From Syncephalis fuscata (lineage: Eukaryota; Zoopagomycota; Zoopagomycetes; Zoopagales; Piptocephalidaceae), in NCBI GenBank assembly GCA_025786725.1, contig JAHLTZ010000012.1:434001-498000 (forward strand): a stretch of 64,000 bases of DNA, given 5' to 3'. Positions 1 to 64,000 of the stretch are shown one piece after another. Position 1 is the stretch's first letter, and the number at the start of each line of letters is the position of its first letter. A program made the position numbers and the translations under genes. The notes under the pieces are model-generated. The model searched no databases. It saw nothing but the letters and a program-made list of their open reading frames with translations, and was not told where the DNA came from.

Positions 1-933
<933 letters not shown>

Positions 934-1114
934 AGTCAAGGGGTCGATAAAGAACACGTGTATTGTATTGCTATAAGTATTGTTAGTAGGCAATGAAACG
1001 CAAGCTTGTACTAGATGTACGATGGAGAGAAAGCAAGTGAATACAAGCAGTGAAACCTTCAAACACTTCTTTATTTTCTTTTCAGTCACAATCTACATCG
1101 AATCTTTGGCAAGA

Positions 1115-1576
1115 ATGGCGACTGACGTAAACAACCTTAAGGATGAGGCCAACGACGGCAACAACACAGAAGATCCCGTCACAGTGAAGCTAATTAGCGC
1201 TGAGGCAAGGTGTTTACTGTGAATCGTGATGCAGCTATGTGCTCTGGCACTATTAAGAATATGCTTTCTGGCGAAGGTAAGGTTAACTAGGCACTAATCA
1301 ATACTTTATTCAGCTAACACTTGAGTCGTAGCTTGTTTCATGGAAAGCACCAATAATGAAATTAATTTCCTGAGATTAAGTATGTTTATTAGCTCATTGG
1401 CTAAAGTGGTCACTAATCGCTAAGAAAATAGAACCGAGATTTTACAGCAAGTTTGTGAGTATTTGGAGTTCAAACACAAATATCGAGATCATACGGAGAA
1501 CATTCCTGAATTTCATATCGACCTCGAAGATGCATTGGAACTCCTGATAGCTGCAGACTATTTGGATAGTAAGTAG
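1115..1576 (+). CDS. ELC1: Elongin C (SKP1-like), with one frame break
   Basis: Small SKP1/BTB-fold adaptor of Elongin BC and cullin ubiquitin ligases. The start is ATG 1115 (MATDVNNLKDEAN). The family core is clear: VTVKLISAE, then FTVNRDAAMCSGTIKNMLSG, then NEINF, then EILQQVCEYLEFKHKYRDHT and IPEFHIDLEDALELLIAADYLD. It ends SK and TAG at 1574-1576, close to the usual C-terminus. Exons are about 1115-1276, 1332-1379 and 1425-1576; the third uses acceptor CGCTAAG after a CACTAAT branch-like site. Between SAE and VFTVN (1203-1210) the frame jumps as if one G were missing in GAGGCAAG; with GGG the line reads AEGKVFTVN. A one-base assembly deletion is the likely cause. The call is certain; the middle exon boundaries are less so. 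Confidence 0.88.
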
Positions 1577-1965
1577 TGATTGATTAAGCAACGGAACCAG
1601 GTCCTGCATATGCTAACAACGCTTATTAGTGTAATTGAATCTATTTGTTCGATACAGGGAGCCAATAAAATGTTATTGAAACTGATTTTTAATTATTTGT
1701 TTTTACTAAGCAATGCATGATGACATTACACTATGTAATTAATCCCTTAAAATATGACAATAACATAGTGGTAGTTATGGTAATACCCAATTAATTTGTT
1801 GACGTTTTAATCGTACTGCATATGAATTGACTAGCGCCTATTAAGGGGATTTGGCTATAAATACGCGAGGAATTAGCGCTCAATCTAGTCAACAGCATCC
1901 ACCAGTAGTAATCTGTAATCTGTTACATCTTCGTTTAGCTCGTTTAAATTTTTTGCTTATTCAAG
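1577..1965. other. intergenic: Elongin C 3' side and promoter of the Gly/Tyr-rich gene
   Basis: No coding signal on either strand. The right part holds a TATA box at 1856-1863 and the short leader of the next gene. Confidence 0.6.
1856..1863 (+). promoter_or_regulatory. TATA box (TATAAATA)
   Basis: TATAAATA lies about 105 bp before the ATG at 1966, in a typical position for a strongly expressed secreted-protein gene with a leader of about 75 nt. Confidence 0.6.
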
Positions 1966-2406
1966 ATGATGTACGCTAAACTTCTCGCTGTGCTTGCACT
2001 TGCCATCCCAACCTTGGCAGTCAGCATCGAACGTCGTGGCTACGAGTACGATGGCGGCTACGATGGCTATGGCAAAGATGCCTATGGCTATGGCTATGGC
2101 AAAGATAACTATGGCGGATATGGCGGTTACGGCAGGGACGAATACGGTCGCGGTCACGACGGTCACGGTCACGACGGTCACGGTCACGAATTTGATAGCT
2201 ATGGCAAGGATGGCTACGGCCGTGGTTATGGCTACGACAGCTATGGCAAGGATGGCTACGGTCGCGGCTACGGCTACGGCTATGACAACTACGGCAAGGA
2301 TGGCTATGGCCATGACGGTTACGGTCATGATGGCTATGGCAAGGATGGCTATGGCCGTCGCCCATATGCTGACAAGACCAGCGAAGTCCAAACAGAGGAA
2401 GCTTAG
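1966..2406 (+). CDS. Gly/Tyr-rich secreted repeat protein
   Basis: Single-exon gene of 146 residues. The N-terminus MMYAKLLAVLALAIPTLA is a clear signal peptide (short positive n-region, leucine/alanine core, A-x-A-like end), followed by an RR pair at residues 23-24. The mature part is almost wholly Gly, Tyr, Asp, Lys and His in tandem variants of YGKDGYG, with an HGHDGHGHDGH block in the middle and a charged non-repetitive tail ending in EEA. Codons for the repeat are uniform (GGC TAC/TAT GGC AAG GAT), which suggests recent expansion by slippage. Such Gly-Tyr proteins form cell-wall or extracellular matrix material in other organisms; the function here is inferred. Long open frames on the other strand across the same interval are artefacts of repeat composition. 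Family unknown. Confidence 0.85.
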   Translation: MMYAKLLAVLALAIPTLAVSIERRGYEYDGGYDGYGKDAYGYGYGKDNYGGYGGYGRDEYGRGHDGHGHDGHGHEFDSYGKDGYGRGYGYDSYGKDGYGRGYGYGYDNYGKDGYGHDGYGHDGYGKDGYGRRPYADKTSEVQTEEA

Positions 2407-2427
2407 ACGTTTGTTTCCGTTACATAC

Positions 2428-2433
2428 AATAAA
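2428..2433 (+). terminator. polyadenylation signal AATAAA
   Basis: AATAAA 22 bp after the stop codon of the Gly/Tyr-rich gene. Confidence 0.5.
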
Positions 2434-2665
2434 CCTAGCGTTGTCTAGCAGTTTATCATAAATACATACGAGTATCATTCAAATTGTGCATTTATAATTG
2501 GTTTATTCACTTTATTAGCCTTTTAGCTTTAATGAATAAGCTATAGAAATACTGGCATGTTCAATAACTGTACAAATGCAATTAAACACACATATTGTTT
2601 ATGGTCCATGAATGGTACCTTTTTCCAGTGCATCAGTTATACGACAGACTAATTTATAGTTTCAT

Positions 2666-3507
2666 TAGCTACGTAGTTCGTATTGTAAACATAATTTCTT
2701 ACTTTTAGTATTAATACCATCCAAATCTTTTGCTATATCTGGTGTTAACAAACTATCTTCTATTTGTCTAGCCAATAGCTCTTTTAATTGTTTATGCATC
2801 GACTAATCAATTTGATTAGCAGGTTAATCACCAATATCAGATACAATCCACCTTGTAGTAGCTATGCTTGGCCTTGATTAAAAACAGCTCTCCTTGCATC
2901 TTCTCTACTTCATCGCGAACTATGGCATATTCCCTGCAATCGATTATTGATTACATCATAGACATATTCAATAATACTTACCCTTAGATTCCCCTTCTAT
3001 TTCTATCCCCTTAACACTGTTGTAATTATCGGGCCACTTTTCAGGATAGCTTGATATTGATCTAAATGCATCTATTAGATGACGCAGCCGTACACCTGCA
3101 TATTTACCGAATACTGTCCACCTCTATCTTTTCTGGTACTAAAATTGTATCTGGTATTTGAACTGGCCGTTGTTGCCACGCTATTGCTAATCGTTCTGCC
3201 AACGCATGCATCGATCGTTGATTAAATAGCTGACTATTTTGCTGTTGAATCTCTACATTGACTAGTACAGCTGTTATGAGCTATCACCAGTATGCTAGAT
3301 TCACTTACGTTTGTCAAGTGCCTGTCTTATTACTTCCTTCGGAATTGCTTCGCGCCTCCTTAGATTGTATCGCGGCTGTGGTTGAGAATCAGCCGCTGCA
3401 TCGAGGGATTTGGGATTGAATTGTTGTTCAATTAGTTCATGTTGCTGTTTAATAAACGCCAGCATATGTTGGTGATAGTCACTGTATCCGCCCGCTTTGG
3501 CCGTCAT
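2666..3507 (-). CDS. coiled-coil protein of unknown family, frame broken
   Basis: Not recognised. The first ATG is at 3507 (MTAKAGGYSDYHQHMLAFIK). Exon 1 (3507-3309) carries an NLRRREAIPKEVIRQALDKR basic stretch. Exon 2 continues with QQQNSQLFNQRSMHALAERL, then IPDTILVPEKIEVDSI, then GKYAGVRLRHLIDAFRSISS. A later exon reads EYAIVRDEVEKMQGELFLIK, and after a 49-nt intron it ends KSMHKQLKELLARQIEDS to LQYELRS with TAA at 2668-2666. Helical, charged composition suggests a coiled-coil subunit of a complex; a kinetochore-type role is possible but unsupported. The frame breaks near 3105-3112 (two bases missing or one extra) and again at the exon junction near 2935. It is divergent from the amidotransferase, with 107 bp between start codons. 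Confidence 0.5.
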
Positions 3508-3614
3508 GTTGTGTAGCAAAAATAAAAAGCTTTTAAAGAACAGCGACGTCTCAGTGTTCTATAATTAACTGCTATTTCTTTCCGCTTTTTAAAGTTATAT
3601 TAAATATTGAACAA

Positions 3615-4595
3615 ATGACAAAAATGCAAACACTACGTATAGCTCTACTCATAGCTGATACGCCTTTGCCTGAAATTGTCGCAAAGTATGGCGACTACAA
3701 CATACTCTATACCAACTTGTTGAAGCGTGCTCTCATTCAAGAAGGTTTAGAGCAACAGGTTCAGCTTGACATTACGGCCTTTGACGTTGTCAAGACTATG
3801 GCGTATCCAGAGCAGCCAGAAACATTTGATGCTTTGTTGATATCCGGTTCGGGTAAGCTGTTGCTTGATAGAATCTTAGCTGCTTATAGACGACCTTTGT
3901 AGCGGCTACGGCGGCTGATGATTTACCTTGGATTACACGCCTGGTGGAATTCACTCGCGAATTACCGTCAATTGCCCCCAACAGCCGTCTTGTTGGCATT
4001 TGTTTCGGGCATCAAATTATTGCTAGAGCGTTTGGTGGCCAGTTGGAACGTAACAGTCTTGGTTGGGAGGTAAAGCATAATAGTTATATTTATGATAATG
4101 CTACTTAATACATGAATGCCAATAGTTTGGATGGTCGGCCATCGACTTGAACGAAGCAGGACAGGCATTCTTCAATACTGATAAAGCCCAGGTGGTAAGT
4201 AGATGAACTGCAATTTATTAGTAACTAACGCACTATGTATGTATAGCGTCTGCAACAAGTTCATAAAGTATGTCATGGTTGTTGTATGATCTAGTTTTAT
4301 TATAATTAACTGGGTAATTTAGGATCATGTTGCTGCATTGCCTCCTCAGTTTGAGCTATTGGGCACTACGAGTATAAGTTCGTCACAAATTATGTGGAAA
4401 CCACATCAGATATTTTCTGTGCAGGCACATCCGGAATTTTCAACAACTCTTGTCAAAGACTTACTTGAGATTCGTCACCAACGTGGTATCATTGATAATG
4501 CAACTGCGGAAAGAGGTCTTTCTAAAGTAGGTCTTGAGGATGATGGCGACTGGATTGGTGGCAAAATACTCAAATTTATGCTACACAAGCTTTAA
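3615..4595 (+). CDS. class I glutamine amidotransferase-like protein (GATase1)
   Basis: Stand-alone GATase1 domain of the cytosolic 'GMP synthase-like' group, which hydrolyses glutamine or related gamma-glutamyl substrates. Five exons keep one frame: 3615-3852, 3903-4069, 4126-4194, 4247-4267 and 4323-4595, giving 255 residues, a normal length. The nucleophile elbow is GICFGHQII (catalytic Cys). The His/Glu pair is in VQAHPEFST near the C-terminus. The N-terminal strand is LRIALLIADTPLPEIVAKYG. The 21-nt exon (RLQQVHK) sits just before the DHVAALP segment that forms part of the active-site wall. No synthase domain is attached, so the physiological substrate cannot be stated. ATG 3615 is the first in frame; ATG 3624 is a possible alternative. 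Confidence 0.9.
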
Positions 4596-5757
4596 AGCCA
4601 TCGTTAGTTGCGAGATTATACAGCATATGCCACTACCTTAGCATGCTATATTGTTGCATTCATATCTCACTCAATGATAATAAAAACACGATATTAGGTG
4701 TATTTTACTATTTTTATTAATTGGTCCATAATGATCAATTAATTTTATAGTTGTAAAAAATAATTGTTAGCCAACAAAAATGTTATCGGGTCAAATTAAT
4801 TGCTATTAATTCAAGATAATAATTGGTATAATTGAAGTAAAATAAAAGATTTATTGTCATTTAAATGCCAAAGGCTTTTTGTAGTTAACACCAATGCTAT
4901 TTGTCAAGCGTCATAATTGTTAATATCATGTTTATACCGATACAAGTAAAACATGCTTTAATAAACTCTTGCTTAAAGACAGCAAAAAGCTACAGCTGTA
5001 AAAACAATCAAAGTCAATATTGATTTTCAAGCTTTATAGTAATGTATTATAGATAAGTTGCCTTAATAAATTGTATAATAATTGGTAGTTATTCGGTTAC
5101 ATTTTAATAACAAATCAGTTGGTGTACATGGGTTATCTAAAGCAAAAATTAGGATTAAACTATTTGGTACAGCTGCCGACAACGGCCATTCAATTTATTA
5201 TAAAGACTAAAAATAACGCAATGAGTGTTGCATTTATTTAATTCGCTTCCATGTTAGTTGGATAGTAATAACAGCATATTACAAATGTAAAATGCAAAAG
5301 TGCATCTTTTTAAATGTCACAGTAGTTATAAAAATATACTAACTTGTAATGAATAAAATGGATAATATAACATGTCTAAATCCATTATTTTGATAGTTTA
5401 CACAGTTTAAAACACTCTAATTACTCAATATGTAATAATCTAGTTGGTTTGAATACTTAATACATGTACTATTCAAATGATTTGCATTAAATGTTTGCAA
5501 ATAAATACTTTATAACATAAATGCTTCGTATGATCCACCTCTCGCGCTAATTTGACCAATAATGACATTTGATACTAGATATCGTGAAGGCTCGGAATGC
5601 ACGTATTCACTTGGGGCTGGTGGTGTGTTTCGATAGCGCCTGTAGGCATATTTCTTGCATTATTAGCAAACCGATTGTTAGCGAGACAAAGCGGTGGTTT
5701 GTAGGTACAGCCCGTGCGCAATCAACAAACCAGCTTTCTTTGTGTCATTACTAAACA
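4596..5757. other. AT-rich intergenic region
   Basis: About 1.15 kb between the convergent amidotransferase and F-box genes. Very AT-rich with no supported coding sequence. Confidence 0.5.
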
Positions 5758-7563
5758 TCAGCATAAAGATCCAAGAAAGGGAGTTGGTACCAAGTCGATT
5801 GGATAAGTGACTGAACGCAATAGATTGCCATTGCAAGCATCCAGTACATCAAATGTCTTGTCGTTCTGAACAACAACAGCTTTTCTCTGTATAGCCCTTT
5901 AATTTGAAAGTGGCTTATAGGCCGGCTCCATATTACATGTCCTTGGTCACAACCGTCGATTGGAGTAATTGGCCGTCATCTCTGGCGTCGAATATTGATT
6001 GTGGCGAAGCAGTTGGCGAAAACTTACCTAATGCAAATAACGATAATGAAGCGTCAAATGCTTCACCGGGAATGCGACTGCGATAGCCTTTCCCATCCCA
6101 TGCAATGATTAAACACATTTTTTCCGTATACATCTTGGTACTAGTTACAGTGTTCGGACAGTATGGAATGGCAATTTGACCTGATAGTATTTTTTTACAT
6201 TGAGATCGGCCCTTTCGCGCATCAAATATATCCCATTGGAGACACATTGTTTGAATTTCATCACCAGTAGTTTGTAAGCCTTGAGTAGCATCAGATGCGG
6301 AGGTTTTGATGTCTTGTACAGATTTATGTGTTTTTCTCAGTGTTATAAATTGACATTGGTCGCGAGAAGTAAACTGGATACAGGGAAAGGAATGGTGCTT
6401 GCTTAATCTTGGGCCTTTTACCCATTGGCTCTTATCTAAATGAACTAAACCAGCCTCAAAACGCGGATTGTCTCCCCATGCAGTTCGGTAAAACATCCAA
6501 TTATTGTGAATGGATATTGGGCAAGGTAGCCCGTTTGAGTCGTTGTCTTTATGTGTATTTTCAAGATAAAGAATAGCGGGAGATGAATCCCCGTCGATAC
6601 GCCATACTACAAGAGCCTTTCGCAAAATAATAAATCGCTTCTTTAAATATTCTGTGGCCGAATACTTGTAGTGTTTATCTGAACTATTAGATATGTTAAA
6701 TTTAAGGTCTTTAATATACCGTGCCTCCATTTCAGTTAAACGAACTATTATTAATAAAATTAGTAAATTTCAACACAGTTACTAGCGTTTGTAATTATTA
6801 GTTACCTATTGGATCGCCAATACAGACAGCCTTCACGTCGTTATATGTAGGCAAGAAAACCTGAGCCACAACATATTGATGTGTTCCATAGATAACATCG
6901 ATTCGGTGATTACCCTCAAATAAAGCTGAAGATGAAATCGTTAATTCCTTCCAAGCTAATCCTTCGTTGCTTTGCTCATTTTGTTTACTAAAAACACCAT
7001 GTCGAATTACCCACATGCTCATTTCTCGCCTGTTTTTCATCAATGCATTCCATGGATTTACACTGATCAGCTTAAGTTGCGTGCATCTGTTAAGTGGTAA
7101 TTCGCACTTTCGCTTTTTAAACTGACCAGCCATAAAATTACGATCAGTTTGGCGGCGACGTTGATATGCATAAAACCATTGTGCAGCGTCAAAATCAAAA
7201 ATGGCCGATATACAATATCAGGTAGTGTGCATTCATAATCTTTGATGTCGTTGGTTGTAATGGTAGGTGATAATGAGCGCTTTCGCTTTTTCTTATTACA
7301 TCTAATGTAGATTCACTCGATTTTGCTATAGCATTGGTATGCCAGATATACCATGTAAGCCATTCTTGTTCTTTCTGATCGCCTAGTGAAAATGCTTGTC
7401 TATATTGTCGTTCCCAATAACCAAATCGCTCAACTATACTCTGATAGATAAATCGACAGCTGGTGGCAAAGAGTACCAGTTCCTGACCTTCCATGAAACG
7501 ACACAAATACAGTATAACATCATAGTTTTGCCATATGCGTTGACTATCAATATTCAAAGGCAT
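5758..7563 (-). CDS. F-box protein with C-terminal repeat/propeller-like region, several frame breaks
   Basis: Starts MPLNIDSQRIWQNYDVILYL, followed by LCRFMEGQELVLFATSCRFI, an F-box-like helix set (substrate adaptor of SCF ubiquitin ligases). Then come YWERQYRQAF, a basic KKKRKR patch that could be a nuclear signal, and several hundred residues with beta-rich segments such as LVVWRIDGDSSPAILYL, CLQWDIFDARKGR and FDVLDACNGNLLRSV, reminiscent of WD or quinoprotein-like propellers. The last codons read LVPTPFLGSLC with TGA at 5760-5758. An intron lies at about 6810-6753. The frame breaks near 7294-7301, 7197-7201 (T run), 5964-5968 and 5881-5884 (A run); each looks like one missing base. Given several breaks in one gene, a decaying copy cannot be excluded. 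Substrate unknown. Confidence 0.6.
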
Positions 7564-8535
7564 GTTTGAATAGAAATGGCAGCGTTAAATTAATACGTGA
7601 TAAACAAAATGAATTATAATAGACGTGAATAGAAAGAAAAGGCCATTCACAACTTTGGGATGTTCTGTTATATTTGCAATGTACAATGGTTACACGGCTT
7701 TTATGTTTGTCTGTAACTTTCCTATTTAGAATTACAATAGCGGCATTATGTATTAACCTATAATTGAAACGAGAATGATGATATAAACATTATATTGTTT
7801 ATAAGTATCACAATATATGGTAAAATAACTTTTTTATGATAAAAACATATGTTTAATTTACAAAAAGCTTTGAAAGCAATAATTTACAACTATATTTTCA
7901 GTGTCAATAGTGAATAAAACAATATAGTATAAAATGGCGTGTATAATATTTATATTAATTATATTTACCACGATGTATATGCTACATACTAACAAATAAT
8001 ATGAGTATAGAATGTTAATAATTCTGATGAATAAAAATTCACGCATGTTAGATAATAAATCTATAATAAAGTGCTTATAAAAATAAATATAAAATAACTC
8101 TTTAATGCTTCTATCGGATTTATTTAAACTGACAAGCGTTTAAAAGTTATACTTGTAACAAGTATAAAATTAAAACATTGGACAATACCACAACTATCAA
8201 ATCAAAATGTAAATCGTATGCTGCACTCGAATGCAAAGCTTACAATATAATATGACATTGCAGTATGACGGCTATAGAATACATACATCGTATTTCTACT
8301 TATAAATTAAAGCATTCTAATAAATGTTTTATTGAATTCACAAAATAAAACTAGACATTTATTTCCTTTTAGTGCGATTGATTATAATTCCTTTACATTT
8401 CTAATTACAATTGATTATTATTTTATTATAATTAGTAACGTGATTTTTTAAAAATTGACCATAAAAATAGCTCATTTCTCTTTTTCTCGTTTCACAGTCA
8501 AGTTACATCGAATAGTGTTATAGTAATCAGACATT
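7564..8535. other. AT-rich intergenic region between F-box gene and MCM5
   Basis: Divergent promoter region of about 1 kb, strongly AT-rich. No convincing coding sequence on either strand; the short minus-strand frame at 7858-8046 has the low-complexity Ile/Tyr/Leu composition of AT-rich DNA. Confidence 0.5.
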
Positions 8536-11768
<3,233 letters not shown>

Positions 11769-14700
11769 CATTATTTGATTGTTCGTGTATTTAGTCAATA
11801 AATATTTCACGATTTGCGCAATGTGTACACATTTGACTAACGGAAATAAACATTTCGCCGAAGCACGAACCAATAGAGGACCCTGGAATAAAGAGTCCTT
11901 TGTTTCGCGGGGATGCAGCTTATTTCTGGAGTTGACTGCGGCACTTGCAAAAAAGAATGTATATCCATATGCATGCTTGACAGCATTGTCATGTCTTGAA
12001 GGCAGTGTTACACATAAAACATATATTCACAATCAATTTACAAGTGTTTTTTGTTCCAGTCAATAGCACACTTGTTGTCTAGCCCAGAACAAAAACAACA
12101 GCAATAACAGGTTATCATTGTTGACATTTTCCAGGAATAGATTATATTTGTCTGAAATGCAAAGTTGAAACGTTACCATTATGTTTAATTGTACATGCAA
12201 CTAGAAAGGAAAAACAAGATAGAACGTGCGCAGGTGATCATGTGTATGTATAGAGTGTTTATATGATCTAAACACCGAATTGTAAAAATAAATACGTATA
12301 AACAAAGCCTTTATGTTCGTTGTTAGTAATATTGCTATAAGTATAGTTATTTTAAGCACTTTTAAAAAGCAAATAGCTTTTAAAGCCCATTTAACCTTAC
12401 ACTAATTGTCCTATTTACTCACTTCATCGCATTGCGCCATTTTGCATAAAGCATTTCTCTATTCAAAAAAGGCTACATCCAGCATATTGTTTTCTAGGTT
12501 CATGCTCTGTATTCCTTTTGCATTCCTTCTTTTTATCTTTTTATTGCGCAGCCAACTTGACTTGCATCAATAATCTTAGTGCCTATTTATTGGCATAGCC
12601 TTGCTACTTATCCCATTCAATTCTATAAACATACGCCCTATTTGTCGCTACCGTTTATTTTACTACCTTAACAAGTCTTTTTTTCATTTTCCATTCTACG
12701 CTCCATTAGTTAGAACGGAGTCAAATACTGTGGTTTAAATTCGTAAGTAAACAACGATTGGATACAATTTCTACGCAACATCTCCGTTTCCAAAAATATA
12801 TTTGCTGGTGTTTCTTTTATTAGCTTTATTTGTTTTGTATATTGCCTTGGCTTTTATGGCAATGGTATGTTATATTACCATTGCTTTCTGTCTCCGATCT
12901 ACGTTTTTAGTATGACGGAGCCGTTGCAAAAATATATTATTGACTAAAGCAGCGATATTATACGAGTTATCCCGCATCTCTACTACTAACGACCCCTTAA
13001 TACAAGGGCCGACTTTGCATTCCGCATTTGTAGTGCGTGAATGAATTGCCTGATTAAGCAGTAATTAATCAACTAATTTATTTAGTTACCTATTTTGGAA
13101 TGTTTTGAGATTATTCATTTATATGCTGCTTTATTCTTTATGTCTCAGTTTGTATCATGGATGTTTAGAAAATAGTAATGTTGTCGGAGCTGAAGTGTGC
13201 CATGTGTATCTCAGGAGTTTTTAATACTCAGCTTCAAACTGCGCAAGCGCTTAGTGAAAGTCTAGTCTGTGACGATGCAAAATGCTATATATTGTCGCCG
13301 CTTTTTTTACGTTCTTTCAACTCAACAAGCTCGTTCTTCTCGCTCTCTTTTCTCTAGTTTGCGTTTATATCTACAATTCTTTGTTTTTCTAAAAGCTCGA
13401 TTTACTCTGGCAGTAGCGTTGCTTACACTGATTTAGATTTTTATATTTCTATTTCATTTTCTCTCTTCTTAAACCATTAACGCTGCGTTATCAGCACGTG
13501 CCTATCGTATCGCTTTATCCACTATCTTTACATCAACAATTCATTTATTGGATTTGAGACCATTATTGTTAACGAATTTTTCTAGTGTGCTACAGCAATA
13601 TCTACGTGATTATTGCTCTCACTCGTCATTCTACTTGACTCACATTTTATTGCCAACCAGTAAGTATTTGTTTGTTACCATGGTTTGTTTGTATTTTGTC
13701 TTTGTTTGCTTTTTATTATCCTGCAAAATCATTGCTCGCTCTTTGGTTTAAAGTTTGTTTATGCATTTCATCGATCACTATCCTGTCGTTGTGTCTTTCT
13801 CTGTTTGGGGAAGGGATTTTTTTTGTGGAGGGAGGCGGTGCACTCCAACATTGTTTCAAAACAACCAAACTGTTCGTTTTTCTTGTAGCGTTTTAAACGG
13901 CACTCTAAACACTGTGTGCCGACAAGCTAGCATGCGTAATGTAAAGGGGGTGAACGGCTGCTATCCATACCTGTTCAGTCGATCAGTACTAAAATGATAA
14001 GCATGTCGTAATTCTATTGTTTGCATTTAAGATCACATGTTATCGATAGCAAACACGATTCGGCTATCGCAACTCTTCTTTGCGTATTTTAGTATGCATT
14101 GATCAATTAGGCAATGGCCAACATGGGTATCATTACTTTTTTGCGCTTAAACATCGATATGATATTTTATTGTCAAAATATAACTTGAATTTCATACAAA
14201 TGATGTGGGGATGAAGATTATATTGCCGTATATGGTTTGTGAATGTGCCTTTGTTAACACATGCAGTCATATCATTCGAGTAGTACACTCGGATAACGGC
14301 ACATCGCTGTTTGATAAAGAAAGCCTCGTGAAAGTTTGATCAGTTTTGTGTTTTTTCTACAGCACATGGATGATTGCAGTATAGACAATTTGGTATTCGT
14401 TTCATTTCGGATAGTCATGATACTGTGTGCCACCTGCCCTTAAGACAAACTTTTACTAGGTGCGTATTTTCAAACATGTGGCATGAGCCGTGCTCTCACT
14501 CTTTGGAAATTCCTTTTTCAAAGTGTAGAATTACCCATCCATCAATGTATCATGTGCGTGACTTGGGTGCCATTCTTGGTAATTAGCTGGTTAAATTACC
14601 ATGTCAGTATGCTCGGTGTTTGAATGCGCGCTATCATAGTATTTTATTTATTGGGCATAAGCCACGAGAGATGGAAACTTTGATAGCCATCCGATATGTA

Positions 14701-15100
14701 CACCAACATGTACAAATCATGCTGCAATGTCTTTTTCGGAATAATACTGCAGCAGGACTGGCTTATCAAGCATAAAATCCGTGCGCTTTCTTGTATCGCC
14801 TTAGTATAGCTCTGCCTTTATTGTTATTTATATGGAAAAGTGGCATAGCGGTACTTACCACTGAAGTTCGGCAACACTTGCTTTAATATCGGGTTTGTGT
14901 AGCAACTTTGACGACATCCAACTTACATTCCGTACACATTTGTCCGCCCCTCTTTATAACCTTGACTATTTTACGTAGACTTTTACTAACGTTTTATATT
15001 TATTTAGGCTTTAAAGCTTATTATCTGTTGCCAACTTTGCCATTCTATTGATTTATCCTGCTTTTACAGCGCTATCGCCACCACTTGCGTTTATACTACA
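11769..15100. other. 3.3-kb gene-poor region upstream of the homeobox gene
   Basis: No supported gene. The right two thirds (about 12400-15080) are T/C-rich on the plus strand with long pyrimidine runs, as in the promoters and long leaders of large fungal regulators. A possible 5'UTR splice acceptor (CTTTTACAG) ends at 15069, just before the first start codons at 15101. Plus-strand open frames at 13548-13997 overlap each other in all three frames and are low-complexity Phe/Leu/Cys, so I do not call them. Confidence 0.5.
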
Positions 15101-16958
15101 ATGATGAACTCTGCACACGCTCAAGCGACTCTTCCGCCCATCTCAGCCGTTTTGAACGGATTGCAAGGACTGCTAATGGTGCAGCAGCCCATCTAAGCAT
15201 CAAACGCTTACTGCACCAACTGCCTACCATTATTCATCTTCGCAGTTACCACCGGTTAAGCCGCCCACCAATCCCATGCCACGTTATGAACAACAACAAC
15301 AACGTCAACAACAGCAAATGCATATGCATGCACCTCAAGGTTCACGCCTAGTCTCCATGGCTGCGGCAAGACCCGTCTTACCGCCAACCGGTCACTTTCA
15401 AGGTTATACTACACCATTTTCGACCAGTGTTACGACCACACCATTGAATGGTGATCATCCAGCGGTAGCCGAACTCCAAGGCCGTCCCAAAAGACGTCGT
15501 GCCAATAATAACCAGCTTGGCGAACTAGAGCTCGTTTTCCAACGTACGTTCTATCCCAGCACGGCTGAACGTCTGGAACTTGCTCACAAGCTTGGTATGA
15601 CCCCAAGACGTGTACAGATTTGGTTCCAGAACCAACGTCAAAAGATTGCCAGAGTTGAAGGTGGCGAGCCAGACACCGCCAAATCTGATGATGATGTTTC
15701 AGTTAAGAACACAGCAAACCGTACTGGTGTCCAAGTGCCAACGACACCCACCTCCGAATCACACGACGACAATGATGGCGCCGACGAGGATATGTCGGAT
15801 GAAGGTATTGGCTCTGACTCTTCGATGTCCATTACATTCAATCAAGCTGATGAACCAAGCCGTGCTCACACTTGGAAGCCAGTGTAGCCATTAACTCGGT
15901 TGCATCGCTGCTTTCTAATCCTTCCTCCGCAGCCAACGACGCCGACTCTGAGTCCGACTCCGACTCCGAGCACTTTTACCAAACAAATGCTGGCCTACCA
16001 ATGAAGCGTGAACACTTGCGCCGTAAAGGCAAAAAGCCCGTGGTAGTCTATCGTCCTATCGTGCGTTTCCCCAAGGTGACAACAACTTTACCTACGTTGT
16101 CAGCCGTTAGACAACATCCATATGCAATGCCATCGCCTTACCGGTCATTCGCTCGTTCTCCTATGCTGCCTTCACCACACATGGCTTCGCCTTACTCACG
16201 TCCATCTCCATTATTGACGCCACCGCTAAGCGCATCGCCTTCTAAAGGCTATAGCCCATTGAATATGGCTAATGTTGCAGCGGCTGCGTCGGCTTCGGCA
16301 CCAGTAACGGTCGTTATGAGTAGCGGCTGTGGCTCACCAGCTACTCACCATCAGCACTCCAACAGACTTTGCCTAATACAGCCGGTAGTCCCATCTATCG
16401 CCAGCATCAACAACACCAGCAGCAAAAACAACAGCATTCATGGCACTCTACCGCATCGGCCAATGCTGCCTATCGAATCCGATCCCACTCGTCACCGCTT
16501 GAGATGAATGACTACCGTCACGAGTAGTAGTAAACAGCCATCCTTCAAATAGCCAGGGTCGTTTCACTACTTCCCCAGCTCATGCTACGTACACTTATCC
16601 ACAAGCGACTGCCATGAAGTTACAATCACAAGTGGGATCGCCCTTTTCATCACCTCAAATGCCATCGCCAATGCTACGTAGATCACCTCTTGCCATGACA
16701 CCACCACGGTCATACTCGCCTGCTCAAGGCACGCCAATAGCAGCACATCTCCCTCAGCAATCGTATTTAACTGGCGGAGACCGTACATCCTATGTCCATG
16801 CAAAGACTGCCCCCCGTCCCATGCTTACATTGCAGCATGGCCAACGTTCGCCAGCTGTGCAAGATAGACATAACATTTCACCGATCCGTTTGCCAAAGCC
16901 ATTGGCCCGTCCTTTCACTGCTTCTATGCAAACCTTTCCCGGCTCTGTATGGCATTAA
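15101..16958 (+). CDS. homeodomain transcription factor, frame broken at four places
   Basis: DNA-binding regulator with a canonical 60-residue homeodomain at about 15483-15662: RPKRRRANNNQLGELELVFQ in front, then ERLELAHKLGMTPRRVQIWF and QNQRQK (Trp48, Phe49, Asn51 and Arg53 all present). The N-terminus reads MMNSAHAQATLPPISAVLNG, then a Gln-rich stretch and MHMHAPQ. After the homeodomain come an acidic SDDDVSV region, a Ser/Asp run, then Ser-Pro-rich low complexity (SPHMASPYSRPSPLLTPPLS) to FPGSVWH and TAA at 16958. No introns are needed, but the frame changes near 15190, 15866-15872, 16338-16342 and 16522-16526. The last three each look like one missing base; the first needs two missing or one extra. 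It resembles fungal Yox1/Phx1-type factors in layout; orthology not established. Confidence 0.82.
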
Positions 16959-17520
16959 ATGTCTACAGCCTATCGATTGTCCAGTTGTTTTTTCTTTGCT
17001 TTATTAGTTTCTGTTTGTCTACAAACACCTCTTTCACTCTCCTTTCTTTCACTTCCTTTCTGGGGTCCAATTGCTACATAGTTTTTGTTTTTTCTTAACG
17101 AGTATCAGCTTTCGTTACTCTTTTACCATTGTTTTGTTTAATTAGCGCAGACTTTCTGCCTATCTGCAATTCGCAAATACAAGACCATCTTGTTCACTTT
17201 AGGTCTTTTGATGTTTTCTATAAAACACTCTTTATATACTAAACCAACTACTTTAGAGTAACAATAAATCATTAGATGTGCACAGTAAACTGATAGTTTA
17301 ATCATTGTTTACAAGTATAAGTACTTATTATAGCATGCTTGTAAATATTAGCCAAGTATTCATTTTAACACTTATGGAAACTATTTTACATTAAGTCTTG
17401 TATTTTCTGGAATTAAAAGATATGAGGCTCAGCCTACTTCAACCGAATTTAATGTAAGTATTATTAAATACCAATAAGCTTTGTTATAGGTCAGTCAAGG
17501 CTAATGTGATGTTGGCAATA
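16959..17520. other. 3' flank of homeobox gene
   Basis: T-rich probable 3'UTR passing into AT-rich spacer; nothing else seen before the fold-back element. Confidence 0.4.
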
Positions 17521-19008
17521 TGTTTATTATTTTACTCCAAGCAGAATAGTAACAATATGCTTTTATATATTTTATTTAGCTTATTAATTAAATAAAAATA
17601 AATAAACATATTACAGCTAGTTACATTCAATACAGCTACATTGACACTGCTCATTTTAACAATACTATCAGTTATCTATTTGTACTATTTATTACACTAA
17701 TATTAAACAATTTGCCAATAATTTAGAATAGTTTGGGGCCAAATGACCAAACTCGATAACATTCGCGTAGTTGAACTGCACATTTGTTCTACTGAACATG
17801 GGGACAAGTGGTGAGTTTTATTTAATCGCCACATTATTACATTTATTGTTTGCTTGGTGGTCAAAACTACATTTAATAGCATTCAATATATTGAACATGA
17901 TGATGGGTGGTGAGTGGCATAATCATCAAATACTCATCATCATAGATTCGTTATCCAGTACGCATATATTCAGTATATATATATCCTTAGTCGTTTATAT
18001 CACTCTCAATATGTTCCATATTACTATATATCATTCTACAATACACTAGACACATTTTACTGCTTATATACCCCAACATACTTTGCTCATTCCACTTATT
18101 GCACTATATGCACTATAGCTTTAACATTATTTCTTATACTTTCTTACCGCACATTTATCATTCTATATAACATTCTATACTCATTAGCTTTTTTCTATCC
18201 AAAACCGTTTTTATTTTTGTTCTAGCACTATTATTAATAAATCTTAACTAATTCCACTCATTGATCATGCATATATGCTTAGTAACTTTAACATAGCTAA
18301 TCGTCGTTTTACACCGTATATTTTTATATTGTATATCATTTTATTACCTAGTGAATACACACTAGCTATTGCAGTTGTTGTTGTTTTGGCTTTAGAGCTA
18401 TTATTAATAAATTTCAACTCATTCGCCTCATTCATTTAGCAAACTATATGTAATTGAAACCTATAACAACATGATGTATTCAGCATAGCATAAAATAATA
18501 TATAACAGTATGGTCATACATTGTTAGTGATATAGGTGATATGGATATACGTATACTGAATATGTGCATGTGGATAACGAATCTATGATGATGAGTATTT
18601 GATGATTATGCCACTCACCACCCATCATCATGTTCAATATATTGAATGCTATTAAATGTAGTCATTTGACCACCAAGCAAACAATAAATGTAATAATGTG
18701 ACGATTAAATAAAACTCACCACTTGTCCCCATGTTCAGTAGAACAAATGTGCAGTTCAACTACGCGAATGTTATCGAGTTTGGTCATTTGGCCCCAAACT
18801 ATTCTAAATTATTGGCAAATTGTTTAATATTAGTGTAATAAAAGTACAAATAGATAACTGATAGTATTGTTAAAATGAGCAGTGTCAATGTAGCTGTATT
18901 GAATGTAACTAGCTGTAATATGTTTATTTATTTTTATTTAATTAATAAGCTAAATAAAATATATGAAAGCATATTGTTGCTATTCTGCTTGGAGTAAAAT
19001 AATAAACA
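17521..19008. mobile_element. fold-back (long terminal inverted repeat) element, non-autonomous
   Basis: Two arms of about 490-510 bp are inverted copies: left about 17521-18030, right about 18490-19008. The left outer end is TGTTTATTATTTTACTCC and the right outer end is its exact reverse complement ending at 19008. Arms stay close to identical for more than 400 bp (for example TAGTTTGGGGCCAAATGACC on the left, its complement on the right) and become looser towards the centre. The flanks carry a possible 3-bp target duplication, ATA at 17518-17520 and 19009-19011. The centre of about 450 bp holds no transposase or other coding sequence, so mobility would need a partner in trans. A hairpin of this size would be very stable. 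The small plus-strand frame at 17771-18049 lies in the arm and is not a gene. Confidence 0.8.
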
Positions 19009-19519
19009 ATAGCAAGTATCTATCATAAAATTAAAACACTTAATAATAAACACAGAGATGAGGAACACTGAAAAGTAATGTTTATTCGTATGTGCGTGTT
19101 CGTATGTTCTTAGAGGGGATACAAAGCAAACATGCTAAAGAATATATAGGAAGAGTAATTCGTAAGGAGAAACTGGTCATGCATCAATAAACAAACGCAA
19201 TATAAATTTCCATCGCCATCAGTCACATAAGGTGTCTACAAAAACAACTCAATTTTTGCTGCTGAACCATATTGCTAAGCAAAAAGCTATGCAAAGCTAT
19301 CGTGGTCGTTGCAGCAGTGATAGCTAATACAACACGGAGCCAAACCGATGGATGGGAGAGGTGATCGTGCCTCAAAGGGCAGACGTGGCCGCTATAGCCA
19401 CACTACAACATTATAGACAATGGTAATCTAAAGGTATGTATGTGCGCGCAGTTATAGCTGCTATGCCTTAATGTGAAGAGGCATGGCCATCGAATCGGCA
19501 CTGGTTGTATCACTATTTC
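19009..19519. other. 3' flank of the cyclin gene
   Basis: About 500 bp of spacer and probable 3'UTR of the minus-strand cyclin gene; no coding signal. Confidence 0.4.
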
Positions 19520-22500
19520 CTAGCCGATAGTAGTAGGTCGTGTGACAGCGGTAGTGGCTACATTAGTAGCCATGGCGGCAGTACGAGGGCGTTGGGCCAA
19601 TATATCACGAAGCATTTGTTCACAAATATCATTATCAGGACGGGGACGTTTTCGTTGCAGATGGCTGGCCGGCTGTTGAGCTGCTACAGAAGCGGCAGCA
19701 CATGGATGTGGCGAAGGCGTAGGCGAGGCAAAACCATGCTGTACACGACCAATAACAATACCTGGCGTGCAAGGTGAAGGTGGTGTAGGCGATACTTTTG
19801 GCATCGGTAACGATACCGACCGACCAGCAGTAAATGCCTGTAACAAAACCTCCTTGCTGACGGGCATAGGTGTTGAATAGGTACGTGCTGCGAATGCTGG
19901 CGTCATTGGCGTTGCAGGCGGTAGCGACTTTGTCACCATAGGCATGGCCTTTGGTGCAATAGTAGCTGGTGCTGGCGCAGCAGTAGCTCCTGCGGCATCG
20001 ACACGAGCCAGTAAATCCGCCTGGAATTCAGAAAAGTCTTTTCAGGAATATATAGATTCCAGCTTAGCCAGTGGAGTAGTTTGCGTTCACAACGAGTAAT
20101 CTCACTCGCGGAAAGCCCGCTAACTCGCGACCAAGCACGATTGGAATACGCTCTGTCCTGAAGATATTTGGTGGCAATAACCAGAGATGCGAGGAACATA
20201 CGACGGCCACATTGACGTGGGTCGGATGAAGTGAGGGGGGAAGAGGATGATGAAGAAGTAGAGCTGGCATCAGAAGCGGTACCCGCTGCTAAACGAGCTT
20301 CAATGGCACTAGCCGCTGATGCACCCATTGCATAACGACTAGATGAGTCCAATTCTGCCGACGTCAGGGCAGGAGAGGAGCCACGTTGGCTATCCGGTGG
20401 TGTGGCCATGCCTTCCGAGCTATCGTCGCTCGATGTAGACATGGACGTGGCCGGTACACATGCAGCAGGGATGGAGGAAGAGGCGGTAGACATGGCAGTG
20501 GCCAAAGCAGAGGCATTGATACAAGTTGCATCCATAACTGAGTCGAGAATAGATGCGCAGTTCTCGTCGGTCATATGCCTTGCCCATGGACTGCCATGAA
20601 CACGAGTAAGATAAAAAAGAGCAGTTTGTAATGTAACATAAGAAGTACGAGAACGACGCAGCACCTCCTGTACGAATAATCTTAAAGGTAATAGCTTAAC
20701 GGCCACTGCCGTTGGTGGCGGTGTTGGCCATATCGATTCGATGACTTGAGTAGCGCAATCTACCAATATAAGTGGTGGTACAACATAGGCCATGGCGTTG
20801 GTTGGTTGGTTAGTTAGTAATAATTGGATATAAAGTGAGAGTAAGTGCGGGGTGTGTTTTTAAAGTTATTAATACAATGAGTCACAAATCGTATAATCCG
20901 ACAAAGATTATAGAACACTTCACAGAATCACTACGACTTTGCTACTATAGTTGTGCTATTGTTGCTGTTGCTATTGCTGTTGCTGCTACCACCGCTACTG
21001 TTGTTACAGAGAAATAAAAGAAATACTAAGTGGTGTAGAATAGAATGAAGCAGACGAATGAAAGGAGAATGGTAATTCTTGGCGCGATCGCGCACAACAA
21101 ACACCGTTGGTTTAAAGAAGATACTATAACAGTGTACTATTCATACAAACAGTACTAGAGACTATGAAAGGTCCATGCAATTGGTTATAGAATGAAGTGG
21201 AAACGGGAATAAAGTCAAGTGTGTAGATTGGTATAGTTATAGGGAAACGGCCAAGCAGTCAATAATCAATCTTATTTAGTCATTGAATCACTAATATAAA
21301 TGTTGACTGACCAAACAACAATGTGTGTGGGTGTGTGGTGTTTAAGTGTGTGGTGTGACGGAGTAAAAACACCGATATCGGTTGAGTAAATAGGCGAAAG
21401 AGCGAAGTCTTGGCTGTCATTCTGCCCCCAAATAGACGGTCATATTTTATCCGCTTGGCAGTTTATCATCGCTTATAGACAGACACGCCCACATCACACA
21501 CTGGATGATAATCATGATTCGGAATGCTTCACACATCACAATGTTTTTTCACCTTTCCCTTTTCACTCTCCTCCCTTCCATTATCAGTCATCATGATACA
21601 CTTGGCATCCAGTGTTAGTCACTGTTGACCAATCTCTGTTGGACAAGCGCGTGGCCATGCAGCCAGCTACCAATCATATCACTGCGTTGCATGAGTGTTT
21701 GCATCGCCTTAATAATGTGGTAAATGTACCGAGCCATTATATGTGCGTATGCTTGTCCATAGTGTGTAACCATAATAAAGCTTCTTTATCGCCGATAGTT
21801 AAGCGTATTATCGATGATGTAGAGCGTGTGCACTAGTAGCGATATTGTCTCACAACAGACGCATTATGCATAGGACATATACCATGGCGAAGAATGGCTT
21901 GGCTGACAAACCAAGATTAATAATCGTACACTGCAAGTATCAAGATGCAGCACTGTTTTGCCATGCATCGATTGATTTGTCATGCCATTTACGTGTATCA
22001 TTCATTATCCATCCTATTTTCTAGATACATATCATTGTATGTATATGCGACGATCCTTTCCACTCCCCCCAACGACTCTTCACAATGAGTCATTTAAATA
22101 AATAAACAAATAAACAAACAAGCAGCAACCACTCCTCATATACTATGCGTCTATTACAAATAATAGTAATAGTAATAATGATGGCGATAGTAGTAACAAT
22201 AGCAATAATGACGGCAATAGCAACAAAAAGAACACCTATCGTACAATAGCGTTGTAGAACAAAAAAGAACATCCACAGTGACCAATTATGACACACTGTA
22301 TCGTATCACAATTAACAAGTTGAATGCGTGCTATTCGCCCGTATTCATGCACATATCCATTAAAGCATAAAATAATTGGTAAACTCACCGACTAGATGAT
22401 GGACAAACTCGGCCCGACGGCATTTGTCGGCTGGAGCTTTGGTGGTTGACGGTGTGTCTTCAACCGTACATTTTGTCTGGTCAACGGCAGCTATTGTGGC

Positions 22501-22641
22501 GGGTACCGATACGTTTTGCATCGATAGAGTGCCACTACCACCGTTGACCGGCGTACTGGTTGTATTATCCACAGAGCCATTTACCATTACTTCAGACATG
22601 GTCGCTATAGATAATTGGGATATTTCGTCCGGAGTAGGCAT
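19520..22641 (-). CDS. Pho80/PCL-family cyclin
   Basis: Regulatory cyclin of the Pho80/Pcl group, partner of a Pho85/CDK5-like kinase. Exon 1 is 22641-22389 (MPTPDEISQLSIATMSEVMV ... EFVHHLV). It joins in phase across a 1,629-nt intron to exon 2 at 20759, giving HHLVDCATQVIESIWP, the typical entry to this cyclin box. The box continues LPLRLFVQEVLRRSRTSYVT, LQTALFYL, then after a Ser/Thr/Ala-rich insert RMFLASLVIATKYLQDRAYS, WSRVSGLSASEITRCERKLL, HWLSWNLYIPEKTF. The frame then breaks in a T run (plus 20032-20035); one more T gives TFSEFQADLLARVDAAGAT and a long Pro/Ala/Ser tail ending TTIG at 19520. The insert is unusually long for the family. MAYVVPPL at 20793 is an alternative start if the long intron is wrong. 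Confidence 0.85.
20760..22388 (-). other. 1.6-kb intron of the cyclin gene
   Basis: Donor GTGAGT at 22388 and acceptor TTGGTAG ending at 20760, joined in phase 1. About twenty times longer than the usual intron here. The plus strand inside it has coding-like stretches: an open frame at 21612-21836 and an Asn/Ser-rich run at about 22147-22250. Neither could be assigned to a family. Confidence 0.6.
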
Positions 22642-24858
22642 CTATATCGATAATGATGATAGTAACATTAGTATAGAATAATTATTGATATTATTAATCC
22701 ATTTCCATATCATCTATTCTAAACCAACAATGACATTTACTTGTAATTAAAAGTATCTGTGGGTGAAAATACTTGTCATCATCACTAATTGTCATTCTAT
22801 TGACACTTTTTGCCACAAGTGTCATTTATTGCCATTCTATTGCCATTCTATTGCCATTTAATTATCTCGACTATGTATTTATTCATCTATAGTCAATTAT
22901 TATTTTGAATTAGTAGAATATAGCCATTATTAACTAGGCTATAGCTACTCTTATTATTCTTATATTATATATTGTATATTATATATTATTATTTGGTATA
23001 GTGGCAGGCATATGTAGATATCTATTCTATTTAAACCATGGTATCACCGCTACCTACCTTGTTCCAACAAAAAGAAAATTAAAAAATCAAAATGTTGACA
23101 GATTGACGATGCTATAATATACCGTTGCTTAGTAATATGTAGATGAATATACGCATATAAATAAAACATTTATACAAATAATGACTCAGGCAAACTAATA
23201 TCCAGTAATGGGTCTCTCGCCTATGGTCATACACTTACCTCGTTCGAGCAATACCAATTCTCAAGGAGATAAAATAGGAAACGCAGAGATAGGATTGTAG
23301 TTTTATACCACCAAATAAACGATGGCAAAACTAGCTAATAATGAATTGAAAGTAGAAATAAAGATACGCCAAACGTAACTTGGACAAAAGTAGAGACCTG
23401 CTTAGCAGTAAGTAGAATAGATCAATTGTTACGGAAACCGTAGAACAAATGTAATGTCAATAATGACTCTGTTGTGTTATCTTGTTGATAAAGTGGATAC
23501 TGTTGTTGTTGTTGTTGTTGATAGTGTTGTTATTGTTGAATGTGTGCTAGTTGAATAAATCAAACAAAGCCACACTGGTTAGAATCGACGATTGAATCAG
23601 CGGGTTTAATGTCAAGCCACGCTGAAAACAGCCAGAGCAAAGGGTATAATGAGGACACGGTGTGCGCTCGGTAGAATAGGTCTCCGCCCAACAAAGGTGG
23701 TGGAAAGCAAGTCAAATAGTAAAGCGGTCAAAAGATAGATATAAAGGGACACTCTCGAGGCCACTACCAACAACGAGCTCAACCAACACACACCGAAGCG
23801 CGTTTATGTGCTAAAAAGAAAAATCAATAAGGAAAAAGCGGGAAGCTATTGTAGGCCAAGCTGCTATGCAGATCAACTACAACAACCAAGTACTCGTCAG
23901 GTAGATGAACAGTGGCAAGTACTCTATGCTAAAAAGCGTAGACTGGACAATGATATAATGGATATTGGTAAGAGTTTAAAAGGTTAGGTTAAAAGGTCAG
24001 CACAATGGAATACACACGATGGTGAAGTTGGTTTAAGCACGCGTGGTGGCAGCCTCGATAGCCGCGAATGGAGTCGAGTAGCGAGTAATGTTAGGCATTG
24101 CGCAACAAGTGCATTCAAAAGGAAATCAATATATGTGGAAGAAGCTCATAGGAGCAGTCAGTAGTCAAGTTAAAGGTAAAGTTAAAAGCTGGCTATTTAA
24201 AAAAGCAAGCTTAAGAGCGCAGTGAGAATGATGGCTGTTGGCAAGTCATTGAAACCTTTGAGTGAGTTAAAAGTTAGTAAGTAAGCAAGCAGAAGCTGTT
24301 GTTACTAAAGTATGAGTGAATAAGTGTGAGTGTGTGTGTGAGTTATGTGAGGAAAGCAGTAGAGAAGAAGGAAAAGAAATGGAAAAAGGGGAAATGTTCA
24401 ATTTTAATCTATACTCGCAATACACTCGCTCTCACACACACACAAGTTAGTGTGGTTTGTGTGGTAACAAGTAAATTATCGAAGGTCTCAGTAATGCCAT
24501 TACTGTAGTAGATTCGCTGAAACAAATCATGTGACCAAATATATAATTATGAGTCATCTTGGTGCATAAACGGAATATCAAAAGGGCAATCCTCTGCCAA
24601 TTGACACTCAGACACACACACATATACAACACAGCATAACACGCATGAACACACCGACACCATTTCTCTACTATTCTTGCGTGGTTGGTGATTATCGACT
24701 ACTTCAATGCCAATAAACCTGTGGGGTGTTGCACAACAGACAGAATAAAACACCATGGGAACGACGAATAGCGGCTTGGCCGCCACCATCATCATCATCA
24801 TCATAGCATAGTACAGAGTCTATATTAATATGGTTATCACTATGCTTATTGTTGTTTA
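22642..24858. other. 2.2-kb intergenic region upstream of the cyclin gene
   Basis: Promoter and 5' region of the cyclin. It contains a GTT/TTG trinucleotide tract at 23501-23540, and CA-rich and GA-rich stretches around 24320-24620. The minus-strand frame at 24547-24804 is low-complexity and not called. Confidence 0.45.
23501..23540. repeat. (GTT)n microsatellite
   Basis: About seven GTT units followed by an imperfect continuation. Confidence 0.8.
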
Positions 24859-26008
24859 TTTAGGGCAGTGCATTGATAAGTTGCTGCATTCGTTGTTGAA
24901 GCTCTCTATAAAATGACCATGTGTTAGCATGCTTTTGTTATTTACAGCGGCTATTTGCGGCATCAATGACTTACTGGTAAACATTTAATGCCGAGTCGGT
25001 TGCTTCTAGCCATTCCGCGAACCAGTCGGCCAGATCATCAAGCGGAATATCGGCGGCACTGCCCGGCTCTACCAATATACACCAGCGTAGTGTATCCAAG
25101 GCAGCGAGACGAAGCGGCATATGCTGTGTGTAATGCAATATGTCCACTAGTCGGACCACTATGGACCAACCAGAAATGACGAATTGGTACAACGCAATAA
25201 ACTGTTGGTTGTTATTGTTGCTGCTGCTGTCGGTGTCAGCGTCAATGTCAGCATGATCACTATCGCCATCTGTCAATAAATGGGCTAATAAGCTGCTATA
25301 CAATCTACATGTCGTATATTAGTAATGTTGTTACATTAAATCAATGATGATTTCTAATTAAAACAGTCCTATTGACGTCTTAACTCACTCACCGACAGGC
25401 CTCTGTTAATAATGGTGCATCTTGTCCCTGTGCAAGAAGTCGAGCGCTAACATCGCATACTTGTGGATCTGCTAATAATAAATGGGCAGGGTCAGGCCAG
25501 CTAGCAAGGTTAGCCAGTGCGCCAAGGGCCAATTCCACCGTACGTGGTCTATAATTAACGGCCATTCTTGGCTGTTGTTCTATAGATATGAATACTGTAT
25601 TAGTATCATCGTCATTATCCGTATCTGTATCATCATTGTTACCAGTATCACTATCGTCATCGTTAGTATTATTTGGGTATTATCTTCAGTATCTATTTTA
25701 TGGCTTGTAATGGGCGTAATGATATGAAGTAAAAGACGATGTGCATTGTCAGCCGCAAATTGATAAGCATACGCGGATGTACTGGATGCATCCCAGACTG
25801 CGGCTAATCGCTGTTCTAATGGTGTATCCTCTTCTGTAGCACTATCAATATTGCTGCTTTCTATCTTTAATGCTTCGCGTACAGCGTGCAGTAAAGATTC
25901 TCCAGTAATTACGTCAGTTTCCACTGGACAAGAGTAGTCATCTGGAGGCTGTGGGTTTTGAGTAGCTCGTTGTCCGGTAGATTGTCTGTCAGGTACTGTT
26001 GTCTCCAT
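24859..26008 (-). CDS. SAAL1-like armadillo-repeat protein, one frame break
   Basis: Starts METTVPDRQSTGQRATQNPQ at 26008. Core segments are LEQRLAAVWDASSTSAYAYQ, then after an acidic Asp/Asn/Thr linker EQQPRMAVNYRPRTVELALG, ALANLASWPDPAHLLLADPQ, SARLLAQGQDAPLLTEACRL and LYSSLLAHLL. A helical C-terminal half reads FVISGWSIVVRLVDILHYTQ ... LAALDTLRWCILVEPG, ending ELQQRMQQLINALP with TAA at 24861-24859. The pattern 'x-x-WD-S', then 'LGALANLA', then 'LLTEACRLYSSL' resembles the ARM-type animal protein SAAL1; this is similarity by eye. The frame breaks once near 25671-25674 (A run); one more A links DTEDNTQ to the Asp-rich linker. It neighbours the cyclin and CKS1 genes. Confidence 0.6.
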
Positions 26009-26276
26009 TGTAATTGTATTTTCAGAACTGCTATTACTTACCTCTTATTAATCATAGTAATAAGAGATAAGTAATAGTCTGAATGATCTATTTCTACACA
26101 ATTTGTGTGTGTGTGTGAATGGATTAACGTAAAAACAGAATAAACAAATTAACTTATAAAATATTTTAATAGCTTTAAATAACGCGCTATCTAACCATGT
26201 CAGATACTCATACATCTTAATAGCTAGAACTAAACCAGAGATAAAAACTAGCATTAATGCTATTAAAAAAGAATGA

Positions 26277-26935
26277 TTAGAAATTACTTGGATGGCCGTT
26301 GGGATATTTAATTTGATAGTCTTTTTCGCGTTTAAATAGTAGAATATGTGGTTCAGGTGCTATTTACATAGTAGAGTCATTATATCAGTATACTATTAAT
26401 AAATACTGTAGAATTCATTAATACTAAATATACTCACCGTGAACCATATAATGATACCATCCAGGTGATTGACGAACACCTAGACCGCGCCATTCATCTT
26501 CAGTCAATAGACGAGGTGGATTGGGTAGATATTTGGTAAGACCTTTTACAAGGGCTACATGTCTAATAGACAGTACGATATAGCTCATTAGTTATTTAAA
26601 TAAAACTACAGCTATACTGATACACTTTTCTCTCATCTACTTACCGGTATTCAAATTCGTCATCTAAAGTAGTTAGAATGTATAATACAGCCAATTAATA
26701 TAACATTCTACAAATACGCAGCTCTACTTGCCATAATATCTAGGTGAGTAGATAATATCCCCTTGGTACTTTTCAATATCTAGCTGTTTCTGCTGCTGAG
26801 AAGTTACAGCCTTGCGCGACTGACCACCATGGTTAATCGCCTGCTCGTCTATACCTATATCATTAAACAGCATTGTTACTAACATAGAATAACAGTAATA
26901 TAGACATTATAGTTACCCTCACTATCGTGGGTCAT
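26277..26935 (-). CDS. CKS1: cyclin-dependent kinase regulatory subunit CKS1/Suc1
   Basis: Small CDK-binding, phosphothreonine-reading subunit needed for multisite phosphorylation and cell-cycle transitions. Five exons give MTHDSEGIDEQAINHGGQSR, then [76 protein letters not shown] and a short tail ending GHPSNF (TAA 26279-26277). The CKS signature '[14 protein letters not shown]' and the [12 protein letters not shown] strand that contacts the kinase are intact; the usual LPK is VK here. The intron after PRYY starts with GC rather than GT (GCAAGT at 26731). The first exon has only 19 nt. Confidence 0.96.
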
Positions 26936-27133
26936 GATAAGTAGTTGGTCGGTTGAGAGAATGAAAGAATCAAAATAAAAAGTAAATTCAATAAGTAAAA
27001 CAATCAAAGATCAATAGAAAACAAGACGTTCGTAGAAAAATGTGAAAATAATCGCGTAGTCGCGTTTAACGTTTATTGTGTTCATGAATACACTCGATTC
27101 ACTTTACATTGATATACAACTACTATATGCAGA

Positions 27134-27529
27134 TTATAGTGCATGATGACCTGAAGTATGTCTATCCATAGACTCTTCTGCTTCATTGGTCTATATAGTA
27201 TATGATAGATGAGCACTTAATGACTAGTAATAGTCAATATTGATATAACTTACTCGAACAGCAGCGGCTTCTCGACGTAGTTCCTTAACTACTGCGGCCA
27301 GTGCTTCTGGATTAACGCCTCGTTCACACATTTTAACACATAGACTAAGCTGTTCTCGATCTAGTCCAGTATTCAATAGCGTAGAGATTTCATGCAAAAC
27401 TGATGTATATATACATTAGTAATAGCACGCTTTACTCTATTACAAAGTATTATTATAACAATGCTGCTATTATTACTTACTGCGTAGTGCTTCCCGTGCA
27501 TCTTCAGTCTTTTCCTCGCGAGTTGTCAT
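27134..27529 (-). CDS. MZT1: MOZART1, gamma-tubulin complex recruitment factor
   Basis: Tiny protein that binds the N-terminus of gamma-tubulin complex proteins and is needed for microtubule nucleation at the spindle pole. Three exons: [16 protein letters not shown], then [49 protein letters not shown], then [18 protein letters not shown]. The family hallmark '[25 protein letters not shown]' is complete. About 80 residues, the usual size. The start is ATG 27529 and the stop TAA 27136-27134. It is divergent from Misato, with only 115 bp between start codons. Confidence 0.96.
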
Positions 27530-27644
27530 GGTAGAATAGATTGTTAAAACAGCAGCAATAATAACCACAATAGAATATGAAAACAATAATAAAAATCAAA
27601 AGTTTAATTATTAATCTCTATCCTATTCCACCTTTATCTTTACT

Positions 27645-29909
27645 ATGTCGTCAAGTACCAGAGAACTATTAACGCTACAAATTGGTACTTATGCCAATTA
27701 TGTGGGTGCTCATTTCTGGAATGCACAAGATATTGCGGGGATAGACCAACAAGAAGACGCCATTGACCACGATGTATTATTTCAGGCAGGCGAGAATCTT
27801 CAAGTAATACTATATTATAAATTATAGTTAATAGTAACTAATAACTAATAATAAGGGAGAGACAACTTATACACCTCGGTTACTTGTAGTTGATAATAAA
27901 GGTATTGTTAATTAATTAATACTTGATTATCTATTTATAAAGTATTTAAATCAATGATGATATAATAGATCATTTGGGATATCTTTCAGCCAATGCTTTA
28001 TTAGGTCTTGATGAAGATAGCCAAGAGACGACACCTGGTTGGTAAGTAATTCATTTAAACTTAATAATATCTAATTATAAGAAAGTTGATTAGGTCAGGT
28101 GCAGTAAATACGATACGGCAACCAAAATGAATCGACATGAATTCATTCAAGATTTAGAAAGCGAAGCATTGGCGAATGAAGTAGGTTAATATTATTTATG
28201 CGATTATAACAGCTTATATGATATATGATATGATATATGACATATGGTATAATATAGTCTATGGATAATGCGGCTACACGTCAATATCACTTTGAACAAA
28301 CTGTTCATGGCTGGTCAGATTATCTTCGTCTTTACTTGCATCCAAAGACACTAGGTGCCGGTATTTTATCACGTGAAGCACGGCTTAATTGGTTTCCTCA
28401 AGCAGCAGATGTATGGCAACAAACAGAGGCATCGGAACTGTTAATCGATGATGAATTAAGATGGTTTGCCGAGGCATGTGATCATTTACAGGTAAATATT
28501 TAATGTATCCCTATTTATCTATATGCTAAGTATTAGTTATAGGGATTTCAAATAATGTCAGATGTAGTTAATGGTTATGGTGGCTATACGTCTCGGCTAC
28601 TGTCAGAATTACGAGATGAATATGGCAAAACAGATATTCTTGTATTTGGTGTATCAGAAACAGCAGCTGATGGATCATCGGAAATGGCAAGTAAACTATA
28701 TAAATATTAATCAATCAATCAATTAACTAATTGGTAACTAGATCAATCAACAGAGGGCAATTAATACGGGATTCTCTACTACTTCGTTGGCTTCATTGGC
28801 TACCACCTATGTACCAGTTGAATATCCATCCGCTCAGTATTTGGCTCATTACTTGGAAAATGCGGTAATTATACATTATGTATGGTGTCAAAGTATGGCA
28901 ATTAATGGTTATCTATATTATAGACTAGTGCCTATGCATCTTCTGGTCTAATTGCAACAGGAATTGATATTGTATCAACTAGTCTTCGGTAAGTAGTAAT
29001 GATAATAGGAATACTAAAGTATTCATTTATAATATTTAGTCTCAAAGAGAATCCTATATCTATGAGCCATATTACAAGTCTGGTAAATCAACGTGAATAT
29101 AATAACATTTCAACATTGGAATTGGCCCTTCCTTTCCTTCAATTGCCAAATCCTTCAAGTTGGGAAACAGTGGCTGATACATTAACTAAACGTGGATCAT
29201 TTATGCCTTTGATTCCACGAGTAGCCAATGTAAGCTTATAATCAAAATAACAGATTGATCCATCTAATACAATCAACCATAGACACCGATTAATACATTG
29301 GCTCAATCTTTGGTATTTTATTCTGGATCTACTAGTGCACTGCCTATGGTCCCTGATAGTAGGTAAATAACCAATACATATGTATATACATATATGTATA
29401 TATAGCGTCTAATTATAATATAGCGATCGATCAAATGATGTCGATCTACTATCTAGATCTATCAAGTATCAATTGGCACTTTCATCCCAAAGTGCCCGTA
29501 TAGAATTGAAATGTCTCGAACGATTTTATCAATTCCCGTCCACTTTTCCTAATCTTATTAAAAGACATCGGTAAGTAATTTATTATTTTGCACATAAGTT
29601 ATATAATACTAATATTTTACTAGGTCATGTAAGTAATTACAACCCTTTATTACTGTATTATTATATGATTGTATATTTATTATTATTGTTATATGTATAG
29701 TACCTAGTCATTGTCAAGATGCCATGACAGCACGTCTACACACCAGTAATGTCGTAGGAACATTGTTATACGATACGGAAACACAGCTTAAATCACTTGG
29801 TACACGATTCGTGGCAAATGCTCACGGTATTGACCGTGATGATTATAGTGAAATGATGCAAGCATTTTCAGACATTAATGAGGCATACGGTTCTGATAAT
29901 CAAGCGTAA
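27645..29909 (+). CDS. DML1: Misato/DML1, tubulin-like protein, one frame break
   Basis: Misato homologue, a tubulin/FtsZ-related protein implicated in mitochondrial distribution and in chromosome segregation. The N-terminus MSSSTRELLTLQIGTYANYV, GAHFWNAQDIAG matches the family opening. Later signatures are YTPRLLVVDNKDHLGYLSAN, HGWSDYLRLYLHPKTLGAG, EARLNWFPQAADVWQQTEAS and LRWFAEACDHLQGFQIMSDV, then a tubulin-like GYTSRLLSELRDEYG and ATYVPVEYPSAQYLAHYLEN, ending YGSDNQA. About ten introns of 40-70 nt. The frame breaks once at 28124-28127: four A in AACCAAAATG where five would link VNTIRQPK to MNRHEFIQDLESEAL. Otherwise intact. Confidence 0.92.
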
Positions 29910-30204
29910 CAAACTACATATAAATATTTGTTTAATTTAATAAACAAAATACCATTTATGTTATCAAATAATGAAGTGTACAACATGCCATACTGTTTAT
30001 TATTAGACCAATAAAATGAAAACAACAACTTTCAAAACCTTATCATCATTGTATCAGGTAATACGTCAACACAGTCCATCCATCAACACTTTCTTCAATA
30101 ACAACATTCTCAATTGATCTAGGGATTGGTTCTACTACTACTACAGCTAGTATATTCTTTTTCTCTCTCTCCTCTCTCTCCTCCTTCTTTCTTCTTTCTC
30201 ACCT

Positions 30205-32284
30205 ATGGTTACTATGAATGGTACGCGTAAAGGCGCAGAAGCGGACACTGAGGTCTCGCAACGCCCAAAGAGCCGAGGCATCAGTGAATTCAAATCGGCA
30301 CTTGAATTCATTGGCAAGACAAAGAGTAACAAACGCGCTGTGGAGAAACCAGAGGCTGCTTTACCTGTAGAACCAGATACGGCTGCACCTAGTCATGCGA
30401 AGGCAAATTCAATCTCTGAACGAGTAAACAATCCGTTTATTGATGTCATCTACAAACGGTTGCGTACTTTAAAAAAACGACTGGTAAGTTGCACGTGACA
30501 AATAAACACGTCGGTTGACCGACCGACTAACTTTCAAGCATTGATAAAGGCGCGTGTAGAAAAATACGAAGATATCGTGGCTAAGCATACACCTGAAGAG
30601 TTATCGCAGCACTTGAACGAGGACCAGCGAAAAGCGATAGCTGAGAAATCAGGCATAGAAGGAGCCATTCGTGAATTGGAAGAAACGCGCAAGCAATTGC
30701 TATCCATTGATGTTGAAGTAAGTGGCATTTATTAGAGTGAATAGCGATAGTAGATTATGGATTAACATAATCTATAATTATTAGGAAACGCGTAGTTTAA
30801 AGAAAAAGAAACAAGAGCAAGAGCAAGAAATGAAGAAAACGGTACGCAGTGCAGTAAATAACGCAACGGTAAGTCGCTAGTCGTTCATATTCAATGGATA
30901 TATGCTCATTATAGCTTTAGATACAAGGAGATAAAGCTATAGAAGCTGTGGTCAACTATTTTTACGCAGTATCCCAACTTTTACCACAAGCAGTACAAAA
31001 TAGCACATCTGCACCGAGTGAGGCTGATTTGATAGCGATAGAAATGTTTAAACTACATTTGTTCACTTCAGTGGCTAATTCATCAACTAACGACGATACA
31101 ACGACCACAGCCTCGATTGTTCGACATTTGACTGAAGCATCTGACACGACTTTTAATGATAATATAACATGTAAGCCATAATATAATAAATTGCCCATTA
31201 TTGATTTGGCAATTATAGTTGCACAGGTTCAAGAAGTGATCGTACAACTATTGCAGCCACTTACTGCAACAGCCGATAAAGAAGCTGATTTAACTAATGA
31301 TAGCCATAAAGCTACCGGTGCTGTTTCAACTGAATTTACTAATCAAGAAAATACAAATGCAGCGACAGCGCTAGATCAGCTTGATGATACTGACCAACAG
31401 AATGATGATGACGATAACGATGGTAATTATTAATATTACAAGTAATCGATAGATACAAATTATATCTAACAATGAATTACAAATAGTACCACGTCAGAAA
31501 GTAATCCCACCTGGTGGATTCTGCTTTATTCATACATCAGAAATCTATGGTAATTAAATAATATATAAGCAATTAAGTACATATTGACGATATATGCGAA
31601 TAGATGTTGTAACGGAAGAAGCAGTGGCAACTGTGAAGGAAATTGTAGATGTTGAAATCGTAGATGAAGTTGTAAATGGTACCGCAAGTGCTACATTAGA
31701 ACCAAAGGTCGATAAAAACAAAGTGAAAAAGTATAGTGAAAATAAAAGAGGAGTATCAAGTCGACCACCTAGACGTGGACGTCGTAATGTAGCAGAAGAC
31801 ATAGACAACAACAGCAAGTGGAAGAGGAGAAAAAGGACGAGCTAGAACCATTAGTGTCATCGGCCGAAACTACTGGCTATCGAGGCCGTGGTCGAGGTCG
31901 AGGTGGTCGTGGACATCGTGGTGGTAGTTATGGTGGCTATCGCGGTGGTCGAGGTCGAGGTGGCTATCGTGATACATCAAATGTGCCAACAACAACAGTA
32001 ACGACACCACCACCACCACAAGCAACAGTACCACCAGCAGTAGTGAATAATGAAGATGGACAACGACAAGAACCAGGTAAATTTGCACATCGTGGTCGTG
32101 GCCGTGGCGTGGTGGTTTTAATCGTGGTGGTCGTCATCATCATCATCCACAGCCTTTCCGTGGTCATCCACGCGGTGGATTCCGTGGTGGTCATGGCAAT
32201 CATTATAACAACAACAACACTAACAATAGTAATAGTAAAAATAATAACTTGTCAAAGACAAAACCAGTTGAATCGCAATCTTAA
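30205..32284 (+). CDS. Caprin-like RGG-box RNA-binding protein, two frame breaks
   Basis: Starts MVTMNGTRKGAEADTEVSQR. A conserved-looking block follows: PFIDVIYKRLRTLKKRLI, KARVEKYEDIVAKHTPEELS, LNEDQRKAIAEKSGIEGAIR, ELEETRKQLLSID, then DKAIEAVVNYFYAVSQLL. This has the layout of the Caprin homology region ('..LKKRL.KYE....LN.DQ..AI.K..'). The middle is acidic and Thr/Asp-rich; one exon reads VPRQKVIPPGGFCFIHTSEI. The C-terminus is an RGG/GYRGG domain (YRGRGRGRGGRGHRGGSYGG) with His-rich and Asn-rich tail ending VESQS. Such proteins act in mRNP granules and translational control. The frame breaks near 31803-31806 and 32106-32109, each as one missing base. A CT-rich leader (30160-30203) precedes the ATG. 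The family call is by eye. Confidence 0.7.
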
Positions 32285-32449
32285 GAAACATTTGTTTTTA
32301 TTTTATGATATAAATAAAAGATTGTTGCACCACAATAAAGCTCACAAATGACTACATTAATATTTAATTGTTAAAAAGCACTATTTATTAAAATGAACCG
32401 AAAATGAAGAGAAAAAACATAGGAAAACTATAGAATGTTATATAAGCGA

Positions 32450-35400
32450 CTAGTAAGCGCGCTTCTTCATATTTAACTGATCCAATAAACTAAGAATCGT
32501 GCCAGCTGACCATGCTTGTGTAGCGCAAGAATCGGCGCAATAAGCCCCGTTTGCGTTGGTCAACTCGGGTAGGCCGGCAAATGCGTTGGTTTTAACTGCA
32601 TTATTAAAGTTGCGTAGTGATTGATTAATCACTGCACGTGCCTTTGATGTCTAATTCAATAAATAAATAGATAAATACGTATTAGTAATGGTATTTAATA
32701 CTAATATTGCTAATAACTCACTGCTGATGGTGTTGGATCAAATCGAGCAAGTGCTCGTAAAAGTAACCAGTACACCAGACCCATTCCTAATAATACCAAT
32801 TAATAAATATAATTAACTAACATGTATTTTTACTTACCGGTCCTTGGTGATAATTAAATCCATGGGCCACATTCATATCATCCGAATCATTGGCATTATC
32901 GTAATTACCGCGATAGGCCCAATCGGATGGATCAAGAGTGCGCATACCAAGTGGTCCTAATAGATGTTCTTGAGCTTGCCATAATGCTTGTTGAGCATGT
33001 TGTGCATCAAATAGTTCTGGTGCCTAATAGTTAATAAATAAATAAATAATCTGTATTAGTAATGATATTTATGAATAATATTACTATACTACTTACAACA
33101 ACCATCGCTACAGCAAAGTTAGGCCGGAACTGATAGTCAGCAAATGCCTGACTTGCTCCGACTGTATCTTTGTAGATACCACGACGATTAACCAGTGATT
33201 GATCAATAATGTATTTGACGTCATCGGCTGGATTAAGTGGGACGTAGAACTGTTGTTCAAATGAGGCTTGGATCTTTTGAGCCCAAGTATTATAACTAAA
33301 GAGCTTTGGTGTTGTTCCGTTACCTGATAATTAAAGTTAATAAATAGTATTATAGTTCAATAGCGTATTGTATAACTTACTGGTAATAATTACTCCTTTA
33401 TGGGCGAATTTGCCTTCATCATGCAACTGACCAAGCCAACTAACGGTCGACTTAATAAGACCGATAATTTCAATTGGTGCACCATCTCTTGGTGTAGCTG
33501 GTCGACCATGATTGCCTGCTTTGTAAGAGTCGCCCATTTTATCCATCCAAGTGCCGCAATTCGATGCGTTACCTCCTTTAACAATGCCCGTCTCAAGGTC
33601 CATATTAATATCGATCTGGAAGCCAGCCTCTTGCATGGCATGGTCCAGTTGAGGACCAGCATTCCATTCGCGGAAATGAATACCATTGGCATGTCGTTGA
33701 CAAATCTCGTGAAGAATCTCTCCAAGCGAAGATGGACTTACGTAGGCTTCTTCAGAGGATGGATCGACATATCGGTCATCCTTGGGGAATCGACGACGAA
33801 CTACTACTTGCAATAGCTCAACACCTTCAGGTGCAGCAGTGCAGTAATCCTTAACTGCTTGTGTGAACCACCAAGCGGCATCGCGAGCATTATAGCGTGG
33901 CTTACGTGCACTATCGAGCAGATTAGGAATAAGGCCATGACGTATATTCTCGGCAAAGGCAAGAATATGTTCGCGTGCTACGTCAAATCGACCAGTCGCT
34001 ACTAAAAGACCGTGAAGGGCAATAAAGGTATCACGGCCCCAGCACCGCATATGTCGCACTGTGAAATGCGTAAGACCAGCGGCCAAGCAAGCATCGTTAG
34101 TCGTGGGACGTAAGCCGGTCGATGGCACTTTGCCAACCATTTGCAATGAGCAAAGTGCTAGCGATTTGGCCAATTCACTTCTATGCACCATCGGCGTCAT
34201 CTGAGCCGAGGCACGTTGCACGGCAGCGTAATACGCCGTACGAACCAGCAGTGCAAATAGCTTGGGTACTAAAAAGTCAGGTGCCTGTTTAATGCCGTCT
34301 ACTCGTTCAGCAAACCATTGATGGAGCACTTTCAAGGCCGGATATGCACTTGAATGTCTATATAGTGAAATATAGGAAGGATGCACAAATAAGTAAGAAT
34401 ATGCAAGTAATGCAGCATTAGTATTCGCTCGTTCGTATTTCTATGCAGTAATTACCTGTGAATACGATCACGAATGTATTCCAAAGCCCATCGACCATTG
34501 CGTAAATGGTCACATAATGGGTGGCCTAGATCATTATTATTAATGATATTGCGCAGCACCGACATAAATCCTTCTAGACCACAATATGGTAGAGAGCCGT
34601 AATTTGGCACGTTATATACATCATTACCAGCTATGAATAAATCATAAATAATTAATTTGTTAGTTTGTTTGTTTGTTTAGTAATGTAACTATTGTCGTTA
34701 ACTTACGTGTTGTATCTTGCTCTTCTTCATTGCAACGATAAAGTGCAACATTTAACTCAATTGGTGACAAGTTGGCCATGACTTCATCAGCCTTTGAAAC
34801 GATTAATTCCTCAAGACCATTGACCTTTTCAACATTCGTTTCTAGCATAACAATACTGCCAGGTGGGAAGTCATTTGGCAATGACAATTTGGTCCAATGG
34901 CCATGATCATCTTCACCTTCCTCAATAGTCAATGGTGTAATATCAACAACATGAGCTGGAATGCCCCATAGCTCAGTGGGACTGGCTGGTTCTTCCTCGT
35001 TGTTGCTAACTTGAATACGACCACCGAATAGTGTTTTGACCTTGGTACCACGTAATATCGTCGGTGCCACTATAGTACATTTATTATTAATACATTGTAT
35101 ATCAATTCATATTCAATACTTACTATAACTATGCGTATTAAATCCTTTAAAGTAGGCATGTGCAATGAGTAAGTAGCCTCGTCGAGTCAATGGATTCTGG
35201 CGATGTACAAGAATGTATTGATTTTCTTGATGAACAAATATCTCATTACATCCATCACGGGCCATTTTGGCATGTAATTGTTGCAATTGTTGTTTTAGCT
35301 GGCCAATACCTTCATTAAGTGGGTCGTTTAACAAACGATAATGACGTTGTTCTTGAACGAGGTCAAGTAGCTTGGGGAATAATTCGTCGTAGCCACGTAC

Positions 35401-37785
35401 ACTGCCAGTGGCACAACACGCCATGCTGACAACGGCAGCGTTGGGCAGTGTATCTTCAGTGGTGCGTCGTTGATGAGGTGTCTCGTTATCATGAGTACAG
35501 TCCATGAAAATAGCATGTGGTGCTCTGGACTGTACAGGAATGAATAAACACGGCTGCGACTGCCACTAGCATCGTTGATAGTGCCTTTAATGGCTCGACA
35601 TTCCTCGTCAAATGAGCCAATAGGTATACCGCCGTAACGATGTACTAGACGACTAAGTTCACGCACATCGTCAGCTCGCATACTTTCACGCACGAGCGAA
35701 TGGATACCCAATCGACTAACAAAAGTAATATCAATTTCCTCACTACCAGTAAATAACTCGGCTGTAACATATAGATTGGGGCGGACATTACGTGCCGCGT
35801 CTAGAACATGTTCAGCCAGAGGTAGTGGCGTTGAATGGCAGTTATCAAGTCGGAAGCCATGGAAATGGGTGGCCATGAACTTTGTATATTCAGTCATATG
35901 GTCCCAAAGCCATGGATTATCTTCACGGCGATTGCCATAACGTAGTTTTACACAATCTCCCCATACAATAACATCACGGCGTAAATAAGCGGATGAATCG
36001 GATGAGGCAAAGTCTTGTAAAGGATTGCCACCCCATATCCAGCCGTTATTCGCTAATACACGGGCTTCCTTTGTATGAACTTGTGTTGTCGTATTTAAAG
36101 GTAGCCGTGTAAAGTAGGTGGTAATTAGCGGACTTTCTGCAGAGATAACACCACGATGTGGACCGTCATGATCAAGACGTTCATAGCGAGCCGTATTTGT
36201 TACATTAGTGGTAACAGCGGCCATATCTTCATCGTAAGTCTTGTAGAATGGCAAATTGACCACATTAAGAACCTCTTTCAGCTTGGCACCTGCCTTTTCA
36301 ACAATATCTTTAGGCCAGCCGGCATCTGGAGCCAGTAGCTGTTCGGTGTAAGTTGTTTTATCAACACATAGAGCAAGCACAAATGGAATGGCTGCACTCA
36401 TATTGACCTCCTTGCCAAATCGACGACCAGAATGGTCATTCTGTACAGCTAGCTTTGTAAAAAGCGTTGCCATATCAGTTGCCGATTGTTGAGCAATGTT
36501 ATCTGGCAATGGAATTGACGAGACAGAATTCTTTGTCTGTGTCATATGATTATGACATTGCTCAACAGCACGATCAATATCGATAATATAGTACTCCCAT
36601 AGCTTTAATTGGGGTAAAATATTATCACGGACAATTTGCATGACTGCTTGTAAATCATTTTCGCTCTTTAAATCGCCCGATACATTGTAGACGGTTGATA
36701 GGTCGGCAGAAAGCTGTAGCAGTGCCTCATCAAGCTCATAAGCTGGAATCAAATGGGCGAATTTTCAAGATTGTATCCTGTTAAATAGGCGTTATATTAG
36801 TATACAGTGTATTGATTCATATAGTTATTATCACTAATACTACTATTTACCTGCTTCTGGATGTTCTTGTAGCCATGGACTATTGTCAGCTGTATGGTTT
36901 AATACAACATCGGCCACGGCTAATGCACCGCTATCCGCCTCAATTTGTTTTAGCGTACGACCTAGCTGCTGCCAGCGTTCATTAGACGCTGTCATGTCTG
37001 GATCATCGGCGAACAAATCGTCCGATAATGATAGTTGGTCATAAATAGAATAGGGCGAATTTGATTGGCCACGCGCTTGCATCGGTGCATAGTGAATGAG
37101 ATTGTACCCGAGTAAGGCGGCATTAGCCATTTGACGCGGCCATTGACTAAGTGGACCAAGCCATTTTGGTATAACACTCTGCAAGACAACACCGTCAAGG
37201 CCTAGCATTTCTGTCGTTGATGCTGACCGGTGAATGGACATGACTGGTTCAACGACAAAATAGCCAATCTTTTTTGTAGTTGTCGGCATATGCACACGTG
37301 GTGGCATACGCGTCGGTGATACGTCCAATTCCAGATGATACTGGAAAGCTCCCACATGTCGGTGAATTTTTACATCCAAGTGTCTGTCCTCGAAAATACC
37401 CCCGACAAATCTACAGATGAACTCAAAATAAGTAAACAAAGCGGAAATAACATATCCAAACTTACTTTTGTGAATGAAACTGGGTGCGTACAAAAGAAGC
37501 AGTTCTATAATAAATGGATATAAGCACACTATACATTATATTTGTAAATACTTACTCGTCCACCGGATAGTTTATATACAAAGAGGCATGTTCGCCCACG
37601 TCGCTGCCCAACGGTAGTATAAAACGAAGTATATACCCAGTAGGACCAGGTGGCGGAAGACGCATGTACTATAGACGACCATAGCTGTTATAAGAATAGT
37701 ATGAACATAATTAATTGATACTTACCTTAAGTGTTGGTAAGCCATCCTGGCTCAGCGGTACCGTATACACATGAAGTGGTGCCAT
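32450..37785 (-). CDS. GDB1: glycogen debranching enzyme (4-alpha-glucanotransferase / amylo-1,6-glucosidase)
   Basis: Bifunctional cytosolic enzyme that removes glycogen branches. It begins [20 protein letters not shown] at 37785 and ends [12 protein letters not shown] at 32450. N-terminal GH13-type transferase half: [40 protein letters not shown] (catalytic Asp region), [20 protein letters not shown] (acid/base Glu region) and [21 protein letters not shown]-terminal GH133-type glucosidase half: [49 protein letters not shown], and [16 protein letters not shown] with the catalytic acid region. About a dozen short introns. One frame break at 35546-35548 (T run on the coding strand): a further T links [16 protein letters not shown] to AIFMDC. 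Convergent with the Caprin-like gene, 165 bp apart. Confidence 0.95.
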
Positions 37786-38129
37786 ACTTCGATATAATTA
37801 TATAGAAAGCAGAAGAAAGGTGAAAAGTAGAAACAAGTATCGACGCGTCGCCTTTGAGGTGCAACAATGATGGGCCGCCTTTTAAAGATCCAGAGATAAT
37901 AACATCGTGGTACTACTAATAATAATAATTTTTATTTTTTGGGGTAAACTGGCATTTAGAAATTCTTATCGATATCATCGCTGTGTTACTGAACATGTTC
38001 TACGATAATGATTGTCGTGCCAGATGATATCTATTCTTTTCAAATTTACTATTCTACTTGGTAATATGTTTTGTGGTTGCATTTGTCTTTTGGTATATAT
38101 ATATATTATAAACATTTTATTATATTTAT
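37786..38129. other. promoter region of GDB1 and spacer
   Basis: AT-rich, no coding sequence seen. Confidence 0.4.
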
Positions 38130-38480
38130 TAATTAACAATTAGTACATTCTATGATGTACTGACATGTTGGGTAGATTGACTTTTATTATTTCACGCTCC
38201 ATTTATTAATCAATTAAACTCATCTGTTTATAAATATTGACTGACAGGCTCACATCTCACAATCTACGTCATCACATTTCTCTTTCTCTTTCTTTACACT
38301 TGACAGCATATATTTATAGTATACTTGTACACTTCATATATGTTACATAAATAGTGTCAGTAGTTGAATGACTACTAGTTGAGTGCAAATACCTTCTACA
38401 CTATGTCCTTGCAGTGCTCTTTTGTAATCTGACTTTTGTTTGTTAACTACTTTCATCACTTTGATCGTTGATATTGGCAT
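38130..38480 (+). pseudogene. copy 3 (plus-strand) of small membrane-protein locus, start lost
   Basis: Inverted relative to copies at 52.8 and 57.7 kb. It shares their upstream block (GTTGGGTAGATTGACTTTTA, TTTATAAATATTGACTGACA, CAGGCTCACATCTCACAATC) and then TACCTTCTACACTATGTCCT and TGCTCTTTTGTAATCTGAC. The ATG that opens the frame in copy 2 is replaced here, and downstream similarity fades after about 60 bp, so it looks dead. Confidence 0.55.
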
Positions 38481-39139
38481 TGTTATTAATATAGCGTATT
38501 TCTGACTTCGTTTATGTTATACTGAATATATGCTGCGGAATTCCATTGTATGTTTCTTTTTATTGTGGATTGCAATTACAAGTCATCTGACAACAGCTTT
38601 TGCAAATATGGCGAGTCAATCGTACACCGACTTTAGCAATATATAGTCATTAAAGTTACTATGCATAATTACTATACACATAAATAACAACAATAAAGTA
38701 TATTGTATAATCACCACACTTATACTATCTATTCTATCTACCATGATAATGCCACCATCATATATTTCTATTTTTTTAATTGAGCTTTATCCATTTATTA
38801 TCATATATGTCAGTACATTAGCTACTGATTGCACATCATTAATCAAAGCCATTTATTTATTGCTGGCTGTTTTATTGTAAATATCAATTTATTCAATGCC
38901 ATGTATATTATAACTGCATCACTGACATTCATATGCTTTTACTGTTATATTGTTTTATATTTTAATGCTATATCATTTAGCATGCAATGGATTTTCTTTA
39001 GTATCAACGTGTGGGCTTTCATTTGCTTGACTCTTTAATTGCTACTTTTTGATATAATTGTCGCTGTTGCTTTATTATATAAAAATAAAAACAGTTTTTT
39101 ATACGTAGCAAGCTATTATCGTTGATACTAACAGAGCTA

Positions 39140-39423
39140 ACTTTATTTCTGGACACGGCCTGGATACAAGCAGATATTCAGGATAGTGTAATACTCGTTT
39201 GCCAACAGGCAGTAGCTATGTATGTTATAGTATCAATTTAGGCTGACAGAGTGTCAATGAAGTAGAGGAATGGAATAATGGTATCTCCAAATATCCTGCT
39301 ATTCCTGAGTCTGGCAAAGCAACTGATATTAAAGAAATTACCAAAGCCAATGTGGCGCTGTATATGAATAGCAATCAAAAGAGTATTGGATTAAAAACTG
39401 TAAAAAATAAATGTGACAGTTGA
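39140..39423 (+). pseudogene. unassigned coding-like remnant
   Basis: Two plus-strand stretches have amino-acid composition unlike the surrounding AT-rich DNA: TELTLFLDTAWIQADIQDSV, ILVCQQAVA at about 39129-39220, and SVNEVEEWNNGISKYPAIPE, SGKATDIKEITKANVALYMN, SNQKSIGLKTVKNKCDS with TGA at about 39421-39423. A TACTAACAG sits just before the first. No family recognised and no start codon found. It may be the 3' end of a decayed gene. Confidence 0.3.
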
Positions 39424-39802
39424 TTGGTCATTGCTGTATTGTATAATACCGACGATTACATTTACAATAGCCAATCTTACTAACGATGAAATTATTGATA
39501 TTTAAATGTAAATCAAATGTAATTATGGACATAACACATTAATCGAATATAATTAATGAAATCATATGTTTATTAATGGATTTTTGCATGGCTGAATAAA
39601 CACAGCTAAATGCAAAATTGCCGATAATATAATAATGTCATTAATTAAGAGTTGAATAGACTGGAGCATTGGTTGGAACTCGATATGTGAATGAACTGGA
39701 CTGCAGCTGACAAATGATCTTGTTTTTGCTGGATATATACCTAAAGTGTATTGGACTGCCATTCTAGTAACACTGACAATGCTAATGCCTTTAAAGCATC
39801 GG

Positions 39803-42800
39803 TTATGCTATTTAATAAATAATAGGCCACATACGATATAATTAACATATCTGCCATTTTTGTATAATTATACCTACCTTCTATTAATACAAATCATTAA
39901 GCATTACAATACATAACATATATTTAATACTTGTTTGGTTAATATACAACTCCACTTACTGGCTATTAATATAAATTGGTAAGTATCCACAGCATATAGC
40001 ATGCAATTAGTATGTAGTTAGTTAGTATACAATATTATTTACCGCCTATCAGCATAAATTATTAAATATATCCAAGATGTAGCATATAATTAGTACATAT
40101 CCACTTACTGCATAATTTTACTTACCATCTATTAATACAAATTATTGAATATATAATGATATTAGATTAATGCATAGTTAATATAAAATGTCACTTACGG
40201 CCTATCAGTATAGGTTATTAAACACACACAACATATAGCATGCAATTAGTACATAGTTAGTTAATATACAATATCACTTACCAGCTATTAATACAGGTTA
40301 TTTAGCATGCAATGGTATTTAATTAATGCATAGTTAATATAAAATATTACTTACGACCTATTAATACAGGTCATTAAACATCCACAACGTATATCATGTA
40401 ATTAATACATATTTGCTAGTATATTATGTCACTTACGAGCTATCATTATAGATTATTAAACACCCACAACATATAGCATGTAATTAGTACATATCCACTC
40501 ACTGCATAATTTCACTTACCAACTATTAATACAAATTATTGAGCATGTAATAGTATTTAGTTAATGCATAATTAATAAATATAAAATTTCACTTACGAGC
40601 TATCCGTATAGGTTATTAAACATACACAACATATAGTATGTAATTAGTACATATTTGTTAGTATATAATGTCACTTACGACCTATCAATACAGGTTATTG
40701 AGTATTCACAACATATAGAATGCAATTAGTACGTAGTTAATTAATATACAATGTCACTTACGGCCTATTAACACAATTATCAAGCACACACAGCGCATAA
40801 CACATAATTAATGCATAATTGGTTGATACACAGTGTCACTTACCAACTATTAACACAATTATCAAGCACACACAGTGCATAACACATAATTAATGCATAA
40901 TTGGTTGATATACAACGTCACTTACTGGCTATTAACACAATCAGCAAGCACACACAGCGCATAACACATAATTAATGCATGATTGGTTGATATACAATGT
41001 CACTTACCGTCTATTGACACAATTATCAAGCACACATAGCGCATAACACATAATTAATGCATAATTGGTTGATATACAGTGTTACTTACTGCCTATTAAC
41101 ACAATCATCAAGCACACACAGCGCATAACACATAATTAATGCATAATTGGTTGATATATAATGTCACTTACCAACTATTAACACAATCAGAAAGCACACA
41201 CAGCGTATAACACATAATTAATGCATAATTGGTTGATATACAATGTCACTTACGAACTATTAACACAATCATCAAGCGCACACAGCGCATAACACATAAT
41301 TAATGCATAATTGGTTGATATACAATGTCACTTACTGGCTATTAACACAATCAGCAAGCACACACAGCGCATAACACATAATTAATGCATAATTGGTTTA
41401 TATACAATGTCACTTACCGTCTATTAACACAATTATCAAGCACACACAGTGCATAACACATAATTAATGCATAATTGGTTGATATACAGTGTTACTTACT
41501 GCCTATTAACACAATTATTAAGCACACACAGCGCATAACATATAATTAATACATAATTAGTTGATATATAGTGTTACTTACCGCCTATTAACACAATTAT
41601 CAAGCACACATAGCGCATAACATATAATTAATGCATAATTAGTTGATATACAGTGTTACTTACTGCCTATTAACACAATTATCAAGCACACACAGCGCAT
41701 AACACATAATTAATGCATAATTGGTCGATATACAATGTCACTTACCAACTATTAACACAATCATCAAGCACACACAGCGCATAACACATAATTAATGCAT
41801 AATTGGTCGATATACAATGTCACTTACCAACTATTAACACAATCATCAAGCACACACAGCGCATAACATATAATTAATACATAATTAGTTGATATATAGT
41901 GTTACTTACCGCCTATTAACACAATTATCAAGCACACACAGCGCATAACATATAATTAATGCATAATTAGTTGATATACATGTTACTTACTGCCTATTAA
42001 CACAATTATCAAGCACATACAGCGTATAACACATAATTAATGCATAATTAGTTGATATACAATGTTACTTACTGCCTATTAACACAATTATCAAACACAC
42101 ACAGCGCATAACACATAATTAATACATAATTGATTAATATACATGTTACTTACTGCCTATTAACACAATCATTAAGCACATACAGCGCATAACACATAAT
42201 TAATGCATAACTGGTTAATATACATGTCACTTACTGCCTATTAACACAATTATCAAGCACACACAGTGCATAACACATAATTAATGCATGATTGGTTAAT
42301 ATACATATCACTTACTGCCTATTAACACAATTATCAAGCACACACAGCGTATAACACATAATTAATGCATAATTGGTTGATATACAGTGTCACTTACCGC
42401 CTATTAACACAATTATCAAGCACACACAGCGCATAACACATAATTAATGCATAATTGGTTGATATACAATGTCACTTACGGCCTATTAACACAAGCAGCA
42501 AGCACACACAGCGCATAACACATAATTAATGCATAATTGGTTGATATACAATGTCACTTACCGCCTATTAACACAATCATTAAGCACACACAGCGCATAA
42601 CACATAATTAATGCATGATTGGTTAATATACAATGTCACTTACGGCCTATTAACACAATTATCAAGCACACACAGTGCATAACACATAATTAATGCATAA
42701 TTGGTCGATATACAATGTCACTTACTGTCTGTTAACACAATCATCAAGCACACACAGCGCATAACACATAATTAATGCATAATTGGTCGATATACAATGT

Positions 42801-43852
42801 CACTTACGATCTATTAACACAATTATCAAGCACATACAGCGTATAACACATAATTAATGCATAATTAGTTGATATACAATGTTACTTACTGCCTATTAAC
42901 ACAATTATCAAGCACATACAGCGCATAACACATAATTAATACATAATTGATTAATATACATGTTACTTACTGCCTATTAACACAATCATTAAGCACATAC
43001 AGCGCATAACACATAATTAATGCATAACTGGTTAATATACATGTCACTTACTGCCTATTAACACAATCATTAAGCACACACAGCGCATAACACATAATTA
43101 ATGCATAATTGGCCGATATACAATGTCACTTACGGCCTATTAACACAATCATCAAACACACACAGTGCATAGCATGTGGTTAGTACATAGCTAGTTAATA
43201 TACAATTTCACTCACGTTCTATCGATACAAATTATTAAACATACATCGGATAGCATGCCGTTAATGTCTAGTTGAGTTATAGACTACGTCACTTACGAGC
43301 TATCATTATAGATTGTTAAACATGATTTATATTATATGTTTAGCGCATAGCTGGTTAGTATATGATGCACTCACGATCTATCAGAGTTAAATTGGTAAAA
43401 ACAATATTTGATTAAATAAATGAATTATTGTTATTACCGTAGCTTACCTCCTATTGATGCAAATGCAGCACATTAGTATCATCAATGTAATATCAATTTA
43501 TTGCTTTATGTTAAACCTACTTTTAGCCAATGGCGCTGGTTGACCCATTGTATATTAAAACAATAATTAATCAGCATATCAGTAAATAGTTATAATCAAT
43601 ACTTACCGACTGTTTATGCGTGTGTTGATTGTGTGTATGGCAATATTCAATAAGTGTTGGAACAATAGTTCATAATCATGGCTTACCGGCTAATACCATC
43701 ATCGGTTAAATATAATGTTAGTAAGCGTATCAAATTCCAAATTTATTGCAAAACATACCACGACGGATTTGGTTTGGTTTAGCATCCACCATGGCAGTAT
43801 TGACCACGAAAGCCACAACGAGGGTGCAGACGACGGCAATAGAAAGCTTCAT
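39803..43852 (-). CDS. secreted peptide gene built of about 47 single-codon (3-nt) exons
   Basis: Exon 1 (43852-43759) encodes a signal peptide, MKLSIAVVCTLVVAFVVNTA, then MVDA-KPNQIRR, and stops one base into the next codon before GTATGT. Intron 1 has a perfect TACTAAC. Thereafter come 3-nt exons between AG and GT. Low coordinates of each, in transcript order: 43687, 43607, 43448, 43375, 43297, 43216, 43134, 43052, 42971, 42890, 42808, 42726, 42644, 42562, 42480, 42398, 42316, 42235, 42154, 42073, 41991, 41910, 41828, 41746, 41664, 41582, 41500, 41418, 41336, 41254, 41172, 41090, 41008, 40926, 40844, 40762, 40679, 40597, 40520, 40437, 40355, 40282, 40199, 40126, 40043, 39960, 39878. A 15-nt exon (43535-43521) probably lies after the second. 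All introns are phase 1. The product is basic, Ser/Gly-rich, with dibasic sites, about 84 residues. The terminal exon (CA then TAA, 39807-39803) is the nearest option and is uncertain. Splicing is inferred, not shown. Confidence 0.65.
39878..43220 (-). repeat. tandem array of about 82-bp intron-plus-triplet units
   Basis: From about 43,136 to 40,762 the unit is 81-82 bp and near-identical: donor GTAAGTGACATTGTATATCA, then ATTATGCATTAATTATGTGT, GTGTGTGCTTGATAATTGTG and acceptor TTAATAG, followed by the variable triplet. Towards both ends (40,680-39,878 and 43,690-43,216) units diverge and spacing ranges 72-83 bp, as expected for an array that expands in its middle. Triplets by hand count: GCA 11, GCC 5, GCG 5, TTG 5, CCA 3, CTC 3, the rest once or twice. 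They are about 66% G+C in strongly AT-rich surroundings. Confidence 0.92.
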
Positions 43853-43990
43853 GATGATATTGATTTGTTGAAACAAACAATTAGAATAGACAATAAATTG
43901 TATTTGGCAGAAAGTAGATAATAGTGAGTATTTGGCAGAAAGTAGATTGTGATGATGATGCTACTAGCTAGCTGCGTGTATTGTGTAGGC

Positions 43991-43998
43991 TATTTAAA
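43991..43998 (-). promoter_or_regulatory. TATA-like box of the micro-exon gene (TTTAAATA)
   Basis: TTTAAATA on the minus strand, about 140 bp before ATG 43852. The leader between them carries a duplicated 19-bp word, TATTTGGCAGAAAGTAGAT on the plus strand, at about 43901 and 43928. Confidence 0.4.
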
Positions 43999-44039
43999 CC
44001 CATTATTATGATGGGACAACAACATGCTACGCTGTATAG

Positions 44040-44560
44040 AATATACCATTGATGTACAATGTGAACCAATGACGATGCATCTACATGGAGGCTTGAAGCA
44101 TACGTATAAGATCCTATCAATGGCATGTAGTGTGCAGCCAAGCCTTTAATTTAGCCTGTCCAGCATTTACACAAATGGCACAACAATCTCAATCATCCAA
44201 CACATATTTGGTAGAAATCCATTTATTGATGTGTACTGTTCTTTTACACACAACTCGGCCATGCGATGCAAATTGCATCTATTGGTTCTAAAGAGACAGC
44301 AAGGATGCATCGCTGTGATTTTGCTTCAGCTTGCTCGGAGTTACACAGATAAGGCGACAATCTCAAGCATCCAGTACACATGGAATAGAAATGTGCCTAT
44401 TAATCTCTACTGTGTTGTATCACGCGGTTTGGCTACACAAAACAGAGTCTATTGGTCCTCAGAAATAGTAATGATGCATCGCTGTGCATTTGCCGTCGGT
44501 TTACAAAAATCTCAATTTCCAATATCTGCATGCACCACAAACAGCGTGTAGCTCACGAGA
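44040..44560. repeat. three imperfect copies of a roughly 170-230-bp sequence
   Basis: Shared words recur in order: GATGCATC at 44074, 44304 and 44472, TCTATTGGTTC/TCC near 44277 and 44449, and CAATCTCAATCATCCA/CAATCTCAAGCATCCA/AAATCTCAATTTCC at about 44186, 44358 and 44506. The open plus-strand frame at 44231-44551 runs across the copies and has no family resemblance. Confidence 0.5.
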
Positions 44561-46442
44561 TATCTCACTGATGTTAAGCAGCCTTTTTGGATTCTTTTGT
44601 ACCAAATCAATGCTAGTCAGTTGAGCCAGCAAACTGTATTTTATCTACTTACAAATAGCTGTAATCCTTCTTAATAGCTAGTAAATAAGAATCTCTTACT
44701 CAAACAGCGCATAACAGCAGCATTAATGCATTGGGTTTGTATTTCTTTACATACATCTACCATCATGCATAAACTAGTTATGGCTTTTTGTGTCATGAAA
44801 ATATATCGTTTGGTTCGCACATGCGTTCAATTTAGCATTGCGGCTTGGTTACAAAAATAAGCAGTTTCTTTTTAGCACAGTGCTACTATATGTTGATACA
44901 GGCTGTGTTGTTATTCATGAAATACTTTTATTAATTATTGACTGTTAAGCAAGTGCATTTTAATAGTAAACACTGTGCTTACCTATTTATGCCGCTGGCT
45001 ACCTGACATTGAAATAGTGAAGCCAATCGAATGATATGCAGCTATACGTACAAATATCAAGGCTATGTCTATCAAATTGCCCTAGTCTGATATGTTCAGC
45101 TTTAATTGTGTCACATCAGTGCATGATACATCAAGTAGTAGCAATTCTACTGTGCACATGACTTACACAGTAGCAGCTTGATTAAAATAACAGGCCTGCA
45201 ATTTGAAATTTGCATTAGAGGCTAGGCATTTGGATTGTATTTTTGCATCCTGCAACCCAACACTAGTGGTAAATTGTGCAACTTGTAACCATTTTGGTGA
45301 TATTGTCCACTAATTGCAATATTTGCTGTCTGTCTTTCTCTATACTTCTGTGCATCAAACGTCATTTTCTAAATAATATGGAAACGAGCAATATTTAAAT
45401 ACAATTTAGTTATTTAGTTGGTATTATAGCGTATATGGCCATATGTATTAGTCACAGCCACTGAGTGTTATCGATAACTAATGGCTAGTTACTGTGCTTA
45501 CTGCTCGTTATCGGTACTACATCGATGTCTAATATTACATTTGTGGTTTGTCTGTATTAACATACTAGTTTTATGTTTTTTAAAAAGTTGTAAAAAGCAA
45601 TAGTCAAGCAAAAAATAGGTATTTGAGGTAATAAAAAGAGAAAGCTTATTGCGTGATAGTTTCCGTCATAAACAACAAAATTTTATGTTAAAAAAGCAAC
45701 CAAATAACATATATAAAGTGCAGATAAATATTTAGTAAATAATACTGTAAATATGAATAAAAAGCAAGAGAGAGATGTCTTTGTTGCGTAGACTACTAAT
45801 TAAATAAAACTAAGCTTTTACTTAAATTTCTCAATTTTAACAATATAAAGTCTAACTACCACCTAAAAATGCAGTATCCTATATATTTTGAGACCACCTG
45901 CCATTGCAATTTCAAGTTCTGTCTTTTGTATCTTCTTGTTAATAGTTGGCACTTACTCTAGTCTTTCTCTTACCTTTCTGCATATTGGGCTCTAATATTT
46001 CTCTTGCCTTAATATTATATTTATATATTTTATATAATTATTAATCATTAGTATTTAATGGCATTTTATTTACTTGGCAAGTAATAACCATTAAATAACA
46101 ACGATATCATTAATGTTAATAATGCAAACATTTAGAACATGTCTATATTCGCTTATTCATTCTTTCTTCATGTTATCAATAAACTAACTTCTTCTAGTAA
46201 ATGGCTAATATGGACTAGACATCATTATGTAACACGCGATGCTGCTTTACTGATAAGCCATAGCTATATTCACCTTTCTAAATTTCTTATATATGATTAT
46301 TAAAAGTTTTAATCAATGGCAATGATTATTTTTATTTTTATATAAAGTGTATTAATGTTATTACTACTATTACTAGAACAAATGACGCTCATTACAATGA
46401 TTTGCGTTTACAGCAAAGTAAAAAGATAATCTTATTTTACAT
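44561..46442. other. intergenic region
   Basis: About 1.9 kb of AT-rich DNA between the micro-exon locus and the channel gene. No gene, repeat or RNA recognised. Confidence 0.45.
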
Positions 46443-49400
46443 TTACTTGTCTGCCTCATCGTCTTCATCATGGCTGCCATTGCTTGATTGGCAGCTTGTC
46501 ATGCCTACACTTGTCATGCCCAGACTTGTCATACCCAAATTTGTCGTACTTGGTTCATAATCTGCAACCATATTGGCAGGGAAACCGCCCAGCCATTGAT
46601 ATTGTGATGGTATGAAATAGCCATTTCTGTCAAATGCACCAATACGACCATCGTGTCTAGATCGTGAGCTGATAAGCGCAGTTTCCATCTCAACAGTGGC
46701 GTCCAAATCAAGTAGACGTCGTGTAGGATTGTTGGGTAGCCATAGACGCCAAGAAAGTGGCCGAATAACATCGGGATCAACATAGACGTCCTCGTCAATA
46801 TCACCGGTAAGATCTTGATGATAACGCCGACAAGACACGTGGCGCCGTTGAGGTGTGTAAGGATTTGGATAAGCTTCACCATGTGGGCCATGACCTGTAA
46901 CAAGATCAGCTCGCACATCCATCGTTGGGCTACTCGACGAAACAGATCGGTCGGGTACGGTACTTGCACCACCGTTATTCGCTTGATTACTGGCAAGGGA
47001 CTGACCACCTAATTCGCTTAGATGTGGCGATAATCCAAGCCCATTTGAGTTCTCAGTAAGTGGTGATGGAATCTGCACAGTAAGTGGCCGATGTAGATCA
47101 AGGGAAACACGCCGATGTATTTGCTGTCTAGTGGATAGCCGACCTTTTTCTTGATGATTGCTACTTGAGTGGTTCAGTGGACGGCTACTTCCTTGTTGGG
47201 ACGATGCCCGATTAAGACGACGATATGCCGGTAGACCATCATTGTTATAATTAGTAGTATTACTATTGTTTGTAAATGGTCGCAAAGGCCAATGGAATCG
47301 TCGGGGATTAGCAGCTAAAGCAGGTGTTGTTGATGCAGTAGATGCGGTGTTAGCCGTATCAGTACGTTGCATCGCTAAACCCATATCGGCCGATGCAGCC
47401 GAGTCGACACGTTGCCGTATCGGATAGAATGCATCTACATACTGCATTTCTGGACGGTCATCGCTATTTACCATCTTGTCGGCATTGGGATAAGGCGATG
47501 GCAGTAAATCGTCTGAATTTAAGCTTGATAGCTCGCCTTCTTCTTTGGCATCTGCCGGAGATAAATGCGTGTGTGCGCTAGTCTTTTCTATAGACTCGTG
47601 CTGTTCTGCAGTATGTCCATTCGAACTATGCGTGGCTATAGAGCCCGGCCCGGACGAATGAAGTCCAGGCCCACCGTAGTTATCGACATTGTTCGTAAAC
47701 CGCATAATTGCTTGATTTCGTACTGTATCCAAAGGTGGCTGTGGTGTAGGCTCAGAGCCTGTGCACGGTGAACCTTGCATAAAACTGACGACATCAACGC
47801 CACCTCCTCGTTTGGCATCGGTAATTACTGGACGGCCATCAAGTGCCACGCTTTCATCGCCTACATGTGCGTGTGTCCGATCAACAACCATAACACCAGT
47901 ATCCCGTAGCGATTCAAGGGGAATATACTTGATACGACGATAGAAGCTTTTGTGGCACCAAAGAAGAAACGCAATGGTTAGTACAATAGGCGGTGCTAAG
48001 GCTATGCTGGCATAAGTCATCTCTTTCAGCGTAAGAACGCCAATCATTGTAAGATGTACAAGGAGTAGACTGCTAACGGTATAGGTAAATGCTTTACGCC
48101 AGTAACGGCCACCAGTCTCGTAACGACGTACGTAAGCATAGGCAAATTGATGTTTAAATACAAGATAGGCTGTGGCAAAATAAATTGCTCCAAATATCAA
48201 GATAAGCGGATTAATAACTGCGTATATCATAGCAATAACGAGCATAAGAATATGCAATGGAAAATAATAGAAATAAGGGAAACTCATTGGTGATGTTCGC
48301 TGTTGAAATGTACGCGGTGCATTGCGTATTATTCCCGAGGTCATAAGGATAGCGTAGATAAATGGAACAAATAGTTGTAATAATTCGAGTGAGTGAATAC
48401 ATGTACTAAACACGATATAGTTAATAAAAAATGTTGCTCCCTAAATAATAATACAAATTAGTCAATTAGTTAATTAGTAGTTAGTAATCTATTTGTTATC
48501 AATAATAATAGTTTGTTATTTACCTGTGGAATTACTTTGCCTAATGTATCATAAATGCTTTGTTTACCAGATAAAACATCAGCAAAAGAGTCGAGAAAAG
48601 TACGGCCTAGCAGAAATACAATAACAATATTGAAAATAGCAAATAGATAATAACGACGTAATGTAACCGCTTCAACAGCCGAATAAGTAGGTAGCGATTC
48701 AGCACGTTCCGATATATCTATTTTATAATAATTGTTATTAGCATTATAAACACTAATATTGGTTATTAATTAATACTTACGAAGCAAGATATAAGGCAGA
48801 ATTGACATGAGCAGTGCAATAATTAATGTTGGCAGTGTATTTTTTATAAATGCCGCCAAATACGGCACTTCCCTATTCAGCCGTTCAAGTATATCGGTTC
48901 CTCCCGCGAGTTTATCAAAATTAGTCAGTACAAGTACACTGGACATAATAAAGAACCAAAATACTGTTAATACACTATAAATAATAAATAATTATTAGTA
49001 GTCAAATATAACAACAGTATATAGGCGTGTAACTTACGAAACAGCAATGTTAACCGTTGTTCTGCGTGCTCGTCGAGATGTTAGATTAACCTTATGATTT
49101 TGCCAAATAATATCACGTGGTGTTGGCGCCATACGAATACGGCATCGGCTGGCATCAACACTAATAAGACTTTGTGCACATAGTTGTGCCGAAGCAGGAT
49201 GTACAAATGTAACAAATCCAGTAGCTGTAGGCTTTGCATCTCGTACATAGGATGCACGCAACTCAGCTACACGTCGATCCTGTTTGTTAAACTTGCGTAG
49301 ATGATAATCAATGGCTGGCTGTTGACGAGCTGGATGAGACCGTACACTTAAACGCATTGGCTGAAATGGATCAAGTGCTTCACGTGGCAGTTGGCTCAAT

Positions 49401-50678
49401 GTACGCCAAATGTCAAAATTGCTATCATGATCCATTGATGCATTTGGATCCAATAGAAAAGCGTTTCCGTGTCTATTTCTTGTGGCTGCAGTTAAGATAT
49501 TTGTAGATGCACGACGCATCACAGCACTTGATGGGCCAGGTGAATTTATACCCATGGCCCGGGATATTGTTGAAAGCATTGATGGTCTTTCCTCAATGTT
49601 AGGGGTCGGCCTTGCTGCCTCTCCAATACGCAGGGGAGATGACGACATTAGATCGCCCACAGTATCCTCAGCATTGGCCAATGAATCTGCGTGTTGTTGG
49701 CTAACTGTAGTAGTAATGGCAGCAGCAGCAGCATCTTCACGATTGCATGGACCATTTCCTGAACTATTACGTCGTTCATGCGTTCGTGTCTCCACCGCAC
49801 TTAAAATATTACAGGCCAGCTCAATATGCAATTGCTCCAGCTCCATAAGATGTTGTTCACGCCTTGCTAAACGTCGGTGTAATTTACCAGAACTTCGTAG
49901 CACTACCGCTTTCTCAACCTGTCCAATGCCCAAACTAGTAAAATGGTGTCGTAGCTTGTCATCGGTTCGCAAGTGCTTTGGCAGCTCGGTGACCATAACT
50001 GTTCTGGCGCATAGCATGCCATCACGTACACGGCTTAAATTGAATTCACGACATAAATGTTCATACGCACACATGTCGCGGTAGAATAGCCATATTGTAA
50101 GTGCGGTAAATACGTAGATTAGAATCATATGGACATAAAGCACAGGTTCCTTATTGGGAATCTGCGACATGGAAAATATTTCGAGCTCTACGGGCTGTCC
50201 AGCATCTTCGTTTGTGCCATTATGGTGTAATCTAATATGGCTACTACCGCGATTCAATGGCATCAATGCACAGCCAATAATTAGCGTTGAAATGAGCATC
50301 AATCGAAAAGATGTCTTTAAATAACGCAGATGCATCACTGTGTCGAGACCAGTGTGTGATAGCATAAAATCCTCCGATAACTTTAACGTAGCGGGAATCC
50401 ATTGAAACAAGCCCGCTGGAATAGGCGGAGTGGCATTTCTAATATTGAAAATGCGCGCACACATACGCCCACCATTAATTAGATAATTATCCCAGTATTC
50501 ATTCACATACTTACTTGGTTAATCTACACCTTGGCGTGTACAGATGTGCCAATCGTTTAGTACGGCGTACTACCTCGAATGCAGCCACGGACAAAATCGT
50601 AATGCCCCAAGAAATACCCAGTTGTGTTCCGAGGCCTATAAACGATGCATTATACACGCGTGCATCAATCGACGCCAT
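46443..50678 (-). CDS. CSC1/OSCA-type (DUF221, RSN1_7TM) cation channel
   Basis: Plasma-membrane osmosensitive, calcium-permeable channel family. The start is ATG 50678 (MASIDARVYNASFIGLGTQL, GISWGITILSVAAFEVV, the first membrane segment). The next exon has two more membrane segments (LMLISTLIIGCALMPL and VLYVHMILIYVFTALTIWLF) and then a long cytosolic domain with RTVMVTELPKHLRTDDKLRH, the RNA-binding-like fold of the family, closed by DIIWQNHKVN. The RSN1_7TM region follows: TVFWFFIMSSVLVLTNFDKL, FIKNTLPTLIIALLMSILPY, LRRYYLFAIFNIVIVFLLGR, VIPQGATFFINYIVFSTCIH and later segments to LAPPIVLTIAFLLWCHKSFY. The C-terminal 400 residues are Ser/Asn-rich and end SHDEDDEADK. Four introns; the frame is intact. 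Confidence 0.93.
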
Positions 50679-51521
50679 TCTTGGCGTAGTATATGTATAT
50701 GGCCTGCTTTGCCAATGCTAGCTGAACTGATTCCTTGACTAGTAATTTAATAATAAAAGTTCAAACAAAGCCACGTTAAATATGAATGCCAAGAGATTAA
50801 ATGCCTTAATCCAGCTAAACAATAGCTATTGAATATTACTATGCTCACGATGTAGAGAATGCCTAGAACTATAGTTGAAGTGATGTCAACTGGCGAAGGA
50901 TGCAATGACAATAACAATAATGACTATTACGACTATTACTACAGCAGTAATAGTAGCGTTAGGAACAAATGAAAAGGGGCCGTAACAGAGGGATAAAGTA
51001 AGAGTGAACAAGATGAGATTTGTTTAAAAAAGCCAAGAAATTCTTGTCGGTGGTAAACAAATAGAAGCGGTCCAGATTGCACGGCGGGATTAAAAATAAT
51101 AAAGTATATAGTAAAAAAGTAGCGTGGTAGAGTAGGAGTTGTTTTTAAGGAAGAGAGAAAAGTTTGTTATAGAAAAGGAAGAATGTGGTGCTGCATTGAC
51201 ATGTATATGTCTAAACAAACGCACCTATCCTACAGCCATAACTATCGTTGTTGTCGTCGTGCACTGGAAACAGTGAGGTCCAGATAGTTACCGTGGTGGA
51301 TAACAAGATTTACAATAGACACTAGATCAATTGGAAGTGAGGAGTAAGACAAGGTGAAAAAAGGGGTCACCAACTGCAAATGCTGTGACCATTTATAGTC
51401 TCATATTTCTTAATAAATATATTCGATGGATATATTAGATTTGTAAACGTTTGTTATGTTTAACGTTGCTATTGCTACTATTGTTATTACTGCCATTGAT
51501 ACTATTAATAATATCATTATG
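50679..51521. other. upstream region of the channel gene
   Basis: Promoter and spacer; some GA-rich stretches around 50990-51160 and nothing coding. Confidence 0.4.
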
Positions 51522-51829
51522 GTCTAAATTAATGCCTAATCCGCCGACTTTTGTTGTTAATAGAAATAGGAATACATTGTCACTGTGATTGAATTCGTGA
51601 ATAAGTGATGCTCTTGTTTGTATCGGTGTATTGCCATCCATACGACGATACTCATAGTCTATACATGTCATTTGTTACTATTATTATTATTATTATGGCT
51701 TATATACACTTACTCTTTTCTGATATTGGCTTTTCTAATATATCGAGCATTATACGTGTTTGAGAAAATAGTAGAACACGATGACCTCGTTGTTGCCATT
51801 GTTCTAATAGCATGACTAATACGCGCATC
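51522..51829 (-). pseudogene. duplicated fragment of the CSB/Rad26 gene
   Basis: About 305 bp nearly identical to 59673-59977, same orientation, covering parts of two exons and the intron between them. It encodes [20 protein letters not shown] and [20 protein letters not shown] ... [10 protein letters not shown] of the helicase C-terminal domain. Flanks are unrelated. It differs by a few substitutions (LEKPISEK against LEKTISEK). It also retains one base that the full gene copy lacks (CAACAACGAGG against CAACACGAGG). Confidence 0.85.
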
Positions 51830-52289
51830 AAAGCTATTTACTTTGTGCTCTCTACTTTTTTAGGAATAAAGATATGGACTCAAACTTTACTCCAATTTGT
51901 TCTCCAAAAATCACACTTATTACGCCATACAACATGGCAAATCAAATTTAGAAGAATGTTTGTATTTATAGATATTTTATTTAATAATCAATAAGAGTTG
52001 TTGCTTATTTACTGAATCTAATGCTTGAAAGTTCAGTTGTCAATTATAATATTATGCACCATAATAATGGCACTTGTTTATGCGTTGATATCCATCCTTC
52101 TTATTTTACCAGTGACATTGTTCTATGGATATACTTGTCTTTATTGTTTGTTATCTATTCTTCTTATTACAGCCATTGTTTTACTGATGACATTCTATAA
52201 TCATATTTGCTTTTATGCTATTGCTTTTTATTCTTTCTTTTATTCCATCACTTGAACAATTCCCTCATTAGTATTCTAATTTGTTCATA

Positions 52290-52510
52290 GTATTTTTATG
52301 TACAATGTCATTCGTGTAGTTGGACTAATATTTGTTCTAGTGAACACGATGATAGGTGGTGAATTTAATCAATGATCAAATTACTTAATTATATTGTTTT
52401 GTTTTGGTGGTTAAATGGCTATATTGAATAATATTTACTTTAGTGAACTAAATATTTATTCTATTGAACATGTTAGTGGATGGTGAATGGCATTAGTTAA
52501 TAAAATATAA
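52290..52510. repeat. diverged relative of the fold-back element arm
   Basis: Words in the order of the 17.7-17.95 kb arm recur in altered form: CATTCGTGTAGTTGGAC, TTTGTTCTAGTGAACA, GGTGGTGAATTT, TTTGGTGGTTAAATGG, TATTGAACATG, GGATGGTGAATGGCAT. A fainter version is at about 57260-57400. Confidence 0.4.
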
Positions 52511-52749
52511 TACAATGAATACTTTACAGTAACAACAATATATATATATTAGCATCGTTATTCATATAATTTATTTATATATTGCTTATACTATTATAAT
52601 AAACTATAATATTTATCAATCTAATACTATTTACCGCTTATTACAATCATATATTAGCACATAGACTAGTATATAGCATACAGCGTCATAACTTTTGGCA
52701 ATTACTAATTTAAAATAGCATACATCCCATATACTGCCAAAACTGCTAT

Positions 52750-53290
52750 ATGGTTTAATTTGTCATAAATCGCCACTGCAAATCGCATTAGCAACAGCTT
52801 GTACAGCTTCAATAATAGCAAATTGCACTGTCACTATTGAGATTGCGAAGTTGTTAGCAGATGACCTGTGATGGTGATTTATAGTAAAAATGAAGTATAC
52901 AACGAAATATCGACAACATATACTCAAAACAACATAGAACAAAGCCAAAAATGCACTTAATATGCTAACAAAGGTACCAATACTAATGATCGGAGTAATA
53001 AAGGTCAGATTACAAAAGAGCAATGCAAGGACATAGTGTAGAAGGTGTTTTTACATAACTATTAGTTGGTCAACTACTGACACCATCTAATTGGTATATA
53101 TGGAGTGTACAAGTATATGCTATGGATATATGCTATCAAGTGTGAAGAAAGAGAAAGGAAAGCGTGATGGCGTAGATTGTGAGATGTGAGCCTGTCAGTC
53201 AATATTTATAAACAGTTGAGTTTAATTTAGTAATGAATAGAGTGTAAATAATAAAAGTCAATCTACCCAACATGTCGGTACATCATAGAA
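52750..53290 (-). pseudogene. copy 1 of small membrane-protein locus, stop at codon 2
   Basis: Same upstream block and frame as copy 2 (57.7 kb), but the second codon is TAA (53053-53051) where copy 2 has TAC. The frame is otherwise open to 52763 and reads HYVLALLFCNLTFITPIISI, FVSILSAFLALFYVVLSICC, then VQFAIIEAVQAVANAICSGD. It is one base longer than copy 2 in the middle, so its C-terminal part differs. Confidence 0.55.
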
Positions 53291-53898
53291 CAGATTAATA
53301 GTAAATAAATAAATGCATTAATAAATAATATTATAAATCGTTTACTATTTAAAATTTGTTACCATGATGTAATGTTTATAGATCAGTACACTTAAAGACA
53401 CGGCAACCAACTTTATCATATAAATGGAAAATAAGTTTGCTATACTTTAGAAAATAAAGTGGTAAATCACTCGCATAATAAACCAAAAAAGATGGTTTGC
53501 TTATTACATTAGTAAGCTTATGGTATATAAAACGAATCAGCAGGCTGTGAAAATGCACATGTTGTCAGTTAAATGTGTTTAAACAAAACAGCTAGTCTCA
53601 ATTGTGCAGATAGTTGATAGCTTGGTTTGAATTTTGTCTGCTGCTTTGTTATCTGTATTGACAACTGTTATATTCACGATCAATTTGTAATGATTAAACT
53701 ATTATGCAATTTGTTAAGCTTTAGTTAGTTTGTGTTGCTGTACATTCTTAGTACACTACAATTTAAAACATAAAGTGCCTAATAAATGAATAGCCAATGT
53801 AGTATATTATAAAATATAACTTGGTTTAATGTTATATTGAATATATACAAATTGCATTCAGAATAAAATATATAGATACAATATATCGAAGCATCAGA

Positions 53899-54879
53899 TT
53901 ATTTAGTTTGCAGTGGCGATTTGCGACAAGTGAAGAATATGGTAAGTCTTGGGACGATATGCAGAGTGGTTTCCATTCCCCATATTTTGGCAGTGTCTAA
54001 TCAATATGGTTGCAACAGTAATCCTATAAACAGTTTAGCTATGTATATTCAGTCAACCACTAGTACTTACCAATCAGCACTAAAAAGCATATCACGGTTA
54101 GCACTGCCAACGCAGCTAATTATAGCAATGCAGCAAGTAAGATTAATTGCTAAGGCCAAACATATTGTTTGTATTCCATCTTGTGCTAGTCGCTTCCATG
54201 CATCAGATCCAAACATATAATATTGTTTTAGAGCAATACGGCAAAAGACAGCTGAAAAAAACACGTTGATTGGCATATTTGCTCCAATCCAGTACCAAAG
54301 AAGCATAGGTGGATAATATAATTTGCAACCTACTTTGGCTTCTAAAGTAACAAAAGAATAGCGTACCAAGATAAAAGCAAAACCTAATTGAGGTAATATA
54401 AAAATAATGCCGATATAAGTGATCCATTTCTTTTGGTAAAGAACCAGATTGACTTTTAAAAGAAGAATTGTACTGTTAAAAATTACTCCTAATGTAATAA
54501 GGAATCCGGACCACCATGCCATTATTCTACAATTAAAGCCATAGCCTGCAAGCAACAGTATAGGCACTATACTATACATAATACCATTAATAGCAAGCAT
54601 TAAGCAGCACCATGAAAATATGCTATATGGCCGTGATAGGACCATTTTGATTGCTACAATAGTATTGTATAAAAAAATAAAAAACATTATAGCACAAAAT
54701 ACAAGTTGAATTTGTATGCTCGTTAAACGGAGACGCTGCTCGTCGATATGACCTGTAGCTTCCATCAAGAAATCAGGCACACTCATTTCGCCAAGCGGAT
54801 GAAGATCGATGCCCCATTTCTTTGCAGCATTATGTCTCCACTCGGTTTGCGTTGGATCGGTATTGTTAATAAACGGCAT
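53899..54879 (-). CDS. orphan multi-pass (about 7 TM) membrane protein
   Basis: Two exons. ATG 54879 opens MPFINNTDPTQTEWRHNAAK, then WGIDLHPLGEMSVPDFLMEA as an extracellular or lumenal start. Hydrophobic segments follow: IQIQLVFCAIMFFIFLYNTI, CCLMLAINGIMYSIVPILLL, FLITLGVIFNSTILLLKVNL, WITYIGIIFILPQLGFAFIL, LLWYWIGANMPINVFFSAVF and TICLALAINLTCCIAIISCV. The last exon continues DTAKIWGMETTLHIVPRLTI, FFTCRKSPLQTK, TAA 53901-53899. The layout is GPCR-like but I see no family signature. An in-frame upstream ATG at 54978 would add 33 residues with no obvious signal. Low GC like its surroundings. Confidence 0.7.
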
Positions 54880-54979
54880 TTTAACTTTGTAATAATAACA
54901 GTAGTATGTATAGATAACTAGGTAATAGAAGTGCAGGCACGTAATGTTGGATGGTTTGCAAGGAGATATTCGGGGCAAA

Positions 54980-57600
54980 GGCCATTACTAGTTTTGCTAT
55001 TCATGCATAGTAGCTGATGCGGTACACGGGCATTCAACCATGTATGTACGCGACATCAACTGCAGTATTATGCATTATCCAGAAATGACAGCAATTGCAA
55101 GTTGAATAATGATAATAGCTGATAAAACATTAAACTTGAAAACAACATTGTGCCACAGCAACATTACAATATTAGTTCCGACAGGTAATATATAGAGAAA
55201 CCATTAAACTATTGTAAGATTCTAGATTCAACAACAGCACACCAAGGACATACATTTAGCCAAATTATGCAGCTTAGGCCAGCTATGCATTGTTTTATTT
55301 TTCACAGTAGGCTAATGATTGGACCAGCTTGCTTGAGTTCTTAACTAATGATAGGTGATTTCTATGCTTAAACATCTGCATGTATTTAGCATGGATGTGG
55401 CTAGGAAAACTACGGAAAACCCACGTATTATTACTGAAACACATTTACTTTATTAAGATCATTCAAATTAATGCAAATAAACAAGTGTTATACTATTGTG
55501 TATTCTAACTCTTATTCTACAGCATTGGAACAAAGCAAGAGTGAAGCTTATAACCATGTCAACAATGCCGGCTATTTATTATACTGCATATTAGATATAG
55601 ACATTTTAGCAATATCAATTGTTCAACGCGATTGTTATGAATTATATACTGCAGTTGATGCTTTTGCTGTATACCCAAGGCAAATGGTACTAAATTATAG
55701 CCTAGCAGATTTTTACATGCGTTCATTGCACCCAAATCCATTTTTGTTAATAAACTTTAAAAGAATGTAGCTACTGTAAATGATATAGTATACCAATATT
55801 TGCTTTGCTTTATAATCATGTTAACCTGCAGTGCTTATATATATTATTGGCATTGCTTCAAATCAATATCGCATAAATGCACATTTTAATATCATTATTA
55901 GCCATCAGAATTTAATCCAAAATGCAATGTATACTCTATTTATGGTGCAGTGATTGATTTAGACTTTCACGTTAACGCATTAGCTGTTTGTGATTTTAAA
56001 GTTGGCCTTATGACTTATTAGACGTGGTTTTTCTTGTTGCATTTATATCCAATCCACAGTCAATATTCATATAACACGCAATGGCTGATTAAACGCATGG
56101 CCACAGTTTAGTTTAGTCGGTGCTAATAATCTTACAGGATTAATTTTTAATCGTTTAAAATATCATTACAATCGAGTATAGATTCAATCATTCTTCAAGA
56201 TATTTGCTTGTATTAATGTGCACCTATTTAGCCTACTACTGTCATGAGCGTATAGCGAGTATTATGTACATGTTACTATGTATTTCATTGTAATTGTGAT
56301 ATATACAACAAATTTGAGATAATAGATTAACAGCGACATAAAACAATTGAGAACTTGTCTCTACCCACTTGAAGAAATGCACGTATTTAATTTCCTTACA
56401 TAAATCGCTGACGACATTGCTAAGCAGCGTCTTTGGCCAGTTGACATGCAAGTTCAGCATGTAACGTTTGCTATCGCATCTTTTATATTTGGACGCAATA
56501 TTGTTATTGTCAGCAGAATATTCATATCACGACTTCATAACATGGCATCTTGGCGCTGTTTTGTTCCTTCTACTTTGGACATTACAACTAGTCTGATGAT
56601 TATATTCATGTACTTGATTTTTTTATATCTGTCAATTATGACATGGATTTCTCTATTTAGTATGTCATTTACAATGACTGGCAACAACATAATACTGCTT
56701 CAAAAGATGTATTTAGCGCTTTGCCGACAAAGATAGGTGCAGTATATTTTGTCATATTGCTTTAAATCAATATCATTTATTTGGATTAGAGGTATGGAAG
56801 AACTGGCAGGCAAGGGAATACAAACAATGTGCGATATTATTTGCTCTATTTTTATCATTACATACTTGACTGCAATCAATAGTGACTTATTTCTAACGTA
56901 GATTGGTAAGTAGTGTCGAATAACCAGCTAAACTGGATTAGCATATGTTTAGAATAGTTATGACGACAGTATTGGTCAACCATTGCCAAAATATGGGCAA
57001 AAACGTTAGTTTGGCACACCAACCAGAAAGCAGCCATGTGTTTAAGCTGTCTTAAACTGCCACTGCAAGATGTATAAATTATTAATAAGATGTATTTTAT
57101 TATTGTATTCCAATAAGCCACTATGCTAAATAAAAGTTACCATAAAGTTATTTATTTTATTAGCCAATTAACTATATATGCGTCGTTTACCATCTTGGTA
57201 TACCCTTAAAAGTTCATGATACTTGTTACAACTCATTAAGTTAAACAAATGTATCATTTAGTATGATTTGGGATTAAATGGCTAAAATTATAACATTTGC
57301 AAGATTAAACTGCCATTCGTTCTATTGAACATGAACTGGATAATGAGTAATATTAATGAATAAAATAATTATATTATAGATTTATTATCCAGTTGCATAT
57401 AGCGTTCTCATCATATACCTCAAATTATATACTGTTCCATCGGTGGAGAGTTAACAGCACATATAGCCATCGTAATCATCGTGTTGGTGGCTGTGCACGT
57501 ACAATAGCAATAGTAGTATATTGTATTACTACTGTTGTATGCGTACAGTATCTGTAAATGATCATTGTAATGACTATATGCTGTCAAAGTCATTGTATGC
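54980..57600. other. AT-rich repeat-poor intergenic region with short open frames
   Basis: Open frames at 55471-55770 (+), 56446-56736 (+) and 56876-57121 (-) have no introns, no shared motifs and no recognisable family. I see no supportable gene. Confidence 0.35.
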
Positions 57601-57616
57601 TTTGTTTTGTTATAGA

Positions 57617-58017
57617 TTGCCGCTGCAGATCGTATTAACAACAGCTTGTACAGTTTCAATAATAGCAAATTGCACTGCCACTATGGAGATTGCAAATGTT
57701 AGCAGATGACCTGCAATGGTGATCTATAGTAAAAATGAAGCATACAACAAATATCGACAACATATAATTAGAACAACATACAACAAAGTAAAGAATGCAC
57801 TTAATATGCTAACAAAGGTACCAATACTAATGATCGGAGTAATAAAGGTCAGATTACAAAAGAGCAACGCAAGTACATAGCGTAGAAGGTGTTTGTACAT
57901 AACTAGTAGTCAGTCAACTACTGACACCATCTAATTGGTATATATAGTATGTACAAGTATATGCAATGGATATATGCTGTCAAGTGTAAAGAAAAGAAAG
58001 GAAATGTGATGACGTAA
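57617..58017 (-). repeat. about 400-bp direct repeat of 52780-53200
   Basis: Both contain AACAACAGCTTGTACAG or a close variant, AATAGCAAATTGCACTG, ATGCTAACAAAGGTACCAAT, ATGATCGGAGTAATAAAGGT and ACTACTGACACCATCTAATT in the same order. This unit includes copy 2 and its promoter. Confidence 0.8.
57724..57900 (-). CDS. copy 2 of small membrane-protein locus, 58-residue open frame
   Basis: A complete short frame: MYKHLLRYVLALLFCNLTFI, then TPIISIGTFVSILSAFFTLL, YVVLIICCRYLLYASFLL, TAG at 57726-57724. It has a signal-anchor-like start and two hydrophobic stretches, and a TATATATA box at 57939-57946, about 40 bp before the ATG. Upstream 200 bp and the frame are shared with copies at 52.8 kb (direct) and 38.1 kb (inverted). 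This is the only copy with both start and open frame. Function unknown; it could be an expressed micro-protein or the last of a decaying family. Confidence 0.4.
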   Translation of the reverse strand: MYKHLLRYVLALLFCNLTFITPIISIGTFVSILSAFFTLLYVVLIICCRYLLYASFLL

Positions 58018-58328
58018 TTGTACCTTATGTTGTTAATATATATAATTTTATAATAGTGATGTCATCTAACACTAAAACTGCTCTTATAGAACGAGTTGTC
58101 AATAAATAGTCAATATACTAAAAGAATTAAATATAATATAATAAAAGCCATTCTATCACCAAAATACGTAACTACATAAAGCATGTTATTCACTACCGAA
58201 TATCTTAGTCATTTTATTATAACAATATGGCCATAGCATCAGAATACTAGTCGTATAAAGCCCATTTATTTTTATATAGCTTTTTAAACACTTTATTATA
58301 TTAATTATAGACTACATTGACTATAGAA

Positions 58329-58720
58329 TTATTGATATTCACGCTTTAAATGCCACCATCCCGTCTTACTATGATCATCTCTTTCAAAATCGGCAATTTC
58401 TTTCAATAATTTACGAAAGATAAGCGATTCGCCTTGCTTGATTTTATCCTGAAAAGCGGCCACTAACTGTTGACTTTGGGCACGTCCATTCTGACGAACC
58501 AGGTACTGCTGCAGTTCTTTCATTAGCCCAGATAGTTCTTGTTTCTTGTTTTCAGAAACATTATTCTGCCGTAGATTATTAAGTAATGCGCTTGAAGATG
58601 GCCCAGCATTTCCACGCTTGCCCTTTATCTATTGAGCTATTAATTAATTAATCTATTATTATTATTATTATTAACTTACTGTGACACCAAATCGTTTTAC
58701 TAAACATCAATTATTATTGG

Positions 58721-58751
<31 letters not shown>

Positions 58752-61700
58752 AGCTAACGCACCTTTTTCTTCACCTGCTTCTTTTAATGCTGCCGCTGCA
58801 TGAGATGCAATCAGTGCCGCTAATAGATTGATTCATTAGTTGACTTTATATAAACATACAAATAGCTGCTTTACCTTCTTTTTCAATTAAAGAGGCCTCT
58901 TGATTATTTGCATCGGCAATTGTATCATGTTTAATAATACTCTTAACACCACTCATCGAAAATAATTGTTGAAGTAATTCATCTTCGGCTGATTGATTGT
59001 CAGGTGCTGTCCCAAAACCTGGTGTACTATAGCAATGGATTATTAGTCATTTAATTAATTATATTTAATAAACTTACTATTCTGATATACCTTGAATATC
59101 AGATATGGCTAATTGTGTTAATGAAGATGTTGGCGGTGTATCTGCTGCTTCATTCGCTTCACCATAATTATTGGCATCCTCGCTATTTTCTTCTTCAGTT
59201 GCTGCCTCATTATCTTTTGTTGCAGCCTTGTTATTCTTATTTTTGTGCCATTGCGGTGGTAGTACAGCAGCGCCTTCAAATAATTCACCTGTTTCTGTGG
59301 TGACTGCATCATCGGCACCTAGAGTAAATAGATCTTGTAGATCATGCATCTGTAACATCATTTAGCACTATTAATAATATCATTATAATCTAATTTACCT
59401 TAAAGAATCTTTGCTGTTTCGGATCATTGAGAATCTTACGCGATAAATAGTGTTTAAATATTTGTCGGTGATAAATCTTCTCTTCTATGGTACCGGCTGT
59501 AATAAGCCGATAAATTGCTACATCTCGCTTCTGTCCTAATCGCCAGGCACGTTCTCTTGCTTGAACATCCGTTGAAGGATTCTAGTCAGTTATAATCAAG
59601 TTAATAGATTACAAGCAAGCGTTTAAATAATTTACCCAATCTGGATCAAATATCACTACACGATCGGCACCACTAAATTAATGCCTAATCCGCCGACTTT
59701 TGTTGTTAATAGAAATAGGAATACATTGTCACTGTGATTGAATTCGTGAATAAGTGATGCTCTTGTTTGTATCGGTGTATTGCCATCCATGCGACGATAC
59801 TCATAGTCTATACATGTCATTTGTTACTATTATTATTATTATTATGGCTTATATACACTTACTCTTTTCTGATATTGTTTTCTCTAATATATCGAGCATT
59901 ATACGTGTTTGAGAAAATAGTAGAACACGATGACCTCGTGTTGCCATTGTTCTAATAGCATGACTAATACGCGCATCTTTCCTGATTTCTCCAATTGCCC
60001 GAATGTCTTATTCTATTTACATTCTATTAACCAATAATCTATATCCATCATTTATTAATTACCCGTGATGGACTCACATCAAGTAAGTCGGGGTGGTTAC
60101 ATATCTTCTTTAATATATCGATACCATAGAGTACACGTCTATCACCTCGCATAATACTATTCATGTCACTAGATCGCAAGAAAGCTTCATAAGCTTGCCG
60201 CTGTGAAGTCGTTAAACGACAAAGTACCACCTAAACACAGCAGCATTAATAAGCACCAAAGTGTTTATTTACACTTACATGTTCGGTTTTCTTTGGTAAA
60301 TCTTTAGCCACGGCCGCTTTTGTACGCTTCAATAAATATGGCTCAATAAGATCTCGTAAAATAGATGCACATTTATAGGCAATCTCTACTTGAAGACGAG
60401 ACGCATTGGCATATCCACCCATATTGATAGGCATGGCAAACTGACTATCAAATACATCAAGTGTCTATAAATCGATTAATATAGCTATTATGTAGCATAA
60501 TCAGTATAAACCTACACCAAGTCGACCAGGATAAATAAAATCAAACAAAGACCATAATTCAGTTAAATTATTCTGAATGGGCGTACCTGTAACAATAATA
60601 CGATGAGGTGTGTCTAATTGTTTACAGGCCAGTGTAATTTCTGCTTCAGGATTACGTATTTTATGACCTATAATAGCAATTATATTATTAAAATGTTATA
60701 GTTTTAATTAGCTAACTTCCTTACCTTCATCTAAAATGGCATAGTACCATTTTCTTCGTAGTAACGTTTTTCTAAATCGACGTAATCCTTCATAGGTGGC
60801 AAGTAGCACATGTCCTAATTAATAGATAAATACATTAACATACTGCATTTTAGCCATAATAAGCAACTTACCATGTTTAAATACACGTTCCACTAACTGT
60901 TCTGCTACCATCGACATACGCGTAGTCGCTGACGATGATGATGCCGATGCAGGCGATGTATTATAAAAAGTATTGTGTCGTTTCGATGTCTCGTCCATTT
61001 CTATTGTGTGCATAGCACTACCACTTGAATGAAGGACGAGTGTACGCATTGGTGGCCACCATCGATTAAACTCACTAACCCATTGATCAAGCATGGTGGC
61101 TGGACATAGTATAGTACAGGTCCTTTCCATTGATTTGAATATAAAAGAGATACTAGAAATGCAATAATTTGTACTGTTTTACCTAGACCCTTTATATAAT
61201 ATATAATATATATATATAATACTATTAATATTCTATTAATTCATGTTATTTATTAATTACTAACCATTTCATCACCAAGTATACCACCCGTCTCTTGTTG
61301 ATGCAATTTCCATAACCATTGTAAACCTATAATTACACACACACACATATATATATATCAATTGATATATTATAGTAACACGATTATTATAACTTACAAA
61401 TACGTTGATATTCAAATAAACTTGTATAAATTTCTCCTGGTAGCCATAATTCTTGACTAATTTGTGATTCACCAAATAATGGATGTGGTAAATACATTTC
61501 TTTAATAGTTCAACATCAATGGTCTTTAACGGATCATTTGTATATCGATCTGGTATACGATATTTTCTACTATTTGCTTTGTTCTTTTGCTCGTTTATAT
61601 CTGATGTACACGTCTTTGCACGCTCCTTTTCTCGTAACACTTTTCGAGCCATGGCCCATGTTTCAAAGCGTTGCTATAAATTATACATTTATTAGAATAA

Positions 61701-61954
61701 AGATACACGTACACGCATGCTCGTATCCATCCCACCTCATAGTGCAATTCATCACCATCATCGGCTCGTTGCCGTTTCGACGACGATAACTGCTGACGAC
61801 GATTGCGCTGAAGATGCTGTTTTGACGTGCTTATCTTCTTTTTTCCAATAGGTTCACTATCGTCTGTCCACTCAGTATCTTGGTCGTCAAAACTATCAAC
61901 ATCATTGCCGTCACTATTACTATTACTAGGACGAAATTCGTCTTCTGAACTCAT
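58329..61954 (-). CDS. RAD26: CSB/Rad26-type SNF2 helicase, two frame breaks
   Basis: Transcription-coupled repair ATPase that remodels RNA polymerase II stalled at lesions. It starts [20 protein letters not shown] at 61954 with an acidic N-terminus. SNF2 motifs in order: GILGDEMGLGKT (I), [20 protein letters not shown] (Ia), [20 protein letters not shown] (II, DEGH), [20 protein letters not shown] (III), [35 protein letters not shown] (IV), [11 protein letters not shown] (V) and [20 protein letters not shown] (VI). The CSB-specific [20 protein letters not shown] follows, and the end is [11 protein letters not shown]. About 14 short introns. Frame breaks near 61110-61115 ([12 protein letters not shown] expected) and 59939-59942 (restored in the duplicate at 51.5 kb). 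Downstream of TFB5 on the same strand. Confidence 0.93.
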
Positions 61955-62123
61955 TTTATAAAAAGAATAGCTAGAAAGAACATACAAATGCTTTATGTAT
62001 TAATAAACGTGGTTATATAGGTCGACCTGCTTTAAAAGAAGGGCATTTTCAAAATTCCTTTTAAAAGAAAGAAAATAAAAGAGTGTATGAGTCAGGGTGA
62101 ATACAGTTTATTGATACTGCCAC

Positions 62124-62470
62124 TTAAGCGCCCACCACGTCAAGTTGATAAGTATTTTCATCTAGAATGCGGTCCAGTTCGGCCGTACCATTTCAACACT
62201 GCTCGCATCGACAAATACGTGTGTCTCGTCCAGATCTTCAATAATAAATCGTCTACTCTCATTAATATGTAGAATGATCTGTTTAACAGTGGCGTCGCTA
62301 GTTATTTGTCGTCGTTGTCAAGAACAGTATAAACGCGTCATTACTAAGCAATACAGCCAACGGCCGTTATTCCTGCTTATTCTACTTACCATTGAATAAG
62401 TACACCTATATTAATATAAGTATATTTATAGTATTCTGTACTAATACGCACCTCGAATTGCTTTCACCAT
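62124..62470 (-). CDS. TFB5: TFB5/GTF2H5 (TTD-A), small TFIIH subunit, one frame break
   Basis: Smallest TFIIH core subunit, which stabilises the complex for nucleotide excision repair and transcription initiation. Three exons: 62470-62452 (19 nt), 62405-62390 (16 nt), 62297-62124. They read MVKAIRGVLIQC, DATVKQIILHINESRRFIIE, DLDETHVFVDASSVEMVR, then after a break ELDRILDENTYQLDVVGA with TAA 62126-62124. The family signature 'GVLI.CD..VKQ..L..NE...FII.DLD.THVF' is complete and the length is right (about 70 residues). The break is at 62181-62185, where GTACGGCCGAAC needs one more base. The two tiny first exons make this gene easy to miss. Confidence 0.9.
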
Positions 62471-62920
62471 ATTGTGTGTATATTTGTATTAATAATCCTT
62501 GTGACAATAAAGATATGGATGCAAAGTGTAATGCATTCCCGGTCCTTAATTCACTCGTTGGGGCAGTGTACAACCAGCCAATAAGGCTTTTTTACAGATA
62601 TCGCTGCTAATGACCCGTCTATCAGCAATAACTGTATATGACACGTGTTTCAATTTATTGTAAACTGCCATTTCCATTATCACGTCATGTTCGGTCCGTG
62701 GGAGAAGCGAGATGACCCAACGTAGACTTAAATATAAATGCATCGAACATATAAGACTTTTTGTCTACCCTCACCACCACCGCTACAGCCTCTTCTTTTT
62801 CTCGCTTCGGCTTTTAAGATCTCTGTCGTTGGACCTATTTCTTTGTCTTTCAACACCCGTTTACACCGTTTGTGTATTTGATTCGTATACGTGTGTGTGT
62901 TTATCTACGATCTATTAGCG
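62471..62920. promoter_or_regulatory. shared divergent promoter region of TFB5 and AHCY
   Basis: 450 bp with a CT/TTC-rich tract at 62770-62860 ahead of the AHCY start, a layout common for highly expressed fungal genes. The minus-strand frame at 62546-62743 is not supported as a gene. Confidence 0.45.

Positions 62921-64000
<1,080 letters not shown>

Follow-up and report, generated by a model that had tools for sequence, protein, structure and literature searches.

Can a gene be built almost entirely of exons that are one codon long? The question is raised by an array on the minus strand of a 64,000-nucleotide stretch of the Syncephalis fuscata genome (contig JAHLTZ010000012.1), referred to here as the window, in which AG, three bases and GT recur dozens of times downstream of a leader exon. 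The initial annotation, made from the letters alone, took the array to be a secreted-peptide gene of single-codon exons in a fungus, and the fungal attribution was correct. We conclude that the locus is very probably a functional protein-coding gene and belongs to a large S. fuscata family in which single-codon exons would encode nearly the entire mature peptide. This reading is supported by an open model of 50 exons, by a scarcity of stops that is confined to phase 1, by intronless paralogues that run continuously across the predicted junctions, by triplets that change faster than introns and by a genome-wide excess of three-base gaps. A 15-nt exon, the gene family and the intronless relatives were not part of that annotation. 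Elsewhere in the window, positions 62943-63764 of the plus strand hold an adenosylhomocysteinase exon, and its closest counterpart from a named species is that of Syncephalis pseudoplumigaleata (96%).

Structure of the window gene

The predicted model of the window gene runs on the minus strand from 43852 to 39803. It begins with a 94-nt leader exon and ends with a stop-bearing terminal exon; of the 48 exons between them, 47 are 3 nt long and one is 15 nt (Table 1). Its 49 introns are predicted to be 69-80 nt long, 100% of them GT-AG, and the intronic total of 3,795 bases separates 255 nt of coding sequence that is open throughout and would yield MKLSIAVVCTLVVAFVVNTAMVDAKPNQIRRAVAPLAKRDPQRRSSNHSRGRGSSSSSVVGSGNAILGNAIGRPLARPGHGAKA. 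The model was set by hand and then checked; automated chaining, limited to 130-nt introns, shortened several chains.

Table 1. Features of the window gene, and positions of a dispersed element in the arrays of related loci
Feature	Position	Strand	Remarks
Exon 1, 94 nt	43759..43852	-	Start codon and leader MKLSIAVVCTLVVAFVVNTAMVDAKPNQIRR; hydrophobic core, terminal dibasic RR; ends in phase 1
Three-nucleotide exons (47), span	39878..43689	-	First CCG at 43689-43687, last AAG at 39880-39878
15-nt exon CGCCATTGGCTAAAA	43521..43535	-	Bordered by cag before and gtagg after; in frame PLAK, with neighbours APLAKR
Terminal exon start	39803..39807	-	CA, then stop TAA at 39805-39803
AATAAA, possible polyadenylation signal	39569..39574	-	Within conserved 3' region
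Dispersed element	L010 5064, L011 4440, L012 3783, L017 4244		Positions in oriented loci
Dispersed element, continued	L019 3386, L023 1879, L024 2489, L039 2858		Positions in oriented loci

A regular expression for AG-NNN-GT matched the window 51 times, and with four overlapping or internal matches set aside this leaves the 47 units originally counted; exon 1, its phase-1 end and its product had also been placed correctly. The units lie 73-83 bp apart (72-83 bp in the initial annotation) except for one gap of 159 bp, which houses the 15-nt exon. The donors are of the expected consensus (GTAAGT, GTAAGC or GTGAGT, with one GTAAAT and one GTAGGT), and the triplets have the G+C content of about 66% reported for them (0.66, against 0.29 in the introns). 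Exons of 15 nt similar to that of the window gene are present in four related loci, L012, L014, L017 and L021. The RR that ends the exon 1 leader is presumably a Kex2-type site, and beyond it the product carries a second dibasic site, KR. The hydrophobic core of the leader and these dibasic sites suggest that the product is secreted and processed at dibasic residues. Further downstream, a model derived from the intronless copies of the family matches the 3' region (E 4.8e-45).

The array consists for the most part of tandem repeats (unit 82 bp, 29.7 copies, 91% matches), which would suit a satellite or protein-binding repeat of ~82 bp with splice-like motifs arising by chance and no gene at all. 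Such an origin is scarcely credible, given that the arrays are framed by a conserved leader and a stop-bearing terminal exon, that they hold a single open frame with the codon statistics described below, and that a search of Rfam returned zero matches at E up to 0.1.

Three-base exons as codons

When exon length was left free (0-40 nt) across 34 regions, 681 of 693 chained exons were exactly 3 nt long. The splice-site matrices used for this chaining were themselves derived from the 3-nt units of the window gene, and a census of the genome is therefore the fairer control. In the census WATAG-N3-GTAAGT occurred 3,287 times, against 60 for the reversed control, and the corresponding counts were 223 against 245 for gaps of 0-2 bases and 543 against 423 for gaps of 4-9; enrichment over the reversed pattern was found genome-wide only at the 3-nt gap. 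The strict pattern is fitted by 602 of 868 chained units, so that the genome may contain some 4,650 such units, a figure that duplicated contigs may inflate. Looser chaining, with the start forced at each leader, gave 486 exons of 3 nt among 518, the longer pieces mostly spanning gaps or ends and frequently containing stops. It was used in place of chaining with strict splice scores, under which 13 of 26 leaders had no chain.

Codon behaviour was assessed on 72 arrays, which come from 40 of the 44 sequences; exon 1 determined the phase in which junction codons were read. In phase 1 there is a single stop among 796 junction codons, against 25.7 expected when all triplets are shuffled (minimum 12 in 2,000 shuffles) and 27.2 when they are shuffled within arrays (minimum 15 in 2,000). 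Phase 2 gave 63 stops, against 72.7 and 68.1 for the same two shuffles, and after removal of 10 near-duplicate loci the one phase-1 stop stands against 20.3 expected. TAA, TAG and TGA are absent as triplets from all 868 units, which alone is weak evidence because only 1.0-1.8 of each are expected from the first two bases. The middle base of the triplet, which in phase 1 is the third codon position, is T, C, A or G at frequencies of 0.51, 0.25, 0.16 and 0.08, close to the values for third positions in the mature parts of intronless copies (0.38, 0.29, 0.20 and 0.13, respectively). Scarcity of GTA and GTG triplets (7 each, against 20.5 and 21.3 expected) and of CAG (1 against 4.2), in counts made non-independent by duplicates, is consistent with avoidance of rival splice sites. 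Judged from the sequence, the triplets behave as phase-1 codons.

Since all 3-nt, phase 1-1 exons could be skipped in frame, the array might instead be one long intron, either removed whole as 4 kb or in steps with the AG-NNN-GT points as stepping stones, to leave a product of leader and stop. Recursive splice points are described in PMC13149111, and the leader and terminal exon alone would still yield a short peptide. We nevertheless judge this very improbable, because stop avoidance confined to phase 1, the third-position composition and the agreement of cysteines and of AVxPLAKR with intronless paralogues require triplets that are joined and translated.

Arrayed and intronless members of one family

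The leader is found genome-wide in at least 150 scored matches out of 345 candidates. Among the 57 leaders in the loci examined, a sample biased by the deliberate choice of long frames, 37 have the donor at the usual place, 15 are intronless and five were unclassed by the donor rule; L016, L023, L030 and L036 of these five lead into arrays and L035 is intronless. Protein searches for the leader family, by profile and by single sequence, listed matches from Syncephalis fuscata alone (9 of 9 and 15 of 15); the searches covered annotated proteins and would miss unannotated copies in other species. Annotation misses this class of gene, several public models of family loci being truncated or running into introns. 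The public predicted leader proteins P0122, P0123, P0125 and P0127 have tails that resemble intron read-through or a false exon, and that of P0122 is a 42-nt stretch of L012 with a donor inside it. Five proteins compared with Pfam gave zero matches above the curated cut-off; the best match, TMF_TATA_bd (3.8e-5), was to the predicted product of L028, and such matches are helical and of low specificity. L028 comprises about 83 units, has a product predicted to be helix-like, and holds the single phase-1 stop; some of its units, like some of those in L009, have just 2 bases between AG and GT. On the plus strand of the window, an open frame at 1966-2406 would give a protein rich in glycine and tyrosine that starts much like a leader and contains ERR; it may be a further secreted repeat peptide.

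In L044, L049, L052, L056, L058, L059, L060 and L064, among others, the leader runs on uninterrupted, and the mature part of those named has six cysteines. The intronless paralogues have their leader, upstream DNA, stop and 3'UTR in common with the arrayed genes and are continuous at the sites of predicted splicing. Intronless L069 reads AVEPLAKR and L070 AAPLAKR, and the window gene spells AVAPLAKR. The 3'-region model from intronless copies has 38 array-side matches. In 29 of them an AG precedes the first homologous position by exactly two bases, and TAA comes next in 23; the other 9 have no AG at the expected place. A cysteine framework is common to two arrayed/intronless sister pairs. The product of arrayed L010 (27 small exons; one 6-nt exon in the model), KCEECRKRCPKVYGTLFCVGLC, aligned with that of its intronless sister L058, ECEECLNICFSQLNSSLHCYSSC, with a score of 41, and 0 of 2,000 shuffles of exon order scored as high; for L050 (two 6-nt exons) and L056 the score was also 41, with 1 of 2,000 shuffles as high. 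The peptides of L042 and L044, which are not sisters in the tree, gave no significant similarity (263 of 2,000 shuffles as high).

The tree was made from leader and 3'UTR with 43 rows, L068 having no 3' region and L069 being partial. Arrayed and intronless copies are intermixed on it, with at least six changes, four of them forced by well-supported branches, and a single intronless clade is rejected (p-AU 2.7e-11). Sister relationships were recovered for L010/L058 (support 98/89), L050+L051/L056 (99/96) and L016+L030/L035 (100/99), and with weaker support for the window's group and L069 (92/77). Because L044 shares 220-278 upstream bases (83-90%) and L049 shares 221-303 (78-82%), each with nine arrayed copies, a simple retro-insertion origin of the intronless copies is disfavoured. 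The two forms may interchange by cDNA-mediated intron loss or by formation of arrays in place, and the tree gives no direction.

Comparison of 11 duplicate pairs showed differences at 103 of 669 triplet positions and at 748 of 13,896 intron positions, and the AG/GT splice dinucleotides changed at 2 of 892. Seven pairs were tested further, the other four having no triplet change; the excess of triplet change is significant in four of the seven and not in three, and 56 of 56 changed codons in these pairs are non-synonymous. Unit exchange, or misalignment among like introns, can inflate the triplet excess, so that diversification is supported and positive selection is not proven. L009 (C24), a close duplicate of the window gene about 65 kb away, diverges from it by 3% in introns and 30% in triplets at aligned units. 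Of the 129 triplet bases of the window gene that are either aligned or gapped in this comparison, 18 stand opposite a gap in L009. Such unit differences between duplicates fit the suggestion in the initial annotation that recombination could generate peptide diversity.

A dispersed element of ~270-400 bp with a conserved core occurs within array introns in 8 of the 44 sequences and follows the donor at a similar distance (Table 1). A tRNA-like stretch was suspected in it by eye, but an ARAGORN scan of five loci detected no tRNA. That inserted elements break these arrays, and that L009 and L028 contain irregular 2-nt units, might indicate former micro-exon genes of which most copies are now decaying, with a few intronless genes doing the work. 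With stops nearly absent across 868 triplets and AG/GT sites almost constant between duplicates, widespread decay appears improbable, and functional arrays remain the preferred reading.

Proposed mechanism and comparison with known systems

In a functional gene of this kind exon 1 would supply the prepro leader, the single-codon exons, each flanked by ordinary introns of ~79 nt, would supply the mature peptide, and the terminal exon would supply the stop. Each short intron would be excised as one unit by the spliceosome (intron definition). Removal may proceed mostly 5' to 3'; each step would then add one codon and place a long upstream exon next to the following GTAAGT donor, still intact. 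Such a ratchet would resemble recursive splicing, except that each step retains three bases. Intron secondary structure gave no signal as a splicing aid in six introns (z -0.70 to 1.23). To judge by the leader, the product would be secreted and then cut after dibasic residues. Syncephalis is described as mycoparasitic (PMC10386755), and this lifestyle and the variability of the peptide suggest that it acts outside the cell, most likely on the host fungus. Units gained or lost as 82-bp cassettes would add or remove one amino acid without a frameshift.

Every 3-nt exon is symmetric, and skipping is proposed for schistosome micro-exon genes (MEGs) in PMC7653826, so the arrays might mainly serve to make many peptide isoforms by single-codon skipping, which is compatible with the main reading. 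The near-uniform consensus splice sites fit constitutive inclusion at least equally well, and we hold isoform production as the chief role to be a minority possibility. A fuller scheme is put forward tentatively and with some doubt: ~4,650 single-codon exons would act as cassettes from which a strict 5'-to-3' ratchet writes the peptide, cassettes would be gained, lost and exchanged, and perhaps skipped, to yield a secreted anti-host repertoire, and repeated conversion between arrayed and continuous forms would fix successful peptides.

By structure this would be an extreme micro-exon gene family, apparently of independent origin. In the openly licensed PubMed Central literature we found no prior description of consecutive 3-nt exons or of micro-exons in Syncephalis's fungal group, nor of such genes in Syncephalis genome papers. 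The structural definition of a MEG given in PMC7653826 is at least seven exons, at least half of them micro-exons of less than 70 nt and divisible by three, with a run of at least four; in the predicted window model the 3-nt and 15-nt exons together make up 48 of the 50 and follow one another without a break. The MEGs of schistosomes and tapeworms are alike in their secreted products, their runs of small exons divisible by three and the difficulty of annotating them (PMC7653826). Their exons are given as 3-81 bp and their introns as up to 5 kb (PMC10526429), whereas in the S. fuscata family, which is fungal and has intronless sisters, nearly all internal exons are 3 nt and introns are 69-80 nt, as in the window gene. 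The likeness of this family to flatworm MEGs is one of gene structure.

The aphid bicycle genes are described as fast-evolving, secreted putative effectors with many small one-phase internal exons, almost all in phase 2 (PMC9168663), whereas those of S. fuscata are of phase 1 and 3 nt. One aphid gene is said there to exceed 100 micro-exons, so that the number of exons in S. fuscata is not a record. If the present reading is true, a parasite of fungi would be the third setting for micro-exon secreted-protein families, after flatworms and aphids, and its peptides would be a case of proteins that vary in length and sequence by whole-codon cassettes. A one-codon exon size would also be reached dozens of times consecutively, testing how the spliceosome defines exons too small for both splice-site complexes.

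At zero-nucleotide recursive splice sites adjoining acceptor and donor likewise permit stepwise removal (PMC13149111), whereas S. fuscata keeps three bases per step, these intervening between AG and GT at 47 of 47 window sites, and has short introns. Fungal spliceosomes are reported to handle ultra-small exons, such as the 1-nt exon of Fusarium CYP621A (PMC12940212), and the Trichoderma Xlr2 microexon is another tiny fungal exon (PMC11121469). Those are lone tiny exons in ordinary genes, whereas in S. fuscata arrays of them would encode the mature product, and the standout feature of the family is its uniform single-codon exon size.
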